Positions 1 through 64,000 of a stretch of DNA of 64,000 nt are shown piece by piece. A model generated the notes under the pieces. That model saw only the letters and a list, made by a program, of their open reading frames with translations. It had not been told where the DNA came from and did not search any database. Location: the NCBI GenBank assembly GCA_029261715.1, contig JAJDAT010000014.1, positions 248,001 to 312,000 of the forward strand, written 5' to 3'. The translations under genes and the position numbers were made by a program. Positions within the stretch are counted from its first letter, which is position 1, and each line of letters begins with the position of its first letter. The DNA is from Nitrospinia bacterium. GTDB taxonomy: Bacteria; Nitrospinota; Nitrospinia; Nitrospinales; JAJDAT01.

Positions 1-480
1 ATCACCGGGGCGGCAACCTTTGATTCCGGCGGAACAAACGCAACCGCTAACGCGATTACTTTAAATACCAGTTCCAACAACTTCAACACATTTGCCGTGA
101 CACAGGGCGGAAACGTATTGGTCGCGGACTCTAACGGAATTATCTTGGGAGCGTCCACAATTTCCGGAACCTTGAGCGTAACAGCATCCGGGACGATTAC
201 CGAGTCTGGAGTTCTCGCAGTAACTGGAACCGCTACATTTGATTCCGGCGGAACCAACGCCACAGCAAACGCCATCACCTTAAACACCAGTACCAATAAT
301 TTTAGTACGGTATCGATCACACAGGGCGGTAACGTAGCGCTAGCAGATTCGAATGCCATCATCCTCGGCGCGTCTACCGTATCAGGAACTTTGGGCGTAA
401 CGGCGGGCGGCACGATCACAGACAGCGGAGCTATTGCTGTGACAGGAGCTGCCGCTTTTACCACAAATATTGACGACCGA
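1..480 (+). repeat. 219-nt in-frame tandem repeat inside the adhesin
   Basis: Units start at 1, 220 and 439 (period 219 nt, 73 codons). Units 1 and 2 match along their whole length; unit 3 begins with VTGAAAF-like residues and then diverges. The array probably continues upstream of the window. Confidence 0.9.
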
Positions 481-2136
481 TCCATCATTTTAAATAACGT
501 CAACGCGCTTGGCGGAGCGATTACTTTTACAACGCAAACAACCGGCGGCACGAACGGCGCTAACATCGTATTGAATAACGGCAATACAGCGATCAACCTG
601 GCGGCGTTTACGACAGAAGGGAATCTCACGCTGGAAACCACGGCAGCGATAGCCTTGGCTGGACATACGGTCAATGGCAATCTTTCGGTAACAAGCGGTA
701 ACGCCATCACCCAAACGGCTGCGCTGACGGTTTCGGGAACGTCAACTTTCACAACCAATACTCTTAATAAAGTGATCACGCTGAGTACCGCGACCAATGC
801 TCTGACTGGCGCGGTGGCCTTCAACACTTTGGGTACGACGGCTAACGTTGTGATCGATAACGGTTCCACAAACTTGGGACTAGCGGCATCCACCGTGCGC
901 GGTAATTTAACGGTAACGACCACAGGTAACTTATTAGTGAGCGGAGATCAGTCATCAACGGGCGCGGTTTCTTTGACTTCCGGAGCCGATATGAACGTCA
1001 ACGCTAAGATCAATACCACTGCGGGCAACATCATTCTATCGGCCGTTAACGACGTTATTTTCACGGCTCCAGGCGATGTGACCAGCGTAACTGGAGACGT
1101 TACGGTCATAGCAGACAGCGACAACGGCGGCGTGGCGAGCGGCGCGTTGACCATGGCTGCGGGAACTGCAATTGACGCCGGATCGGGCAAGATCGCGCTC
1201 AGCGCAGATGAAGACATTACTTTAGGAAAACTGACTACAACTGACAACTCGTTGACGGCGGTGACATTGACTTCTACTGAAGGCGGTATCGTGGAAGGCG
1301 GAGTGATTGGAACCTGTGGCGGCGGCATTAGCGCGGGATGTAACATCGTCGCTTCTGATGGTCGATTGGTCATCGACGCAGTCACGGGAATTGGCGATGC
1401 TGGCGTTATTAATGCTAGCGGCGTCATCCTAACGCCGGGAGCGATCAAAGTGGACACGCTATCGCTCGACATCGATAACACGACAGCTGGAGACATTAAT
1501 CTATTCGAAAGAAGTACGACAAATATTGTGAAAGTTAATCAGGCTGGCCCCGGTGACTTGGCGATTTCTTTTGACGGGGCTCCTGGCGCCACCTTACCTG
1601 GTCAGAATAACGCTACTGTAACCGGAGGAGTGAGAAGACTCATTAACCGCGTTCCGCCGCCTGCCGTTGTTGGGACAACGCCCGGTCTAGGGCAGGGACC
1701 TGGTCCTGGCTCAAGCGGTCCTGCTGGCCCTGCTGGTCCAACGCTTCCACCTCCGCTTACAAGTCGTAGAGATATCACCGGAAATACCACGCGTGGAGAA
1801 ATTCTTACGCTTATCCGTGGCGGAGAACGGGTAACGACCAACGACGTTTCCAAAACCCAGTTATTAGGCAGAGAAATTCAGGACGTAGTGGAATTCAGCG
1901 GAGCTAATTCGGGTAAAACCGTTACGCAAATGGTGGTGGAAGAAACGGTTCTTTCTAACAATCGATTTAAAAAAGTGAACACGGCCTCTACGACCAGCTC
2001 CTCCTCCACTCAACCGGCCAACACGTTACAGGAAGCGGCGCTAGGCAGCCGCGACTCTTCCACCGTAGTGGTCAATCCGTTTGAGGTGCAGTTTGATATC
2101 GTTGAGATCAATGAGCCTGAAGAGTCACAGCCTTAA
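1..2136 (+). CDS. Large repetitive adhesin/exoprotein, 3' end only
   Basis: The reading frame is open from base 1, so the start lies upstream and only the last 711 codons are seen. The protein is almost entirely Thr/Ala/Gly/Asn-rich beta-type repeats (motifs such as TQGGNV, NAITLNT, GTLSVTA), as in FHA-like exoproteins that form right-handed beta-helices. Two 73-residue units are near-identical and a third is diverged. A Gly/Pro segment with GPAGPAGP follows at about residues 570-590, then a charged, Ser-rich tail without Cys. I see no C-terminal autotransporter barrel, so export by a separate partner (two-partner secretion) is an inference. The N-terminal secretion domain would be outside the window. 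The gene is visibly richer in GC than everything after it. Function as an adhesin is inferred from composition; the frame itself is certain. Confidence 0.8.
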   Translation: MTGAATFDSGGTNATANAITLNTSSNNFNTFAVTQGGNVLVADSNGIILGASTISGTLSVTASGTITESGVLAVTGTATFDSGGTNATANAITLNTSTNNFSTVSITQGGNVALADSNAIILGASTVSGTLGVTAGGTITDSGAIAVTGAAAFTTNIDDRSIILNNVNALGGAITFTTQTTGGTNGANIVLNNGNTAINLAAFTTEGNLTLETTAAIALAGHTVNGNLSVTSGNAITQTAALTVSGTSTFTTNTLNKVITLSTATNALTGAVAFNTLGTTANVVIDNGSTNLGLAASTVRGNLTVTTTGNLLVSGDQSSTGAVSLTSGADMNVNAKINTTAGNIILSAVNDVIFTAPGDVTSVTGDVTVIADSDNGGVASGALTMAAGTAIDAGSGKIALSADEDITLGKLTTTDNSLTAVTLTSTEGGIVEGGVIGTCGGGISAGCNIVASDGRLVIDAVTGIGDAGVINASGVILTPGAIKVDTLSLDIDNTTAGDINLFERSTTNIVKVNQAGPGDLAISFDGAPGATLPGQNNATVTGGVRRLINRVPPPAVVGTTPGLGQGPGPGSSGPAGPAGPTLPPPLTSRRDITGNTTRGEILTLIRGGERVTTNDVSKTQLLGREIQDVVEFSGANSGKTVTQMVVEETVLSNNRFKKVNTASTTSSSSTQPANTLQEAALGSRDSSTVVVNPFEVQFDIVEINEPEESQP

Positions 2137-2140
2137 AAAC

Positions 2141-2184
2141 TGAACCGCAAAGAACGCAAAGAAAAGATTAACGGCAAAGAAAAC
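2141..2184 (+). repeat. CGCAAAG-type dispersed repeat, degenerate copy
   Basis: This stretch right after the adhesin stop reads tgaaccgcaaagaacgcaaa and then a second ACGGCAAAGAAA block. It is a weaker copy of the repeat seen at 2370, 3339 and 3561. The rest of 2185-2369 is A/T-rich and I see no gene in it. Confidence 0.6.
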
Positions 2185-2369
2185 AAAAAGAGATGGATGA
2201 AGGTTAAAAACCAAAGGCAAAACTTTTATTTCTCATTTTTAGTATGGGAATAAAATTAAAAACTGGTTTGTTATTTTTATTAAAAGGGTGTCACCTTTGA
2301 TTTTGTAGTTCAACAAATTAAGGATTTTGTTTTTGCATTTTCTCAAGAACTTGTTTGTCTTTCATTGTG

Positions 2370-2425
2370 TCCTCTGCGCTCTCTGCGGTTCAAGAATCTA
2401 TTTGTTTTTATCTCTTTGCAGTAAA
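2370..2425 (-). repeat. CGCAGAG-type dispersed repeat, copy 2
   Basis: The first 31 bases (2370-2400) are identical to 3571-3601 and are followed in both places by a degenerate second block containing CTTTGCRGTAAA. It lies immediately downstream of the dehydrogenase stop codon. Repeats with this CGCAGAG core are known from many unrelated bacterial genomes; their role is not established. Confidence 0.8.
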
Positions 2426-2428
2426 TAA

Positions 2429-3196
2429 TCAATTTCTACCGGCCATCACGCCGCCATCGACATCCCAAATAGCTCCGGTGACCCAACCAGTTGCATCGGA
2501 TAAAAGCATTTCGATAACATTGGCGACGTCTTCAATTGTGCCAAATCGTCCGATGGGATGAAAACCGTTGAATCCTTCTAAGGTTTCATCAATTTTGTCT
2601 TTGTCGATAAATCCTCCGTAAATAGGCGTTTTAACCACGGCGGGAGATACGGCATTTACGCGGATGTTATCCCCTCCGAGTTCCATCGCCAAATGTTGCG
2701 TGAACGAATGAAGACCGGCCTTAGCCATAGAGTATGCTGAGGAAGGCGTGGCCTTAACCGCTTGCTTGGCCCACATGGAACCGATGTTAACAATCGCACC
2801 ACCGCCATGCTGTTGCATATTCTTTACAACGGCCTGAGTGATGAAGAATATACTTTTATTGAGGTCCATATAGCTGTCGTAGTCCGCCAGAGTGTGATCG
2901 AGAAACGGAGCTGGCTTGAAAATACCAGCGGCATTGACGAGAAACCTGATATGCCGATTTTCGTTTTTAATTCTATCGATGAAGGTATTGACTTGTTCTT
3001 CATTATAAAGATCTGTAGGTACTGTCTGCACCGTTCCTAAAGTTTCCAATTCAACCCGGGCCTGTTCTAACTTTCCTTTATTACTAGATAACAGGATGAC
3101 TTCCACTCCGCGTTGTAGCAGCCGTTTGGCGGCTTCTCGGCCTATTCCTGTGGAACCTCCGACGATCAGAGCTAATTCAGACGATGCGTTTTTCAT
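2429..3196 (-). CDS. Short-chain dehydrogenase/reductase (SDR)
   Basis: This is a classical 255-residue SDR oxidoreductase, cytoplasmic and NAD(P)-dependent. Visible motifs are the nucleotide-binding GGSTGIG near the N-terminus, NAAG after strand 4, a catalytic Ser in NIGSMW and the YSMAK Tyr/Lys pair. WDVDGG near the C-terminus is typical of the family. Substrate cannot be read from sequence. I start at MKNASS (3196) because AAGGGGAT lies just upstream of it; an in-frame ATG at 3214 would run into the upstream operator. Two palindromic operators lie upstream, suggesting control by a TetR-type repressor that is not encoded nearby. The gene stands alone between copies of the CGCAGAG repeat. 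Confidence 0.88.
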
Positions 3197-3212
3197 GATT
3201 AATCCCCTTTTC

Positions 3213-3234
3213 ATCTACCTATTAATTGGTAGAT
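3213..3234. promoter_or_regulatory. Palindromic operator, proximal copy
   Basis: The arms ATCTACC and GGTAGAT are perfect 7-nt inverted repeats around an A/T core. On the minus strand the core reads CTACCAATTAATAGG. It sits between the dehydrogenase ribosome-binding site and its likely promoter, where a bound repressor would block transcription. The form of the site is typical of TetR/AcrR-family operators; that assignment is an inference. Confidence 0.65.
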
Positions 3235-3289
3235 TTTATAAATATAAAGTTACTTCGTTTCTCGTGTTTTTTCAATTCGCTAAAAACAT

Positions 3290-3305
3290 CCTACTAATTG
3301 GTAGG
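3290..3305. promoter_or_regulatory. Palindromic operator, distal copy
   Basis: The bases are CCTAC-TAATTG-GTAGG. On the minus strand this is CCTACCAATTAGTAGG, sharing CTACCAATTARTAGG with the site at 3213. The two centres are about 74 nt apart and bracket an A/T-rich stretch that should hold the promoter. Confidence 0.6.
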
Positions 3306-3338
3306 TAAATTGTCAACATTTTTTAAAATTTAAATATT

Positions 3339-3371
3339 GAACCGCAGAGAGCGCAGAGGACGCAAAGAAAG
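3339..3371 (+). repeat. CGCAGAG-type repeat, inverted copy
   Basis: These 33 bases are the exact reverse complement of 3561-3593. They bound a 189-nt A/T-rich spacer (3372-3560) that holds no convincing gene; an imperfect hairpin occurs at about 3389-3413. Together with the copy at 2370 they place the dehydrogenase between inverted repeats. Confidence 0.85.
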
Positions 3372-3560
3372 AATGGGCAAAAAAAAACCTGAACTTTAAA
3401 GGTTCTGGTTCGCTTGTTTAGCTGTCATTGCAATATTAGAAAATATTCAGCGACATTATTTGTTCGCGAATTCATCTCTTTCCTAAAAAAATAGCTAAAT
3501 CAATTTCTTATAATATTCTAATACTCCAGACTGGAATTGAACGCCTTTTTTAGGTTTTAT

Positions 3561-3620
3561 CTTTCTTTGCGTCCTCTGCGCTCTCTGCGGTTCAAGAATC
3601 TTTTTAGTCTTTGCGGTAAA
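3561..3620 (-). repeat. CGCAGAG-type repeat, copy 4
   Basis: 3561-3593 is a perfect inverted partner of 3339-3371. 3571-3601 is a perfect direct repeat of 2370-2400. A degenerate second block with CTTTGCGGTAAA follows. The repeat ends a few bases before the stop codon of the glycosyltransferase at 3626. Confidence 0.85.
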
Positions 3621-3625
3621 AGCAG

Positions 3626-4729
3626 TTAAAGAGGACGTTGGTATCCATCTTCCCATAATAGTTTTTTGATAATGCTTTCCCAAGTGACTTTGGACACACG
3701 CTCTCGCCCTACTTCGCCAAATTTGCGGGCGGTTTCTTCGTCTGCATATATCTCAAGAGCTTCGGCTATTGATTTAGGATTAGGTTCCGCAATATTGCCG
3801 CACACTCCCTGCTCCACCCATTCTTTAGCTCCGCCGCTATCTTCACAAGTTATAACAGGCTTCCCGCTGGCATATGCCTCCACGGGAACCATTCCATAAT
3901 CTTCATCTACGGGACCGTAAAATACCGCTCGACAATTTGCGTATAGATCACACAATTCATCGTCGTCCGCCTCGTGTTTCCAATCAATTCTATCGTTGAC
4001 ACCTAAACTACTGGCCAGTTCTTTAAGCGGCCCCGCTTCTGGTCCACGACCGGCCATAACCAAACGCCAACTTTTATCCATAAGACCAAAGCTTCTTACT
4101 AGCAATTCCGGTCGTTTCATAGCGTGTAATCGCCCTACACTTAAAATAGTTTTCTGGAAGGGTCCTGCATGGTAATTTCTTTCCGGCGGCGGTGGATATA
4201 GCAATTCCGAATCATGCCCCCCAAACCGAGTAAGTCGTCCTTGAATATTTTTGGATTGAGCAAACAAACGAACCCTTTTTGCTCCCAGAAGAAATTGGTC
4301 GGCGGTAAATATAAGTTTGCGACGAATCATTTCCTTAACAAGGTGTCTTTTGTATAATTTTTTTGAATACGACTCCCATAAATCGTAATATTCCCGCATA
4401 CGATGGTTTAACCAGCAACTATGGCGATTATGTCGAACCGCGTAACTAGGAAAACGTAGCGATATTACATGGTCCACAGGCAATCCATCGCCGCTCTCTG
4501 AAACATCTGTCATCCAAGTTGCTAAATAAGCTTTAAACTGACGTCCAAATGGATTTTGAGGAGTTGCCCAAACTTCGCTCTGATGACCTGCCTTCTGCAA
4601 GGCTGTGCATAAAGCGCGAGCGATGACCCTATGACCGCCTTCGACAAATGGCACATCGCTGGTGATAACAAGAACTCGTTTTGGTGAAAATTGATCTGAA
4701 GAAGGTTTACTAGGCGATTCTTGATTCAT
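3626..4729 (-). CDS. GT4-family glycosyltransferase
   Basis: This 367-residue cytoplasmic enzyme has the GT-B fold and should move a sugar from a nucleotide donor onto a glycan or lipid acceptor. The N-terminal Rossmann region opens with VLVITSDVPFVEGGHRV. The C-terminal donor domain has SVGRLHAMKRPELL (about residue 195) and the retaining-GT4 signature EDYGMVPVEAYASGKPVI (about 285-302), followed by GGAKEWV. The closest remembered relatives are mannosyltransferases of the WbaZ type, but donor and acceptor are unknown. No good Shine-Dalgarno sequence precedes the ATG. It faces away from the two other GT4 genes at 5204-7500 but probably belongs to the same surface-polysaccharide locus. Confidence 0.85.
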   Translation of the reverse strand: MNQESPSKPSSDQFSPKRVLVITSDVPFVEGGHRVIARALCTALQKAGHQSEVWATPQNPFGRQFKAYLATWMTDVSESGDGLPVDHVISLRFPSYAVRHNRHSCWLNHRMREYYDLWESYSKKLYKRHLVKEMIRRKLIFTADQFLLGAKRVRLFAQSKNIQGRLTRFGGHDSELLYPPPPERNYHAGPFQKTILSVGRLHAMKRPELLVRSFGLMDKSWRLVMAGRGPEAGPLKELASSLGVNDRIDWKHEADDDELCDLYANCRAVFYGPVDEDYGMVPVEAYASGKPVITCEDSGGAKEWVEQGVCGNIAEPNPKSIAEALEIYADEETARKFGEVGRERVSKVTWESIIKKLLWEDGYQRPL

Positions 4730-4935
4730 TTGAAATGATATCCAAATTTCCTGTGGAAAGTTCTAAGCGGTTGGAAAACTGTAATAGTTGGCGGTTTGCA
4801 ATTGGGGATTTGAGCAGTTAATACGTACAATGCCGTAAATACAATGAGATGAATCGTTAAAGACTTACTTAAAAAGGCTAAACCAGAATTCTAAAGGAGT
4901 CAATAAGATTCCCTGCAACGATTCAGATAAATATC

Positions 4936-5172
4936 ATGACAAATATTTCTTTTAAAAAACATGCGTTTGTTCTCTTGGCTTCCCTAATTTTTTGCAGTGT
5001 TCAGGGATGGGACCTTATGATTCGATCCTGGGATCATATGAATGATATAGGAGGCGCATTTATTAAGTTGTGGATTCTCGCATGGAATTCTCACGCTTTA
5101 TTTGATCCCAACCTCTCAGTTTGGGACGTGCAAACATGGCCTGGTTTCACACCGTTCGACCATCTCAGGTGA
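4936..5172 (+). pseudogene. Probable 5' remnant of a polytopic membrane protein
   Basis: The 78-residue frame has one N-terminal hydrophobic segment (about residues 9-24) and then a soluble stretch with DIGGAFIKLWILAWNSHAL. That pattern resembles the first loop of large multi-membrane-span sugar-transferase-like proteins (YfhO-like), where an acidic residue and a tryptophan-rich LW-WN-AL segment follow helix 1. The frame stops after 78 codons and the next gene starts 32 nt later, so the remainder is missing. It may be a deletion remnant or a true small membrane protein; I favour the remnant. 4730-4935 upstream holds nothing I recognise. Confidence 0.35.
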
Positions 5173-5203
5173 AATGTTTCAATTTTTCTGTTAAAAAGAC
5201 TCC

Positions 5204-6367
5204 ATGACGACTAACTTTCCTCCATCGATTCGAATTGGAATAGACGCAAGACCAGCGTTAAATCAACGTACTGGCGTTGGAAATTACGTTTACAACCTTA
5301 TCCAATCACTTGCCGAGCTAAATGCCAATGAGGAATTCATCTTATTTTCCAATTCCTTTAAAGATCGATTTAATATTAAAAAATTTAAAAATTTAAAAAA
5401 TTGTTCTATACGCCATTTCCGATATCCAAATATGGCGATGAACTTATTATGGGAACGATTTGGCGGCCAACTAATGCAAAAGCTAACTTGCGATTCAAAC
5501 GTTCTGCATTTTACAGGTCACATCCCAAAAAATCCGGGGGATTTACCTTCTGTAGCTACTGTTCATGATTTATTCAACATAAAGTTTCCCGAATCAGTTG
5601 CCCCAGAATTTAGAGTAAGCCCTCAAAAATTCTCTCGTTCATTAAAAAAGATAAAAAAAATTATCGCCGTTTCGGAATATACAAAGACAGATCTAATTAA
5701 TTTTCTTGATACGCCCGAAGAAAAAATTTCAGTGATACCTCATGGTATAGATCCAAAATCTTTTCTGGCTTCCACTGATCCAAGCGAGATCAACACAAAA
5801 ATTAAAAACCGTTTTGGCGGCTCTGGAGAATACATACTTTGCATTGGAACTCTGGAGCCTAGGAAGAATTACCTTAAAACGCTCGAAGCTTTTCAAATTA
5901 TTCTAAAACGTTTCCCAGATCTAAAGTTAGTCATTGCGGGCGGTAAGGGTTGGCAAAGCGATCTAATCCATCAAAAAGCCAGCGCCTTGAAACTTGATAG
6001 CTCCGTCCTTTTTCCTGGTTACGTTGGATACTCGGATTTACCTACATTGTATAAGGGAGCCTCTGCCTTTCTTTTTCCTTCAATATACGAAGGTTTTGGC
6101 CTTCCAGTTTTAGAAGCGTTATCATTTAACGTTCCTATTGCAATTTCTAATGTCGCTTCTCTTCCAGAAATCGCGGGAGAAGCCGCTCTGAAATTTAACC
6201 CTGAAGACCCAGAAGATATTGCTCTGCAAACAATTCGATTGCTAGAAGATTCCGACCTGAGAAAAAATCTAATTTGCCTTGGAGAAGAAAGAATTAAAGA
6301 GTTTACTTGGGAAAAAACGGCGAAAAAAACTTTGGAAGTTTATCGCGCTTTGGGAGGCTCTGCATGA
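5204..6367 (+). CDS. GT4-family glycosyltransferase
   Basis: This 387-residue GT-B enzyme is of the mannosyltransferase-like GT4 group (cd03809 type). It begins IRIGIDARPALNQRTGVGNY, a pattern shared by that group. It continues with TVHDLFN, the donor-domain CIGTLEPRKNYLKTLEAF (about 215-232) and the signature YEGFGLPVLEAL (about 300), then SNVASLPEIAGEAA. It has no signal peptide and should act on the inner face of the membrane in polysaccharide assembly. Its stop overlaps the start of the next GT4 gene by ATGA, so the two are translationally coupled. Sugar specificity cannot be read. Confidence 0.9.
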   Translation: MTTNFPPSIRIGIDARPALNQRTGVGNYVYNLIQSLAELNANEEFILFSNSFKDRFNIKKFKNLKNCSIRHFRYPNMAMNLLWERFGGQLMQKLTCDSNVLHFTGHIPKNPGDLPSVATVHDLFNIKFPESVAPEFRVSPQKFSRSLKKIKKIIAVSEYTKTDLINFLDTPEEKISVIPHGIDPKSFLASTDPSEINTKIKNRFGGSGEYILCIGTLEPRKNYLKTLEAFQIILKRFPDLKLVIAGGKGWQSDLIHQKASALKLDSSVLFPGYVGYSDLPTLYKGASAFLFPSIYEGFGLPVLEALSFNVPIAISNVASLPEIAGEAALKFNPEDPEDIALQTIRLLEDSDLRKNLICLGEERIKEFTWEKTAKKTLEVYRALGGSA

Positions 6368-7500
6368 GTTTACTAATTGGAATTGACGGCAGGGAGTTAG
6401 AGTCTGAACCACGTGGAGCAGGACGAGTTTTAAAAAATCTTTTGGAGGTTTGGTCTAAAACAAAAACAGACTGTCGCTTCATTATTTATTTTAAAAACTC
6501 TGACGAGTTCGCGAAAGACCTTCCAACACCCGGCTTTCAATCAAAAGTAGTAAAAATTCCAAAACTTCTAGATCGGCTTCATATATGGGAGCAGTTTGCG
6601 CTTTCACATCGTATTTTTTACGATAAAGTCGACATTTTTCTTTCGCCAGCTTATATAGCCCCTTTAATCGCTACATGTCCAACTGTGCCGCTCATTCACG
6701 ACATTTCTTTTCAATCGCATCCTGAATGGTTCAGCGCTAAACATGGGGCGACTATGAGATTATTGACAAAGCTCACGGCTTACCGAGCAAAAAAGATAGT
6801 CACTTGTTCGACACAAGGCAAAAAAGAAATGACTCATTACTATGGGAATTCGGTTGGAGAAAAAGTCGAAGTGGTTTACTGGGCGCCGGAAGAAAAGTTT
6901 CAACCAAACCACGATGAAACGGCAAAAACTTTAGTCGCAAAAAAATATGGCATCAAAGATCCATATTTTTTATTTATTGGAAGTCTCTTTAAACGACGAA
7001 ACATTCCAATAATGTTGAAGGCATTTGAAAAATTTCTAGATAAATTCGAGGATTATAAGTTTGTTATGATCGGCAACGATGCCGATGCACCACCATCCAT
7101 CTCTTCAATGATTAAATCGCATCAACTCGAAAACAAGGTTTTACATTTTGATTATGTTGACGAACCGGATTTACTAGCATTCTTGCAAGCCGCATTTTGC
7201 TTTATTTATCCTTCAACTTATGAAGGCTATGGATTGCCTTTGATGGAAGCCTTAGCGTGCGGCATTCCTGGCATTAGGACCGATGCGGAAACGTTGGAAG
7301 AAATTGCCGGGGACGGGGCGATAAAAGTTTCCCCACTCAATGAAGAAAGTTTATCTGAAATTATGATCCAATTAGCGGAAAAACCTGAGTTAAGAAAAGA
7401 GTGGTCTGAAAAGGGCTTGGAACGTTCGAAAAATTTCACTTGGGTAACCGCAGCCAACTCGGTTTTGAAAATTTTGGAAAGAACTGATGGAAAGGTATGA
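6364..7500 (+). CDS. GT4-family glycosyltransferase
   Basis: The 378-residue product starts MSLLIGIDGRELES, paralogous in layout to the preceding enzyme (IGIDGRE versus IGIDARP). It has PLIHDISFQSHPEWF, the donor-domain IGSLFKRRNIPIMLKAF and the signature YEGYGLPLMEALACGIPGI. I start at 6364 because GGGAGG is correctly spaced upstream and the ATG overlaps the previous stop as ATGA; a longer in-frame start at 6307 lies inside the previous gene. Two consecutive GT4 enzymes suggest sequential addition of two sugars to one polymer. The stop codon directly abuts the convergent fliW stop, with no spacer for a terminator. Confidence 0.9.
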   Translation: MSLLIGIDGRELESEPRGAGRVLKNLLEVWSKTKTDCRFIIYFKNSDEFAKDLPTPGFQSKVVKIPKLLDRLHIWEQFALSHRIFYDKVDIFLSPAYIAPLIATCPTVPLIHDISFQSHPEWFSAKHGATMRLLTKLTAYRAKKIVTCSTQGKKEMTHYYGNSVGEKVEVVYWAPEEKFQPNHDETAKTLVAKKYGIKDPYFLFIGSLFKRRNIPIMLKAFEKFLDKFEDYKFVMIGNDADAPPSISSMIKSHQLENKVLHFDYVDEPDLLAFLQAAFCFIYPSTYEGYGLPLMEALACGIPGIRTDAETLEEIAGDGAIKVSPLNEESLSEIMIQLAEKPELRKEWSEKGLERSKNFTWVTAANSVLKILERTDGKV

Positions 7501-7962
7501 CTAAACTTTGGAAATGTTGGCTTTTCTGACTTCTTCAGAAAATAAATAGTGGCGAGTGTCGTACTTTAAAGTAGTCAAAATAATCTGCCTTGCCATTTGG
7601 GTATCTCTATTCATAGCAATCGGTCCTACTAAGTTAGCTGTCATTTCTGTATAAGCTTCTGGAATATTCACAATGACTCTAATTACAAAAGGATCTTCCG
7701 GCTCCAACCCAATTTCTTTTTTCTCGCTGTCTAGCAGGGTCGGCTCGTAATCTGGAACAAAAATAAAGGGATCGGTGACGACAAAAGCTAAAGCGGGATT
7801 AATGAGGGACTGCATCCACTCTAAAGGACAATCTACTTCGTCAAATGGCATTAAGACGAATCTTGTTTCCTTTTCAAAACCATACAAACCGGTTGGAAAA
7901 TGAATAATATCTTCCTCGTTAAGCTCTATCTCGCCAAAGCGAGTTGTGTTGTATTTAGCCAT
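7501..7962 (-). CDS. fliW: Flagellar assembly factor FliW
   Basis: FliW is a small cytoplasmic protein that binds flagellin and, when free, binds and inactivates CsrA, coupling flagellin level to its translation. The 153-residue length is normal. Family features include FGEIELNEEDIIHFPTGLYG at the N-terminus, PLEWMQSLINPALAFVV and a conserved VIVNIP--MTANLVGPI core. It is the second gene after csrA (24 nt from the csrA stop), the classical fliW/csrA partnership in flagellated bacteria outside Gammaproteobacteria. No flagellin gene lies in the window. The end of the gene abuts the convergent glycosyltransferase. Confidence 0.95.
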   Translation of the reverse strand: MAKYNTTRFGEIELNEEDIIHFPTGLYGFEKETRFVLMPFDEVDCPLEWMQSLINPALAFVVTDPFIFVPDYEPTLLDSEKKEIGLEPEDPFVIRVIVNIPEAYTEMTANLVGPIAMNRDTQMARQIILTTLKYDTRHYLFSEEVRKANISKV

Positions 7963-7986
7963 ATGCGTTTTGCCGCTTCGTGCAGC

Positions 7987-8232
7987 TTAAATGGGTTTTT
8001 TTAGGTTAGAACTGAATAATTTGGACACTTTTGACAAATCGATCTTTTGAGCCACTGCGGCAGACTCGTTTTCGCTTTTTATTTTATAATAAAGCTCTTC
8101 TCTATAAACTTTCGTTTCTTTTGGCGCTTCAATTCCAATTCTGATATTTTTCCCCTTTATTTCAATGACCGTAACTTTTATGTCTTCATTAATCTTTATA
8201 CTTTCACCTATTTTTCTGGTCAATACGAGCAT
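7987..8232 (-). CDS. csrA: Carbon storage regulator CsrA
   Basis: CsrA is an RNA-binding homodimer that represses or stabilises mRNAs by binding GGA motifs near ribosome-binding sites. The protein starts with the invariant MLVLTRKIGESI and continues IKVTVIEIKGKNIRIGIEAP, then KVYREELY. The conserved domain is about 60 residues and the 81-residue protein has a Lys/Ser tail of about 20 residues. I start at the ATG at 8232; a TTG four codons upstream would break the conserved N-terminus. GGGA lies about 6-8 nt before the ATG. It is the promoter-proximal gene of the csrA-fliW pair. Confidence 0.96.
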   Translation of the reverse strand: MLVLTRKIGESIKINEDIKVTVIEIKGKNIRIGIEAPKETKVYREELYYKIKSENESAAVAQKIDLSKVSKLFSSNLKKPI

Positions 8233-8416
8233 ACATTTTCCCAAAGGGTTTGGGTTGAACGGGAATTATTTCCCTTGCCTTCGCGGATTATAGCAAATTT
8301 AAGGTGAAAAAACAGGCAATTACATAGTCTGGGATTTTTTAGTTGGAGCGATAACAATTGACAGCATGTTGGTATTGTGGTAATTTCGCTAGCTTTCTTA
8401 GGAAAGTTTCTTCTAA

Positions 8417-8489
<73 letters not shown>

Positions 8490-8682
8490 CCTCTTATTAC
8501 TCGTAATGCTGGTTCTTGATTTTAAACCGTAGTAATTCCCCAAAAATCTTTGTTTTCTCTCCTATAATTCGTCTCTTTTAATAAATTGGCGCTGCAAGAA
8601 AGCTTCGAATAATCAAAGTTTCTAAATCCCTACGCAAGAAATATTTATTTACTCTTCGTTCCATTTTTATTTTTATCCGAAC

Positions 8683-8699
8683 GGGAGTTTGGAACTCCC
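8683..8699. other. Perfect 7-bp hairpin in the tRNA-SGNH intergenic region
   Basis: GGGAGTT-TGG-AACTCCC. It lies downstream of the minus-strand SGNH gene (8766) and of tRNA-Phe. No T-run follows on either strand, so a factor-independent terminator is doubtful. The remainder of 8490-8765 shows nothing else. Confidence 0.4.
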
Positions 8700-8765
8700 C
8701 AAAAATCAAAATAAAATTTCTTTCCAATGTTTCTAGTTCTAATTTTAAATACTTCTATTTTAATT

Positions 8766-10691
8766 CTAATTGGGAAGGTCGTTAGAATATTTAGAGAACA
8801 ATTGAGAAAATTTATACTCGCGTTTTAAAGGCATTATTTTGGGAAGTAATTGTTGAATTGTTTCAGTTTCTTTATTTTTACTTAGATAGTCCAAAGTAAA
8901 GTCAAACATTGAATAAACCAACAATGGCCTCGAATAATACGTTGATAACAATAAATCGATTAATTTCTGTAACTCACTCTTTGAAAGTGGCTTTTCAAGT
9001 TTCGTATTTTTTTTACTGTAAAGGGAATGGCCATAGATGTAAGTCGAGATATTAGATGGAGACGACCTAATAACATAAAGAAAATCAGCGAAACTTAGAA
9101 ATGGATGGTCATTTCTTAAATTCTGAAATTTTTTATATTCAAATTCAAAATCAATCTCTTTTAATTTAGGGTTTAATAATAAAGCTTTCTGCATTAGCCC
9201 TACTGCTTCATCGTTTTTTCCTATATCGTTTTTAATTAAAGATAATATCCAATAAATCAGAGAATAATCGGGATCTAGCTTTATTGCCTCGGATAAAAAC
9301 TTCTCAAACACAGAAGAAAACTTTGTTTTTTTTATGACTTCTCTAAATTGCAACAAACTACCCAGAGAAAACTCAAAAACATTATTCAAAAAATCATATT
9401 TATTAAATTTTTGAGAAGAATCGCAAGTTCTATGAAACGTAATGCATCCCGAAGACGCTATATCTTCAATTTCATTTTGGGTAAGAATACTTTTAACGTA
9501 TTCAACTTCAAGTCTAGATGAATTGATTTTTTCGCCATCCAAATATCCCTCCGTTTGACGAGGATGGATTTTGAGCTTTTGATTGAGTTCTTTATATATG
9601 CTAAATGATAAAACTCTATTACCGGAGGCGAGTGGATGTATGTTGTCAAAAAAATATCTACCTTTTCCTTCTGCATTAAATGATATTCCACTATTTATTT
9701 TAAATACATTGAGATGCCTTTTTGCTATCGCCCTATACAATTGATTAATTTTAATCCCAACTTCTCTTTGGTATCGAATTTCTTTCTCATTCAATTTTGT
9801 TGTTTCGAGTAACTTTTTGAGACTTTTTATAGAAGATGATTTATCCATAATTGTCGGCAAAGTTACTAATCCAACTTGTATTCCAGATTCTTTTGATATT
9901 TCTATTATTTCTTCTAAGAAATTTTTTTCAAAGTATTTTAAATTTTTGTTTAAAACTTTGGAGCCTAAATTCTTCGCAGGGGGAGAGGTTCGCAGCTTAG
10001 ATCGCAGGTATCTTAAAAATTTAAATGAATAAAAATTATTTAGAAATAAAGGTTTGGGACAATAATCGCCTTCAGACTTAATTCTTCCATTTCTTAGTTT
10101 ATTTCCATCATTCCAACCAGCCATTAATATAATCATGTCCGGTTTAAACTCTAAGTAATTTTTTTTCAAAAAATGTTTTACGTGACAAGAGTTATGGTAA
10201 TACATCCCAGCATTTATAACCTGAAAACTCATATCTCTGTTTGAAGAATTGTTTAACATCCTTTCCAAAATCCTTGGGTAAGTTTGCTCATCAGAAACTT
10301 TCCACCCTAGCGTTGTTGACCCGCCAAGCGTCATTATTCTATAAACTTTTTTTGGTTTTTTTTTCGAAAAATATGGTCCTCGGAATCCCCATTTATTAAC
10401 AATAAAATCTCCAAAATTTGTGGTAACAAAGCCTTCTTTATCGCCAAAAAATAAAAACCCTGGTAATTCTTTTTTTGATCCAATCAAAAAACTATCAATC
10501 TTGTTTAAATTTTTAAAAATATTTTTTCTTAATCTAAGGTACCCGCTTTCAACTTCAATGAGAGTATCGTTATTAAGAAATAAATCATTAGGGCTTAAGA
10601 CGTTTAGCATTTGAAAAGACATGAATTCTAATATACAAAACACTAAAATGAGGATAACCAGCGGAGATAAAAATAGTTCTTTTATTTTCAT
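8766..10691 (-). CDS. Membrane-anchored SGNH-hydrolase-like protein with C-terminal TPR region
   Basis: The 641-residue protein has one N-terminal membrane helix (about residues 10-30). An SGNH/GDSL-like domain follows: block I Ser in LGGSTTLGW (about 120), block II NAGMYYH, block III Asn in AGWNDG (about 192) and block V DNIHP with catalytic Asp/His (about 350). The C-terminal third is helical with TPR-like segments (YWILSLIKNDIGKNDEAVGLM). Such domains typically add or remove O-acyl groups on secreted glycans; the orientation suggests a periplasmic active site. It is a divergent paralogue of the 640-residue protein at 11262, encoded head to head. The gene is noticeably more A/T-rich than its paralogue. 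Substrate is unknown. Confidence 0.75.
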   Translation of the reverse strand: MKIKELFLSPLVILILVFCILEFMSFQMLNVLSPNDLFLNNDTLIEVESGYLRLRKNIFKNLNKIDSFLIGSKKELPGFLFFGDKEGFVTTNFGDFIVNKWGFRGPYFSKKKPKKVYRIMTLGGSTTLGWKVSDEQTYPRILERMLNNSSNRDMSFQVINAGMYYHNSCHVKHFLKKNYLEFKPDMIILMAGWNDGNKLRNGRIKSEGDYCPKPLFLNNFYSFKFLRYLRSKLRTSPPAKNLGSKVLNKNLKYFEKNFLEEIIEISKESGIQVGLVTLPTIMDKSSSIKSLKKLLETTKLNEKEIRYQREVGIKINQLYRAIAKRHLNVFKINSGISFNAEGKGRYFFDNIHPLASGNRVLSFSIYKELNQKLKIHPRQTEGYLDGEKINSSRLEVEYVKSILTQNEIEDIASSGCITFHRTCDSSQKFNKYDFLNNVFEFSLGSLLQFREVIKKTKFSSVFEKFLSEAIKLDPDYSLIYWILSLIKNDIGKNDEAVGLMQKALLLNPKLKEIDFEFEYKKFQNLRNDHPFLSFADFLYVIRSSPSNISTYIYGHSLYSKKNTKLEKPLSKSELQKLIDLLLSTYYSRPLLVYSMFDFTLDYLSKNKETETIQQLLPKIMPLKREYKFSQLFSKYSNDLPN

Positions 10692-11261
10692 TTTAAGACT
10701 AATAATTAGATAACTTAATTAAGTCGATTGGATTACTTCAGTGAATCAATTCTATCTCTAGCTTTCGATAGCTCTATTTGAGTATATGACCTGTAAGGCT
10801 TACATACTCCTCGAACGCACATCTTAATCATCTCTTATATTCAAGCCATCTGAAATGGATAATTTAAAGATATAGAATTATGCAATCAGTTACTGGGAAC
10901 AATAACAAAAAGACCTTCTTTTCTTGCTATTATGAAAACAATGTGGCAACTATTCTACCCGAAATAAAAACGAGGAAGGTTGATTTATTTCGATTACTAA
11001 GAGAAGAGTGAAAACAGTAGCTCATGTTTCCTGCGATCATTAAACATAAAATAAAAATACCAGAATTGGAATACCGATTCTAACTTCAAACAAGAAAATT
11101 ATATCAAAAAGCTATCTCTCTCACTGCGGGCAAAAAACTTAATATAAACTCATATCTAAAAACCTTCTAGGAATGATTTAACTATCTCATTTGTATTAAG
11201 AAGCCAAATTTCTTTCGGAAACGTTTGAAAGGTTCAATCGAATCAAGCGCAAAAAAACTTT
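10692..11261. other. 570-nt A/T-rich region between divergent SGNH paralogues
   Basis: This long spacer holds no ORF of note. A short palindrome TGTAAG-G-CTTACA lies at about 10792-10804. It must contain the promoters of both divergent SGNH-TPR genes, but no strong -35/-10 pair or Shine-Dalgarno sequence stands out on either side. Confidence 0.5.
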
Positions 11262-13184
11262 ATGTCTATTCAAAAATCACAAATCCCCGTTCGACGGAAT
11301 ATTTTTTTTGATCTTATTCTGCTCTTACTATTCCTTGCTCTTTTAGAGTTCTCGGCCACCATCATCATGAAGCGTTTATATTTCCAGGATGACTTGAGAT
11401 CCGACATGCACCCTATTCTAAGGTTTGATGAGGATTTGGGTTATCGTGTTCGCTCCGATCTATTTAACGCAGATACTCATAAGTTTTTGGTTACTTCAAA
11501 ATCTGGCAATAGCTTTTTAGGAGTAATTTCATTTGATAAGAAAGAAGGAATGATTCGCACCGAACAAGGCGATTTAATTTTAAATCGCTGGGGATTTCGC
11601 GGTCCTGATTTTGAAAACGAACGCCCACCAGAAACTTTGAGAATCATTACGCTTGGCGGCTCAACTACAGCGGGGGGTTATGAAAATGAATTGACATACC
11701 CCAGAATTTTAGAGCGGATGTTGAACTTTTCAAAAAATCCTTCCCAGTATTTTCAGGTGATCAACGCCGGACGATGGTCCTATACTTCATGCGACGTTAA
11801 AGTTCTTTTTGAACGCGATATTCTTAGTTTTCGCCCAGATGTCGTTTTAGTCATGGCAGGAGGAAATGACGCTTATTTATTAAATAATCCAAACATTTTA
11901 AATCAGCAAGATTATTGTTATAAACCAAATTCAGTTCTCGACAGGTTTGCCTTTTACCGTTTATTTAAGAAAAAGTTTAGTCCAATTAACGAAGCTCCTA
12001 AAATGAACTTTGAGATCCTTGACAAAAACTTGGGATTTTACAAAGAGAACCTGCGAAAAATAGTCGAGTTGGGACAAACTCATAATATCCAAGTAGGATT
12101 TGTCAGCCCCCCTGCAGTGTATGAGAACGGAGTGGCTTTGGAGAATTTACAAGAATTCCCTCAACTTTCGAAAATGGATAAAACCAAAATTAATTATTTT
12201 AAGAAAATCGGTTTGGCATTTAATAACACTATGCAAGAACTAGCATCTGCCCACAAGAACGCTTTCTTTATCGATAGTGGTATTTCCGCAAAAACTCGAG
12301 GTAAAGAATTATTTTTCCATGACGATTCCCATGCTAATGGTGAAGGCTATAGAGTCATAGCGTATGAAATTTATAAAACTCTTAATCAAAAAATGAATCT
12401 ACAGCGCCCAATAAAACCTCCTTACGAATTTAGCAAAGTTTCTCCAAATCAACTTGAAGTAGAATATCTAAAAAGTTTATTTTCTTCCTATGGCATGGAA
12501 GACCTTTCATATGCTGGTTGCGTAACGTTTCATAACAAATGCACTGATTTTGAGTTTCCTGGAGAAGACCGACTTTACACTCTAAGCGTAATTAGTTTTA
12601 CTATCGGAAGTTTATTGCTATTCGAGGAACAAATTGAAGAGGTAGGAAATTTATTAGAAAGTTCTATTGAGAATGCTATTAAGATAAAACCCAATTTTTC
12701 TTTATTATACTGGGTGAAGGGAGAGTTAATGAAAGCGCTCGGAAAACAGAAGCTTTCCGAAATCTCATTTAAAGAGGCATATCAACTAAATCCGGCGCTC
12801 CAGGAAATTTCTTTCAAGGAACAATATCGTAAATTTAGAAAGGGATATCGCCCCAATCCATTTATGATTAGTTTGAAGCGGATCATCGAAATCCTTAAAC
12901 GCTCCCCCAATCATATTGCTCCTTACACCTATTTTAGGTCTTTGAGACAAAAGGGCTTAAATAAAGAAAACCTACCGAAAAACCTGGAATTATATATTAG
13001 CCTTTATTACACTAGTCCACTTCTAATTCGATCTATTTTCGAAGAGGCAATTAATTCTCCTTTATCAAAAGAGGGCAAGGAAACTGCATTGAGCCTGGCC
13101 CGTTCCCTCAAAACCATGAGACTTGAATATGGCTTTGATAAAATTTTCACTGATCACGAAAATCAAATCTTAAAAAATGAGTAA
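11262..13184 (+). CDS. Membrane-anchored SGNH-hydrolase-like protein with C-terminal TPR region
   Basis: The 640-residue protein is a paralogue of the one at 8766 with the same order of parts. There is an N-terminal membrane helix (LILLLLFLALLEFSATI) and a conserved stretch LNRWGFRGPDFE before block I LGGSTTAGG. Block II is NAGRWSY, block III AGGNDA and block V DDSHANGEG. Both proteins share the unusual VEYLKSL----EDLSYAGCVTFH segment (about 400-430) with a conserved CVTFH-like motif, then TPR-like helices. Probable role is acyl modification of an exported glycan. It overlaps the next SGNH gene by 8 nt, so they form an operon. Confidence 0.78.
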   Translation: MSIQKSQIPVRRNIFFDLILLLLFLALLEFSATIIMKRLYFQDDLRSDMHPILRFDEDLGYRVRSDLFNADTHKFLVTSKSGNSFLGVISFDKKEGMIRTEQGDLILNRWGFRGPDFENERPPETLRIITLGGSTTAGGYENELTYPRILERMLNFSKNPSQYFQVINAGRWSYTSCDVKVLFERDILSFRPDVVLVMAGGNDAYLLNNPNILNQQDYCYKPNSVLDRFAFYRLFKKKFSPINEAPKMNFEILDKNLGFYKENLRKIVELGQTHNIQVGFVSPPAVYENGVALENLQEFPQLSKMDKTKINYFKKIGLAFNNTMQELASAHKNAFFIDSGISAKTRGKELFFHDDSHANGEGYRVIAYEIYKTLNQKMNLQRPIKPPYEFSKVSPNQLEVEYLKSLFSSYGMEDLSYAGCVTFHNKCTDFEFPGEDRLYTLSVISFTIGSLLLFEEQIEEVGNLLESSIENAIKIKPNFSLLYWVKGELMKALGKQKLSEISFKEAYQLNPALQEISFKEQYRKFRKGYRPNPFMISLKRIIEILKRSPNHIAPYTYFRSLRQKGLNKENLPKNLELYISLYYTSPLLIRSIFEEAINSPLSKEGKETALSLARSLKTMRLEYGFDKIFTDHENQILKNE

Positions 13185-14166
13185 GAAATCAAAAGAGTTT
13201 ATATTTAAGGGAATATTCATACTGTTTATTTATTCCTTTTTAGAATTGAGTTTGAATATTTTTTTCTCTTACTATCAATCTTACGACATTGAAATGTGGA
13301 AATACGCCAGAGATTTGAAAGAGAAATCTCCATATTTAAAGATGTCTCACAGACATAGAAGCAATTCCAAAGCCTTCTTATACGGAGCCGAAATAAAAAC
13401 AAACTCACGAGGCCTTCGGGATAGAGAATTTGATTATAAAAAACCCGCTAATACATTTCGAACATTATTTCTTGGCGATTCATTGACGTTAGGATGGGGA
13501 GTCGATTATAAAAATCTTTTTACTAAACTTTTAGAAAAGGATTTAAAAGATATAATTCGAAAACCAGTGGAGGTTATCAATACTGGAGTTGGTAACTACA
13601 ACACAGAACAAGAATATACTTACTTAAAAAATGAAGGATACAAATATAATCCTCAGCATATAATGCTGCTTTATTTCATTAATGATGCAGAACCCACGCC
13701 TGAGTACTCCGATACGCCAATTTTAGACAAATCCATTACTATGGTATTTATCTGGTCTAGAATTAAGAAGATTTTAGCTAAATTTGATTCAAATAATAGT
13801 TTTTTGGATTATTATTCCAATTTGTATAGTGACGGGAATAAAGGATGGGAAAATAGCAAAAAATCTCTTCTCGCAATAAAAAAAGAAGCTCAAAGATTGA
13901 ATAGTAAGTTAACTATAGCGATTTGTCCCGAATTAAGATTTTTTTTAAAAGAATACCCCTTTATGAGCGCTCATCAAAAAATCTTGTCCTTTTTGAAAGA
14001 ATCAAAAATTGATTTTATCGATCTTTTACCTGTTTTCAGGTCAATGACAAAAGACGAGCAAAACCTATGGGTTTCTTTAGAAGATTCACATCCCAATGCC
14101 TTGGGAAATAAAATCATTGCCCAAGGTATTCAGGATCATTTCTTAAAACACCCAAACAAATTATAA
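13177..14166 (+). CDS. SGNH/GDSL-family hydrolase-like protein
   Basis: The 329-residue protein has an N-terminal membrane helix (about residues 10-32). The SGNH blocks are block I LGDSLTLGWGV (Ser about 99), block II INTGVGNYNT, block III with INDAEPT (Asn/Asp) and block V DSHPNALG (Asp/His near the C-terminus). It lacks the TPR extension of its two upstream relatives. Probable function is O-acetyl/acyl esterase or transferase activity on a surface glycan. The start overlaps the upstream gene by 8 nt, and a DUF5989-like small gene follows 53 nt downstream. Confidence 0.82.
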   Translation: MSKKSKEFIFKGIFILFIYSFLELSLNIFFSYYQSYDIEMWKYARDLKEKSPYLKMSHRHRSNSKAFLYGAEIKTNSRGLRDREFDYKKPANTFRTLFLGDSLTLGWGVDYKNLFTKLLEKDLKDIIRKPVEVINTGVGNYNTEQEYTYLKNEGYKYNPQHIMLLYFINDAEPTPEYSDTPILDKSITMVFIWSRIKKILAKFDSNNSFLDYYSNLYSDGNKGWENSKKSLLAIKKEAQRLNSKLTIAICPELRFFLKEYPFMSAHQKILSFLKESKIDFIDLLPVFRSMTKDEQNLWVSLEDSHPNALGNKIIAQGIQDHFLKHPNKL

Positions 14167-14219
14167 AATTCTTTACGATTAACAATAAATTTGCGCCAAC
14201 CATTTAAGGAGCAGTAGCA

Positions 14220-14369
14220 GTGGAATTTCTCAAGGAGCTATGGAATTATTTTTGCCAGGGAAAGCGTTATTGGCTAACGCCAATTCTGGTTATATTGGCG
14301 ATATTTGCTCTTCTTTTAATATTTTCTCAAGGGCCTGACCTTCGACCATTTCAATATTTTCAAAATTAA
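14220..14369 (+). CDS. 49-residue DUF5989-like small membrane protein
   Basis: This short gene begins at GTG with AAGGAG 8 nt upstream. The translation opens MEFLKELWNYFCQGKRYWL and continues with one membrane helix (TPILVILAIFALLLIF). It ends SQGPDLRPFQYFQN. The pattern FLKELW--KRYWL-PI followed by a helix and a (S/T)QG--L-PF end is what I recall of the DUF5989 family. Those proteins often sit beside SGNH hydrolases in exopolysaccharide-type clusters, which matches this context. Function is unknown; a scaffold or partner role for the SGNH proteins is inference. 14370-14584 downstream shows no gene. Confidence 0.8.
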   Translation: MEFLKELWNYFCQGKRYWLTPILVILAIFALLLIFSQGPDLRPFQYFQN

Positions 14370-14584
14370 AAGCATCAGTTTTGTTTTTGGGGAATTTATA
14401 AAAGTACAAAAAAGCTAAAACACTTTGACGAGTTCAACGACACCCTTCATAAGTAGAAGAAGCCAAAAAACTACGCTTTAGCAAAGCTCTAGCACTTCCC
14501 TTTATCTGTCTTCTAAATCACACTAAACTTTGAAGCTTGATCTAATCGACAAAGGGATTTTTTGAGAAGAGCGTTTTTTAAAAA

Positions 14585-15388
14585 TTAATCTGGGCGGGTG
14601 GCTTTTTTAACGATAGCGCTGTCAAAGTAATTTATCGACATTCCTGCGTCGAGCACAATTCCCTGAGAATTAATTCCAGAGGACCTTTCACTTAACAAAA
14701 AAACCGCCGTATTAGCAACTTCCTGCGTGGCGACAGCTTTTTTTCTCAGTGTCAAATTTTCAGCGTGTAAATAAGAATCCAAGTAACCTGGAATTCCGGC
14801 AGAAGCAGATGTTTTTAATAATCCTGGATTAACAGAGTTAAATCTGACTTCAGAAAATGACGAAAACGATTTAGCTAAAAAACAAACTGCGGAATCAAGA
14901 GCAGCTTTAGCAGGAGCCATGTAGCCATAGTTTTCCGCCGCCATCCTGGTTGTTGAAATCGAAACGGTAACAACCGACGCTTTTGGAGAGAACACTTGTT
15001 TGAAGGCGTTTGACAAATTAATGAGAGAGAAACAACTCACATCTATAGCTTGTAAAAAATCCGCTTTAGAGGTTTCGTGAAACGGCTTTGGTCCTGCGGA
15101 ATAATTAGCAAAAGCGATGGAATGAACCATTCCATGAACCACTTTGATCTCGTCGGCGACAGTTTTCCCTAAGCGGTCAATTTCTTCCTGGTCTTCTACG
15201 TCGCAAACATAAATAGCTGAGGGAGATAGTTTTTTTGAAAGCGCTTCTTTCCTAGCCTCGGACCGAACAACATAAATAACGTTTGCTCCTTCCGCTTCCA
15301 GAGTTTTGCCTATATGGTAGGCAACGCTTTTTTTATTAGCGACGCCAAATACCAAAATATTTTTATTTTCTAAATCAAGAAAACTCAT
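14585..15388 (-). CDS. fabI: Enoyl-[acyl-carrier-protein] reductase FabI
   Basis: FabI reduces trans-2-enoyl-ACP with NAD(P)H in the last step of each fatty-acid elongation cycle. The 267-residue length is normal. The atypical SDR nucleotide motif is [14 protein letters not shown]. The catalytic Tyr154 and Lys161 are in YGYMAPAK (Y-x6-K). [16 protein letters not shown] is the substrate-loop region and [17 protein letters not shown] the C-terminal motif. It follows fabZ with a 6-nt gap on the same strand, so the two steps of dehydration and reduction are co-expressed. Confidence 0.95.
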
Positions 15389-15394
15389 CTGACG

Positions 15395-15832
15395 TCACGG
15401 TTTCGCTTGTGAATTATCCAATAGCATAGCGGCAAAATCTACGGTTAAGATTTTTTTCGAATCTGACGTTATTTTACCGGACATATATGCAGCTCCACCG
15501 GTTTTTTCGTTTAGTTTAACTTCCGCGTGCAGCAAATAGCCCGGAAATGCGGGATTTTTTAATTTAACATTCTGGATTCGCGTAATGACAGGGGTATGAT
15601 CGTTCCCCGAATTGTTATCGCGTACAGCCATTAAAATAGCTCCCGACTGAAAAACAAATTCGCACATAATAACACCGGGCGTGATGGGCCGATTTGGAAA
15701 ATGCCCTTTAAAGAAAGGCTCATCCTCTTTCAACAACCATTCGGTAACAATCGAATCTTCCGTTTGCTCAATAACACGGTCAACAAACAAAAATGGCGGA
15801 CGATGAGGAATATAATCTAAAAAGTTATCCAT
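15395..15832 (-). CDS. fabZ: 3-hydroxyacyl-ACP dehydratase FabZ-like
   Basis: This 145-residue hot-dog-fold enzyme dehydrates 3-hydroxyacyl-ACP. The N-terminus DYIPHRPPFLFVDRV and the catalytic region GHFPNRPITPGVIMCE are typical of FabZ. His44 is the general base and Glu58 the second catalytic residue (Glu rather than Asp argues for FabZ over FabA). It is promoter-proximal to fabI. A divergent alpha/beta hydrolase begins 139 nt away. A related hydroxyacyl dehydratase acting on a specialised acyl chain cannot be excluded. Confidence 0.88.
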   Translation of the reverse strand: MDNFLDYIPHRPPFLFVDRVIEQTEDSIVTEWLLKEDEPFFKGHFPNRPITPGVIMCEFVFQSGAILMAVRDNNSGNDHTPVITRIQNVKLKNPAFPGYLLHAEVKLNEKTGGAAYMSGKITSDSKKILTVDFAAMLLDNSQAKP

Positions 15833-15971
15833 GTATTCTGCAATTTTATTTAACTGTTTAGCGGTCTAACATTTTAAAAGAAAATCAAGGCGCCAAGTTT
15901 AACATATTCATTTAGGCCCTAAAACATGATAATTTGCTGTTTCTTTTGATTGGCTTTAGGAACAAAAAAAA

Positions 15972-16949
15972 TTGATTCTAAAAATATTAAAAAACAAAGT
16001 TATGATCTGGTTTCTCTCCGCTATTTTCTTTTCTCTTTTTTGCTTGCTGGGTTTTACTCATATTCGCGTTTATTTAATTGAAAAGAAAAATCCCCCGGAA
16101 GGTCAATTCGTTCAAATCGACGATTTAAAAATCCATTACGTCGAAAAAGGAAACGGGGTTCCTATTGTTTTACTGCATGGCGTGAGCAGTACTTTAAACG
16201 ATTTTACTTACAGCCCAGTATTTGAAGAATTATCAAAAAGAGCTCGGGTGATAGTTCCCGACCGACCAGGATATGGATATAGCGAACGTCCTAAAAGAGC
16301 AATTTCTCCGGCCGATCAAGCCTCTATCTTAGAAAAACTATTAAACCAAATAAAAGCAAAGAATCCCATTATTGTAGGATTTTCTTGGAGCGGATCAATA
16401 GCCGCCGCATATGCTTTGCAATTTCCAAAATCGATCTCCGGCCTGGTATTTATAAATGGCGCCACTTACCCTTGGCCCGCTCCGGTCGATTGGATTTACA
16501 AAGCTGGGGTAAAACCTTTATTAGGGCCGACAATCGCGAATTTTCTTTTCGCGCCAATTGGCGCATTAGTTTTAGATAAAAATATTGAGGAAGTATTTTG
16601 GCCAGGATCTCCTCCGGAAAACTATAAAAGCATTCCGATAGAGTTAATTTTTAGACCAGAGCAATTTTATGCCAACGCAGAAGACATGGTTGTCTTGAAA
16701 CCGTTTTTAGCCGAGCAAAGTAAAAACTATTCGAAAATTAAAGCTCCCGTGTCGATTCTTGTTTCGGAAGAAGATTTAATCGTTTCACCAACGATTCACT
16801 CTCAAGCCTTGAATGAAGCTGTCGTAAATTCACGATTAACCTCTATCCCAAACGCTGGACACCCTCTTCATCACAGTCATCCACAGGAAGTGACAAAGGT
16901 TATTTTGGAAATGTTAGATTTGGTAAATGAGCTCACTCAACATAGCTAA
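15972..16949 (+). CDS. Membrane-anchored alpha/beta hydrolase
   Basis: The protein has an N-terminal hydrophobic helix (WFLSAIFFSLFCLLGF) followed by an alpha/beta-hydrolase domain. The oxyanion region is VLLHG, the nucleophile elbow GFSWSGS, the acid Asp in SEEDLIV and the His in NAGHPLHHSHP. The domain faces the periplasm if the helix is an uncleaved anchor. Two starts are possible. TTG at 15972 has AGGA 11 nt upstream and gives 325 residues; ATG at 16002 gives 315 residues but has no Shine-Dalgarno sequence. Substrate is unknown. Confidence 0.82.
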   Translation: MILKILKNKVMIWFLSAIFFSLFCLLGFTHIRVYLIEKKNPPEGQFVQIDDLKIHYVEKGNGVPIVLLHGVSSTLNDFTYSPVFEELSKRARVIVPDRPGYGYSERPKRAISPADQASILEKLLNQIKAKNPIIVGFSWSGSIAAAYALQFPKSISGLVFINGATYPWPAPVDWIYKAGVKPLLGPTIANFLFAPIGALVLDKNIEEVFWPGSPPENYKSIPIELIFRPEQFYANAEDMVVLKPFLAEQSKNYSKIKAPVSILVSEEDLIVSPTIHSQALNEAVVNSRLTSIPNAGHPLHHSHPQEVTKVILEMLDLVNELTQHS

Positions 16950-16966
16950 ATTGTCGAATGTAGCAA

Positions 16967-17317
16967 TCAATCTGAGTAGGTAACTACGGTATCGCGAGGA
17001 TAAACCAAATGGCTTTCGCTCCATTGGTTTGCATTATCAACATCCCATTTCGAGTCATCGTCTATCGGTTTCATACGGATGCCGCCACTTCCTCCAAAAA
17101 TTAGCAAGGCGACGCCGTCTCCAGACTCTTCGATTCGACATGCGTATGCCTGGCAAGGAGTTTCAGTTTCTCCGTCCCAACCTGTAACAGAAACAGGAAT
17201 TTCTTTGCCACCCTTTTCATATTCGATGGAATGAATCGGCTTCGATTCTGAAATGACGTTATACATCCGACCAACGCTTTCATCACAATTAGAACAAGGT
17301 TCAACTTCTAAAAACAT
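16967..17317 (-). CDS. Hypothetical protein with CxxC pair
   Basis: The 116-residue protein is not recognised. It is acidic and soluble, with Cys8/Cys11 (PCSNC) and two further cysteines near residues 54 and 59, which could bind a metal. A central glycine-rich strand (ALLIFGGSGGIRM) suggests a beta-rich fold. AAGGGC lies just upstream of the ATG, supporting translation. It converges on the hydrolase gene. Confidence 0.6.
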   Translation of the reverse strand: MFLEVEPCSNCDESVGRMYNVISESKPIHSIEYEKGGKEIPVSVTGWDGETETPCQAYACRIEESGDGVALLIFGGSGGIRMKPIDDDSKWDVDNANQWSESHLVYPRDTVVTYSD

Positions 17318-17435
17318 ATTAGCCCTTTAGATAGAATTGATACCCTATTATAAGCCAATTAAGATTATGAGGAAACCGATATTATTTTAACGGCATCTCT
17401 AATAATTCAATATTTTTACTTGTGGCAACTCGCTA

Positions 17436-17536
17436 GCCCTTATTTCATAAGGCCCACTCGTAGCCAAAAACCGTTTTTAGAGGTTCCTTTAAAAAGGAAT
17501 GGGCAGAGTCTTGGCAATTTCAATTGAGTTTCCTTA
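17436..17536 (+). repeat. Hairpin-plus-tail intergenic element, copy A
   Basis: A hairpin CCTTAT-TTC-ATAAGG is followed by a tail containing CACTCGTAGCCAAAAACC and GTTTTTAGAGG. A TTCCTTT-AA-AAAGGAA hairpin and a partial second tail (AGAGTCTTGGCAATTT) come next, ending at the HD-GYP stop codon. About 55 bases match copy B at 39492 with few differences. Confidence 0.75.
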
Positions 17537-18547
17537 AGACCTTGAGGTAATAGCTTTTATGAAAGCTTCCAAGAACTTAGGATCAAATTGTCCATTCATC
17601 TCGTTTTTCATCATCGAAAGAGCTTGCAATGGCGTAAATAAATCGCGGTGGTCCCTATCGCAAGTTAATGAGCTAAAAACATCCATGATGGAGCAAATCT
17701 TTGCAAAAGGAGTGATTTTGTCACCAGACAAACCCGCGGGATATCCAGTTCCGTCGAATTTTTCATGATGCTCTACCGCCATAGCTAAAATATTTTTGCT
17801 ATAGCATTTCATATCATTAAGTATTTTTTTACCGGCGGCGGGGTGTTTCCGAACCGCTTTAAACTCTTCCGCAGATAATTCCGACGTTTTAGTTATAATA
17901 TCGTAAGGAACTTCTTTCTTTCCAACATCGAAAAGCATTCCACCTAAACTCAATTCTCTTACCGATTCCGGGTTCATATTAACTTTAATACCCAAAAAAG
18001 CTGAAAGGATGCCAACATTTGCGGAATGGGTATAAACAGGGGGATCTTTTTCCAACAACCCAAATAAAGCGGTAAAATTTAGATTTGCCTCTCGCAACTG
18101 AGTTTCTAAAATTGGAACCAACTCATCGAAATGACGTAATATTCTTGTAGACGCAATATTTATAAAATATTCTTTAAGGATATTTCTGGAAACAATATAG
18201 ATCTGTTTAATATTTTCGAGAGACGTTTCATTTCCATTCAATTTATCTTTAAGCGATTGTAAAACAAATTCCTTATAGTATCGAATCAAGTCGTTTTCGT
18301 GGATATAAAACTCCTGACAATCATCGCCATTCATCAATTCTAAAATTCTATTATGATTACTTGGAGAATAGTCAGTAAACTTAAGGAAACGATCTTCTTC
18401 TCCGCCCTCTACTTTATAGTAAATTTCAAATCCTTGTTCCCATCTTTGGTCAAGAAAAGCTGGTTGAATTTCTCTGTAAAAATGAGCTATAGAATTCATG
18501 GAAGGATTAGAATATCTGCGAGTTATTCCGAGAACATGGGCATTCAT
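17534..18547 (-). CDS. HD-GYP-domain protein with altered metal-binding motif
   Basis: HD-GYP domains hydrolyse cyclic di-GMP. The C-terminal half (about 165-335) has the family signatures: His174 in YTHSANVG, His235, His260/His261 in VEHHEKFDGTGYPAGLSGD and Asp289 in MDVFSSL. The defining HD pair is replaced by Phe206-Asp207 (MLFDVGK instead of HDIGK). Loss of this His ligand suggests weak or absent phosphodiesterase activity, perhaps leaving a c-di-GMP sensor. The N-terminal 165 residues are helical and not recognised. 18548-18841 upstream is A/T-rich with no gene. Confidence 0.82.
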   Translation of the reverse strand: MNAHVLGITRRYSNPSMNSIAHFYREIQPAFLDQRWEQGFEIYYKVEGGEEDRFLKFTDYSPSNHNRILELMNGDDCQEFYIHENDLIRYYKEFVLQSLKDKLNGNETSLENIKQIYIVSRNILKEYFINIASTRILRHFDELVPILETQLREANLNFTALFGLLEKDPPVYTHSANVGILSAFLGIKVNMNPESVRELSLGGMLFDVGKKEVPYDIITKTSELSAEEFKAVRKHPAAGKKILNDMKCYSKNILAMAVEHHEKFDGTGYPAGLSGDKITPFAKICSIMDVFSSLTCDRDHRDLFTPLQALSMMKNEMNGQFDPKFLEAFIKAITSRS

Positions 18548-18841
18548 TTGGGAACCATATAAGAAAAATTTTAGACTAGAAGTTAAATTAAGTCAAAGGG
18601 ACAATCTAATAAAAAACAGTATTAATTGTCCGCATAATGATTTAATTTTTTGAATATCCTGATTGGCTTAATAGGCCTTTGCATAAGCATTACGGCTTAT
18701 TTTGAAAAAATATTTAGCCTTTTCTTGATAAATCTCATTTTTTTTAACTTGCGTCCTTTTAACAGTCGTTTTATCTTTTTTTAATTTGTAGAATTCAAAT
18801 TAAACAAGCAAAAGCTAGCATTATTATATAAAGGAGGAACT

Positions 18842-19582
18842 ATGAAATTGGTGCTAATCCGTCATGGCCAAAGCCAATGGAATCTGGAAAATCGATTTAC
18901 CGGCTGGAAAGACGTTGATTTAACGGAACAAGGACTGGAAGAAGCACAAAAAGCGGCTCAACTACTCCGGAAAGAGGGCTTTACTTTTGACCTGGCCTTT
19001 ACTTCTTATTTAAAAAGGGCTATTCGAACCCTTTGGACATTATTGGACGGTTTAGATTTAATGTGGATTCCCGTTCACTCCTCCTGGCGTTTAAACGAAA
19101 GGCATTACGGAGCGTTACAAGGGCTGAATAAAACGGAAACAGCCGAAAAACATGGGGCAGAACAAGTTCATGTTTGGCGACGAAGTTACGATATTCCGCC
19201 TCCAGCTTTGGAAGATGGCGACGACCGGTTTTCTTTAGACGATCCTAGATACCAATTACTTGAAGATACCGTTTTACCTCGAACCGAATCTTTAAAAACC
19301 ACAGTTGACCGTTTTTTGCCTTATTGGCAGGACGCAATCGTTCCAGAACTAAAGCTAAAAAAGAAGGTTTTGATTTGCGCTCATGGTAATAGTCTACGAG
19401 CTCTTATTAAGAATATCGATGGAATCAGCGACGCAGAAATAGCAGATTTGAATATTCCAACAGGTATTCCTTTAGTTTATGAATTAGACGATAATTTGAA
19501 ACCGCTAAAGCACTACTATTTAGGGGACCCTGAAGAAGCTAAACGCGCCGCAAATTCAGTTGCAAATCAATCAAAACAATAA
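18842..19582 (+). CDS. gpmA: 2,3-bisphosphoglycerate-dependent phosphoglycerate mutase
   Basis: This enzyme interconverts 3- and 2-phosphoglycerate in glycolysis and gluconeogenesis. The 246-residue protein has the phospho-acceptor His8 in [22 protein letters not shown] follows, then Glu86 in [15 protein letters not shown] and the second catalytic His in [10 protein letters not shown]. All are typical of the cofactor-dependent family. A strong AAGGAGG ribosome-binding site lies 6 nt before the ATG, among the best in the window. It is followed 15 nt later by a GT-C membrane enzyme. Confidence 0.96.
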
Positions 19583-19596
19583 CAACGGTCAAACAA

Positions 19597-21156
19597 TTGC
19601 AATTATTTAGAAATGTCATTTTACGGTTTGACAAACTCTTTCTTCTGCTTGCAATATTTAGCCTGTTTTTTTACGAATGCATTGCCCAAATTTCTGGGCA
19701 GTTTAATTGGGGAGAGGGATATTCAGAAAGACCTATCCCCACCTACCTACTAATTTATTTTAATCTTTTTTTACTTTACGCTATAGCAATTCGTAATATT
19801 TGGAGAAGGCCTAACCGTTCCGGTATTTTTCCGATCATATTAGTCGGCGGATTGCTTTTTCGCGCTGTTTTAATTCCCGCTCAACAAATTCAGGAAGACG
19901 ACGTTTACCGATACTTATGGGACGGAAAAGTGTTCGCTCAGGGGATTAACCCTTTTAAATACGCTCCCGAAGAAATCTCTGAATTTAAGAAACTACGTAT
20001 ACAAGATCCGGAACAATTTAAAATCAGATATTCGGAGCAAGATGAGAAAGAACTTTTACTTCTTTATGATCTAAAATGGGAAAATGATACTTCTCTAATC
20101 TTTCACGACCGAATTAATCACCCAGATGTCCCCACCATATACCCTCCACTGGCTCAATATGTTTTTCGTTTTGCCAATTTTCTTCAACCGGATAGCATTG
20201 TCGCTCTACGTCTAGTTTTCTTAATTTTCGACATCTTAACTTTATTTTTTATCGTTAAGATTTTAGAGGTCCTAGGAAAAAGCCGGAACTGGGCAATAAT
20301 TTATTTTTGGTCTCCTCTAATATTAAAAGAAACTTTTAACTCAACTCATCTCGACATCATCGGGGTTTCCGTTTTAACAGGGTCTCTTTATTTTTATCTT
20401 CGGTATAAATTCACGCTTGCTTCTTTATTTTTAGCGTTGGGAGTCGTGGGGAAACTTTATCCAATAATTTTGCTACCGATCTACTTAAAAGAAAATATTA
20501 AATATTTAATCAACCAAGAGAAAGTAAAAACCTTTTGGAAAGCTATTTCGGGTAACCTTTTTGTATTTACGGCAACTATCGCTTTTTTTTATTTTCCCTT
20601 TGTTCAAATAGGAAAAGGCGCCTTTGAAGGATTAAAAGTTTTTACTACCTACTGGCAAAATAATGACAGCATTTTCGCTTTAATTTTATATTTTTACGAA
20701 AATATTTTAGGCCTAAATACTGAGTTCACATACCAAGAAGCTAACGTCTACATTTCTTATGATTTAGCTTCTTTACTCAGCAAGGCAACGGTAGCCTTAA
20801 TCCTTATAGGAACGGTAATATTTTTTCTTTTGCGAAAAGAAAAAAATGTCGAAGAGAAAAACCGACTTTGGTCACTTTTTGTGATTATGGGATTAGTATT
20901 TTTGTTAAGCCCAGTACAAAATCCCTGGTATCTGAACTGGATAGTCCCATTTCTCTGCGTGTTTCCATATCGATCCTGGATATTATTAACAGGTCTCATT
21001 GGACTTTATTACATGGGGTTCTATTTCGATTATCAGGACAAGGGCCATTTAGAAAGCTATCTACCTTGGTTTGAATTCGCTCCATTTTACCTATTATTAA
21101 CTTATGATTATTTTATGAAAAAGAAAGCCAGATTAAATCTTACGCAAGAGAACTAA
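19597..21156 (+). CDS. GT-C-fold membrane glycosyltransferase (GT87-like)
   Basis: The 519-residue protein has about 10-12 hydrophobic segments. The acidic motif of GT-C enzymes sits in the first large loop: QEDDVYRYLWDGKVFAQGIN with Asp101/Asp102. Such enzymes use polyprenyl-phosphate sugars and act on the outer face of the inner membrane. A second conserved loop is THLDIIGVSVL. The start is assigned to TTG at 19597 with only a weak ribosome-binding site. It lies 15 nt after gpmA but its function does not relate to glycolysis. Donor and acceptor are unknown. Confidence 0.8.
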   Translation: MQLFRNVILRFDKLFLLLAIFSLFFYECIAQISGQFNWGEGYSERPIPTYLLIYFNLFLLYAIAIRNIWRRPNRSGIFPIILVGGLLFRAVLIPAQQIQEDDVYRYLWDGKVFAQGINPFKYAPEEISEFKKLRIQDPEQFKIRYSEQDEKELLLLYDLKWENDTSLIFHDRINHPDVPTIYPPLAQYVFRFANFLQPDSIVALRLVFLIFDILTLFFIVKILEVLGKSRNWAIIYFWSPLILKETFNSTHLDIIGVSVLTGSLYFYLRYKFTLASLFLALGVVGKLYPIILLPIYLKENIKYLINQEKVKTFWKAISGNLFVFTATIAFFYFPFVQIGKGAFEGLKVFTTYWQNNDSIFALILYFYENILGLNTEFTYQEANVYISYDLASLLSKATVALILIGTVIFFLLRKEKNVEEKNRLWSLFVIMGLVFLLSPVQNPWYLNWIVPFLCVFPYRSWILLTGLIGLYYMGFYFDYQDKGHLESYLPWFEFAPFYLLLTYDYFMKKKARLNLTQEN

Positions 21157-21193
21157 AATTGTTTTTGGGCGCTTTTCTTTTATTTCGTTTTGG

Positions 21194-21290
21194 TTAACGT
21201 TACGTTAAAATTATCTCAATAAAAAAAACGTTTTTACGAGTCAAGCTCCTGGCAACTTTTAACCATTGGAAGTTTCCTGAAGTTCAACTC
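21194..21290 (+). repeat. Possible diverged hairpin-plus-tail element, copy J
   Basis: A palindrome TTAACGT-T-ACGTTAA is followed after 30 nt by a tail with CAAGCTCCTGGCAAC and AGTTTCCTGAAG. This resembles the second tail of copy A. It is the weakest member of the group. Confidence 0.4.
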
Positions 21291-21325
21291 GTTTTATTTT
21301 TTCTACTGCTATAGAGGGCAAAACC

Positions 21326-21988
21326 ATGAAAAAGAAAATTGGAGTAGTTCTTTCCGGTTGCGGCGTATTTGACGGCGCAGAAATTCACGAATCGGTTTTA
21401 ACATTATTGGCTATTGATCGCGCCGGGGCAGAAGCGATTTGTATGGCCCCCAATATAGAACAGATGCATGTGATCAATCATCTCAAAGGGGAACCCACCG
21501 ATGAGAAAAGAAATGTTTTGGTAGAATCAGCGCGAATTGCACGTGGAGAAATTAAAGACATCGCCGAAGTAAAAGTTGACGACATTGACGGTTTAATTTT
21601 CCCTGGCGGTTTTGGAGCCGCTAAAAACTTGAGCGACTTCGCCGTTAATGGGGAAAATTGTAAAGTTAACCCAGACGTCATTCGACTTGTACGCGAATTT
21701 GCCGCTAAGAAAAAACCGCAAGCTACATGCTGTATAGCGCCAGCGATGTATGCAAAAGTATTCGATGGAGAATCGATTTCTCCTACATTAACCATTGGCA
21801 ACGACAAAGATGTCGCGGGCAAAATTGAACAAATGGGAAGTAAACATCAGGAATGCGCCGCAACAGATATGATTTGCGACGATGAAAATAAAATCGTATC
21901 TACCCCGGCTTATATGTCGGGAAAAAATATTTCTGAAGTAGCGGAGGGAATTGAAAAAACCGTCAATAAACTAATTAGCATGATTTAA
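21326..21988 (+). CDS. elbB: ElbB-type glyoxalase-like protein (DJ-1/PfpI superfamily)
   Basis: The 220-residue protein has the ElbB hallmark GCGVFDGAEIHESV at the N-terminus. PGGFGAAKNLSDFA is at about 93-106 and a nucleophile-elbow cysteine in ATCCIAP at about 134. The fold is that of class I glutamine amidotransferase/DJ-1 proteins. ElbB has been associated with isoprenoid biosynthesis and shows weak glyoxalase activity; its cellular role is not settled. AGAGGG lies 8 nt before the ATG. The gene is monocistronic and is followed by several hairpins. Confidence 0.93.
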   Translation: MKKKIGVVLSGCGVFDGAEIHESVLTLLAIDRAGAEAICMAPNIEQMHVINHLKGEPTDEKRNVLVESARIARGEIKDIAEVKVDDIDGLIFPGGFGAAKNLSDFAVNGENCKVNPDVIRLVREFAAKKKPQATCCIAPAMYAKVFDGESISPTLTIGNDKDVAGKIEQMGSKHQECAATDMICDDENKIVSTPAYMSGKNISEVAEGIEKTVNKLISMI

Positions 21989-21989
21989 G

Positions 21990-22048
21990 AGCGTATCAAC
22001 AAGCTAATATTTTATTGATACGCTATCGCCTAGCCTTTAAGGCTAGGC
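21990..22048. terminator. Two adjacent hairpins after elbB
   Basis: The first is AGCGTATCAA (21990-21999) pairing with TTGATACGCT (22015-22024). The second is GCCTAGCCT-TTA-AGGCTAGGC (22028-22048), a perfect 9-bp stem. They lie between convergent genes and probably end transcription, although no clean T-run follows. The second hairpin and the tail at 22049-22083 (with CTCTTAGAG) look like a distant copy of the hairpin-plus-tail element. Confidence 0.5.
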
Positions 22049-22120
22049 TCCTCGCAGAATTAAATCTCTTAGAGATCGCCTCAACGTTTTTATTATTGAA
22101 AAAAGAAGAGCGCGATGGGA

Positions 22121-22182
22121 CCTAAGAAACCTTTTCAAATTTCAAACCTCAAATCCATTTGAACAATATCTAGTTTCTTAGG
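22121..22182. repeat. Long inverted repeat, 10-bp arms
   Basis: CCTAAGAAAC (22121-22130) is the reverse complement of GTTTCTTAGG (22173-22182), with a 42-nt loop. The flanks TGGGA and GGACCCA extend the symmetry weakly. Confidence 0.45.
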
Positions 22183-22198
22183 CAAGGACCCAACACGC

Positions 22199-22250
22199 AG
22201 TTTAACCGCTAAATACTTCACGCGCTGACGATAGGCTTAGCGGTTAAACT
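22199..22250. terminator. 14-bp inverted repeat downstream of methyltransferase gene
   Basis: AGTTTAACCGCTAA (22199-22212) pairs perfectly with TTAGCGGTTAAACT (22237-22250) around a 24-nt loop. It lies 13 nt after the stop of the minus-strand methyltransferase. A role in transcript end formation is plausible but no U-run is present. Confidence 0.45.
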
Positions 22251-22263
22251 AAATAATGGTTAC

Positions 22264-22986
22264 TTAATAGTTTCTTCGAGCCATCCCAAAACCGTCGCTA
22301 TCTATTAAAACCGTCCAATATTTGGAATCGATCACTTCTTCTTTCCAGACTTTTGTACATCCTGGGTGTTCGGGGCGATTGATATCATGCATTATCAGAA
22401 TCCCACCAACGCAAACTTTATTGGCCCAAGCGTCATAATCCAATTTAACTCCACGTGGAAAAATTGGAGCATAGTCTTCCATAGGGATTTTCCGGCGACC
22501 TATTTTCCAGCTAGTCATCCCGTAAGCTTTTTTCCATAACTCCGGAAATCTCAATGGACTTGTTTCTAAATAACCATGAAATCCGTCGATAAATAAAAAC
22601 TCAATAGGCTTACGTTTCGAATCCCAACCACCAGCAATTTCATGAGATAAACCTCTAAGCGGAACAACGAATCTTTCAAGTCCCCAATCCTCGACCATGG
22701 AATTCCAACGTTCCCAGATATCGAGATCAGATTCGATAATTCCTCCCGCTATTTTGTTCCAGTGGTCTATAGAATATAATCGACCTCCAGAATTCCGAAC
22801 TCCACATCCAATCAATGCTGTACTTCGTCCTAGCCAAGAACCTATCTCGACCGCAATTCCATTAGAATTTTGCCCAGCTTCGAACAATATCCTGCCCTGT
22901 TCCTTTGGCAAATGCGGTGAACCGATTTCCTCGGCTCGCTCCCAAACGGATTCGAACGTAGCAAGCTCGGTAGTTTCCCCGAACAT
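22264..22986 (-). CDS. Class I SAM-dependent methyltransferase (Methyltransf_24-like)
   Basis: The 240-residue cytoplasmic protein has the SAM-binding motif I in VEIGSWLGRSTALI. The acidic residue ending strand 2 is in LYSIDHW. FLFIDGFHGY (about 130) and MHDINRP (about 202) are the D-G-x-H-xY and HD motifs of the family that often modifies sugars in polysaccharide pathways. GAGGGA precedes the ATG. It is monocistronic; the substrate is unknown. Confidence 0.8.
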   Translation of the reverse strand: MFGETTELATFESVWERAEEIGSPHLPKEQGRILFEAGQNSNGIAVEIGSWLGRSTALIGCGVRNSGGRLYSIDHWNKIAGGIIESDLDIWERWNSMVEDWGLERFVVPLRGLSHEIAGGWDSKRKPIEFLFIDGFHGYLETSPLRFPELWKKAYGMTSWKIGRRKIPMEDYAPIFPRGVKLDYDAWANKVCVGGILIMHDINRPEHPGCTKVWKEEVIDSKYWTVLIDSDGFGMARRNY

Positions 22987-23207
22987 CTTTTTCCCTCAAT
23001 TATGTATAAAATCTCCATTAAAATAAGCGCAGCGACACAAAAAATCTCGCCAGATTTTTTATCGCGCAACTTTGGTTAACTTCCCTATCGGCAGATTTCT
23101 AAAGATCTTTAATTTTTTTTTAAAAAAATTATTTTTTTTGCAGTAGTAAAGCGATTTTTCCTCTAAACTACCGAAAAGAATAGATATAGAACTTTTAATA
23201 GGTATTT

Positions 23208-24596
23208 ATGGAAATCGTTTTAGTTTATCCCAACTTGACTCGCCTAGAGCGCGTAACGCTTGGCCTAGGATACGTCGCGTCATACGCCCAACAAAATGGC
23301 CATAGTTGTAGCTTTGTTGATTACACCTGGGGCGGCGGCGTTGAAAAAACCGTGGATAAAGTCCGCGAATCAGGGGCAAAGGTTGTCGGGCTATCTGTCA
23401 AAAGTGGCGAAGTAGACTTTTGCATCGAAATTTCCAGAAGAGTAAAAGCCGAATTTGGAGCCACCGTTGTGTGGGGCGGGGTACATCCCTCTATAGACTC
23501 CGAGGCCACTATAGCGCTTGATTGCGTTGATATAATTTGCGTTGGAGAAGGTGAAGAAGCCACTACTGAGTTGCTCACTTCTTTGGAAAAAGGAGAACTC
23601 GATACTACTATTCCCAATTTGTGGATAAAAAAAGACGGCCAAATACATAGAAACCCAATACGCGACCTGCAACAGAATTTGGATGATATTCCTTTTCCCG
23701 ACAGAGATTTACACGACACTCAACATTACATCGAAGAATCGGGAACTGTTGACTTAATCGCCGGAAGAGGTTGCCCGTACCAATGCAGTTACTGTGTTGA
23801 ACCTACTTACCAAGATGTATTTAAGGGTAAAGGACAATTTGTTCGTTATCGAAGTCCTGAAAGTTTAATGGACGAAATCTCGGACCTGCAAAAACGGTTT
23901 AAATTTTCAAACATCAACTTTGTAGACGATGTTTTTACTATCGATATTCGATGGTTAAGAAAATTTGCCCCGCTTTATAAGAAATATTTCAAAATCCCAT
24001 ATACCTGTAACGCTCGAATTGAAGCTATGCGAGAAGAATCCTTTCAACTTTTGCGAGATTCTGGATGTTCTTCTTTAGAAATGGGAATTGAGTCGGGAAG
24101 CGAACCGCTACGACGTAAAGTTCTAGAACGAAAAATGACCAACGAGCGCATTATTGAAGCATTTGACATGGCTCATAAATACGGTTTAAAAACGATGTCC
24201 TTTAATATGGTTGGAATCCCTTACGAAACTAAGGCTGACATCGACCAAACCATTAAATTAAACCGCCGACTAAAACCCAGCTCTATTCAGGTTTCCATGT
24301 TTCAACCGTATCCTGGTACTGGTCTTTTCGATATCTGCGAAAAAAACAACTGGCTCAACGGCAAGCCGATCCCTTTTTCTTACTTCATGGACACGGCAGT
24401 CACCTACCCTCACCTAAGCACCGCCGAGATCATTAAAATCAGACGATGGTTCCGATTTAATGTTCTACGGAAAATTGATCCTATCAAATCACTGGTGGTC
24501 TTGTTCTATGATTTAAATTACGAGAGGTTTTTTAAATTGTGGTCGTTCATTCCAAGCAAAGTCAAAAAAATGGCTTTAGCCTTCTTTAAGTCTTAA
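23208..24596 (+). CDS. B12-binding-domain radical SAM protein
   Basis: The 462-residue protein has an N-terminal cobalamin-binding-like Rossmann domain (VYPNLTRLERVTLGLGYVAS; VVWGGVHPS; VGEGEEA). A radical SAM core follows with Cys189, Cys193 and Cys196 in GRGCPYQCSYC ligating the 4Fe-4S cluster. Further core motifs are EMGIESGSE and NMVGIPYET. Members of this class methylate unactivated carbons or rearrange lipids and glycans. The C-terminal 80 residues are basic and hydrophobic, which may allow membrane contact. The substrate is not predictable. 22987-23207 upstream shows no gene. Confidence 0.85.
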   Translation: MEIVLVYPNLTRLERVTLGLGYVASYAQQNGHSCSFVDYTWGGGVEKTVDKVRESGAKVVGLSVKSGEVDFCIEISRRVKAEFGATVVWGGVHPSIDSEATIALDCVDIICVGEGEEATTELLTSLEKGELDTTIPNLWIKKDGQIHRNPIRDLQQNLDDIPFPDRDLHDTQHYIEESGTVDLIAGRGCPYQCSYCVEPTYQDVFKGKGQFVRYRSPESLMDEISDLQKRFKFSNINFVDDVFTIDIRWLRKFAPLYKKYFKIPYTCNARIEAMREESFQLLRDSGCSSLEMGIESGSEPLRRKVLERKMTNERIIEAFDMAHKYGLKTMSFNMVGIPYETKADIDQTIKLNRRLKPSSIQVSMFQPYPGTGLFDICEKNNWLNGKPIPFSYFMDTAVTYPHLSTAEIIKIRRWFRFNVLRKIDPIKSLVVLFYDLNYERFFKLWSFIPSKVKKMALAFFKS

Positions 24597-24661
24597 TCAA
24601 AAAGACAATCAAGAGTGGGTACAGCTCCATATTCAGGGTAAAACTGTCATAGAATTTTTCA

Positions 24662-24874
24662 TTACTGGTTGACTGTAAAGGTTTTCATCACTTTTTTCGC
24701 CTCCCGTTTTACGTCGCTCAAATTCGCAATAAATTGAGAAACCTTTTCTATATTTACTTTTCTGAGGCGTAAATCAATTTCGCAATCATGCCATAGATCA
24801 GCTTCTCCATTTTCAAAATACCGTGAGGTGCGGGATTGCACTGCTTCATCGCCCCTTGAAACACTATTGCCCAT
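24662..24874 (-). CDS. Hypothetical 70-residue protein, doubtful
   Basis: A short charged frame beginning MGNSVSRGDEAVQSRTSRYF. The segments SRYFENGE and VSQFIANL loosely recall short DUF6316-type proteins, but the middle does not fit, so it may be decayed or spurious. No clear ribosome-binding site is present. It lies between the radical SAM gene and the higBA locus; nothing else is seen in 24597-24900. Confidence 0.3.
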   Translation of the reverse strand: MGNSVSRGDEAVQSRTSRYFENGEADLWHDCEIDLRLRKVNIEKVSQFIANLSDVKREAKKVMKTFTVNQ

Positions 24875-24907
24875 TCTGTTTCAAATTTTCATCTCATACG
24901 ATTCCCA

Positions 24908-24966
24908 GTCGCCAACTTTTCCCTAAAAGTTAGCGACTAACTGACATCGAAATAAAAGGAAAAGAG
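24908..24966 (+). repeat. Hairpin element E at left edge of accessory region
   Basis: AGTCGCCAACTTTT (24908-24921) pairs with AAAAGTTAGCGACT (24926-24939) with one mismatch and a 4-nt loop. The tail ACATCGAAATAAAAGGA resembles that of the hairpin at 30813 (ACATCGAAACAAAAAGGA). The two elements enclose the higBA / PIN / M41-like block. Confidence 0.55.
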
Positions 24967-25122
24967 TTTTTTATAAAGACTTTTTATTAAAACAAAATTG
25001 GCTAACTATTATTTCTTTCACGAGAAAAGTTAACCAGTTTTATAACTAGCCGCAGGAACCTTTACAGGAATTCATCTAAAAATCTCTTTTACCTTTTTAG
25101 TTTCAATATATCTTGATAAGAT

Positions 25123-25140
25123 TATGTCTTTTTGGACATA
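25123..25140. promoter_or_regulatory. Operator upstream of higBA, site 1
   Basis: TATGTC-TTTTTG-GACATA is a perfect 6+6 inverted repeat just upstream of the -35 hexamer. Antitoxins of the HigA type repress their own promoter at such sites. Confidence 0.6.
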
Positions 25141-25147
25141 TATAAGA

Positions 25148-25176
25148 TTGACAATTTATGTCTAAATAGCCATAAT
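25148..25176 (+). promoter_or_regulatory. higBA promoter
   Basis: TTGACA (25148-25153) and CATAAT (25171-25176) are separated by 17 nt, a near-consensus sigma-70 promoter. The predicted transcript starts only about 10 nt before the toxin start codon. Confidence 0.75.
25157..25174. promoter_or_regulatory. Operator within higBA promoter, site 2
   Basis: TATGTC-N6-GCCATA repeats site 1 with one substitution. It covers the spacer and -10 element. The centre-to-centre distance to site 1 is 34 nt, so the two sites lie on nearly the same helix face. Binding here would block RNA polymerase. Confidence 0.5.
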
Positions 25177-25192
25177 AATAGAGGGTAGGAAA

Positions 25193-25543
25193 ATTAAAAG
25201 TTTAGTTTGGGTTGGCGATTCCAAGAAAAGATTAAAGGCGTTTCCACAGCAAGTACAAAAGGATATAGGGTATGCGCTTCAATTTGCCCAAGTTGAGGAT
25301 GTGCATCCATCCGCAAAGCATTTGAAGGGTTTTAAACCGGCAGTTATGGAAATTGTAGCGGACCATAAAACAAATACCTTTAGAGCGGTTTATACAACGA
25401 AAATTGAGGAAATGGTTTATGTCCTGCATTGTTTTCAGAAGAAATCAAAGACAGGTATCAAAACGCCAAAAAAAGAAATAGACATTATCGAAGCGCGTTT
25501 GAAACAAGCCGTTGCAATAGATAAGGAGAGAAAAAATGGCTAA
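25193..25543 (+). CDS. higB: HigB-type toxin (Gp49-like, RelE superfamily) with apparent AUU start
   Basis: This is a probable ribosome-dependent mRNA interferase. The family N-terminus normally reads KPLVWLGDSRKRLRAFP; here KSLVWVGDSKKRLKAFP is encoded at 25196-25246. VREI-like VMEIVADH and FRAVYTTKIEEMVYVLHCFQKK follow, all typical of the Gp49-like family. No ATG, GTG or TTG precedes the conserved N-terminus in frame; the upstream stop is at 25163. The only placed candidate is ATT at 25193, with GAGGG and TAGGA just before it, giving 116 residues. A GTG at 25301 would remove the first 36 residues and half the fold. The gene overlaps higA by 8 nt. Confidence 0.8.
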   Translation: MKSLVWVGDSKKRLKAFPQQVQKDIGYALQFAQVEDVHPSAKHLKGFKPAVMEIVADHKTNTFRAVYTTKIEEMVYVLHCFQKKSKTGIKTPKKEIDIIEARLKQAVAIDKERKNG

Positions 25544-25865
25544 AAACAAAGACTATGAAGAAAGTTCCGGCAACGTTTTTAAAGACTTGGGACTTTCAAA
25601 TGCCGATGAAGAATTTTTAAAAGCAAATCTCGCCATCACTATCCATCGTATTATTAAAAAACGCGGCCTGACTCAACAGCAAGCCGCAGAGCTTTTAGGC
25701 GTGGATCAACCGGAAGTTTCCAAACTTAAAAAAGGATTGTATTCCCGGTTTAAAGTGGAGAGGCTTTTTCAATTCTTAAATAAACTAGGTCGCAGAATTG
25801 AAATTAAGGTAAGAAAACCTAAGAAGGATGAACCTCTGCAAGCTTTTCAAGCTGTAGGGATATAA
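25536..25865 (+). CDS. higA: HigA-type antitoxin, XRE helix-turn-helix
   Basis: The 109-residue protein neutralises the preceding toxin and should repress the shared promoter. A helix-turn-helix of the Cro/XRE class is at about residues 35-75: IHRIIKKRGLTQQQAAELLG, VDQPEVSKLKKG. The C-terminal RRIEIKVRKPKK is typical of HigA proteins paired with Gp49-like toxins. A ribosome-binding site GGAGAG lies inside the toxin gene. Order toxin-then-antitoxin fits HigBA systems. Confidence 0.9.
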   Translation: MAKNKDYEESSGNVFKDLGLSNADEEFLKANLAITIHRIIKKRGLTQQQAAELLGVDQPEVSKLKKGLYSRFKVERLFQFLNKLGRRIEIKVRKPKKDEPLQAFQAVGI

Positions 25866-25950
25866 AAAAATGATTTTCGAGTCAAACCTTTCGATAGCTT
25901 TCCTCTAAAAACATCCTCTCTTCTATTTTTCATTTTTGGTTGGTTTTTAT

Positions 25951-25974
25951 GTATCATAAAGGACGTTATGATAC
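25951..25974. repeat. Inverted repeat after higA
   Basis: GTATCATA-AAGGACGT-TATGATAC, a perfect 8-bp stem with an 8-nt loop. It may act as a terminator or as part of an insertion boundary. 25866-26109 contains no gene. Confidence 0.4.
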
Positions 25975-26040
25975 GTAATTGATGGCAAGATTACGGAGTC
26001 ACCGTTTTTAGAAAGAAAAACTAAATGAGGAAACTCGCTA

Positions 26041-26097
26041 GCTAACCCTCAAAAGTTAGCAACTCTCCAGAGGCAGCTTTCGGCCAAAAGCGGTCAT
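26041..26097 (+). repeat. Hairpin plus CGGCCAAAAGCGGTC repeat, left of PIN operon
   Basis: GCTAAC-N8-GTTAGC (26041-26060) is followed by CGGCCAAAAGCGGTC (26081-26095). The same 15 bases occur at 29656-29670 in the same orientation, so the pair brackets the PIN/helical-protein operon exactly. Sequences with this AAGCGGTC core are, as I recall, dispersed repeats in other Proteobacteria too. Confidence 0.65.
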
Positions 26098-26109
26098 TAA
26101 ATCCCTTTT

Positions 26110-28518
26110 TTAAACATTATCTTCACCATGTCGATGTTTTCGTAAGGTAATATCCTCATCAGCACGCTTCTGCTCGTAATCAATGCTCTTTTCGAGACTA
26201 TCTTTATAGTTTTGAGCAAAAATTCGTATGCTAGCATTCTCATCTTGCAGCCAAGGCTTAATTTCCTCAATCTTTTGTTTATAAGCCTCTACCAAGCCGT
26301 ATTCACCTGTTACCACACCTATACTTTGTAGAATGATACTAAGCTCATTTTCGAGATCACTACCATCAGGCAATATCTTGATTATCTCTTTACACACTTC
26401 GTGAATAACAGGGTCTCCTTCATAATTTCTGAGTATGGCCATTACAAAGAGTAGGTCATTCTCTTTTCTGGACTGGATAACCGAAAGAAGTTTTTGTTGG
26501 AATTCAAGAGGGAAATCCGGGAAAATATTTTTTAGAAACTTCGCGCCGCGATAAATAAATAAACCGTAATTACCATCATATATATTCAGCACAGCATCAA
26601 CTGCCAGCTCTGGCTGCTTTGACAAGGGTTCTGCCAGCTTCTGAAATCTATACGGAACGGCATCATATTTGTCTGTACGTTCTTCGTCCTTTTCTTTTAA
26701 AAGACGCTTACAGAAAAAATGAAAAATCAAGTCCGGAAACAACTTTGCTGTCACACATAATACATATTCAGCTCGATAATCAATCTCGTTCAACCAGAAT
26801 AAGTTGTCTAGGATTACTTCATGGTCGGCACCATCCAGACTCATAAGGATGTCACTGAGTTGTTTTCGGAACCAGAAACCATGAAGCCAACCCGTATTTC
26901 TATGCGTCGTTAGTTCTTCCAACGCAGGTATTAAGAACTTTTTGATAAGGTACTTATTTTCCGCGTTAAATCGCGCTGACACCGACGAAACTATTTGGTT
27001 CAATGTATTAAAATCATGTGTAGCTTTAGCTTTCTCCTGTATTTTATTCAATAACTCCTCATTTACTTCGCGGGAATACTCAAAGAATCTGGCAAGGCTG
27101 AATAAATATTTCCCTTCATCGCACCAACGGTTAATCAAATCATATGCATCTTCATGATTGGTTTCTGCTATGCCACAAAGTATCGCTGTAATGAACTTCT
27201 CTAACAGTTCCGCGCTTTCATTTAGAATTTGCAAGGCTACTTTTGGCGATGTCCTGCCTAGATTCTCCAAAAACTTTCCAAAGTAAGGGAATGTGGCCAA
27301 ATCATTAGACTTTATGCCTGCATAGCTAATTATTCGTGTTTTCCACTCATCATAAGTTTCTGTAGTAACGCTTTCCGCGAACTTGAGTGCTTCTGCTTCT
27401 CGGTATGTCCTCTCACGTTCATAATCATCCCTTTCTTTTCCACTCTCCTCCCAATCATGAAAAATACTTTCAAACCCAATAAGGATACGGAACTTTTGGT
27501 ATTCAACATCATCGTATAGTGCATCACGTATAGATAAGGCTACCTCTCTAATTTTTTCATTCAACGTCCCTTTGTGGTAAAGCATCCAATAAGCATCATG
27601 CTCAATTTTCTGCTTCAACTGCATATCTGCATCAGCTAATGCAATGCGTTTCATAAATTCTGCCACAGTGATAGTATTTTCAATCACCATGGCCAATACA
27701 TCATCCCCATGCTCTATCCTTGGGGTATGTGTTGCCGTTTGCATCGAATTTAAAACAGATTTCTTTTGTTCAACATCTACAACCAGATCAAAGAGGCTCT
27801 CTAGCTCCTCCAATGCTTTCTTACGTATATTTTTTACACCTTCTTTTGCGGGTACGGCTCCTGTCCGCCATGTAAATGTTTTATAAGTCGAGTTAGTTCC
27901 GGATATGGTCGGCGATAGTATCTGGTTGCAAGCAGCGATAATGGCGTCAAAGTATTTTTTTCTTTTCACATTATCAAAGGAGACAATCTTCTCCAGAACT
28001 TTTTCTTGTGGTTCCCATGCAAGCCCCGACCATTCTCCACCGTCGCCATAGAATATATCTAGATGGTACCCCGCAAACTTCTCAATTCCCTTCTTTGCTT
28101 GTTTAGCGACATTTTCATTTTCATGGCAAGAATATCCAAAAAATATATCAAGAATTTTTGATGGCTTGTGATAGCGGATATGCTCTAAAACCTCAATGGC
28201 TTTGACCTTTAGTGTGGAATTATTTTGAAATTCACGAATACGTTCTACGGGATACCCCGGAACATCCTGATAAGTAATTTCAAACGTTTCCAGCCTTTCT
28301 AGAAAATCACCAATTGCGACAACTGTTTCCTCATGAACTCTATAAGCTATAGTGTCCAAAAGTTCCAATTGATCAGAGAGATGTTCGTATTGAGTTTCAC
28401 TTTTAAGTGCAACTAAAATTTTGGCGCATTCTTGTTGAACGGCCTGCAATGCCTTTGAGCCTGGCTCGGCCTTTTTGGAAAGATGAAAAAGAAAACTCTT
28501 CTTTTGTTTGGTATCCAT
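26110..28518 (-). CDS. 802-residue all-helical protein of unknown function, PIN-operon partner
   Basis: I do not recognise this family. The protein is soluble, rich in Glu/Lys/Leu and made of short helices in a HEAT/ARM-like rhythm from end to end (for example KAIEVLEHIRYHKPSKILDI and PVIHEVCKEIIKILPDGSDL). It has no signal peptide, membrane segment, Walker motif or obvious catalytic cluster. A highly charged DYERERTYREAEAL stretch lies at about 363-376. It starts 2 nt after the stop of the PIN-like gene, with AGGTG as ribosome-binding site, so the two are tightly coupled. A scaffold, sensor or inhibitor for the nuclease is the natural inference. Location in the accessory block next to higBA suggests defence or conflict, but nothing in the sequence proves it. 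Confidence 0.75.
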   Translation of the reverse strand: MDTKQKKSFLFHLSKKAEPGSKALQAVQQECAKILVALKSETQYEHLSDQLELLDTIAYRVHEETVVAIGDFLERLETFEITYQDVPGYPVERIREFQNNSTLKVKAIEVLEHIRYHKPSKILDIFFGYSCHENENVAKQAKKGIEKFAGYHLDIFYGDGGEWSGLAWEPQEKVLEKIVSFDNVKRKKYFDAIIAACNQILSPTISGTNSTYKTFTWRTGAVPAKEGVKNIRKKALEELESLFDLVVDVEQKKSVLNSMQTATHTPRIEHGDDVLAMVIENTITVAEFMKRIALADADMQLKQKIEHDAYWMLYHKGTLNEKIREVALSIRDALYDDVEYQKFRILIGFESIFHDWEESGKERDDYERERTYREAEALKFAESVTTETYDEWKTRIISYAGIKSNDLATFPYFGKFLENLGRTSPKVALQILNESAELLEKFITAILCGIAETNHEDAYDLINRWCDEGKYLFSLARFFEYSREVNEELLNKIQEKAKATHDFNTLNQIVSSVSARFNAENKYLIKKFLIPALEELTTHRNTGWLHGFWFRKQLSDILMSLDGADHEVILDNLFWLNEIDYRAEYVLCVTAKLFPDLIFHFFCKRLLKEKDEERTDKYDAVPYRFQKLAEPLSKQPELAVDAVLNIYDGNYGLFIYRGAKFLKNIFPDFPLEFQQKLLSVIQSRKENDLLFVMAILRNYEGDPVIHEVCKEIIKILPDGSDLENELSIILQSIGVVTGEYGLVEAYKQKIEEIKPWLQDENASIRIFAQNYKDSLEKSIDYEQKRADEDITLRKHRHGEDNV

Positions 28519-28520
28519 CG

Positions 28521-29519
28521 CTACACCTGCCCCAACATTTCAATTATTTCATTCGTGAGCCGGTCTGCGGCGGCATTACAAATTTCTTTATTTCCGACGA
28601 TATAATGACTTCCTGTATCTCTAATATATGGTTCTGGCTTAACGGAAAGAATGGTCGCGCATGCTTCGATTAATTTACGGTCAAAACCTTGGGATTCGAC
28701 GACCTCAATGAGCGATTCGTGAGAAGGGGAATCGAGGGCAACAATAAAACCAAGCAATCTGAGTTTAATTTCTCTTTCAGCGGCATTGACCGACTTTGTT
28801 AACAACAAATCAAGTGGTGACAAGCCCTCTTCAGATATTGTTGACTGTTCTGATTTCTCTCTTTCGTCTATGAGTACAGTTTCTGACTCTGGTATTTCCC
28901 CAGCTTCTTCTTTTTCTAAAATTTCAACCAAACCTAATACAGTAACCTTCTCAAAGCCAAGCTTTTCCAAAGCATCGAAAAGGGTATTGTCTTCTCCTAT
29001 ACAAAACTTATTACCAATATTTTCGTATAACTCATCGGCTAATGCATCTCGCGCGCACTCAAATATCCAAGCATCAGGAATATCTTTTTTATTTTTCACC
29101 TGTTTAAATGGAGAATTCCCATGAAAATAAGCTTCCCAAGTTTGCCCTATATGCCCTTCTCTTGGTTTATAAACGTTAATATTGTTTTCTTTCACGAATT
29201 CATGAATTCCAGTTTTCGAGTAATTTTCTATTTCCTCATTGTTAGGGAATTTATTATGCATATCAGCTTCCAACAATCCCTTGGCAATATAATTATTGGC
29301 AGGAAGATAAATAAGATTTCGGGTCAAATCCTGAATTACCTTAGTAAGTTGAGATACCTTTTGGGTTCGCCATTCTTCCAAACAAATATGAGATGTGCAG
29401 AGATTAATTTTTTTACCTTTGGAGTACTCGAATAGTTTTTGGTACGCAGCATCTTTAGATTTGTAGTCTTTAAAAAACCGTGTGTCTAAAAAGACAAACG
29501 TGTTATGAATCAACGTCAT
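28521..29519 (-). CDS. PIN-like (DUF4935-type) nuclease domain protein
   Basis: The 332-residue protein has an N-terminal PIN-like domain (about 1-185) expected to cleave RNA with Mg2+. Putative acidic metal ligands are Asp12 in VFLDTRFF, Glu48/Glu49 in HICLEEWRTQ, Asp149 in KKDIPDAWIF (Asp146 is nearby) and Asp177 in IGEDNTLFDAL. The spacing and the LEEW and PDA(W) motifs match DUF4935-type PIN proteins, as I recall them. Residues 195-230 are acidic and likely disordered. A helical C-terminal domain (about 235-332) is not recognised. It is promoter-proximal to the 802-residue protein. The pair could be a toxin-antitoxin-like or antiphage module. Confidence 0.7.
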   Translation of the reverse strand: MTLIHNTFVFLDTRFFKDYKSKDAAYQKLFEYSKGKKINLCTSHICLEEWRTQKVSQLTKVIQDLTRNLIYLPANNYIAKGLLEADMHNKFPNNEEIENYSKTGIHEFVKENNINVYKPREGHIGQTWEAYFHGNSPFKQVKNKKDIPDAWIFECARDALADELYENIGNKFCIGEDNTLFDALEKLGFEKVTVLGLVEILEKEEAGEIPESETVLIDEREKSEQSTISEEGLSPLDLLLTKSVNAAEREIKLRLLGFIVALDSPSHESLIEVVESQGFDRKLIEACATILSVKPEPYIRDTGSHYIVGNKEICNAAADRLTNEIIEMLGQV

Positions 29520-29620
29520 AGCTATTCACCAATGATATAAATATACAAGTTTGTCAGATTTACTATCTAAGGACATTTTATGAGCAAACCCCATTTATAA
29601 AATCTATCAAAATCCATTAA

Positions 29621-29670
29621 TGTCCGCTTTGGGTTGCGCCGACCAGTTGAAGTCGCGGCCAAAAGCGGTC
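29621..29670. repeat. Imperfect inverted element with CGGCCAAAAGCGGTC, right of PIN operon
   Basis: GTCCGCTTTGGGT (29622-29634) and GGCCAAAAGCGGTC (29657-29670) form an imperfect inverted repeat. The right arm is a direct copy of 26081-26095. The left arm GTCCGCTTTGGGT recurs at 30728-30740 inside the start of the next gene. Confidence 0.65.
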
Positions 29671-29720
29671 GTTCCGCACAGCACAAGGATTGCTCTTGCC
29701 AAACTAACCTGATGGGTATA

Positions 29721-30758
29721 CTAGATCTTAAATAGAAATTGAAACATTACTCCCGCAACCGAAAGAATAAAACATGCAAAAGAAGAAAACCCTAAAACCC
29801 AAGGCCATATAGGTGTCCCCACTCTTTTCTTATCAATTTCTATTAAATCTTGAAAGGAAATCTTATCCTTGTAATATCCAGATGAATCCCTTACCCAGCC
29901 GGTGAGCAAACCATTTAAATCTATTAAAAGTGTAGCTATTGGTCCTCCAGCAAAAATTACACCAAATAAAAATAAGCAAAATGTGTACTTAAGGTTTGGA
30001 TAGTCAGGTGCACCTTTAGTAGTGCCCCAATAACCTAATAATGCAACAGCTCCACCAGCATTTGTTAGAAAAAGATATTTTGTTGCCTGTGTTGTGTAAT
30101 CTTGAACCAACCTATTTAAATATCCCCACCTTTCATCAATATATTTAATGTTAGTTTCTCTTACTTCTTGGGTTGTCTCGGAATATTTCAAACGAAAATG
30201 TTTTACAATAATCCCCTCAGCTTCCTCCCCAGAAAAAGTTCCAGCCTTAAATAAGGCGGTAGCTAACCCATCTACCGCCTTCCAATTTTTTTCTGTAGAT
30301 AAAAAATCTTTCATAATTTTAGCATTGTGTTCAACAACTGACTCTTGCCCAGGATTTAATTTCTTAGATATGTTCGCCACATCTGAATAAGGAGAAATTT
30401 TTTCTTTTTGGGTATCAAAATTTTCTAAATCAAAAATCTTTTCTGCCTCACAGCCAGCTAAACAAATTAAAAAATGTTTACGGTAACGCTCATCATCATA
30501 TTTAGTAAAACTTCGAGACTTAATTAACTCAAAATCAGATTCATAAAAGAAATATTTGTAGTCAAATAGGTCATAATTATCTTCATCTAAATCAATAGAA
30601 ACATTTCCGGTAATTTTTCCACCCATTAGGAAAATTGCCACGCAAATACCCGCTTGGTTATAAGCAAGCATTTCTCTTTTTTTAAAATCTGTCATAACTG
30701 TTTTATGATGGTCTTTCCATATTAAAGGTCCGCTTTGGGTCGGAAACAGCTCTATCAA
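29721..30758 (-). CDS. Membrane protein with degenerate M41 (FtsH-type) peptidase-like domain
   Basis: The N-terminal 190 residues resemble the FtsH protease domain without the AAA part. REMLAYNQAGICVAIF matches the helix REAVAYHEAGHAVVA. LICLAGCEAEKIF matches the LGGRAAE region and YSDVANISKKL the third-ligand helix. The zinc motif HEAGH is replaced by NQAGI (Asn34 to Ile38), so it should not be a metalloprotease. A C-terminal membrane module with three hydrophobic segments follows: LTNAGGAVALLGYW, a long helix at about 265-290 and WVLGFSSFACFILSV. The start is TTG at 30758 (GGATAGGG upstream) or ATG at 30695; the longer form runs through a dispersed repeat. Function unknown; possibly a signalling or effector membrane protein of the accessory block. 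Confidence 0.65.
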   Translation of the reverse strand: MIELFPTQSGPLIWKDHHKTVMTDFKKREMLAYNQAGICVAIFLMGGKITGNVSIDLDEDNYDLFDYKYFFYESDFELIKSRSFTKYDDERYRKHFLICLAGCEAEKIFDLENFDTQKEKISPYSDVANISKKLNPGQESVVEHNAKIMKDFLSTEKNWKAVDGLATALFKAGTFSGEEAEGIIVKHFRLKYSETTQEVRETNIKYIDERWGYLNRLVQDYTTQATKYLFLTNAGGAVALLGYWGTTKGAPDYPNLKYTFCLFLFGVIFAGGPIATLLIDLNGLLTGWVRDSSGYYKDKISFQDLIEIDKKRVGTPIWPWVLGFSSFACFILSVAGVMFQFLFKI

Positions 30759-30812
30759 TACCCTATCCTATATTAATAAATAACCATAAAACTCGTAAAA
30801 TAATCTACAAAA

Positions 30813-30852
30813 GTTGGCGAGTCGCCAACATCGAAACAAAAAGGATTATCTC
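30813..30852 (+). repeat. Hairpin element G at right edge of accessory region
   Basis: GTTGGCGA-G-TCGCCAAC is a perfect 8-bp stem, followed by ACATCGAAACAAAAAGGA. The tail matches the element at 24908-24966. Confidence 0.55.
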
Positions 30853-30896
30853 AAGTATCTGAACTTCGTTTTAAAAGTTAATCATTTCGGCAAGGT

Positions 30897-31841
30897 TTAG
30901 GAACTGGCAGTTATACTTATTTTTTCGATTTCGGAATCGGCGACGGTTCGGGTGGATTGAATATGATAACGTCTTACCAACATCTTCACCAAAAACTTTA
31001 ATGCGCCCCACTTGCTACTAAATAAAACTGAACCTTGACCGCGAGAGCAAAAGTATTGGATGTCTTTAAATTGGTGTTTCAATATGGTGGGAAAATATCT
31101 AAAAAATAAACTGAGGGAGTAATTCTTAATTAAAACCAACATGTCGTTGCGCTTACATAAATATACGTAACGGTCGCTATACAATCCAACCGTTGCCGTT
31201 CCTATGTGATATACCTTGGCTTTTGGTAAATATACTGTTTTTAGTCCGCGCAATTGGCCGCGCATATTTAGATCAACATCTTCGGCAAATATAAAAAAGT
31301 CTTCGTCAAACAAACCGATCGACTCAAAAAAACTTCTTCGATAAATTCCCGCTCCAGCGCAGGCCCCAAAAACATATTCTTCTTTATCGAATTGGCCAAC
31401 ATCTTTTTCTCCCTGGCCTCGTCCTCCACCCGCTGACCAGATATGAAATAGATCGCCGGTGTTATAAAAAGCTTCTCTATCGTGCAGGAACATCATCTTA
31501 GTTGTTCCCATACCGCATTCAGGGTGTCGCTCCATCCCCGAATATAATTCGCTCAACCAATCTTCAGCAACTTCAATATCATTGTTTAAAAGACAAATGT
31601 ATTCCCCTTTAGAAGCTTTGTAGCCTTCATTGCACGCTATGGCAAATCCCAAATTTTCCGGCAATTCCACGAGTCGCACCCAGGGATACTTTTCCCTAAT
31701 CATTTCTTTCGAACCATCGACTGAACCGTTATCAACTACAATCGTTTCGAAATCTTCAAAATCAGATTTTTGAAGAGAATCTAAACACATACCGACCAAG
31801 TGAATTCCATTCCAATTAGGAACAACAACACTAATTTTCAT
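30897..31841 (-). CDS. GT2-family glycosyltransferase (rhamnosyltransferase-like)
   Basis: The 314-residue inverting GT-A enzyme has VSVVVPNWNG-type N-terminus ISVVVPNWNG, the first acidic motif VVDNGSVDGS and the DxD-like LLNNDIEV. ENLGFAIACNEG is typical of GT2 rhamnosyl- and related transferases. The catalytic acidic region is FFIFAEDVDLNMR. A C-terminal hydrophobic and basic part probably docks on the membrane. Its ATG overlaps the stop of the upstream radical SAM-TPR-GT2 gene (TAATG), so the two are coupled and probably act on the same glycan. Confidence 0.88.
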   Translation of the reverse strand: MKISVVVPNWNGIHLVGMCLDSLQKSDFEDFETIVVDNGSVDGSKEMIREKYPWVRLVELPENLGFAIACNEGYKASKGEYICLLNNDIEVAEDWLSELYSGMERHPECGMGTTKMMFLHDREAFYNTGDLFHIWSAGGGRGQGEKDVGQFDKEEYVFGACAGAGIYRRSFFESIGLFDEDFFIFAEDVDLNMRGQLRGLKTVYLPKAKVYHIGTATVGLYSDRYVYLCKRNDMLVLIKNYSLSLFFRYFPTILKHQFKDIQYFCSRGQGSVLFSSKWGALKFLVKMLVRRYHIQSTRTVADSEIEKISITASS

Positions 31842-34708
31842 TACTGGTAATCTGTAGAAGGTTTAAGTTCTTTTAATTTGCCGGCAGCGCCAGGCAACAA
31901 TTTCGCTTCAAATTTTAATTCTTTCGACGCCGTTTCTAACGCTAAATGATTTATATATTCAAAAACTGGAGCGTATAAATACGCAAATAAATTTGAACCC
32001 AAGTCGTTGTCCATTAAAAACCTGCGAAACGCTACGGTCTTCTTAATAAGAGATTTATTGGATTCGTCCAATTTTCTAGAAACACAATCTTTATTAAGCG
32101 TTCCAAAGAAAACGCGATGAAACTTTAACGACCGATTAAACTGAGCCTGAAAAGAGAGGTTATGCGAATGAAAAACTGCAGCTCTTGGTTGATAAGCTAT
32201 CTTGTATCCTCGACTCTGCATGCTTCCAGCCCATACTCGATCTTCAGCCCAATCAATGGCTTCTTCGAAGGGATAATCGATGAGATCTGACTTTCTCATA
32301 GCTGAATTCGCGTTTGAAAAAAAATTATCTTCGGTTCTTTCTAAGTAATGTTCCCCAAAAGTATCGGTTAATATTTTTCGTTCGAATGGGCTAGACCAAC
32401 CTCCCATTGGTTTTTCGGAACCATGGACTCCCGCTATTTTCGGATCGTTTAAAGGTTCGATCAGCGACTTCAACCATCTTCCGTTCTCTGGAACCGCATG
32501 AGCGCTGAGATTAACTACAATTTCTCCTCGTGCAAGTTGAGAACCCAAGTTAAGAGTTTTAGCGTAATGAAATGACTCTGGGGAAATACTAATAATTGTT
32601 ATAGGAAATCGTTTGGCAATCTCAATGGTTTTATCTTTTGAACCCGAATCGATTAAAATAACTTCCCAACTCGTCTCTTCCTGTTTTGAAATAACCGTTA
32701 ACGTTTGTTCTAAAAATCTCTCTTCGTTCAAAGTTCGAATAACTATAGAAACTTTTGGAGTAGATTCTCTTTCCGTAGTTTGAACAATCTCATAATCCAA
32801 TGGATTTCCAGAATGAGTTTTATTGGCTTCAATTTTTGGTTTTAACCAAGACCGAAATAAAGGAGAAGAAAAATTAAATAAGGAAAACATTGAAGAGTAC
32901 GCTCGTTCTTCTAATCCAAGAGCTCCCGTTTCAACTTGCCTCAGATTCCAATAATGATCCCATGCGGAACTATGATTGGGATTAAGATGAACGCAATTTT
33001 TAAAATGTTGCAAAGCTTCTTTCGTTTTTCCTTCTTCTAACGAAATCGTTCCCAAATGATAATGCGCTCCCGCTGCATAAACTAAAGCGTCTTCGTAGTC
33101 GTAAGCTGTTTGAACAATTTTTTCATATTGTTCGCGTGCATTTAATAAATCACCGCGTTGCTTATGTACTGACCCCATAACATGATAGCAAGTCAGCGCT
33201 TGAGGAAATTCCGCTAAAATCGATTCTGCCCCCTGGACGACTTCGTCATATTTTTTCATTTGAAACAGCGGAGTTAATTGATCCAATTTACTATCGGATA
33301 GTTCTCTATCCTTTTTCAACATGCGGGTCTTTTCTTGCGCTACGGATTTGGGTCGTGTTGTTGTTTCAAAAGGTTGAGCTTCTTCAAAAGCTTCCCGCAT
33401 CGTATCAGCCGTTTCCAAGATTTGTTCGCGCGAATAGTTTGGATAACTCACTACAGTATCGCTAATGCCGTTGAATCTATCGAGATCGTCAGTAACTAAC
33501 CACCCGTTTTTAACCGCCTTCTTATAAAAATCGGTCGCTGGATGAGGAACCGCAATAGAAGCTTGCCAACTGGAAAGCAATCCTTTCGAAATGACTCTTT
33601 TTCCAAACTCTATAGTTTTACGATCGCCTTCGGGAGTGGAACCAGACGCTCCAAAAAGAAAAGTGCCGTACATTTCGATTCCCAATTTTTTGGCGATTCC
33701 TAATATTTTTTCTAACTCGTCGGATCGAGTTTTGATCAGTCCAATACTTTGTCCCGTATCTTCGTCAACACTTTCAATTCCTACGCGCAGCTTGTAATAA
33801 CCAGCTTTCTTAATGGCTTCTAGGATTTCTTCATCCAAACGCTGATGGTTTGCCATCGCTTCGTAACGGAGATCGTTATTACCAGAATCAACTATAGCGT
33901 CGCAAAACTCTAAAATATCCTTTTTCCGGATAATGTGAGTCTCTTCGTTGAAAAAACATCCTTCCATTTCGGGATACTTGCGCCGAAGTGTTTCAATCTC
34001 ATTAATGATGCGAGAGGTTTTGCGGAACCGCCAATTGATATTTTCATAGTAAACCGTACCCGCTACGCAGAAATCACAGGTATATGGGCATCCTCTTGAA
34101 GGATGCACTTCAATTTCCTTATATCGCGTCCAACGGTGCCCCCCTGAGTAGCTATAATCAATTCTTCTTATATCTTCATCTTCTGGATCTGGAAGCCAAT
34201 CCAAATCCAATACTTTTCTATAAGATTTGGGGTATAAACCTTCGATCGATTTTGGGTCTTTTCCCTTTAGGATATCTAAAACCGTTTCTTCGAATTCACC
34301 AACGCAAGCATATTGAAAGCCATCTGCAACAACTTTTTCAGGCCAAGCAGTTGGATATTGCCCAGTCATTATCACTTCTGCTCCGAGATTATTACGGGCA
34401 TGACGTGCGACTTTTAACGTTTCCGCATAAGAAACCGTATCCACTTCAAAAATAACCCAATCGGGTTTTTCGAGATCGAGGTACTGCTTGTAATCTTCGG
34501 CAGTAAATCGCATCCATGCTCCATCAACCATCTTCACATGATCATTTGGCAATTCACGCTTTAAAAGGGTAGAAAGGTAAGCTAATTCGTACGGATAATA
34601 GATAAAAACCGGATAACCGCTAAACATACTGGTCCATCGGCTAGGAAACGGACAAATATACCTATTTTCTGGTAATCTACCGGGAGGATTACATACAAGA
34701 ATCTTCAT
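31841..34708 (-). CDS. Radical SAM - TPR - GT2 three-part fusion protein
   Basis: The 955-residue protein joins three domains. Residues 1-170 are a B12-binding-like domain (LVCNPPGRLPEN; VIMTGQYPT; VGEFEE). Residues 200-440 are a radical SAM core with Cys207, Cys211 and Cys214 in RGCPYTCDFC and RVGIESVDED. About 475-610 contain TPR units (HLNPNHSSAWDHYW; ALTCYHVMGSVHKQRGDLLN). About 655-880 are a GT2 glycosyltransferase: KVSIVIRTLNEERFLEQTL, DSGSKDKT and AIDWAEDRVWAGSMQ. This joins radical chemistry and sugar transfer in one chain. It sits first in an operon with a second GT2. An assembly artefact is unlikely because the frame is open and the linkers are coherent. Substrates are unknown. Confidence 0.85.
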   Translation of the reverse strand: MKILVCNPPGRLPENRYICPFPSRWTSMFSGYPVFIYYPYELAYLSTLLKRELPNDHVKMVDGAWMRFTAEDYKQYLDLEKPDWVIFEVDTVSYAETLKVARHARNNLGAEVIMTGQYPTAWPEKVVADGFQYACVGEFEETVLDILKGKDPKSIEGLYPKSYRKVLDLDWLPDPEDEDIRRIDYSYSGGHRWTRYKEIEVHPSRGCPYTCDFCVAGTVYYENINWRFRKTSRIINEIETLRRKYPEMEGCFFNEETHIIRKKDILEFCDAIVDSGNNDLRYEAMANHQRLDEEILEAIKKAGYYKLRVGIESVDEDTGQSIGLIKTRSDELEKILGIAKKLGIEMYGTFLFGASGSTPEGDRKTIEFGKRVISKGLLSSWQASIAVPHPATDFYKKAVKNGWLVTDDLDRFNGISDTVVSYPNYSREQILETADTMREAFEEAQPFETTTRPKSVAQEKTRMLKKDRELSDSKLDQLTPLFQMKKYDEVVQGAESILAEFPQALTCYHVMGSVHKQRGDLLNAREQYEKIVQTAYDYEDALVYAAGAHYHLGTISLEEGKTKEALQHFKNCVHLNPNHSSAWDHYWNLRQVETGALGLEERAYSSMFSLFNFSSPLFRSWLKPKIEANKTHSGNPLDYEIVQTTERESTPKVSIVIRTLNEERFLEQTLTVISKQEETSWEVILIDSGSKDKTIEIAKRFPITIISISPESFHYAKTLNLGSQLARGEIVVNLSAHAVPENGRWLKSLIEPLNDPKIAGVHGSEKPMGGWSSPFERKILTDTFGEHYLERTEDNFFSNANSAMRKSDLIDYPFEEAIDWAEDRVWAGSMQSRGYKIAYQPRAAVFHSHNLSFQAQFNRSLKFHRVFFGTLNKDCVSRKLDESNKSLIKKTVAFRRFLMDNDLGSNLFAYLYAPVFEYINHLALETASKELKFEAKLLPGAAGKLKELKPSTDYQ

Positions 34709-34774
34709 TAATTTTTTTATAGTTTTTAATTATCGAATTTCTAAGAAACTGAGCAAAAAGCCTATATCAAAAGC

Positions 34775-34802
34775 GAGATCCCTCGACTGAGTTCGGGATG
34801 AC
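34775..34802. repeat. ATCC(C/T)TCGACTGAG-type dispersed hairpin
   Basis: GATCCCTCGACTGAGTTC followed by GGGATGAC; the arms ATCCC and GGGAT pair. Hairpins of this sequence type recur in many unrelated bacterial genomes. It lies alone in the 201-nt gap between two operons. Confidence 0.7.
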
Positions 34803-34909
34803 GCATAGTGGGAACTCTAAAAACACTCAAATAAATCAAACCCATTATACCCTTTTCGGAAAATAACGTCGGAACCTTAAAAAATCATTCACCAAAACCT
34901 TAAAAACTA

Positions 34910-37063
34910 CTATTTTTTAAGATCTTTCAGCATTTTTTTTGCGCCTCCGTGATCGGGCATTAAGTTCAAACATGCCTTCAAAATTTTCCGTCGCTCCTTT
35001 TTTGGGGTTAAACGAGCTAACCGAAACAAAGCCGCAGCTCTCAGTTTTTCATCGCGAAAGTTTTCGGCAAATTCTCTAAATAATTTACTCGCTTCTTTCT
35101 TTTTTCCAGAGTTTTCATAATTCGAAGCTAACGCATAACAAAGACCTTCATTTTCTGGATCTCTAGCTCGGTAACCTTCTAAAGTTTGATAAGTGGGTAT
35201 CACTTCTTTATCTAAGTCAGCCATAGCTAAAGCGATTCGAGTGCGAACCCACTCATCTTTCCAATTCTCCGCTTTATTCCAGGCAGTTTGATATAACTTT
35301 TTAGCAGAATTTTGTTTTCCTATTTTTGTCAACGAGTCTGCCAAAGGCAACCAACACTCATAGCGTTCGGGCAAAGTAGATTGGACGTTTTTAAACTCTT
35401 TAATCGCTAAGGTATGTTTTCCTTTTAACTGCAAAAATAATCCTCTACAAAACTGGGCTTCGGGAGTTTCCCCAGTTAATCTTATTTCTTCACCTATTAA
35501 ATCTTCGGCAGAATTCAAATCGCCTTGGTTCATTAAATCTTTGGCTTTTAGTAAATTTTGAAACTTTGGCGAGGAACAAATATCCGATAACTCGTTCTGA
35601 TCCAAATCTGGGGAGACTCCAAATAATGAAAAACGAAATATTGGATTATCTAATCCATGACCAAACAACTTTGTATGCTCTAATAAAATTTCTTTGGCGC
35701 GATCTTTATCCCCAATTTTCAAATATCCCTTTGCAATAGTCGGGCGCAAATAGGGATTGGCAGACGTAGAGCGAGATAGTTCCTCCAAAGTAATAGATTC
35801 TTTCGCCAAATATGATTCCCAGTCGGAATCCTCCACTTTCTGAAGCAATGAACTTAAGGGTTTAGGGTTTTGAAAAAACTGTATCAAAGGTCGGCAAACC
35901 TTTTCCCAAGACAAGCTTTTCTTGGCTGAACTCATCCCCTCTTTCATTTGTATAATTTTTTGCGGACTTTTAGCCCAAGACACTATAACCTTCGCTAACG
36001 TTTTATCGTCGCCAAATGAAACCGCCTCTCCCAACTCATCTTCTTGGATCCAATCGCCTAATACGTTCCCAGGGTTTGTTAAAACTGGTAAACCTGCCCA
36101 AATATAATCGAGCAATCGAATTCTTTGAGAAAACCGATTTTCGATATGGTCAGAGAAAGTAACGATTCCAGCGTCGCACTCTGTCAAATAATATTGGCGA
36201 CTCTCGTACGGAATCCATTCTTTATGAAAGAAAACCGATTTATCCAGTAGCTTCAATTTTTTTGCCAACTTTTCCGAATTAATGTAAGTTTCTGTCGGTT
36301 TGGTCTGCATAGGATTTGCAAAACCCGTAAAAATTAATTTGATTTCAGGATGTAATTGGGAAATCCGTTTCATAGCTCTTAATGGAGTTTCAACGTCGTA
36401 CCAGTTCGCTAAGGTACCTCCCCATAGAATAATGAAATCATTCTCTTTCACTCCTGGTAATATTCCTCGGAAAAATCGTTTGCCTTTTTTGGGATTACCG
36501 CTAGGCATTCCAAATGGAACAACATCCACAATAGATTTAAACTCTGGGTCATTTAAGTAAACCTCTGGATCAAGCTTGCCCATCAATGTTAAAGCGCCTA
36601 GATAATAATCGCGGCTTCTTTCGCTTGGACATGCAAAAAAATCTCCCATTGCCAACTGACGCGAAAGATTCAAAACGGAATTGGAAAAATGAACGCTCTT
36701 CTCTCGTCGCTCCATTTTCTCTAAAGGCTCTCTCTCCAAGCTTTCAAAGTATTCATGAACCAATAAGTCTACCGCTACAGAAGTTTTATATTTTTTTGCG
36801 TAAGAAGCAACGGATGGATGGTGGGCGTATATTGAGTCTGCCCAACGCACATGAGTTTCCAGGGTGTTTGGGTATTCGTAGGAAATTTTTTTAATTGGAA
36901 ACGTTTCTTTATGATCTGTAATTTCGTATGGAGTCAGCAATCGGACATCAAAAAAACGGGCTAAAACGCGAGCTATCTCCAATTGGCGAATTCCCAAACC
37001 GCCAATCCTCCCGGTGACAGGCTCTGATGCAAAAACAGCAATTTTGCTTTTACGCTTCGGCAA
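34910..37063 (-). CDS. GT4-like glycosyltransferase with C-terminal TPR module
   Basis: The 717-residue protein has a GT-B glycosyltransferase region (about 1-400) opening IAVFASEPVTGRIGGLGIRQ. ILWGGTLANWYDVETPLRAM is in the donor domain, and FSQRIRLLDYIWAGLPVL replaces the usual E-x7-E segment. Residues 420-717 are TPR repeats. The last 150 residues are clearly homologous to the C-terminus of the neighbouring 796-residue protein (FRLARLTPKKERR versus FRLARLTESEEKE). The start is TTG at 37063 with GGGGGAA upstream, overlapping the preceding gene by 14 nt. It acts in the cytoplasm. The TPR part may dock it to partners of the glycosylation pathway. Confidence 0.82.
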   Translation of the reverse strand: MPKRKSKIAVFASEPVTGRIGGLGIRQLEIARVLARFFDVRLLTPYEITDHKETFPIKKISYEYPNTLETHVRWADSIYAHHPSVASYAKKYKTSVAVDLLVHEYFESLEREPLEKMERREKSVHFSNSVLNLSRQLAMGDFFACPSERSRDYYLGALTLMGKLDPEVYLNDPEFKSIVDVVPFGMPSGNPKKGKRFFRGILPGVKENDFIILWGGTLANWYDVETPLRAMKRISQLHPEIKLIFTGFANPMQTKPTETYINSEKLAKKLKLLDKSVFFHKEWIPYESRQYYLTECDAGIVTFSDHIENRFSQRIRLLDYIWAGLPVLTNPGNVLGDWIQEDELGEAVSFGDDKTLAKVIVSWAKSPQKIIQMKEGMSSAKKSLSWEKVCRPLIQFFQNPKPLSSLLQKVEDSDWESYLAKESITLEELSRSTSANPYLRPTIAKGYLKIGDKDRAKEILLEHTKLFGHGLDNPIFRFSLFGVSPDLDQNELSDICSSPKFQNLLKAKDLMNQGDLNSAEDLIGEEIRLTGETPEAQFCRGLFLQLKGKHTLAIKEFKNVQSTLPERYECWLPLADSLTKIGKQNSAKKLYQTAWNKAENWKDEWVRTRIALAMADLDKEVIPTYQTLEGYRARDPENEGLCYALASNYENSGKKKEASKLFREFAENFRDEKLRAAALFRLARLTPKKERRKILKACLNLMPDHGGAKKMLKDLKK

Positions 37064-39440
37064 AGCGTTCCCCCAAGTTTTGGAGTTCCTTGGCCGCTCC
37101 TGAATGTAGAGGGTTTAATTCAAGGCATTTTTTGAGCATACCTTCTTTTTCTTCTGATTCTGTTAATCGCGCCAATCTGAACCAGACAGCGGCTAAGAGG
37201 TGGGACCGCCTAAAGGTCTGAGCAAAGTTTTCAAATAAGCTACGAGCTTGGTTACTATTTCCTTCTTTCTCTAAAGCAGAAGCGTATGCATATGCCAATT
37301 GCTCGTTGCCGGAATCTTTCTGAAAAAAATATTGTAATGAATGAGAACGGCTCCGAATGCTTTCATCTAATCGAGCCAAAGCCAAAGCGCATTGTGTGCG
37401 AATCCAATCCGCATCTTCAGTTTCATTTGCGCGATCCCAAAGCTCTAAATAAACATTTTTTGAATTATTGACATTTCCACACTCTTCTTTCACTTGTGCA
37501 AACTTTAACCAAACATCCATCCGAAAAGGTTTCTTTTCAAGAAATTTTTGAAAAAGACTTGCGGCATATTCGTTATCGCCTTTAGCGCTTGCGAGTAAAC
37601 CCTCGTGATAATTTATTTCTGCGTTTTGACCAAAACGAGCTTTCTCTTCTTTTATTAAACGATCCGCTTCATTTATCTTGTTTTGTTTCAAACTCATCGA
37701 AGCTAAAACCAAACGTAAATGATTCGTTTCTGGGCGCAAATTTATTAATGCCTTTATTGACTCCATCGCTTTATCAGAATTACCTGACTGGTCATATAAT
37801 TCAGCTAAATATTTAACGATTTCTGCATCATAAGGGTTGGCTCTCAAAGCTCTCTTGCATTCCTTTATCCCTTGAGAAAAATGTCCCATCTGCGCGTCGG
37901 TTTTATCAACTATTGGAATCAGCGGCGCGTTTTCGGTCAGTTCCGCCATAAGCTTGAGTTTCTCCTCTGGAGAAAAAGATAACGGGTTAATAACCTGACG
38001 ATCATGATTCATCAAACGATAGAGTGGATAGCGACTGTAAGCAATTTTGATTAGTTGATAATTCAATCCAGTTATAGCTTGCAACCGCTCCATATCAAAA
38101 TTCGGATATGTTTTAATAAAATAAACTGGTTTATGGCGTAACAATCCTCCAATGACTGTATCAAAATAATCCGCTAATATCGGTTCGTCCCAAGGACCAA
38201 TACAATAATGGACAAACTTATCAGATGCCGGAAGATTAGTTTCATGATAAAGCTGAACAAAGTTTCCCCAAACAAATAGCCTTTGCCCCTCTTCCTTGTT
38301 TCTTCGAATCAACCTTCGTAGCGACTTCCCAAATAAAGGTAAATAGACAAGTTGTTCGAATTTTTCATATCGAGACAAAACGCTCACATCTTTCGCTTTA
38401 AATAGATAAGGCGCCATCCTTTTGAATACCCAGATCATGGAAATAATCAACGTAACAATCACAGTTATGCCTATCATCCGATTAATTTCCCAAAATCGGT
38501 CAATTCCCATACCTGTTGATATCGCCAAAAAAGCGACTAGGGGAATGTAATGGTAGCGAGAAAAACCTTTTTGACAGACGATCATAAATAACGCCGTCGC
38601 CACAACGACTGAAATTAAAACGCCATGAGGCTGATCTAAATTTAAAGCCAAACTAGGCCATCCCACTAGCCACAATGGCAACGTCTGTTTCGCTATCGTC
38701 GCTATATCGTTTACGATACTTCCATAAATTCTTTTTAATTGCGAACATCTAAGAGTTGCGGCAAGACGGAGTTTAAATTGCTTTTGCCCCTCTTCATCTA
38801 AATATCCCAAACGCCATTCTATTAAGTGCGACAAAATGAGTGGAAGAAAAGCAAACGTCGTAAAAGGAATTGTGGATTCCAGTCCTTCCCAATAAATCGC
38901 GAGACCCGTTAAAAAAACGGAAAATACGGGAACGGAGCATTTAGCCACCGCAGCTATTCCAAATAGAAGACCGGAAGTCCAATACCATTCCGACCCCAAA
39001 CCAAAACAAAGCGTTCCCCATATAACTAAAGGCAGAAATACTTGTTCAAAATTAAAAGATTCCGCCGAAAACGCGGGAGCTATCCCTAAAACGGCAAATA
39101 AAACCCCAGAAACAAACGCTGAATAAACATTTCCAGAAAAAATAAAAACTGTTGAAAAGATTCCAACAGAAGAAAAAATATGACAAATAGTTAAAAAAAT
39201 ACGAATTCTATAAATCCCTATTTCTGGTCGAGAACCGTATATGGCATCTAATACACGCATTCTCCAAATGGGATAAAACGAATACATATCTTGTTTCCAC
39301 TTTAATCCTTTTGCCGCAAACCTGGCGCGATAGGTATATGTCGCCATATCCTCATCTATTGGAAAATTCAAAAAGGGAATTCGAACCAAAAGAGCGGTTA
39401 TAATTACTATTGCCGCATATGCAAAAACTTCAATTGTCAT
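37050..39440 (-). CDS. GT-C membrane glycosyltransferase with C-terminal TPR module
   Basis: The 796-residue protein begins with about 10 membrane helices (1-350). An acidic GT-C/GT39-like motif lies in the first loop: FPIDEDMATYTYRARF with Asp29-Glu30-Asp31. Residues 350-480 form a soluble domain typical of GT-C enzymes (RLFVWGNFVQLYHETNLPAS). About 510-796 are TPR repeats ending in the same module as the 717-residue protein. It should use a polyprenyl-phosphate sugar on the periplasmic side. The next gene overlaps by 14 nt. The donor is unknown. Confidence 0.82.
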   Translation of the reverse strand: MTIEVFAYAAIVIITALLVRIPFLNFPIDEDMATYTYRARFAAKGLKWKQDMYSFYPIWRMRVLDAIYGSRPEIGIYRIRIFLTICHIFSSVGIFSTVFIFSGNVYSAFVSGVLFAVLGIAPAFSAESFNFEQVFLPLVIWGTLCFGLGSEWYWTSGLLFGIAAVAKCSVPVFSVFLTGLAIYWEGLESTIPFTTFAFLPLILSHLIEWRLGYLDEEGQKQFKLRLAATLRCSQLKRIYGSIVNDIATIAKQTLPLWLVGWPSLALNLDQPHGVLISVVVATALFMIVCQKGFSRYHYIPLVAFLAISTGMGIDRFWEINRMIGITVIVTLIISMIWVFKRMAPYLFKAKDVSVLSRYEKFEQLVYLPLFGKSLRRLIRRNKEEGQRLFVWGNFVQLYHETNLPASDKFVHYCIGPWDEPILADYFDTVIGGLLRHKPVYFIKTYPNFDMERLQAITGLNYQLIKIAYSRYPLYRLMNHDRQVINPLSFSPEEKLKLMAELTENAPLIPIVDKTDAQMGHFSQGIKECKRALRANPYDAEIVKYLAELYDQSGNSDKAMESIKALINLRPETNHLRLVLASMSLKQNKINEADRLIKEEKARFGQNAEINYHEGLLASAKGDNEYAASLFQKFLEKKPFRMDVWLKFAQVKEECGNVNNSKNVYLELWDRANETEDADWIRTQCALALARLDESIRSRSHSLQYFFQKDSGNEQLAYAYASALEKEGNSNQARSLFENFAQTFRRSHLLAAVWFRLARLTESEEKEGMLKKCLELNPLHSGAAKELQNLGERFAEA

Positions 39441-39491
39441 ATTGGAAAATTAAGCGCGTTTCTAATTACTGATATATCTATTAATTTGCCA

Positions 39492-39547
39492 GCCCTTATT
39501 TCATAAGGCCCACTCGAAGCCAAAAACAGTTTTTCGAGGTTTCCTTA
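39492..39547 (+). repeat. Hairpin-plus-tail intergenic element, copy B
   Basis: GCCCTTAT-TTC-ATAAGGCC, then CACTCGAAGCCAAAAAC, AGTTTTTCGAGG and TTTCCTTA. It is nearly identical to copy A at 17436. It lies between divergent GT-C genes. The rest of 39441-39749 shows only a weak CTAACTG/CCGTTAGG hairpin. Confidence 0.75.
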
Positions 39548-39749
39548 GGAGATAACATTGGAAAATTTTATTAGTCTTTTTTTCTTGGGTCGCCTAAAAC
39601 TAACCCTATTGGTTATAATCGGTTTTAAAGCAGTTTTCCTTTAGCTAACTGTCAAAAATCCCGTTAGGGTAAAATCGAGTTTACATTGAAGCCCTTCATT
39701 TTTCTAGAGCTCTTACGATCTTATCCAAGTCTTATTTTTATTCCAAATT

Positions 39750-41609
39750 ATGAAACCAATCTTTGAGAAACGTTGGATTTTTTTATTTTATTTAACGTTT
39801 ACTTTTATTTTATATCTCCCTACGCTTCCAGGCGAGTTTTACTTCGACGATGGTTTCTTATTAGAAAATAAGTTTATAACCGATCTTTCTAAATTACCTA
39901 AACTATTCGAAGGAGGGCAAACTATCAGCCCTATGCGAGGAATCTCGACGTCTAGTTTTGCTCTGACATATTCAATATTCGGTTGGTCGCCTTTCGCATT
40001 TAGGTCGTTCAATATATTTCTTCATTTTGTAAATAGTTGTTTAATCTGGTCCATCGTTTTAGAGCTCTTATCCCGAACTCGACAAGTTTCTGAACATTCA
40101 CTTCAAAAATCGACAACTGATCAATGGATAGCTTTTTTTGTGGGAGCCATATTTATATCTCACCCCGTCTTAACTTCAGGAGTGGCTTATATTTTTCAGC
40201 GCAATGGAGAACTCGCTACTTTATTTTATTTATTAACGTTTAGTTTTTTTCTCAAAGGGTTTCCACAAAATAAAACCCCTAACGTAATATGGATATTGGC
40301 AAGCGGATTAACATATATTCTTTCCACGTGGAGCAAAGAAATTGGTATCACTTTTATAGCAATCGCAATATGGTTTGATCTTACTTTACAGCCTAGAGAA
40401 GGTCGACTTCGACGAATAAAATATTTTTTCCCGTTAGCTCTTGCCTGTATTTTTTCTCTATTCATGGCGTGGTTGACTATGGTCAACACCCCCATCTTAA
40501 AGCGAACAATGTACGGAGACTGGGGCGTTTGGGCCAATGTGATAACTCAATGGAACGTCTTGATCGAATACTTAAAGATTATTATTTGGCCCAGTTTAGA
40601 GGCGTTGAACATTGATCACGACTATCCAATTAGCCTTTCCATCATGGACCATAAAGCTTGGCTATCAGGTTTAATTTTATTTTGTATTACGGCCTTTGCT
40701 GCGCTTGCGCGAAAAATCCAACCCTTATTAGCTTTTTCTGTCGGTTGGTTTTTCATCGTTCTCATTCCTGAATCAACAATCATTCCGATTAGCGAGGTAA
40801 TGGTCGAATACAGACTCTACCTACCTGCTATTGGATGGGTTTTAACGTTAGTTTTGTTTTTGAATTTTTTTGCAGAAAAAGTACCCAATAAAAACTCATT
40901 ACAGATATTCGGTTTTTTAATACTAATTTTATTAAGTTGTGTAACTTGGCAAAGAAATCAAATTATGGGTACCGAATTACTCGTTTGGAAGGACGCCGCC
41001 GAAAAAGGCCCTCTAAATATAAGAGCGAACACGGCTTTTGCCACTTTTCTGCAAAAAAGTGGAGAAAATGAAAAAGCGCTTGCTGTTTTTAAAAAGGCCG
41101 CAGATCTAACTGACATGAAACTCCCGTTCAAGCAGTCTTATCCCATGCCTCATAATGAATGGGGCGCCTACTTACTTGAACAAGGCAAACGAGAAGAGGC
41201 AAAAGGCCGGTTCATTTCGGCTCTAAAGATCAATCCAAGATACTTGCCCTCTTTAGAAAATTTGACTCGTATCATGGAAAAAACTCCTTTAAAAAACTAC
41301 GAGCGCGATTACCTAGCGGTTTTTCAAAAGGTAGATTTATTTCCCAAAGGCCATTACAACCTTGGAAATTATTACCTAGATAAAAAAGAATATGAAAAAG
41401 CTAAAGGGGAATTTTTAACAGCAATCGAACAAGACCAAAACTTTTCAGACGCTCATAATAATTTGGGGACTGTCTGGGGACTGATAGGGAACTATCAAAA
41501 AGCTGAAATGTCATTTTTGAAAGCTTTGGAGATAAACCCAAAAAACTCAGAAGCAAAAAACAACTTAGAAAAGTTGAACGCAATGGTCGCTGGCGTCAAA
41601 ACGCCTTAA
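39750..41609 (+). CDS. TMTC-like GT-C membrane protein with C-terminal TPRs
   Basis: The 619-residue protein has about 10 membrane helices and the family motif GEFYFDDGFLLEN in loop 1 (Asp33/Asp34). Conserved TMTC-like segments follow: FRSFNIFLHFVNS, FISHPVLTSGVAYI with FQRNGELA, and STWSKEIGITF. At about 430-610 there are three to four TPRs (KGHYNLGNYYLDKKEYEKAK; DAHNNLGTVWGLIGNYQKAE). Eukaryotic TMTC proteins are O-mannosyltransferases. The bacterial relatives are probably protein or glycan glycosyltransferases. Transcription is divergent from the GT-C-TPR gene at 39440. The stop codon overlaps that of a convergent small gene. Confidence 0.85.
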   Translation: MKPIFEKRWIFLFYLTFTFILYLPTLPGEFYFDDGFLLENKFITDLSKLPKLFEGGQTISPMRGISTSSFALTYSIFGWSPFAFRSFNIFLHFVNSCLIWSIVLELLSRTRQVSEHSLQKSTTDQWIAFFVGAIFISHPVLTSGVAYIFQRNGELATLFYLLTFSFFLKGFPQNKTPNVIWILASGLTYILSTWSKEIGITFIAIAIWFDLTLQPREGRLRRIKYFFPLALACIFSLFMAWLTMVNTPILKRTMYGDWGVWANVITQWNVLIEYLKIIIWPSLEALNIDHDYPISLSIMDHKAWLSGLILFCITAFAALARKIQPLLAFSVGWFFIVLIPESTIIPISEVMVEYRLYLPAIGWVLTLVLFLNFFAEKVPNKNSLQIFGFLILILLSCVTWQRNQIMGTELLVWKDAAEKGPLNIRANTAFATFLQKSGENEKALAVFKKAADLTDMKLPFKQSYPMPHNEWGAYLLEQGKREEAKGRFISALKINPRYLPSLENLTRIMEKTPLKNYERDYLAVFQKVDLFPKGHYNLGNYYLDKKEYEKAKGEFLTAIEQDQNFSDAHNNLGTVWGLIGNYQKAEMSFLKALEINPKNSEAKNNLEKLNAMVAGVKTP

Positions 41610-41911
41610 GCAAACTCGTCGGCAAACTGTCCAACACCCTGTTCCTGAGACGCAATAGAAGCGCTTGTTTGAGGAGGTTCAGAGCTTGTTTGAGGGGGCT
41701 CAAGAAGAACATTCTGAGATTCCAAGGATGGACCGTTTAATTTATTAACTGATGTCGTAACTTGAACATCTTCGGCGGGATTGGAAGCAAACTCAAAATT
41801 ATCGGCTGAAATATCGGCAAGGTTCGACAGCGCCGGTTCTGGAGTCCCAGGCAATTCAAATTGCGCTGGTCCAAAAGATCTTGAAAAATCTGCGGTCGCT
41901 GGTTCAGCCAT
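41606..41911 (-). CDS. Small disordered acidic protein, unknown
   Basis: The 101-residue protein is rich in Pro, Ser, Ala, Glu and Gln with no cysteine and no hydrophobic core. EPPQTSSEPPQTS is an internal duplication. I do not recognise it. I start at MAEPATADFS (41911); a TTG four codons upstream is less likely. The stop codon overlaps the convergent TMTC-like stop within TTAA. The coding nature rests only on the intact frame and composition. Confidence 0.45.
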   Translation of the reverse strand: MAEPATADFSRSFGPAQFELPGTPEPALSNLADISADNFEFASNPAEDVQVTTSVNKLNGPSLESQNVLLEPPQTSSEPPQTSASIASQEQGVGQFADEFA

Positions 41912-42002
41912 GATCCACACCAATTGATTGTTATATAATCAATTTACAAAACCTGGACCGAAAATTCAAGTACGTTTCGTTGAGGGGTTTTTAATCAAGA
42001 GC

Positions 42003-43475
42003 TTAGCCAAGCGATTTTAATTTATCAACCACCACTTGTCTCATCACTTCCTTAGGAGCTCCCACTCCTGTCCATTTTTCGAACTGTTCCGCAGCTTGAT
42101 TTATAAATAACTCCACTCCTGGAATTGCAATACAACCGACTTCTTTAGCGTCTTTTATTAAACGCGTCTCTAAAGGGTTATAAACTGCATCGAAAACAAC
42201 CATGTCTGGTTTCAACATATGCTTTGGATATGGAGTTTTTGAAACGTCTGGCGTCATTCCAACTGGAGAGCAATTGATAATAACTTCAAAAGTATATGCG
42301 CCTATCTCTCGGCTTGATATCAAACGACAATTTAAATCGGAAGCCAAGGCTTCGCCACGTTCTCTGTTTTGATTATAAGTAACTGTTAAATCTCCGCCTT
42401 TTTGAACGACTCCATATCCAATGGCTTTAGCCGTTCCCCCAGATCCGATAATGAGAACTTTTTTACCTTTCAAGTTGCATCGATCTTCAAAAGCTTTCAT
42501 GGCTCCTGAGTAATCGGTATTATAACCAACCCAAAGATTACGCTCGCGAACAACGGTGTTGGCGGCGCCAATTGTATCAGCCGCTCCATCTGTCATATCT
42601 AATAGTCGACGAACTTTTTCCTTATGCGGCATAGTCACGCTTAGACCTTCAAAATAAGGTTCAAAGGCGGAAAAGAATTTGTTCATGTCATGAACTAAGA
42701 ATGGAAGATAAATATGTGGGAGGTTCTTTTTCTTAAAGGCAGTGTTATGAATCAAATAACCTAAACTTTTATATACTGGATCGCCAACCACTCCAAAAAT
42801 TTTATAATCCGGTCGATCCATATTTACTCGATAAATATCTCTTAAAACAGTTGCAGGAATTTGCCCAGGCGCGCTTTCTTTTCCGGTATCGAGAGAACCA
42901 AACGTTAAAAAACCTCCCATTATCGGAGATAGAATTCGACTGATCTCCCCTTGATCTCCCATGCAAAATGATATTAATTTTTTCCCAGATTCCCGAGCAT
43001 GACGCAATAGATTAAAAACAATAATGTTGTCAGTTATGTTTTTCGCGTAAGTAACAATCTTAATGATTTCCGCAGGAGTCTCGGACATAGTCTCGTAAAA
43101 TTCGATTATCGATTCTGGAGTCAGAGAATAATGATGATAGGAAATGATTTTTTTTGTCTTACACTTTGTTTCTAAAATAGGTTGTAATAACTCTCTCGAA
43201 GTCCCTGCCTCAATATCAATATAGTCGACTTCAGCATCTATAGCCTGTTGTAGAAACTTAACTCTCTCTTCCTCATTTCCTTTAAATTGCCCACCCTCAC
43301 GTTTGTGTCTATTCGTAACGATGACAGGTTTATCTACAACTTTAAGCAATTCAGCAAGATTAACGTCATCAATCAAATCTAACCGCAATTCAATAATATC
43401 GGCCACATCCAACGCCTTTGGAATATCTTCTAAGGCTTGCCTCATAGTTGGGCCAATAATGGGAACACAAATCAT
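42003..43475 (-). CDS. aroDE: Bifunctional 3-dehydroquinate dehydratase (type I) / shikimate dehydrogenase
   Basis: This 490-residue protein does steps 3 and 4 of the shikimate pathway. The AroD part (1-220) has ADIIELRLDLI, the catalytic His in ISYHHYSLTP (114/115) and the Schiff-base Lys139 in EIIKIVTYAKN. The AroE part (225-490) has KSLGYLIHN, the catalytic Lys285 in VTMPHKE, the Asp in GYNTDYSGA and GSGGTAKA for NADP. The substrate-binding S-x-S pair is S-x-G (Ser237, Gly239), a deviation that could lower shikimate affinity. Fused AroDE is known in plants and Chlamydiae. I start at ATG 43475 with AAGGAT upstream; a TTG one codon earlier is less likely. Confidence 0.93.
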   Translation of the reverse strand: MICVPIIGPTMRQALEDIPKALDVADIIELRLDLIDDVNLAELLKVVDKPVIVTNRHKREGGQFKGNEEERVKFLQQAIDAEVDYIDIEAGTSRELLQPILETKCKTKKIISYHHYSLTPESIIEFYETMSETPAEIIKIVTYAKNITDNIIVFNLLRHARESGKKLISFCMGDQGEISRILSPIMGGFLTFGSLDTGKESAPGQIPATVLRDIYRVNMDRPDYKIFGVVGDPVYKSLGYLIHNTAFKKKNLPHIYLPFLVHDMNKFFSAFEPYFEGLSVTMPHKEKVRRLLDMTDGAADTIGAANTVVRERNLWVGYNTDYSGAMKAFEDRCNLKGKKVLIIGSGGTAKAIGYGVVQKGGDLTVTYNQNRERGEALASDLNCRLISSREIGAYTFEVIINCSPVGMTPDVSKTPYPKHMLKPDMVVFDAVYNPLETRLIKDAKEVGCIAIPGVELFINQAAEQFEKWTGVGAPKEVMRQVVVDKLKSLG

Positions 43476-43548
43476 CAATTTATCCTTCTAAAAATTTAGG
43501 GAACTTAAAAAGGTAAGAAAATTATAAATTCAATTTAGAAAAAAATCA

Positions 43549-45606
43549 TTACCGAGGACTAGCCGCAATATTTCCGCCATCGATCGTTAAAACGCTCCCA
43601 GTAGTTTTTTCCGCCAAAGTCAAATGCAAAAAACCTTCGGCTACATCGCAATCGTATACTTCTTGGGAAAGGAGATTGTTTTTAAAGTAATCATCCGGCT
43701 CTAAATTTCTTGCCGCTGCGCGTTCTTTAATAAACTCTTCAGAAAACATACCCGTCCGCACCCGATCTGCATTTACGGCGTTTGAACGAATATTATCCGA
43801 TCCATAATCTAACGCGTATTGTTTTGTTAAAGCGACAACAGCGGCTTTAGGAAGCGCATAAGGTCCAAAATCTTTTCCTGGATTGAATGCAGCTTTGGAA
43901 GCGTTAAAAAGCAACACGCCTCCAGTTTTTTGCGCTATAAAAATTTTAACGGCACGGCAAGCTAACGCCTGGTGGGCGAAAAAATTCAACTCAAAACTAC
44001 TACGTAAAGCTTCAGGGTCTACATGACCAATACTGCCTTGAACCGCATTGCCTGCATTCGAAATTAAAACATCTAATCCCCCATAAGTATTTAGGAGGAT
44101 TGAAAAGCTTTCGTCCACGGCTTTTTCATCAGTAATATCTAATGTTTGAATTGTCGTATGGCCTTTTGAAATTTTTTTCAGGCTCTCCAACGCGGCGGAT
44201 AATTTATCGCCGTCTCTATCAAGTAAAAATAAATTTGCTCCATTTTGGGCAAATAATCGCGCTGTTCCCAACCCAATTCCAGAAGCTGCCCCTGAAATTA
44301 AAACAACTTTTCCTTGAAGTTTTAACGGAACGCTTTTCCCTAGTTTAGCTTGTTCTAACGACCAATATTCCATGTCGAATAAATCGTCGTCCTTTAATGG
44401 GTCAAATTTCCCAACGCTAAATGCCTTACGAACTACTTGGAAGGAACGCTCATAGACATCCGCAGCAACGCGAGTTTCTTTAACCGTTTTCCCTATCGTT
44501 ACTAAACCAACTCCGGCGATCAAAGCCACTCTCGGCAAAGGATCTAATTCAGTCTTATCGACTCCTTTTTTCTCTTTATTGGTTTTAAAGTAACAATGAT
44601 AGTTTTCAATGTATTCATCTAAACCCTGGGAAATTTCTTTGCGGAGAACATCGTCGTCGGTCAAATTCTTTGGGTTCAACAATAAAGGTTTTTGCTTCGT
44701 TCGAATGACATGATCAGGCGTTATTGTGCCTATTTGAGACCAGTTTGCACACTCCTCACTGTTTGCAAAGGATAATGCGTCTGGGTTTTCCCTATAATGA
44801 AGAGTCCAAGAAGCCTTCGTGTGTTCATGATAAAGACCTCTAAGGATAGGACCAATTTTCTCTAAAATCTCAGAAGGCTTTAACTTGGGCAAGGTTTGTT
44901 GCGGACTATAAGTCTTTAAATCGTATTTTGCTATGTATTCTTCCGCCCGAGTTACCGCCTCTATATGATAGTCATAACTTTCTTTTGCCGTTTCTCCAAA
45001 AGTAAATAGTCCATGATTTATTAAGACTAGACCTTTTACAGATGGATTTTTCTCATAAGCTTCTGCGGCTGCTTTGGCTAATAAAAACCCTGGCATGATA
45101 TAGGGCACTATCCCAAGGAAATCGCCATAAATTTCCTGGCATAACTCAACAGCATTTGGTTGATTAGCTAAAACCAAAATTTCATCTGCATGAGAATGGT
45201 CAATAAACTTATGCGGCAAAAAAGCGTGCAAAAGAGTTTCTACCGATGGGTTTGGGGACTTAGCGTCTAATAAGTTTACTCTTTGGTCGTTGACCATATC
45301 TTCGTCGCTCAACGCCTCTAATTCTCTCAGCTTCAATATATAATCCAACTTCACTCCAGGCAGTCCTGGAGGCTCAATCGTATCTAAATCCCAACCGCTC
45401 CCTTTAACATATAAGACGTTCGTCTCTTCCCCAATTCGATTTTTAACAACTGACTTAACAGAAGTGTTACCTCCCCCATGGATTACTAAAGCGGGATTAG
45501 AACCTATCAACCGAGAAGTATAAACTCGAAGAGCTATGTCTTCGGAGACGTCTGAATATTTATTTATAGCCGCTTGGGCTTCTTGATCATTCCAATTATT
45601 TTCCAT
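43549..45606 (-). CDS. Class II aldolase - short-chain dehydrogenase fusion
   Basis: The 685-residue protein is of the bifunctional rhamnulose-1-phosphate aldolase/alcohol dehydrogenase type. The aldolase part (1-400) has VIHGGGNTSVK, the zinc ligands in FIDHSHADEIL and NHGLFTFG, and LYVKGSGWDL. The SDR part (about 425-685) has VLISGAASGIGLG, SNAGNA and YALPKAAVVALT with the catalytic Tyr/Lys. The C-terminus reads TIDGGN. Such proteins split a sugar phosphate and oxidise or reduce lactaldehyde. No rhamnose genes are nearby, so the substrate remains open. I start at MENNWND (45606); the open frame further upstream overlaps the next gene. Confidence 0.88.
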   Translation of the reverse strand: MENNWNDQEAQAAINKYSDVSEDIALRVYTSRLIGSNPALVIHGGGNTSVKSVVKNRIGEETNVLYVKGSGWDLDTIEPPGLPGVKLDYILKLRELEALSDEDMVNDQRVNLLDAKSPNPSVETLLHAFLPHKFIDHSHADEILVLANQPNAVELCQEIYGDFLGIVPYIMPGFLLAKAAAEAYEKNPSVKGLVLINHGLFTFGETAKESYDYHIEAVTRAEEYIAKYDLKTYSPQQTLPKLKPSEILEKIGPILRGLYHEHTKASWTLHYRENPDALSFANSEECANWSQIGTITPDHVIRTKQKPLLLNPKNLTDDDVLRKEISQGLDEYIENYHCYFKTNKEKKGVDKTELDPLPRVALIAGVGLVTIGKTVKETRVAADVYERSFQVVRKAFSVGKFDPLKDDDLFDMEYWSLEQAKLGKSVPLKLQGKVVLISGAASGIGLGTARLFAQNGANLFLLDRDGDKLSAALESLKKISKGHTTIQTLDITDEKAVDESFSILLNTYGGLDVLISNAGNAVQGSIGHVDPEALRSSFELNFFAHQALACRAVKIFIAQKTGGVLLFNASKAAFNPGKDFGPYALPKAAVVALTKQYALDYGSDNIRSNAVNADRVRTGMFSEEFIKERAAARNLEPDDYFKNNLLSQEVYDCDVAEGFLHLTLAEKTTGSVLTIDGGNIAASPR

Positions 45607-45667
45607 AACGACACAAAGTACCAAAACTAAGTTTAAAATTAAAGTGGGAAAACATAAACTTTCCGCT

Positions 45668-47317
45668 TCATCGTAAATCAAAAATAAGCATTGAACCGCC
45701 GCCAAGTATAACGTCAGGTTTTCTTTGACGCAACGGCGCGTAATAACCTGGAGGTAGATTATAAACTCCTTGCAACAAAGTTGCACTCACAGCAATCACT
45801 CCCTTCAATTCCAATTCGGGAGACCCTCTCCACTTTTCCTGAAGAAAAAATGGCAAAGGCTCATATCTAACTCCATAAGCTTCAGGATTGGCCGTCCCAA
45901 AATATCCTAAACGTATCTCTTTGACTTTATTATCTTTTTGCCACCTAGCTAACGCTGGAAGATCTTGTCCCCAATCTAGATTAGAATCCACTAAGTGAAA
46001 TCGCTTTTTCTCAGGAGGTATCAATTGATTAAAATACGAAATGTAGTTAGGGTGAGCCGCAAAAACCTCAATCGCTAACCATCCAATTAAAACCAATAAA
46101 CCAACCCTAAACTTGGGAATCTTTACTAGAGCGCCTGCAAACAGAAACAAAAAGGGATAGATCGATAACAAATACCGTAAACCAAGATTAACCTTCTTTG
46201 TCGTCAACGCCAAAACAAAACAAATTAAGGCTAAAACAATCCATCCCATTTTTTTACCAATAGGCTCTTTGTCAATAAACCGCCAGACCAATGCGCCCAA
46301 TAATAAAATCAGTAAAGGAATCGGAGTTTTGTACGCAAAGGCTTTCAGGAAAAAAGTTGACCATCCACTATCAGAGATTTCTCCATCCAAATAATAAACC
46401 CTTCCGGATTTAACAGAATTCCATCCTTGTTGCAGCCCTTCAAAATAATCAGGCATTGGAATTAATATTCCCAAGCCTTCGATACGATCTAAAGAAAAAC
46501 CATACAAGCCCCAAACAATAAAAAACGCTATAAGAGTTATAAACAACCAAACAATGATCGCGTAAAAAACACCTCTAGCTTTGTCTAACCGATCTAAGGT
46601 CGTACGCGACATAAAGTTTAGCGCTGGCCGAAATTCAACTCTTCCTAGACCTTGAGCTAAAAGTAAAACTGCCAATGTAATTGGAATCAATAATAAAGCT
46701 AAATGCTTAGAGCCAATAGCCGCGCCCAAACATAGTCCAGCGACAATAGTTTTCTTAATAGACGGAAAACGTAATAAGTTCCAGAATGAGAAATAGTAAA
46801 CAAATAAAAAAAACGTCAGCCCCAAATCTGTAGTGACTAAGCGACTATGAGCCAGAATTGCTGGAGAAAAACAATATAAGGCTAATGAAAAAAGTCCCCC
46901 TTCGTATCCATATAATTCCCGCGCCCACCAAAAAATCGAGACCCCCAATAAAACAGATAAAAAAACTGTAACCAGTCGCGCTTGAAATATCATAGTTCTG
47001 CCGTCGTTAGCTTCCGACCACAAAACTCTCCGGGAATAATGAAAGAAAGGATGCATCTCCGAATTTGCCGATGGCAATATTGGATTATTAATTATGCTTA
47101 CCGGTAACCCCTGTAGAAAATTAACCAGAGGTGGATGCTCCTTATTGAGCGTAAATCCTTTCCCAGATAATGGATACAAACCGCGAATTAAATGGTTCGT
47201 TTCGTCAAATGTCGCTGATTTTTGAATCAAACTTGAAATAGTCAAAGAGACAAAAATTGCAAGCAACACAAACACTGGCAAAAAACGATTATTTTTAATA
47301 GCGGTAAGAAAATTCAC
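45668..47317 (-). CDS. GT39-like membrane glycosyltransferase
   Basis: The 549-residue protein has about 11 membrane helices. The acidic motif is in the first loop, QKSATFDETNHLIRG (Asp38/Glu39), followed by NKEHPPLVNFLQGLP. Both are hallmarks of GT39/PMT-like GT-C enzymes. Further landmarks are SRLVTTDLGLTFF and HPNYISYFN. It should transfer a sugar from a polyprenyl phosphate donor on the periplasmic face, perhaps to protein or lipid A. The start is GTG at 47317 without a clear ribosome-binding site. The acceptor is unknown. Confidence 0.85.
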   Translation of the reverse strand: MNFLTAIKNNRFLPVFVLLAIFVSLTISSLIQKSATFDETNHLIRGLYPLSGKGFTLNKEHPPLVNFLQGLPVSIINNPILPSANSEMHPFFHYSRRVLWSEANDGRTMIFQARLVTVFLSVLLGVSIFWWARELYGYEGGLFSLALYCFSPAILAHSRLVTTDLGLTFFLFVYYFSFWNLLRFPSIKKTIVAGLCLGAAIGSKHLALLLIPITLAVLLLAQGLGRVEFRPALNFMSRTTLDRLDKARGVFYAIIVWLFITLIAFFIVWGLYGFSLDRIEGLGILIPMPDYFEGLQQGWNSVKSGRVYYLDGEISDSGWSTFFLKAFAYKTPIPLLILLLGALVWRFIDKEPIGKKMGWIVLALICFVLALTTKKVNLGLRYLLSIYPFLFLFAGALVKIPKFRVGLLVLIGWLAIEVFAAHPNYISYFNQLIPPEKKRFHLVDSNLDWGQDLPALARWQKDNKVKEIRLGYFGTANPEAYGVRYEPLPFFLQEKWRGSPELELKGVIAVSATLLQGVYNLPPGYYAPLRQRKPDVILGGGSMLIFDLR

Positions 47318-47422
47318 AGAGGAACCGAAAGGCTTATAATTCTGAGGAAAGTAGGGAAATACTCGTTATTTTTTTCTCAATATTATCACTTCATCACGTT
47401 TATATAAAAAAGTTTCTAAATA

Positions 47423-48238
47423 TTACGGTAAAACAAAATCGTACTCGCCAACAACCCCATCTTTAAACTCTTCTGAAGGATTGACTTTGTATTCAACGAC
47501 AAGGCTCTCCTGTTCCTTTTTAGATAACCTATCGTCTCTCAAAATAAAATCTTCCGTATTTAGTTTTTGAATCATTTTATTATCATTTATGGCGTCACCT
47601 TTAAAATAAAGCTGGGTGATGAGTTGTCCTCTTCCCGGAGCCATAATCAAAAAATGTAAATGAGGCGGTCGAAAAACTTTACCTCTCCGGTCGATTGGAT
47701 AATAACCCGGAACAATCGTTTTGAATCTATAGTTTCCATTTTTGTCGGTAATGTTTCGTCCCCAGTATTGAAAATTTTCATCGTGAGCTCTCTCAACCCG
47801 CTGGCCCGTCTTCGGATGAATAAAGCTCAAGTTCTCGGTATCGCCTTTATGATTGTATCTACCAGAAGCCGAAGCATTCCACATTATAATGGTCGCTCCC
47901 GGCACAGCAATACAATCTTGTTTTTCACGCGCAAGCACACGACCTTTTATGTAAACAGCTTGTCCTTTGGCAATACCCGAATGCTTTTGAATGAAAGTAA
48001 GATCATTATCATTTGCGCCCCAGATAGGAAGTCGAGGATCTAAATTTTCACGTATGACGTGAATTTCGTCTCCATCGTCTGGGAAAAAAGGACCAATAGT
48101 TTGAGTGGGAGTTTTTTGAAGATCACAAACTTTGCCTAAAGCTGACGACGCGACCATAGGAACAATAACAGCTCCTAAAGAACCCAAACCAAATTTTAAG
48201 AAACTTCTTCGAGAAAAAAATTTTACCTTTGATTTCAT
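47423..48238 (-). CDS. Tat-exported intradiol ring-cleavage dioxygenase-like protein
   Basis: The 271-residue protein begins with a twin-arginine signal, SRRSFLKFG, followed by a hydrophobic stretch ending VASSALG. The mature part has TIGPFF-DDG, then the beta-sandwich of catechol/protocatechuate dioxygenases. Likely non-heme Fe(III) ligands are a Tyr in SGRYNHKG, a Tyr in VPGYYPID and two His in RPPHLHFLI, the classical 2-Tyr/2-His set. Substrate is probably an aromatic diol in the periplasm. I start at ATG 48238 with GAGG 8 nt upstream. The gene is divergent from the next oxidoreductase. Confidence 0.9.
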   Translation of the reverse strand: MKSKVKFFSRRSFLKFGLGSLGAVIVPMVASSALGKVCDLQKTPTQTIGPFFPDDGDEIHVIRENLDPRLPIWGANDNDLTFIQKHSGIAKGQAVYIKGRVLAREKQDCIAVPGATIIMWNASASGRYNHKGDTENLSFIHPKTGQRVERAHDENFQYWGRNITDKNGNYRFKTIVPGYYPIDRRGKVFRPPHLHFLIMAPGRGQLITQLYFKGDAINDNKMIQKLNTEDFILRDDRLSKKEQESLVVEYKVNPSEEFKDGVVGEYDFVLP

Positions 48239-48333
48239 TATCAAAACCTCATTTAAATAAAACGAAAATTTGTTTATTCTTATAGCTTATTATAGCCTTA
48301 AAATATCGTCCCAATCTGAGGAGAAAAATCAAA

Positions 48334-49353
48334 ATGAATGCGATTGGTTATACTGGCGGAAAACCTCTTAATGATCCCGACGCTTTTGTACAATTCGAAC
48401 AAGAAACCCCAAGCCCAAGCGGTCGAGATTTATTAGTCGAAGTTAGAGCGATTTCCGTAAATCCTGTAGACACTAAAGTTCGGGAAAAAACTTCCGAACC
48501 TCAAAACCCACCTCTCATTCTAGGTTGGGATGCGGCTGGGAAAGTAATATCTGTCGGCCCTGAAGCGGAACTATTTAAACCTGGCGACAAAGTATTTTAC
48601 GCAGGTTCTATCAACCGTCCAGGTAGTAATAGTCCATTTCAGCTTGTGGACGAAAGAATCGTCGGAAGTATGCCTAAAACGCTTAGTTTTGAAGAAGCGG
48701 CAGCTTTACCTTTAACTTCTATCACCGCCTGGGAAGCTCTTTTTGATCGACTCAGAATTCCAAAAAATAAATCGGGTAAAAGTATTTTGGTATTAGGAGG
48801 CGCCGGAGGGGTTGGTTCTATTGCAATTCAACTAGCTAACAAAGTAGCAGGGTTAAAAGTCATCGCCACAGCATCGCGACCAGAAACCAAAAAATGGTGT
48901 CACGATTTAGGCGCCCATCACGTCGTCAATCACCATGAGAATATTCCTAATCAATTAAACGAGATTGGCTTTGAAACAATAGATTACGCTTTAATTTTCA
49001 ATGATACCGACAAAAACTATCCTTCTGCAGCCGAGGCGATAGCTCCTCAAGGTAAAATATGCTCTATTGTTGAAAACCAATCATCATTAGATATGGGACT
49101 GCTCAAATCCAAAAGCGCTTCCTTTCATTGGGAATTCATGTTTACTCGCCCCATGTTTAAAACACCTGATATGATCGAACAACATCTCTTACTCAACGAA
49201 ATTGCCCGCTTAATTGATACTAAAACGATCAAAACCACAGTTAACCAAATCATGAGCCCTATTAATGTTGAAAACTTACGAAAAGCGCATGATACTTTGG
49301 AAAAAGGTCGTACTATCGGTAAAATTGTTCTAAAAGATTGGCCATCTACCTAG
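48334..49353 (+). CDS. Zinc-type alcohol dehydrogenase-like / quinone oxidoreductase (MDR family)
   Basis: The 339-residue protein belongs to the medium-chain reductases. It has AISVNPVDTKVR, LGWDAAGKVISVG and GDKVFYAG in the GroES-like half. LPLTSITAWEALFDRL and VLGGAGGVGSIAIQLA form the NADPH-binding half. It lacks the GHE zinc motif of true alcohol dehydrogenases, so it is probably zinc-free and NADPH-dependent. AGGAG lies 10 nt before the ATG. It is not obviously connected to the purine operon that follows. Confidence 0.88.
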   Translation: MNAIGYTGGKPLNDPDAFVQFEQETPSPSGRDLLVEVRAISVNPVDTKVREKTSEPQNPPLILGWDAAGKVISVGPEAELFKPGDKVFYAGSINRPGSNSPFQLVDERIVGSMPKTLSFEEAAALPLTSITAWEALFDRLRIPKNKSGKSILVLGGAGGVGSIAIQLANKVAGLKVIATASRPETKKWCHDLGAHHVVNHHENIPNQLNEIGFETIDYALIFNDTDKNYPSAAEAIAPQGKICSIVENQSSLDMGLLKSKSASFHWEFMFTRPMFKTPDMIEQHLLLNEIARLIDTKTIKTTVNQIMSPINVENLRKAHDTLEKGRTIGKIVLKDWPST

Positions 49354-49446
49354 GGTAAATATTTTAAATTCAATAAATTACCTAAAAGTCATATTTCTGC
49401 TTTTTTGTTGAGTGATAAACACAAGTTAATATGCTATTCTTCTCCC

Positions 49447-49695
49447 ATGCTGGCTAAGATTCACGTGACATTAAAAGATGGCGTTTTGGACACGCAAGGA
49501 AAAGCCGTCCACCATGCCCTTAACGACTTGGGCTATGAAGAGGTTCAAGGAGTGAATTTAGGGAAATACGTCGAGGTTCAACTAGATGGATTATCCCAAG
49601 CCGAAGCGGAAGATCGCGTTCGCGAAATGTGCCAAAAATTATTGGCAAATCCCGTCATCGAATCCTATCGATTTACCCTGGATTCCCAGGAATAA
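49447..49695 (+). CDS. purS: Phosphoribosylformylglycinamidine synthase subunit PurS
   Basis: PurS is the small subunit that bridges PurQ and PurL in the three-part FGAM synthase. The 82-residue product begins MLAKIHVTLKDGVLDTQGKA and has NPVIESYRF near the C-terminus, both typical. I start at 49447; a longer frame from 49405 adds 14 residues unlike the family. The next gene is 27 nt downstream. A short purL (744 residues) in the same operon fits a system that needs PurS and PurQ. Confidence 0.93.
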   Translation: MLAKIHVTLKDGVLDTQGKAVHHALNDLGYEEVQGVNLGKYVEVQLDGLSQAEAEDRVREMCQKLLANPVIESYRFTLDSQE

Positions 49696-49722
49696 TCATT
49701 CAACTTTACGGACCCATAGAAA

Positions 49723-50409
49723 ATGAAATGCGGTATCGTTGTATTTCCCGGATCTAATTGCGATAGGGACTCTTTCCACATCCTGAAAGAAATATTAGGG
49801 TTGGAAACCGAATGGATTTGGCACAAGGAAAACTCACTCAAAAAATTTGATCTGATCGTTCTGCCAGGAGGGTTTTCTTATGGAGATTACCTAAGGCCTG
49901 GAGCAATCGCAAAATTTTCACCAATCATGAAATCCATCATGGAATACGCCGAAAATGGCGGGAAATTGCTTGGAATTTGTAATGGATTTCAAATTCTTCT
50001 GGAATGTGGATTATTACCAGGGGTTCTAATGCGTAATATTTCTCACGCTTTCATTTGTGATACGGTGCCTGTTCGATTAGAAAATGATCAAACTCCTTTT
50101 ACTTCCAATAGCTCTAAAGGAAGCGTATTAAAATTACCCATTGCACATGCCGACGGCCGTTACTTTGCCGATGAAAATACCCTTAAAGAATTAGAAGATA
50201 ACGATCAAGTCGTTTTACGCTATTGTGATTCTTCTGGAATGGTTGCCAGCGAAAATAATCCTAACGGTTCCTTAACTAACATTGCGGGAATCGTAAATAA
50301 GTCTAAAACAATTTGTGGAATGATGCCGCATCCAGAAAGACAGGCAGATCCTGCATGGCCAAATGTAGACGGACAAGTTATTTTCCGATCTCTTATTCAA
50401 TCAAGTTGA
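49723..50409 (+). CDS. purQ: Phosphoribosylformylglycinamidine synthase subunit PurQ
   Basis: PurQ is the glutaminase subunit that supplies ammonia for FGAR to FGAM conversion. The 228-residue class I amidotransferase begins [14 protein letters not shown]. It has the oxyanion [14 protein letters not shown], the nucleophile cysteine in [11 protein letters not shown] (about 88) and the catalytic His/Glu in MMPHPERQ near the C-terminus. It lies between purS and purL in a compact operon. Confidence 0.96.
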
Positions 50410-50419
50410 AATAGCTAAT

Positions 50420-52654
50420 ATGCCTTTACCTCCTTCTCCACTAGTAAACATAGACAACATTGAAAGCTTGGGTTTAACTCTGCCTGAATTTGAGCGAATT
50501 CAACACCTTTTAGGGCGAAATCCTAATTGGACAGAATTAGGGATTTTCTCTGTTATGTGGAGCGAACATTGCAGTTATAAAAGCTCTAAAGTCCACCTCA
50601 AGAACTTACCCACAGAAGGACCGCGCGTAGTTCAAGGTCCTGGAGAAAACGCAGGGGTGGTAGACATTGGAGACGGAAAGGTAGCCGTATTTAAAATCGA
50701 AAGTCACAATCATCCTTCCTTTGTGGAACCGTTTCAAGGAGCGGCCACGGGAGTTGGAGGAATTCTTCGAGATATTTTTACAATGGGAGCGCGTCCTATA
50801 GCTCTATTAAATTCACTACGCTTTGGCGACCCAGAAGAACCTCGCACCCGTTATTTATTAAGAGGAGTGGTGAATGGAATCTCTAGCTATGGAAATTGTG
50901 TCGGCGTTCCCAATGTTGGGGGAGAAATAAATTTCGATTTTTGTTACGACAACAATAACCTAGTTAACGTTTTTTGCCTGGGAGTTGCCGATAAAGATCG
51001 AATCTTTCTTGGAAACGCGTCTGGAGTCGGAAACTCGGTTTTATATGTAGGTTCAAAAACCGGTCGCGACGGCATTCATGGAGCTAGCCTTTTAGCTTCT
51101 TCAGAGTTTGACGAAACTACAGAAGCAAAAAGGCCAACGGTGCAAGTTGGAGACCCATTCACGGAAAAGCTTTTAATTGAAGCTTGCTTAGAAGCAATGG
51201 AACACGACTGGATCGTTGGTATTCAGGATATGGGAGCTGCGGGGCTTACCTCTTCATCTTTTGAAATGGCAGATCGATCAGGAACGGGCGTTGAACTTGA
51301 TTTATCTAAAGTTCCTATGAGAGAAACAGGAATGACTCCCTTTGAGATTTTACTTTCTGAATCCCAAGAACGCATGTTATTCGTCATTGAAAAAGGGCAC
51401 GAAGAAGAAGCAAAAAAAATATTTGAAAAGTGGGATTTAGACGCAGTGGTTATTGGTCAAGTAACCGACACTGGAGTCATGCGCATGACAATGGAAGGGG
51501 AAGAAGTCGTTAATTTACCCATTCATGCCGTTGTCGAGTCCGCCCCGCAATTAGTGCGACCAACTAAAAAACCAAATTATATTGAAGCCGTTGACACTCT
51601 AAACTTGAACATAATTCCTGACTTAGAACGAGGAGAAGGAATTTTAAAGCTGTTGCTGAAATCGCTCAATATTGCCGATAAATCCTGGGCCTACAAGCAA
51701 TACGATCACATGGTGGGTATCAACACTTTAGTCATGCCAGGTTCTGACGCCGCTGTTATCCGAGTAAAAGAAACCAATAAAGCTCTCGCTATTTCCGTTG
51801 ACTGCAATAGCCGCTATTGTCATCTCAATCCTTTTCGAGGAGCTCAAATCGCCGTTGCGGAATGCTTTAGAAATATTGCCTGCTCGGGCGGAGTTCCTAT
51901 TGGTCTCACAAATTGCCTCAATTTTGGAAATCCAGAAAAACCAGAAATCATGTGGCAGTTTGAGCAAGCTGTTTTAGGTATTGGAAATGTGTGTAATTAT
52001 TTTTCCGTCCCAGTCGTGAGTGGAAACGTAAGTTTATACAATGAAACAAAAGGAAAATCGATTTATCCAACCCCAGTTGTTGCAGCGGTAGGTCTATTAG
52101 AAGACCAAACAAAACATTGCACTCAGTGGTTTAAAAATCCAGGCGACCATATTGCCCTTTTAGGACTAACCTTAGAAGAAATTGGCGGAACAGATTATCT
52201 AGAAAACTATTTAGATCTTTGTCAAGGAAGCGTTCCGGCATTGGACATCAAATATGAGCGAATGCTACACCAGCTCTGCGTCGAGTTAATTCAAAACGAT
52301 CTGATACAATCGGCTCATGATTGTTCAGAAGGCGGTTTAGCTGTCGCAATTGCGGAATCCTGCTTTTCAGGTCCAAATCAAACATTGGGAGCCACAATCG
52401 AATTAAAATCTTCTATAAGAAATGATGCACTGATGTTTGGAGAATCACAATCACGCATTGTTATTTCTTACTCTCCAGATAAAAAAGAGGTAATAGAAGA
52501 AAGGGTTAATAACGCAGGCATAGATTTTTCCAGCCTTGGAATTGTTGGAGGAAACGATCTAACAGTTCAGCTTAACGACAAAGAATTTATTAAAGAAAAA
52601 ATATCAACGCTTGAAGAGGCATGGAGGGAGCCACTAAAACGCTATGGAGGATAA
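50420..52654 (+). CDS. purL: Phosphoribosylformylglycinamidine synthase subunit PurL (small type)
   Basis: PurL is the ATP-dependent synthase subunit that makes FGAM. The 744-residue length matches the small, PurS/PurQ-dependent type and not the 1300-residue fused form. Motifs include [66 protein letters not shown] and [15 protein letters not shown]. The stop overlaps the purF start by 11 nt. Confidence 0.96.
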
Positions 52655-54047
52655 GTTTCACGACGAATGTGGCGTTGTTGGAGTATTTGGTCATCCCGAA
52701 GCGGCAAACCTAGCATATCTAGGTCTATACGCTCTTCAGCACCGGGGACAGGAAAGCGCAGGCATCGTCTCATCAGACGAAAAAAAAGTACACGTTGAGT
52801 TGGGCACTGGTTTGGTAGCAGACGTTTTTAACGAAGAACGACTCTTACAACTTCCAGGTGAAATTGCCATAGGTCATAACCGCTATTCAACAACAGGTGG
52901 CAATCATTTAAAAAATGCCCAACCTTGCTTAATCGAATATCGAGACGGCCCTTTAGCCCTAGCTCACAATGGAAACTTGGTCAATGCAGACGCTATTAGA
53001 CTTGAGTTAGAGTCATCTGGCTCGATTTTTCAATCGACAAACGATAGCGAGGTAATTTTACACCTAATCGCAAAAGACCAAAGCGGCGACTTCATTGATA
53101 ACGTTTCTTCAGCTCTTTCTCAAGTTAAGGGCGCCTACTCACTATTGCTATTAACTAAAGATGGAATTGTAGCCGCTAGAGATCCAAGCGGTTTTCGACC
53201 ACTTTGTTTGGGCAAACTAGACGGAGCATATATTCTGGCATCCGAAACCTGTGTAATGGATTTAGTCAACGCGGAATACATTCGAGAAATTGAACCTGGA
53301 GAAATTGTACAAATCAATCGTTCTGGGATTCAATCATTTTTTCCTTTTGCTCCACATCCGCAAAAGACTTGCGTCTTCGAGCATATTTATTTCGCTCGAC
53401 CAGATAGTCAGGTTTTTGGGGAAGACGTTTACCAAACGCGAAAAGCAATGGGCAAAGCTTTAGCCGAAGAATGGCCAGCTGAAGCGGATATTGTCATTCC
53501 TGTTCCAGACTCCGGAAATATTTCCGCTCTCGGATACTCAGAAAAGTTAAACATACCCTTTGAAATGGGTTTAATTCGTAACCATTATGTCGGAAGAACT
53601 TTTATTGAACCGCAATCGCAAATTCGCGATTTTGGGGTACGCGTGAAACTCAACGCCGTTAAAAACATCGTGCGCGGCAAACGCGTTGTCGTCATTGACG
53701 ACTCAATAGTAAGAGGGACAACCAGCCGAAAAATTGTTAAAATGATTCGCGACTCAGGGGCGACGGAAGTTCATGTGAGGATTAGTTCTCCGCCTAGTTT
53801 ACATCCTTGTTTTTACGGTATAGACACTCCAACCAAGCAGGAACTAATCGCTTTTTCAAAAACGGTCGAAGAAACACGCGAGTATATTATGGCAGATTCT
53901 TTACACTATATTAGTTTAGATAAGATGATGTCTGTCTTTAAAAACAATAGCGATAATTACTGTAAAGCCTGCTTCGACGGAGACTATCCAATTCCAAAAG
54001 AAGATATAGAAACCGAGTCAAATCAACTCGATTTATTTAGTAAATAA
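52644..54047 (+). CDS. purF: Amidophosphoribosyltransferase PurF
   Basis: PurF makes phosphoribosylamine from PRPP and glutamine, the committed step of purine synthesis. The 467-residue protein has a short propeptide MEDKFHDE before the nucleophile Cys9 (CGVVGVFG). [11 protein letters not shown] and GHNRYSTTG follow. The PRPP loop is [14 protein letters not shown]. Cysteines in [21 protein letters not shown] and YCKACF match the 4Fe-4S ligands of the Bacillus-type enzyme. It is the last gene of the purSQLF operon and overlaps purL by 11 nt. Confidence 0.97.
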
Positions 54048-54107
54048 AAGTTGAAAAGTTTTCTTAACTAACGTCCTTTTCCTTTTTTAACCTGCCTACC
54101 TGTGAAA

Positions 54108-56867
54108 TTACTCTGTAGGAATGGCTGGCTCTTTCTCTTCCTTAGCCTTTTCTGGCATAACGCCTTCAGCCGAACTTAAAACTTCAGCAATCGATTCTAA
54201 ATCTTTGCTATAAGTTTTCAATGAATCCTCGATCTTTTTTTGCGATTCCAGGGCTTTTCGAAAATAATCTTTAATCGCTAAATAATCGGAACGTTTTAGG
54301 ACAAACGGCTCATTATTAGTATCTAAACTTCGTTCAAGTTTCGCAACCGATTCACTCTGTTCCTCATTGGTTGGCAAACCCTTAAACAATTTTTGCAATG
54401 CCATATCAAGTGTCCGCTCCATAGCAATTTGATCTTCGTATCCAACAATAACTCTCTTCAATTCAGGAATCTTTCCCGCATCAGCTTTTAAATACAAAGG
54501 ACGCACATAAATCAACGATTCTTCAATAGGAATAACCAACAAGTTACCCTGAATTACGCTAGATCCTCTTTGATCCCAAAGCGAAATTTGCCGCGACACT
54601 TCGGCATCCTGATTAATCCTAGCGACAATTTGATTTGGCCCATAGACTAATCGTTGTTTTGGGAAAGTATAAACTCCCAGTTTCCCATAATGCTCACCGT
54701 CGCTACGGGCAACCATCCAAGCGGACAAATTGCTTTTACCACGAGGCGTAAACGGTAACATCAAAATATATTCTTCCTCTTCCCCGTCCGGCAAAGTCAT
54801 TATGGTGTAATAAGGTTGCATTGCCTTATTATCAATTTCGGGAACTTCCCACTGATCTTCCTTATTGTAAAAAATTTGCGGAGTTTTCATATGAAATGTC
54901 GTGTACACCAAAGTTTGAATTGCAAACAAATCCTTTGGGTACCGGATATGGCTTTTTAAATCTTTGGGCATCTCAGCCAAACTTTTAAACAAATCCGGAA
55001 AAACATTTTTATAAGTCGAGATAATAGGATCGCTAGGGTCCGATATGTAAAAATCCATATTTCCATTGTAAGCGTCAATAACGATCTTCACAGAATTTCG
55101 AATATAGTTTCCTAAATTACGAATTGACTGAGAATATGGAAATCGAGAGCTAAGGGTATAAGCGTCGTACATCCAATATAGTTTTCCTTCAGAAATTACC
55201 AAGTAAGGATCTCGATCTAATTCCAAGAATGGAGCAATTTTATTAACTCTTTCAGTAATATTTCTATACATCAAAACCTTGCTTTCTGAAACAATATCGT
55301 CAGAAAACAAAATTTTCATAGTTTTAAAACGTCCCGCTAAAAGCGCTTTGCGAAAAAGCGAACCCACTTTTACTCCACCAGTTCCAGCATAATTTTTGTA
55401 AACGTTTTTTTCGCCAGCGGGATAATCAAACTCTTTAGACTCTGTATTAACAAAAACATGATCGTTAGAAAGTTCTCCAAAATAAATTTCTGGTTGTTCG
55501 ATTTTTATATCGATACTAGATTTCGGAGGAATATCCTGAATAAACAACACAGGAAGACCCTCTGGAGTGATCTGATTAACCGGACTAAGCGCCGCTCCAT
55601 AACCATGGGTAAAGGTTAAATGTTCATTAATCCAGTTTCTATTTGGCAAACTCGAAGAAAGCAATTCTCGCGGAGAAAGTAATGTTTGTCGGTAACTACC
55701 GTCAATTGTATAACGATCGTTATCAGCTCCATTAAACTGATAATAGGTCCTAATTTCCTGAATTTGTCCCAATGTATCTAAGAGAGGCTCTTCATCCCAC
55801 AATCGGATATTTTCAATTGTCGCTTTATTTTTTATGATATTACTCGCTGTCAATGACGATTGACCCGACAATTCTGTAATTTCAGTTTTCTCTAATCCAT
55901 ACGCAATGGACGTTGCCGCTATAGTGTGCTCGATGTAAGGAGTTTCTTTAATTAATTCATTGGGACCCACCACAAATTTTTGCAATACACTTGGGTAAAT
56001 ATTACCGCCAATAAAAACAGCGCCCAAAGCTCCAGAGATAATAAATAATTTTTTAAAATCCTTTTCATAGATTTTAAGAAAACCACCAATAGCTCCGACC
56101 AACGCAATTAAAATTGATAAATTAAGCACTGGCAATCGACCATTATCGTCAGCGTAACCAATACCGCTCACAACGCTATTGCTTTGGAACAAAAGTTCAA
56201 ACCGGGCAAAAAAAGCGTTTGCCGCGAACAATAAAAACGCCGCGCCAGCCAAGTAAGTTATTGCGCGTCTAGCGTGTGGCAAAACAACAAAACCTGTTGG
56301 AGTTGCGTAAAAGATCCTTTTAAAAAAGTAGATGGCGCCAATACCAATAGCTACTGTTATTAGCATTTCCCATAAAACAGATTTAATGAAGATAAAAAAT
56401 GGTAATTCAAAAAGATAAAATGAATAATCTTTTCCAAAGATTGGGTCAACTTGACCAAAGGACTCGTAATTAAGAAATTGGAGGATTATTTCCCAATTAT
56501 TGGCGCCTACCATCCCAGCCATACCCGCCAAAACCAAAGGCCCCGCAAATACCAGCACGCGTAAATTTGAGCCAATCAAGTCTAATAATGGGAGATCCCG
56601 CCGCACAGTATCGGAAAGTATGACGGGTAAATGCGACGTTTTTGCATACGTAATTTTTAATATCGAAAACGTAAAAAGAAAAAATAAACCGCCTAAAAAA
56701 ACGCCAAAACCAAATTGAGCGCTTAAGGTAGTAAATAAAACGGCATCGTAACCGTAAGTTTCGAACCAAAGCCAATCAAAATAAAAATTTACCAACTTCT
56801 CGCCAAATACAACGAAAAGAATCGTTATGGCTCCAAGCGTTACAAGCAATTTTTTCGAAGATTTCAT
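54108..56867 (-). CDS. UPF0182 family membrane protein
   Basis: The 919-residue protein has seven membrane helices in the first 310 residues and a large outward domain with family segments NIRLWDEEPLLDTLGQIQ, RTYYQFNGADNDRYTIDG and HGYGAALSPVNQI. The C-terminal 100 residues are charged and end in an Ala/Glu-rich tail (KAKEEKEPAIPTE). UPF0182 proteins are widespread in Actinobacteria, Cyanobacteria and several Gram-negative groups; their function is unknown. AAGGG lies 7 nt before the ATG. It is convergent with purF across a 60-nt gap. Confidence 0.92.
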   Translation of the reverse strand: MKSSKKLLVTLGAITILFVVFGEKLVNFYFDWLWFETYGYDAVLFTTLSAQFGFGVFLGGLFFLFTFSILKITYAKTSHLPVILSDTVRRDLPLLDLIGSNLRVLVFAGPLVLAGMAGMVGANNWEIILQFLNYESFGQVDPIFGKDYSFYLFELPFFIFIKSVLWEMLITVAIGIGAIYFFKRIFYATPTGFVVLPHARRAITYLAGAAFLLFAANAFFARFELLFQSNSVVSGIGYADDNGRLPVLNLSILIALVGAIGGFLKIYEKDFKKLFIISGALGAVFIGGNIYPSVLQKFVVGPNELIKETPYIEHTIAATSIAYGLEKTEITELSGQSSLTASNIIKNKATIENIRLWDEEPLLDTLGQIQEIRTYYQFNGADNDRYTIDGSYRQTLLSPRELLSSSLPNRNWINEHLTFTHGYGAALSPVNQITPEGLPVLFIQDIPPKSSIDIKIEQPEIYFGELSNDHVFVNTESKEFDYPAGEKNVYKNYAGTGGVKVGSLFRKALLAGRFKTMKILFSDDIVSESKVLMYRNITERVNKIAPFLELDRDPYLVISEGKLYWMYDAYTLSSRFPYSQSIRNLGNYIRNSVKIVIDAYNGNMDFYISDPSDPIISTYKNVFPDLFKSLAEMPKDLKSHIRYPKDLFAIQTLVYTTFHMKTPQIFYNKEDQWEVPEIDNKAMQPYYTIMTLPDGEEEEYILMLPFTPRGKSNLSAWMVARSDGEHYGKLGVYTFPKQRLVYGPNQIVARINQDAEVSRQISLWDQRGSSVIQGNLLVIPIEESLIYVRPLYLKADAGKIPELKRVIVGYEDQIAMERTLDMALQKLFKGLPTNEEQSESVAKLERSLDTNNEPFVLKRSDYLAIKDYFRKALESQKKIEDSLKTYSKDLESIAEVLSSAEGVMPEKAKEEKEPAIPTE

Positions 56868-57101
56868 TGAAAACCCTTTTTTTATGAAATCGATATTAGG
56901 AAATACGTTTAATGTCGTGAGGACTATTAATTATTAACCCGACACTTAAATAGATGACATCAGTCTAGACACATCATACAGAAACAAGGCTTTAAATGGA
57001 TGTGTTTTGATTACTTCATATCAGGTATTGAATCGGCCTCGTAATACCAAACAAATTTAAGTGAATCTCAAATAATTACAATTTCACTAGTTTGCTATCC
57101 C

Positions 57102-57159
57102 CTAGTCTTTGAAAAAAGGGACTAGACTCTTGGCAATCCTGATTTTTTAGAAGCCTCTT
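57102..57159 (+). repeat. Hairpin-plus-tail intergenic element, copy C
   Basis: CTAGTC (57102-57107) pairs with GACTAG (57120-57125). The tail reads ACTCTTGGCAATCCTG, ATTTTTTAGAAGCCTCTT. It lies at the 3' end of the thioredoxin-like gene. The rest of 56868-57101 contains no gene. Confidence 0.7.
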
Positions 57160-57187
57160 CAACCGAAGCGCTTAGAACAAACTGTTC

Positions 57188-57739
57188 TTATTTTTCTTTC
57201 CATTTAATTGAGCAACCCATACTAGGAATTTGTTCTTCAAGAATTTTCCCATCATTAGCCATTTGGATTGCTTCTGCAAGGTCATAGCGAGTTACTTTTT
57301 CGGGATTCTGCCAATCGTCGTCAATTCTCCCTTGATAAAGTAAAGTTCGTTCCGAACCATAAACAAATATATCGGGAGTGCAAACAGCATCATATGCGGC
57401 GGCAACTTCTTGCGTTTCGTCTAAAAGATAGGGAAAAGGAATTTTTTTCTCAGCCACTATTTTTTTCATATTTTCCATCGAATCGTCTGGATATTTTACG
57501 GTGTCGTTAGAATTAATCCCAATGAATTGAACCCCCTGATCTATCCATTCATTTTGCAAATCAATCAGTCTTTGCAAAACTGCTTTTACATATGGGCAAT
57601 GGTTGCACATGAAAATAATCACTAAGACTTTTTTGCCTTCAAAACTATCTAAGGAATAACGTCGATCATCTGTACCTAGTAAATCAAAATTCTTTGCATG
57701 GGCCTCCAAAGGTCCCATGTTCGAATGCATAAGAGCCAT
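57188..57739 (-). CDS. Thioredoxin-fold redoxin (AhpC/TSA-like)
   Basis: The 183-residue protein has the CNHC pair (Cys45, Cys48) in FMCNHCPYVKAVLQRL. The preceding DSFEGKKVLVIIF and later GINSNDTVKYPDDS are typical of thioredoxin-like proteins in the redoxin superfamily with a CxHC site. VCTPDIFVYG contains the cis-Pro region. No signal peptide is visible, so it should be cytoplasmic. Partner is unknown. AGGAAG is well placed before the ATG. Confidence 0.88.
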   Translation of the reverse strand: MALMHSNMGPLEAHAKNFDLLGTDDRRYSLDSFEGKKVLVIIFMCNHCPYVKAVLQRLIDLQNEWIDQGVQFIGINSNDTVKYPDDSMENMKKIVAEKKIPFPYLLDETQEVAAAYDAVCTPDIFVYGSERTLLYQGRIDDDWQNPEKVTRYDLAEAIQMANDGKILEEQIPSMGCSIKWKEK

Positions 57740-57881
57740 ACCACTTCCTCAGAAAACTGATTGATGAGGTCATGCTAACATCAATACGACTGCCCCCTCA
57801 ACAAAAATTCATATTGAAATAAACTGCTAACCTTTTCCTATTTTCGAATCAAAATTCAGAGGACTAGAAAAAAAACAGATC

Positions 57882-59270
57882 TTATTTTTCGAAGCGAGAA
57901 TAGACAAAAGAAACGGGTTGAGCAAAATTTATGAAGGCTGAACGCATACGATTCTCTTTATAACCCAGCTTGCGCAGCTTCTTTTCCGCTGAAACAATTT
58001 CAGCTTGAGTTAAATAAGCAACCGTATCTGGTATTCCGTAGGGGTCCAACTTTTCAGAAAGCGCTTCCATTTTTTTTACAAACTTTTTTGGAGAACCCGG
58101 CATTGGCGGATAATTTATTTCATTTTTATAAGGACTTTTATAAATTCCGTTAAAAGCGTTCAAAGTTTGCAACATCAGAACATCTCTCTCCCAAGGCTCC
58201 ATCATTGCCACCTTAGGGTGAGACTGGAGAAGTTCCAAAACGCTGATCACAGGATTTTTTAACTGAGACTCCACAAAATAATGCTGATACTGCTTAAAAG
58301 TCCCATTAAATCCTACCGCTTTTCCCACACTTTCCATTAGTGGGAAATTGACCATAAAAGTATATTGCCCGCCATATAAATTAAAATACGGGCGTCCCAT
58401 CTCTCTCACATCTTCTACGGATAACATACCGTAATCCATACTGGTGTAACCCAAATTGCTTTCCGCCAAAAGATTAAAAGCTGTTTGAAGCGTCTCAAAC
58501 GCTCCTATATTTATCGGGATTGGATTTTCATCAGTCAGTTGGTCAAGATGAGATTGAATTTCCTTAGCATGCGGCCAATCAGAAATATCTATTCTTTGAT
58601 AATTTCTTTCCCATTGAATCGCTCCCAGGAACAAAGGCAACTCGCGTAATCGATCCAAATTTTTTTGGTTAAAAAGGCTGAGAAACTCTTCCCAATCAAT
58701 TGGAATTTGAGCGGGGTCTAAAAAAGGTTGAAGATATTCCTCATAAATCAAACCTTCATCTAGTAATAAGGCTTTGCATGCCAGGTCGTCCCAAATCTCA
58801 TTAGAAATAATTTTAAAAACCGAACTTGGCTTAAAACACTTCATAGATTCAGCGTCTACACGAATTGCCGCAAAGCGACCTTGATGCGTTTGCAAACGTG
58901 GGTTATTTATTACCGCTTTTAAAATTTCAGGAGAAAAATCGCACAGTACATATTTTATGCGAGGGTAAATAATGTTTTCCTCATCGACTTCTTTTAATCG
59001 ATCTAAAAACGAGGACGCTAAATTTCCATTACCAACTCCCCATTCCAAAACAAAAAGAGTTTTACTCTTTTCTTCTTTAGCTATAGCTTGCCGATAAAAC
59101 TCTTCCGCTAAGCTATAGGCAAGTCTATAGTCTCGACTAACATAAGTTTGAAAGTGATCGTGAATTCCGGAACCAAGAGTTCCGTAAAAAATGGCATTGA
59201 CGTGAGTTTGCCATTTATCAGAGGGTAAGAAATCGCCTAACGGCAACAAATTTTGAGGTATACCGGCCAT
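57882..59270 (-). CDS. MidA/NDUFAF7-like SAM-dependent methyltransferase
   Basis: The 462-residue protein has the SAM-binding motif LEWGVGNGNLASSFLD (about 93-108), KYVLCDFSPEIL as motif II and IISNEIWDDLACK in place of the NEVLDALP region of MidA. YTSMDYGMLS resembles the LxIDYG motif. The C-terminal 130 residues are helical. MidA-type enzymes methylate an arginine in a complex I subunit. Here the divergence is too large to be sure of that role. Confidence 0.7.
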   Translation of the reverse strand: MAGIPQNLLPLGDFLPSDKWQTHVNAIFYGTLGSGIHDHFQTYVSRDYRLAYSLAEEFYRQAIAKEEKSKTLFVLEWGVGNGNLASSFLDRLKEVDEENIIYPRIKYVLCDFSPEILKAVINNPRLQTHQGRFAAIRVDAESMKCFKPSSVFKIISNEIWDDLACKALLLDEGLIYEEYLQPFLDPAQIPIDWEEFLSLFNQKNLDRLRELPLFLGAIQWERNYQRIDISDWPHAKEIQSHLDQLTDENPIPINIGAFETLQTAFNLLAESNLGYTSMDYGMLSVEDVREMGRPYFNLYGGQYTFMVNFPLMESVGKAVGFNGTFKQYQHYFVESQLKNPVISVLELLQSHPKVAMMEPWERDVLMLQTLNAFNGIYKSPYKNEINYPPMPGSPKKFVKKMEALSEKLDPYGIPDTVAYLTQAEIVSAEKKLRKLGYKENRMRSAFINFAQPVSFVYSRFEK

Positions 59271-59368
59271 GAAAGGAAAAAGAATGGAAATTTATTCAAT
59301 GCAACTTCTATTGGCCGCCAAAAATTTCAAGAGAGCCTCTTTAATAGGAGTTTAACTGGTTTGTTAAC

Positions 59369-59428
59369 GTCTAGTCCTAAATCTTAGGACTAGACTCTTG
59401 GGAAATTCGCTTTTTTAGAGGCGCCTTT
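59369..59428 (+). repeat. Hairpin-plus-tail intergenic element, copy D
   Basis: GTCTAGTCCTAA-ATC-TTAGGACTAGAC is a perfect 12-bp stem (59369-59395). The tail reads TCTTGGGAAATTCGC, TTTTTTAGAGGCGCCTTT. This is the longest stem of the family. The rest of 59271-59482 shows nothing else. Confidence 0.75.
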
Positions 59429-59482
59429 AAATTGCTTATAAAGTTCAAAGGCAGGAGTTAAGAAAATTAAACGAAACTACTT

Positions 59483-60535
59483 TTACAAACCACCGTCTGT
59501 ATTCCGTACGGCAGACTCGGCAGTTTGAACTGTTTCAACCACCATATCAGATTTAACATTTCCGCTGGCTTCGTTGGAAAGAGTTTCAAATTTCTTAAAC
59601 GCTTCTTGGGCTTGCTTTGTTTTACCAACTTGTTTATAGCAGTTATAAAGGTTATACCAAGCGTAAGCGTCGCCAGAATTGAGTTCGGCCGCAATTTTAA
59701 ACTCTTTGATAGCGCTTTCAACTTTACTTAAAGAACCATATAAACTACCAAGATTTGTATGTGGTATTGAAGAATCGGGATCAAGTTCGGTAGCCTTTTT
59801 GAAGCATAAAATAGCTTCTTCCACCATATTTTTAGCGGAATAAACGCTACCCAAATTACAATGCCCCATTGCGTCTTTTTCATCCATATCTACAACTACC
59901 ATTGCGGCAGTTAAGGATTCGTCAAAATCTCCATGTTTAAAATAGGCATTTGATAACGCAGCCCTGAGCTCTTTATCTTCAGGGGAAAACATCAAAACCT
60001 TTTTTAGCACTTTGATTTGATCTGGATTCTGATCCAACATATCGTATGCAGCCGCTAAATTTGCATAAGCGGTAGTATCTTCGGGATCTAATTTAACGAC
60101 TTTCTCAAATTCTTGAGCGGCTTTTTCAAACATGTCTTTTAACATGTAAACACCGCCTAAATTAAAATGAATCTCGGGGTCATTGTCGTCTATAGCAACA
60201 GCTCGATTTAATTCCCATATAGCTTCGTCTTCACAATGGGTAAGCCCGTATGCAGTCCCAAGTAGTTTGTATGCCCGAGCTCGCTTTTGATCTCGCCCCA
60301 CGACAATTTTTAATTCTTTAATAGCATCTTCATAACTTCCGCCATCCATATACAACGTAGCTAACTCAGTGAGCAAATCAAGATTGTCCGGATCTTTTAG
60401 TAACTCCTTTTTAACCTGGCGCGTCTTTTTAACTATTGCGGCTTCTCGTTTAATTTCATCAGGATCACGAACTCCGAGTTCTTCGAAGATATCGGGATGG
60501 ATTTTCATTTTTACCCATTCGGGGCTATCAGCCAT
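59483..60535 (-). CDS. Tetratricopeptide-repeat protein
   Basis: The 350-residue soluble protein carries about eight TPR units in a row, for example ARAYKLLGTAYGLTHCEDEA, DPEIHFNLGGVYMLKDMFEK, TTAYANLAAAYDMLDQNPDQ and MGHCNLGSVYSAKNMVEEAI. It is acidic at the C-terminus. No signal peptide or membrane segment is seen, so it is a cytoplasmic scaffold. GGAG lies 8 nt before the ATG. It is encoded just downstream of a radical SAM gene on the same strand, so the two may be co-transcribed. Confidence 0.93.
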   Translation of the reverse strand: MADSPEWVKMKIHPDIFEELGVRDPDEIKREAAIVKKTRQVKKELLKDPDNLDLLTELATLYMDGGSYEDAIKELKIVVGRDQKRARAYKLLGTAYGLTHCEDEAIWELNRAVAIDDNDPEIHFNLGGVYMLKDMFEKAAQEFEKVVKLDPEDTTAYANLAAAYDMLDQNPDQIKVLKKVLMFSPEDKELRAALSNAYFKHGDFDESLTAAMVVVDMDEKDAMGHCNLGSVYSAKNMVEEAILCFKKATELDPDSSIPHTNLGSLYGSLSKVESAIKEFKIAAELNSGDAYAWYNLYNCYKQVGKTKQAQEAFKKFETLSNEASGNVKSDMVVETVQTAESAVRNTDGGL

Positions 60536-60658
60536 TTAATTTGCTCCAAAACTATTGAAAATTAACTATTTTTCGTTCAGTGGAATACTATAATTTTATA
60601 TATGGATAATAGACGTGTCAAGCCAGTAAACAAACAATCTGTAAATATTAGAAATTTT

Positions 60659-62464
60659 TTAAGCGTCTACTAACTCTTCGTCACTTGCCATATTCATGAT
60701 TTCTTCTTTTCCAAACTTATCTAAATACAATAAAAAGTGTTCTCGCGACAAGAACTTCCATATTTTGCTCGAAGGATAACAATCGTCAATAACCTGATTA
60801 AATTTCTCGTAAACCTCTCCCACTTCATCTTTAGTCATTCCAACCTTAATTTCATAATCATACATTATCGACATATCACGGTCAGGATGTTTAATAACGC
60901 GATCAATAGAAAACTTTGAAGGATTATGAAACACCGCAGAATCTTTTTCTAAGGTAAAGGTAGATTGACCTACAGAATGGATATTTGCCGAGCGAACTTC
61001 GCTGTTATCTATAATAAAGTCAACTGTTTCAATCGCTTCCTCTTTTTCTTCGGTGGGAAATCCAAAAAACATATATGTATGGTTCCAAATTCCAGCTCGA
61101 CTTGCATCTTCTAAAACTTGTTGCTCAGTCGCTTTATCAGTACCTTTTTCTATCAAAGATAAAATCCTATCGTTGGCGCTTTCCAACCCAAAGAAAAGCA
61201 TAATAAAACCGGCTTGAAACATTTCATCAAATAATTTCTGATTTTCTACCGTATTTGATTCAAACTTGATCATCGCTAAAGCCTTCATATCAACTTTTTG
61301 AGCTAATATCGCTTTAGACATTCGTTGAAAAGCGTTAGGGGAAACGGCTTCATCTGAAAAAGTGAAATGCTTTACGCCATGCCGTTCCGCAAAATAGGCT
61401 AAGTCTTCCGCAACTTTCTCTTCGTTTTCTTTTCGATAATAAGAATCGTAGATAAAACTATGGGTGCAAAAAGTGCACTTACCCCAATAACATCCTCTAC
61501 TAGCCATATAAGGCAACACCGGATATGGCATGAAATATTTTTCTAATGGAAGTTGATCAAAGTTAGGACGTGCTAATTGCTCGTATGGAAGCGATTTAGC
61601 CGTCTCATTTTTTTTCACCGCTCCATCTTCTTGCATATAAATCAAGTTTGGGACTGATTCCAGAGAGCCTCCAGAAGCAACTTGACCAATCAAACGTTCA
61701 AGTGGCAATTCACCTTCAAATAAAACAACGCTATGAAAGTATTCTCTGAATAAAGCTTGCTTGTCGTAAAGAACATCAGCGTGTCGGTTAAAAACGCTTC
61801 CTCCAATCGAAACATGAATATCCGGATACTTTTGACGAATAAAGCGCGACAGCGTCAACGCTGGTATAACCTGACCAACATGAATAATAGAAATTCCTAC
61901 TAACCCATAGGAACTCAAATCCATATTTGGCAAAATAAAATTCTGAAACAAGTCAAAATAAGGGTTTCTTATTGGGTCTTGCGTAGCGCCCAAAATTCCA
62001 GGTAAATGATCTTCTGGAACTCCTTCCATATATAAGGACTCTAAATCCAATCTAGTAGGGAAATGAGCAAACGAAACTAACTGCATTGCAATTTTTAACG
62101 CAGTATACGCTTGCTTATAAATCGGAAATTGGAAAAACAACTCTTCCGATCGCAACACATTTTTAGCGCTTTCAACTTCAGATAGAACGTTTTCTAAATA
62201 ATCCGTATCGGAAAGAATTTGGCGATAAACTTGTTTTACGTCTCTTTCGCCAGGAGTTTGAGCTGGGGCATCTAATCGGTATTTAATTTTATCAATGCAA
62301 TATTCTAAATAAGGTCTGGATAGAAAAAAATCGTAGCTTTCTATATTTAAATCATATTGATCAACCTCCAACCCTTTACTTTCCAAATACCCTTTTAAAG
62401 TGGGAGCCGCTAAATACGGTTGGCTTGGAAACCATTGAGGTGGAAATAAAAGAGCCGTCTTCAT
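60659..62464 (-). CDS. B12-binding-domain radical SAM protein with CX4CX2C motif
   Basis: The 601-residue protein starts KTALLFPPQWFPSQPYLAAP, with a B12-binding-like domain extending to about residue 290 (VGISIIHVGQVIP; VSIGGSVFN). The radical SAM cluster site is RGCYWGKCTFC: Cys325, Cys330 and Cys333, that is C-x4-C-x2-C instead of C-x3-C-x2-C. FFGLESANDRIL and MFFGFPTEEKEEA follow. A one-residue insertion of this GCYWGxC form occurs in some B12-type radical SAM groups, as I recall. AGGT precedes the ATG. The substrate is unknown. 62465-62705 downstream of the FGE-like gene shows no other gene. Confidence 0.87.
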   Translation of the reverse strand: MKTALLFPPQWFPSQPYLAAPTLKGYLESKGLEVDQYDLNIESYDFFLSRPYLEYCIDKIKYRLDAPAQTPGERDVKQVYRQILSDTDYLENVLSEVESAKNVLRSEELFFQFPIYKQAYTALKIAMQLVSFAHFPTRLDLESLYMEGVPEDHLPGILGATQDPIRNPYFDLFQNFILPNMDLSSYGLVGISIIHVGQVIPALTLSRFIRQKYPDIHVSIGGSVFNRHADVLYDKQALFREYFHSVVLFEGELPLERLIGQVASGGSLESVPNLIYMQEDGAVKKNETAKSLPYEQLARPNFDQLPLEKYFMPYPVLPYMASRGCYWGKCTFCTHSFIYDSYYRKENEEKVAEDLAYFAERHGVKHFTFSDEAVSPNAFQRMSKAILAQKVDMKALAMIKFESNTVENQKLFDEMFQAGFIMLFFGLESANDRILSLIEKGTDKATEQQVLEDASRAGIWNHTYMFFGFPTEEKEEAIETVDFIIDNSEVRSANIHSVGQSTFTLEKDSAVFHNPSKFSIDRVIKHPDRDMSIMYDYEIKVGMTKDEVGEVYEKFNQVIDDCYPSSKIWKFLSREHFLLYLDKFGKEEIMNMASDEELVDA

Positions 62465-62705
62465 ATCGAAACCTTATCAACAAAATAAAATATCGTTAGA
62501 TAGTCGTAAAACTAATCGCGTCTTCTGAATTAATCTATTTTACAAATACTTATTGAATATAAGAAATATTAACAGCAAAACACGCTTATTTAAACACGGA
62601 AATTTTTAATAAACTAGGTGGGAAACTTTTAAACGGACGAACTGATAAAGAAGGCGGTATTTCAACAAAACTCTAATACCCAAATATTAACTTTAAAGTA
62701 TGCGT

Positions 62706-63557
62706 TTAATATTTAGCTTTTTTTACGCAGCGGAACCCAAAGGTGGGATTTTGCATTTTTGGGCTAACCCAATTGCGGGCAGAAATAATGGAAAATCCTT
62801 GTTGAGTTCTCCATCCTCCTCCTTTCACAAGCTGTTGATTAAGAGGGCTTTTTGAATTTGTCGCAACCCATTCCCAAACATTCCCCGTCATATCTTGAGC
62901 TCCACTAGGCGCGACACCTGAAGGATAAGAACCTACATTGGCAACACCGTCAATACCATCGGCACTTCCCATTAAATTAGCTTTTTTAGGATCAAATCGA
63001 TTACCCCAAGGCCAAATCCTTCTAACTGGACCTTGCGCGGCAGCCTCCCATTGAACCTCTGTCGGCAATATTTTTCCAGCCCAGAAACAATAATCTCGGG
63101 CCTGACTCCAGGTAACTCCTACAGCAGGACATTCTGGACAGGTATTAATGAAACGAGTTTCGTTGTATTTTGAATCAAATTTTTTAAATTGGGTGACGGT
63201 GATTTCAAAACGATCGATATAAAAAGCGGACAAATTGACTTGGACTCCAGATGAGGACGGTTTTCCCACCGGCGGAGTCACAAAGTATTTTCCAGAATCG
63301 ACTAAAACCATCGAGCTTTGGTCTTTGGAATTTACAATGGAGGGTAAAACTAAATTTTGACGTCTCTCCGCAGACCTAGATTTAGGGTTAGTTTTTTGCG
63401 AAGACTTTTGCGCAGTTTTCGAGGATGATTTTTTTCCGGCTCGTTTTTTTTGACTTTGACTGTGTTTACTTTTATAAGACCTTCGTTTTTTTTTCGGGCC
63501 AGTCGAGCAGGAAAAAACAAATAATGCGCAGACAATAATGGCAATTATTCTAATCAA
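62706..63557 (-). CDS. FGE/SUMF1-fold lipoprotein lacking catalytic cysteines
   Basis: The 283-residue protein has a lipoprotein signal (ALFVFSCS) and a Lys/Ser-rich linker (residues 20-65). A formylglycine-generating-enzyme fold follows at about 80-283: YIDRFEITVTQFKKF, GVTWSQARDYCFWAG, LPTEVQWEAAAQG and DMTGNVWEWVA. The GGGW and FGFRC motifs are present. The segment where FGE has its CYRYRC active-site pair reads SIISAR, so it should not make formylglycine. A binding or structural role outside the inner membrane is inferred. The start is TTG, overlapping the upstream TPR lipoprotein stop as TTGA. Confidence 0.85.
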   Translation of the reverse strand: MIRIIAIIVCALFVFSCSTGPKKKRRSYKSKHSQSQKKRAGKKSSSKTAQKSSQKTNPKSRSAERRQNLVLPSIVNSKDQSSMVLVDSGKYFVTPPVGKPSSSGVQVNLSAFYIDRFEITVTQFKKFDSKYNETRFINTCPECPAVGVTWSQARDYCFWAGKILPTEVQWEAAAQGPVRRIWPWGNRFDPKKANLMGSADGIDGVANVGSYPSGVAPSGAQDMTGNVWEWVATNSKSPLNQQLVKGGGWRTQQGFSIISARNWVSPKMQNPTFGFRCVKKAKY

Positions 63558-63982
63558 TTCTTATTGCGTTCCTTTTCCATATATTTATCAAATTTTCCTT
63601 TTAAGTCGTGGTATCGATCGTAATTTATTTTAGCTTCATCTTTGTTACCCAACATTTCAAAGGAATAACCTAAACTGTAATACGCGTCCATGAATGTAGG
63701 ATCAAGTTGAACCGCCGTTTGGAACATTGCAACGGCCTGCGCATAAGATTCTTGAACATTATAAATTCCACCTAAGCCATAATATGCTTGAGTGTTTCTT
63801 TTATCTTTATCAATTGCATGAAGAAACGATTCTAAAGCTCGCCCATATTCTTCATTGCGAGTAAACTTCATACCCTCTTCTACGTATTGTGGACTAGTCT
63901 TTTCCGCGCATTGACTTAAAATCAACCCACATGCAATTAAAAACACAAGACGGGTTATTTTTTTTAAAAAAAATGATTTCAT
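63554..63982 (-). CDS. TPR lipoprotein
   Basis: The 142-residue protein has a signal sequence with a lipobox (LSQC, Cys about 25) and three TPR units (YGRALESFLHAIDKDKRNTQ; AQAVAMFQTAVQLDPTFMDA). It should sit in the outer membrane facing the periplasm. Its stop overlaps the TTG start of the FGE-like lipoprotein by 4 nt, so the two are translationally coupled and probably interact. The gene may continue an operon beginning beyond the window. Confidence 0.9.
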   Translation of the reverse strand: MKSFFLKKITRLVFLIACGLILSQCAEKTSPQYVEEGMKFTRNEEYGRALESFLHAIDKDKRNTQAYYGLGGIYNVQESYAQAVAMFQTAVQLDPTFMDAYYSLGYSFEMLGNKDEAKINYDRYHDLKGKFDKYMEKERNKN

Positions 63983-64000
63983 AATTTAAGGATATCTCTT

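Follow-up and report, generated by a model that had tools for sequence, protein, structure and literature searches.

A PIN nuclease gene adjoining a HEAT-solenoid gene in a Nitrospinia bacterium: probable member of a modular immunity family with exchangeable effectors

The window analysed here, a stretch of 64,000 nucleotides from a Nitrospinia bacterium (contig JAJDAT010000014.1, positions 248,001 to 312,000), harbors an operon of two genes that encode a PIN_12 nuclease and a large HEAT-solenoid protein (Table 1). Coordinates, strand, protein lengths and spacing had already been given in a preliminary description made from the letters of the DNA, and all of them turned out to be exact. The gap between both genes is so short that translational coupling is likely. 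The HigBA-type pair noted in the same description is indeed present, with a Gp49-like toxin (Pfam, E = 2e-17) and an HTH_37 antitoxin (E = 6e-26), and it is the sole conflict-type neighbor. The other close neighbors are surface-polysaccharide and radical-SAM genes, while neither a defence island nor an integrase was seen around the operon within the window. The GC content of the operon does not deviate from that of its surroundings, and a scan for promoters and terminators yielded fewer sites than shuffled sequences did. Upstream of the PIN gene, the otherwise AT-rich leader contains a GC-rich patch (29620-29690) with short inverted repeats (CGCTTT/AAAGCG); this patch folds no better than shuffles and occurs as a single copy in the window. 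Further upstream, 200 nt from the operon and on the same strand, a gene (29721-30758, minus strand) encodes a 345-aa protein with hydrophobic stretches near its C-terminus. It has no Pfam match and is not conserved as a neighbor of the other operon copies.

Table 1. Features of the operon and its toxin-antitoxin neighbor (positions within the window).
Feature	Position	Strand	Properties	Basis
PIN_12 nuclease gene (first gene, effector)	28521-29519	minus	332 aa, 37.9 kDa, pI 5.0	
Winged-helix domain of the PIN protein	28524-28808	minus	residues 238-332	hmmsearch, AF2, Foldseek
Spacer between PIN gene stop and HEAT gene ATG	28519-28520	minus	2 nt	sequence
Large HEAT-solenoid gene (second gene)	26110-28518	minus	802 aa, 93.2 kDa, pI 5.3	
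HigBA-type toxin-antitoxin pair	25301-25865	plus	neighbor, outside the system	Pfam

The first gene product had been called PIN-like, which is borne out by a match to PF16289 (PIN_12) of 67.1 bits at a curated cutoff of 32 (E = 3e-18). The protein starts with the PIN_12 domain (residues ~7-205), which a disordered linker (~209-233) connects to a C-terminal winged helix that had been missed before. In an alignment of eight homologues, Glu49, Asp149, Glu154, and Asp177 are invariant, while position 12 is occupied by either Asp or Glu. Thus, the acidic quartet proposed earlier stands with Asp12, Glu49, Asp149, and Asp177, whereas its alternative member Glu48 is not conserved. In an AlphaFold2 model calculated from a 7-row alignment (pLDDT 73), the PIN domain resembles VapC-like PIN proteins, a likeness which at Foldseek E-values of 0.06-0.2 is suggestive only. 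Searches against the PADLOC models at E-values up to 10 gave no match for the PIN protein.

The second gene product had been described as HEAT-like and devoid of known motifs, and we arrive at the same result. Its AlphaFold2 model, built from an 18-row alignment, predicts an all-helical HEAT solenoid of about 40 helices and a single hairpin at residues 204-221 (pLDDT 89.1). The best structural matches are CAND1, SF3B1, and importin-beta (Foldseek, E ~1e-5), while TM-scores to solved HEAT proteins are low because the curvature of the solenoid differs. Neither Pfam and NCBIfam, nor PADLOC (E up to 10), nor the PDB sequences provided a match, no housekeeping family was hit, and the protein contains no Walker A motif and no membrane segment. 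HEAT solenoids are generic scaffolds. Judged from the model, the large protein looks like a scaffold or sensor, as nothing in it appears catalytic.

The association of these two genes is real. If all kinds of first genes are counted, we found 11 distinct two-gene loci, and in 11 of 11 the genes abut in constant order, -23 to +8 nt apart. A Sedimentisphaerales MAG (Planctomycetota) comprises the PIN and HEAT pair with 61% and 63% identity, respectively; since such homologues occur there in the same order, the pair does not stand together by chance. The pair is also found in Legionella gresilensis, in L. adelaidensis, in another Legionellales genome (L054), on a plasmid of the cyanobacterium Pseudanabaena, and on two viral or prophage contigs. 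The reverse search points in the same direction: in 143 Legionellales genomes the PIN protein has four full-length relatives, and the large gene accompanies each of them. The linkage on which the earlier reading depended is thus conserved. Two further proteins from these genomes demonstrate that PIN_12 exists outside the system as well, namely a PIN remnant truncated to 153 aa that lies without a partner between unrelated genes (L063:6491-6952), and a PIN_12 protein that lacks both the winged helix and the partner (L064).

The first gene is not always a PIN nuclease. At locus L044 it encodes a SIR2 protein (PF13289, SIR2_2, E = 6e-28) with intact TTNYD and HG motifs, which matches the PADLOC models of ThsA, LmuA, and DSR and, among PDB entries, ThsA and DSR2. 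At L012 the first gene product comprises 280 aa and was judged by eye to be restriction-endonuclease-like, while the helical protein of 268 aa at L081 is of unassigned family and was, again only by eye, likened to HEPN/DUF4145; neither likeness has profile or PDB support. What most of the first gene products have in common is their C-terminus. In the PIN protein this tail, a winged helix modelled at residues 246-330, follows the order helix-helix-helix-hairpin-helix and resembles the winged-helix-B (WHB) domains of cullins, with a TMt of up to 0.77 and an rmsd of about 2, at Foldseek E-values none of which reaches 0.001. In profile searches (hmmsearch) this tail recurs at the C-terminus of the L012 protein (E = 4e-9, L012 itself being left out of the model) and of the L081 protein (E = 4e-4). 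In the SIR2 protein of L044 it was detected weakly (E = 0.08-0.34), and one of 200 shuffles equalled its score.

Besides the two-gene forms, the large protein occurs in fusions. At 15 loci it is fused behind a RelA/SpoT alarmone synthetase; these synthetases look intact, with no variation at the R-x-K, Asp, and Glu motif residues among five aligned sequences. PADLOC provided only a weak match for these fusions, to the candidate PDC-S33, over the synthetase part. One of these, a three-part gene on the Rhizobium rhizogenes plasmid pC6.5d (L007:6653-10585), encodes 1310 aa and combines the RelA/SpoT synthetase and the HEAT solenoid with a poly-gamma-glutamate hydrolase domain; it is followed by a DSR2-like SIR2 gene, a metallophosphoesterase gene and a caspase-family gene. 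At two more loci a STAND-like NTPase protein with a Walker A motif has the solenoid as its C-terminal part (L009 from Aulosira, E = 1e-35; L023, E = 2e-10). The tail profile was not detected in the fused RelA/SpoT forms. Since the tail is present on separate effectors and undetected in the fused RelA forms, which would need no dock, comparison of the sequences suggests that it might serve as a docking or adaptor domain, a kind of plug carried by separate effectors.

In a maximum likelihood tree of the large protein the two-gene forms cluster (support 100/99), while the RelA forms are found across one branch. Within the two-gene cluster, the SIR2 form stands beside a PIN pair, with support that is not strong (88/87), and the restriction-like form stands apart. 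From this placement it follows that effectors were exchanged at least twice within the two-gene group. Across this modular family it is the large protein, and not the nuclease, that stays constant, an aspect that had escaped the preliminary description.

Family members are rare and patchy and lie near integrases and defence genes. In the phylum of the Nitrospinia bacterium itself, one of 77 genomes contains the family. A sample of 399 Pseudomonadota yielded two genuine members, one of them the seed genome, and among 392 Planctomycetota genomes only the seed and one weak STAND form were found. Six of 143 Legionellales genomes were positive, as were 8 of 251 in the order of genome G473, while the family turned up in 4 of 289 and 3 of 270 genomes of two class samples, the seed and a fragment being among the three. 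A PriA-like protein (G390) and a stretch of 45 residues (G1710) were set aside as chance matches or fragments. Annotated phage genomes contained no phage-borne homologues, and a three-dimensional search of viral proteins returned generic repeats only. Scanning viral contigs gave nothing with the PIN alignment alone and only the known loci again with the RelA alignment.

This distribution bears on the idea of an RNA-processing or RNA-decay complex, in which the PIN nuclease and a HEAT scaffold would fulfill a housekeeping role comparable to that of eukaryotic SMG6 or Nmd4. Both of these proteins are among the Foldseek matches of the PIN model, and eukaryotic RNA complexes commonly contain HEAT scaffolds. 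However, a system found in one of 77 genomes of its own phylum and only sporadically elsewhere does not fit a housekeeping role, which we reject on this count. Furthermore, the effectors are replaced by SIR2 and RelA/SpoT enzymes, neither of which processes RNA transcripts, and the neighborhoods are mobile. We therefore consider this explanation highly improbable.

To describe the neighborhoods, we compared 79 proteins encoded no more than 6 kb from a family member with a matched control set of equal size, taken from arbitrary regions of the same genomes. The neighbors comprise seven phage integrases and, as defence-type proteins, AbiEi, AbiEii, a DSR2-like protein (E = 2e-125), MzaE, AIPR, a cytosine methylase, Mrr, and NACHT. 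In total, 81 PADLOC families were matched among the neighbors against 19 in the control, the latter mostly of housekeeping type; these figures are descriptive, as one methyltransferase can match many models. Some loci deserve mention in their own right. At L081 (4267-12039) the M and S genes of a type I restriction system immediately precede the two-gene system. At L051 (3352-8530) a gene for an NACHT-like NTPase of 1174 aa and a RelA-HEAT fusion gene share one strand, the former ending 31 nt before the latter. Two Legionella species carry the operon at the same place beside rpoD-dnaG (L003:8984-13604 and L005:7998-12686), which suggests a preferred insertion site; in L005 an integrase gene is located just upstream.

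These observations allow the pair to be weighed against a classical toxin-antitoxin module, in which the PIN protein would be the toxin, the large protein a plain neutralising antitoxin, and the function maintenance of a genetic element rather than immunity. The PIN fold as in VapC, the two coupled genes next to HigBA and the plasmid-borne location of some relatives would all be in line with such a module. However, we know of no precedent for an HEAT antitoxin of 802 aa, and the toxin gene comes first. In addition, the partner stays constant while the toxins vary, it is fused in cis in the RelA and STAND forms, and the neighborhoods comprise defence genes. A plain toxin-antitoxin pair thus appears unlikely to us, albeit the least so among the alternatives. 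The preliminary description had seen in a nuclease with a large helical partner the build of defence and toxin-antitoxin modules, and this notion has gained strength from the swapping of effectors (SIR2, RelA/SpoT, STAND) and from the defence and mobile neighbors.

If compared to known systems, VapBC shares the PIN nuclease. VapB, in contrast, is a small DNA-binding antitoxin, while the partner studied here is a helical protein of 802 aa that matches no antitoxin family, and PIN_12 is a separate PIN family. The border between toxin-antitoxin systems and immunity is soft in any case: CapRel, a fused toxin-antitoxin system, acts as a sensor whose antitoxin part recognises a phage capsid protein directly (PMC9712102). 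The fused relatives resemble CapRel and other toxSAS in that a RelA/SpoT synthetase and a regulatory part belong to one polypeptide. In contrast, their regulatory part is an HEAT solenoid of about 800 aa and not a small antitoxin-like domain, and the window operon has no RelA/SpoT synthetase, which is present only in the fused relatives.

In its architecture the system resembles DSR1 and DSR2. DSR2 consists of SIR2, an HTH domain with a hairpin, and HEAT repeats that grip the phage tail tube protein and thereby turn the enzyme on (PMC11263360). Both systems thus share an effector, an HTH or winged helix with hairpin, and a long HEAT region; in addition, L044 has a SIR2 of DSR/ThsA type, and a true DSR2-like gene adjoins L007. 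In contrast, the window system is split into two genes and its effector is, as usually in the split form, a PIN nuclease, SIR2 being found only in L044. The large protein matches no PADLOC DSR model, and DSR2 is outside its top 50 structural matches. Descent from a split DSR2 was considered and rejected, as profile alignments of the helical part and the winged helix with a DSR2-like protein stayed within the range of shuffles. With Avs and other STAND proteins, L009 and L023 share a solenoid behind a P-loop NTPase, which is the sensor position in STAND proteins, whereas the window system has no NTPase. Lamassu and Thoeris likewise have swappable or SIR2 effectors (LmuA, ThsA), to which L044 corresponds, but the window system lacks an SMC-like LmuB and a TIR ThsB and has an HEAT solenoid as partner instead. 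A PIN-based defence system of two genes, both of which are needed, is DS-5 from DefensePredictor (PMC13092281); its partner, however, contains a DUF5830 and an AcrIF4-like domain, while DS-3 is a single protein. Consequently, the window system is a PIN_12 nuclease with an HEAT solenoid that by sequence is neither DSR, VapBC, CapRel nor STAND, while its working mode may, by analogy, resemble that of DSR or CapRel.

The reading we hold to be likely is that of a two-component sensor-effector immunity module of abortive-infection type, with an interchangeable effector that the HEAT protein would both hold back and set off through the docked winged helix. What the analysis shows is the anatomy, the linkage, the common tail, the effector swaps and the neighborhoods described above. 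With a constant solenoid and changing killing enzymes, the simplest account would have the solenoid recognise some cue and control the enzyme, and both this constancy across effectors and the analogy to known systems lead us to infer a sensor role for the large protein. The docking of the effector, its restraint before triggering, the recognition of an invader and RNA as the PIN target are inferred likewise. One might envision the solenoid holding the PIN protein by its winged-helix tail, in a complex that would be kept inactive. If the solenoid met a cue from an invader, most likely a phage or plasmid protein, the PIN nuclease could be freed or rearranged. PIN proteins usually cut tRNA, rRNA or mRNA. 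The released nuclease would accordingly be expected to cut cellular RNA, and growth would stop before the invader multiplies. In the relatives, the same solenoid may drive SIR2, leading to loss of NAD+, or RelA/SpoT enzymes, leading to alarmone production or tRNA modification, and may form the C-terminal part of a STAND switch.

The same mechanism could alternatively serve in inter-bacterial conflict or against plasmids, with an incoming plasmid or the product of a competitor as trigger. Several relatives on plasmids and integrative elements would be compatible with that. However, anti-phage genes ride such elements as well, and there is no specific signal either way; we give this variant a slim chance.

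A literature search, with subscription journals and bioRxiv mostly outside its coverage, found no description of the family. The sensor-effector module proposed above is probably an undescribed mix-and-match anti-virus system with the large protein as its sensor, and chances are fair that this modular family merits a class of its own. Somewhat more cautiously, we favor the wider view of an undescribed modular immunity class, in which one family of HEAT-solenoid sensors would serve several killing enzymes of unrelated origin, among them PIN RNases, SIR2 NADases, alarmone synthetases and restriction-like proteins. Effectors encoded separately would connect by a winged-helix plug of universal use, others by direct fusion, and the same sensors would also provide the recognition part of STAND proteins. 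If this holds true, the protein of 800 aa would be a plug-in sensor, a single scaffold for recognition that is connected to five or more kinds of effectors, which would explain how effectors are traded among defence systems. It would also add a sensor family common to STAND proteins and stand-alone systems. Unannotated systems might then be found by their sensor or their winged-helix plug instead of their enzyme, and moving plugs between effectors would offer a natural engineering test.
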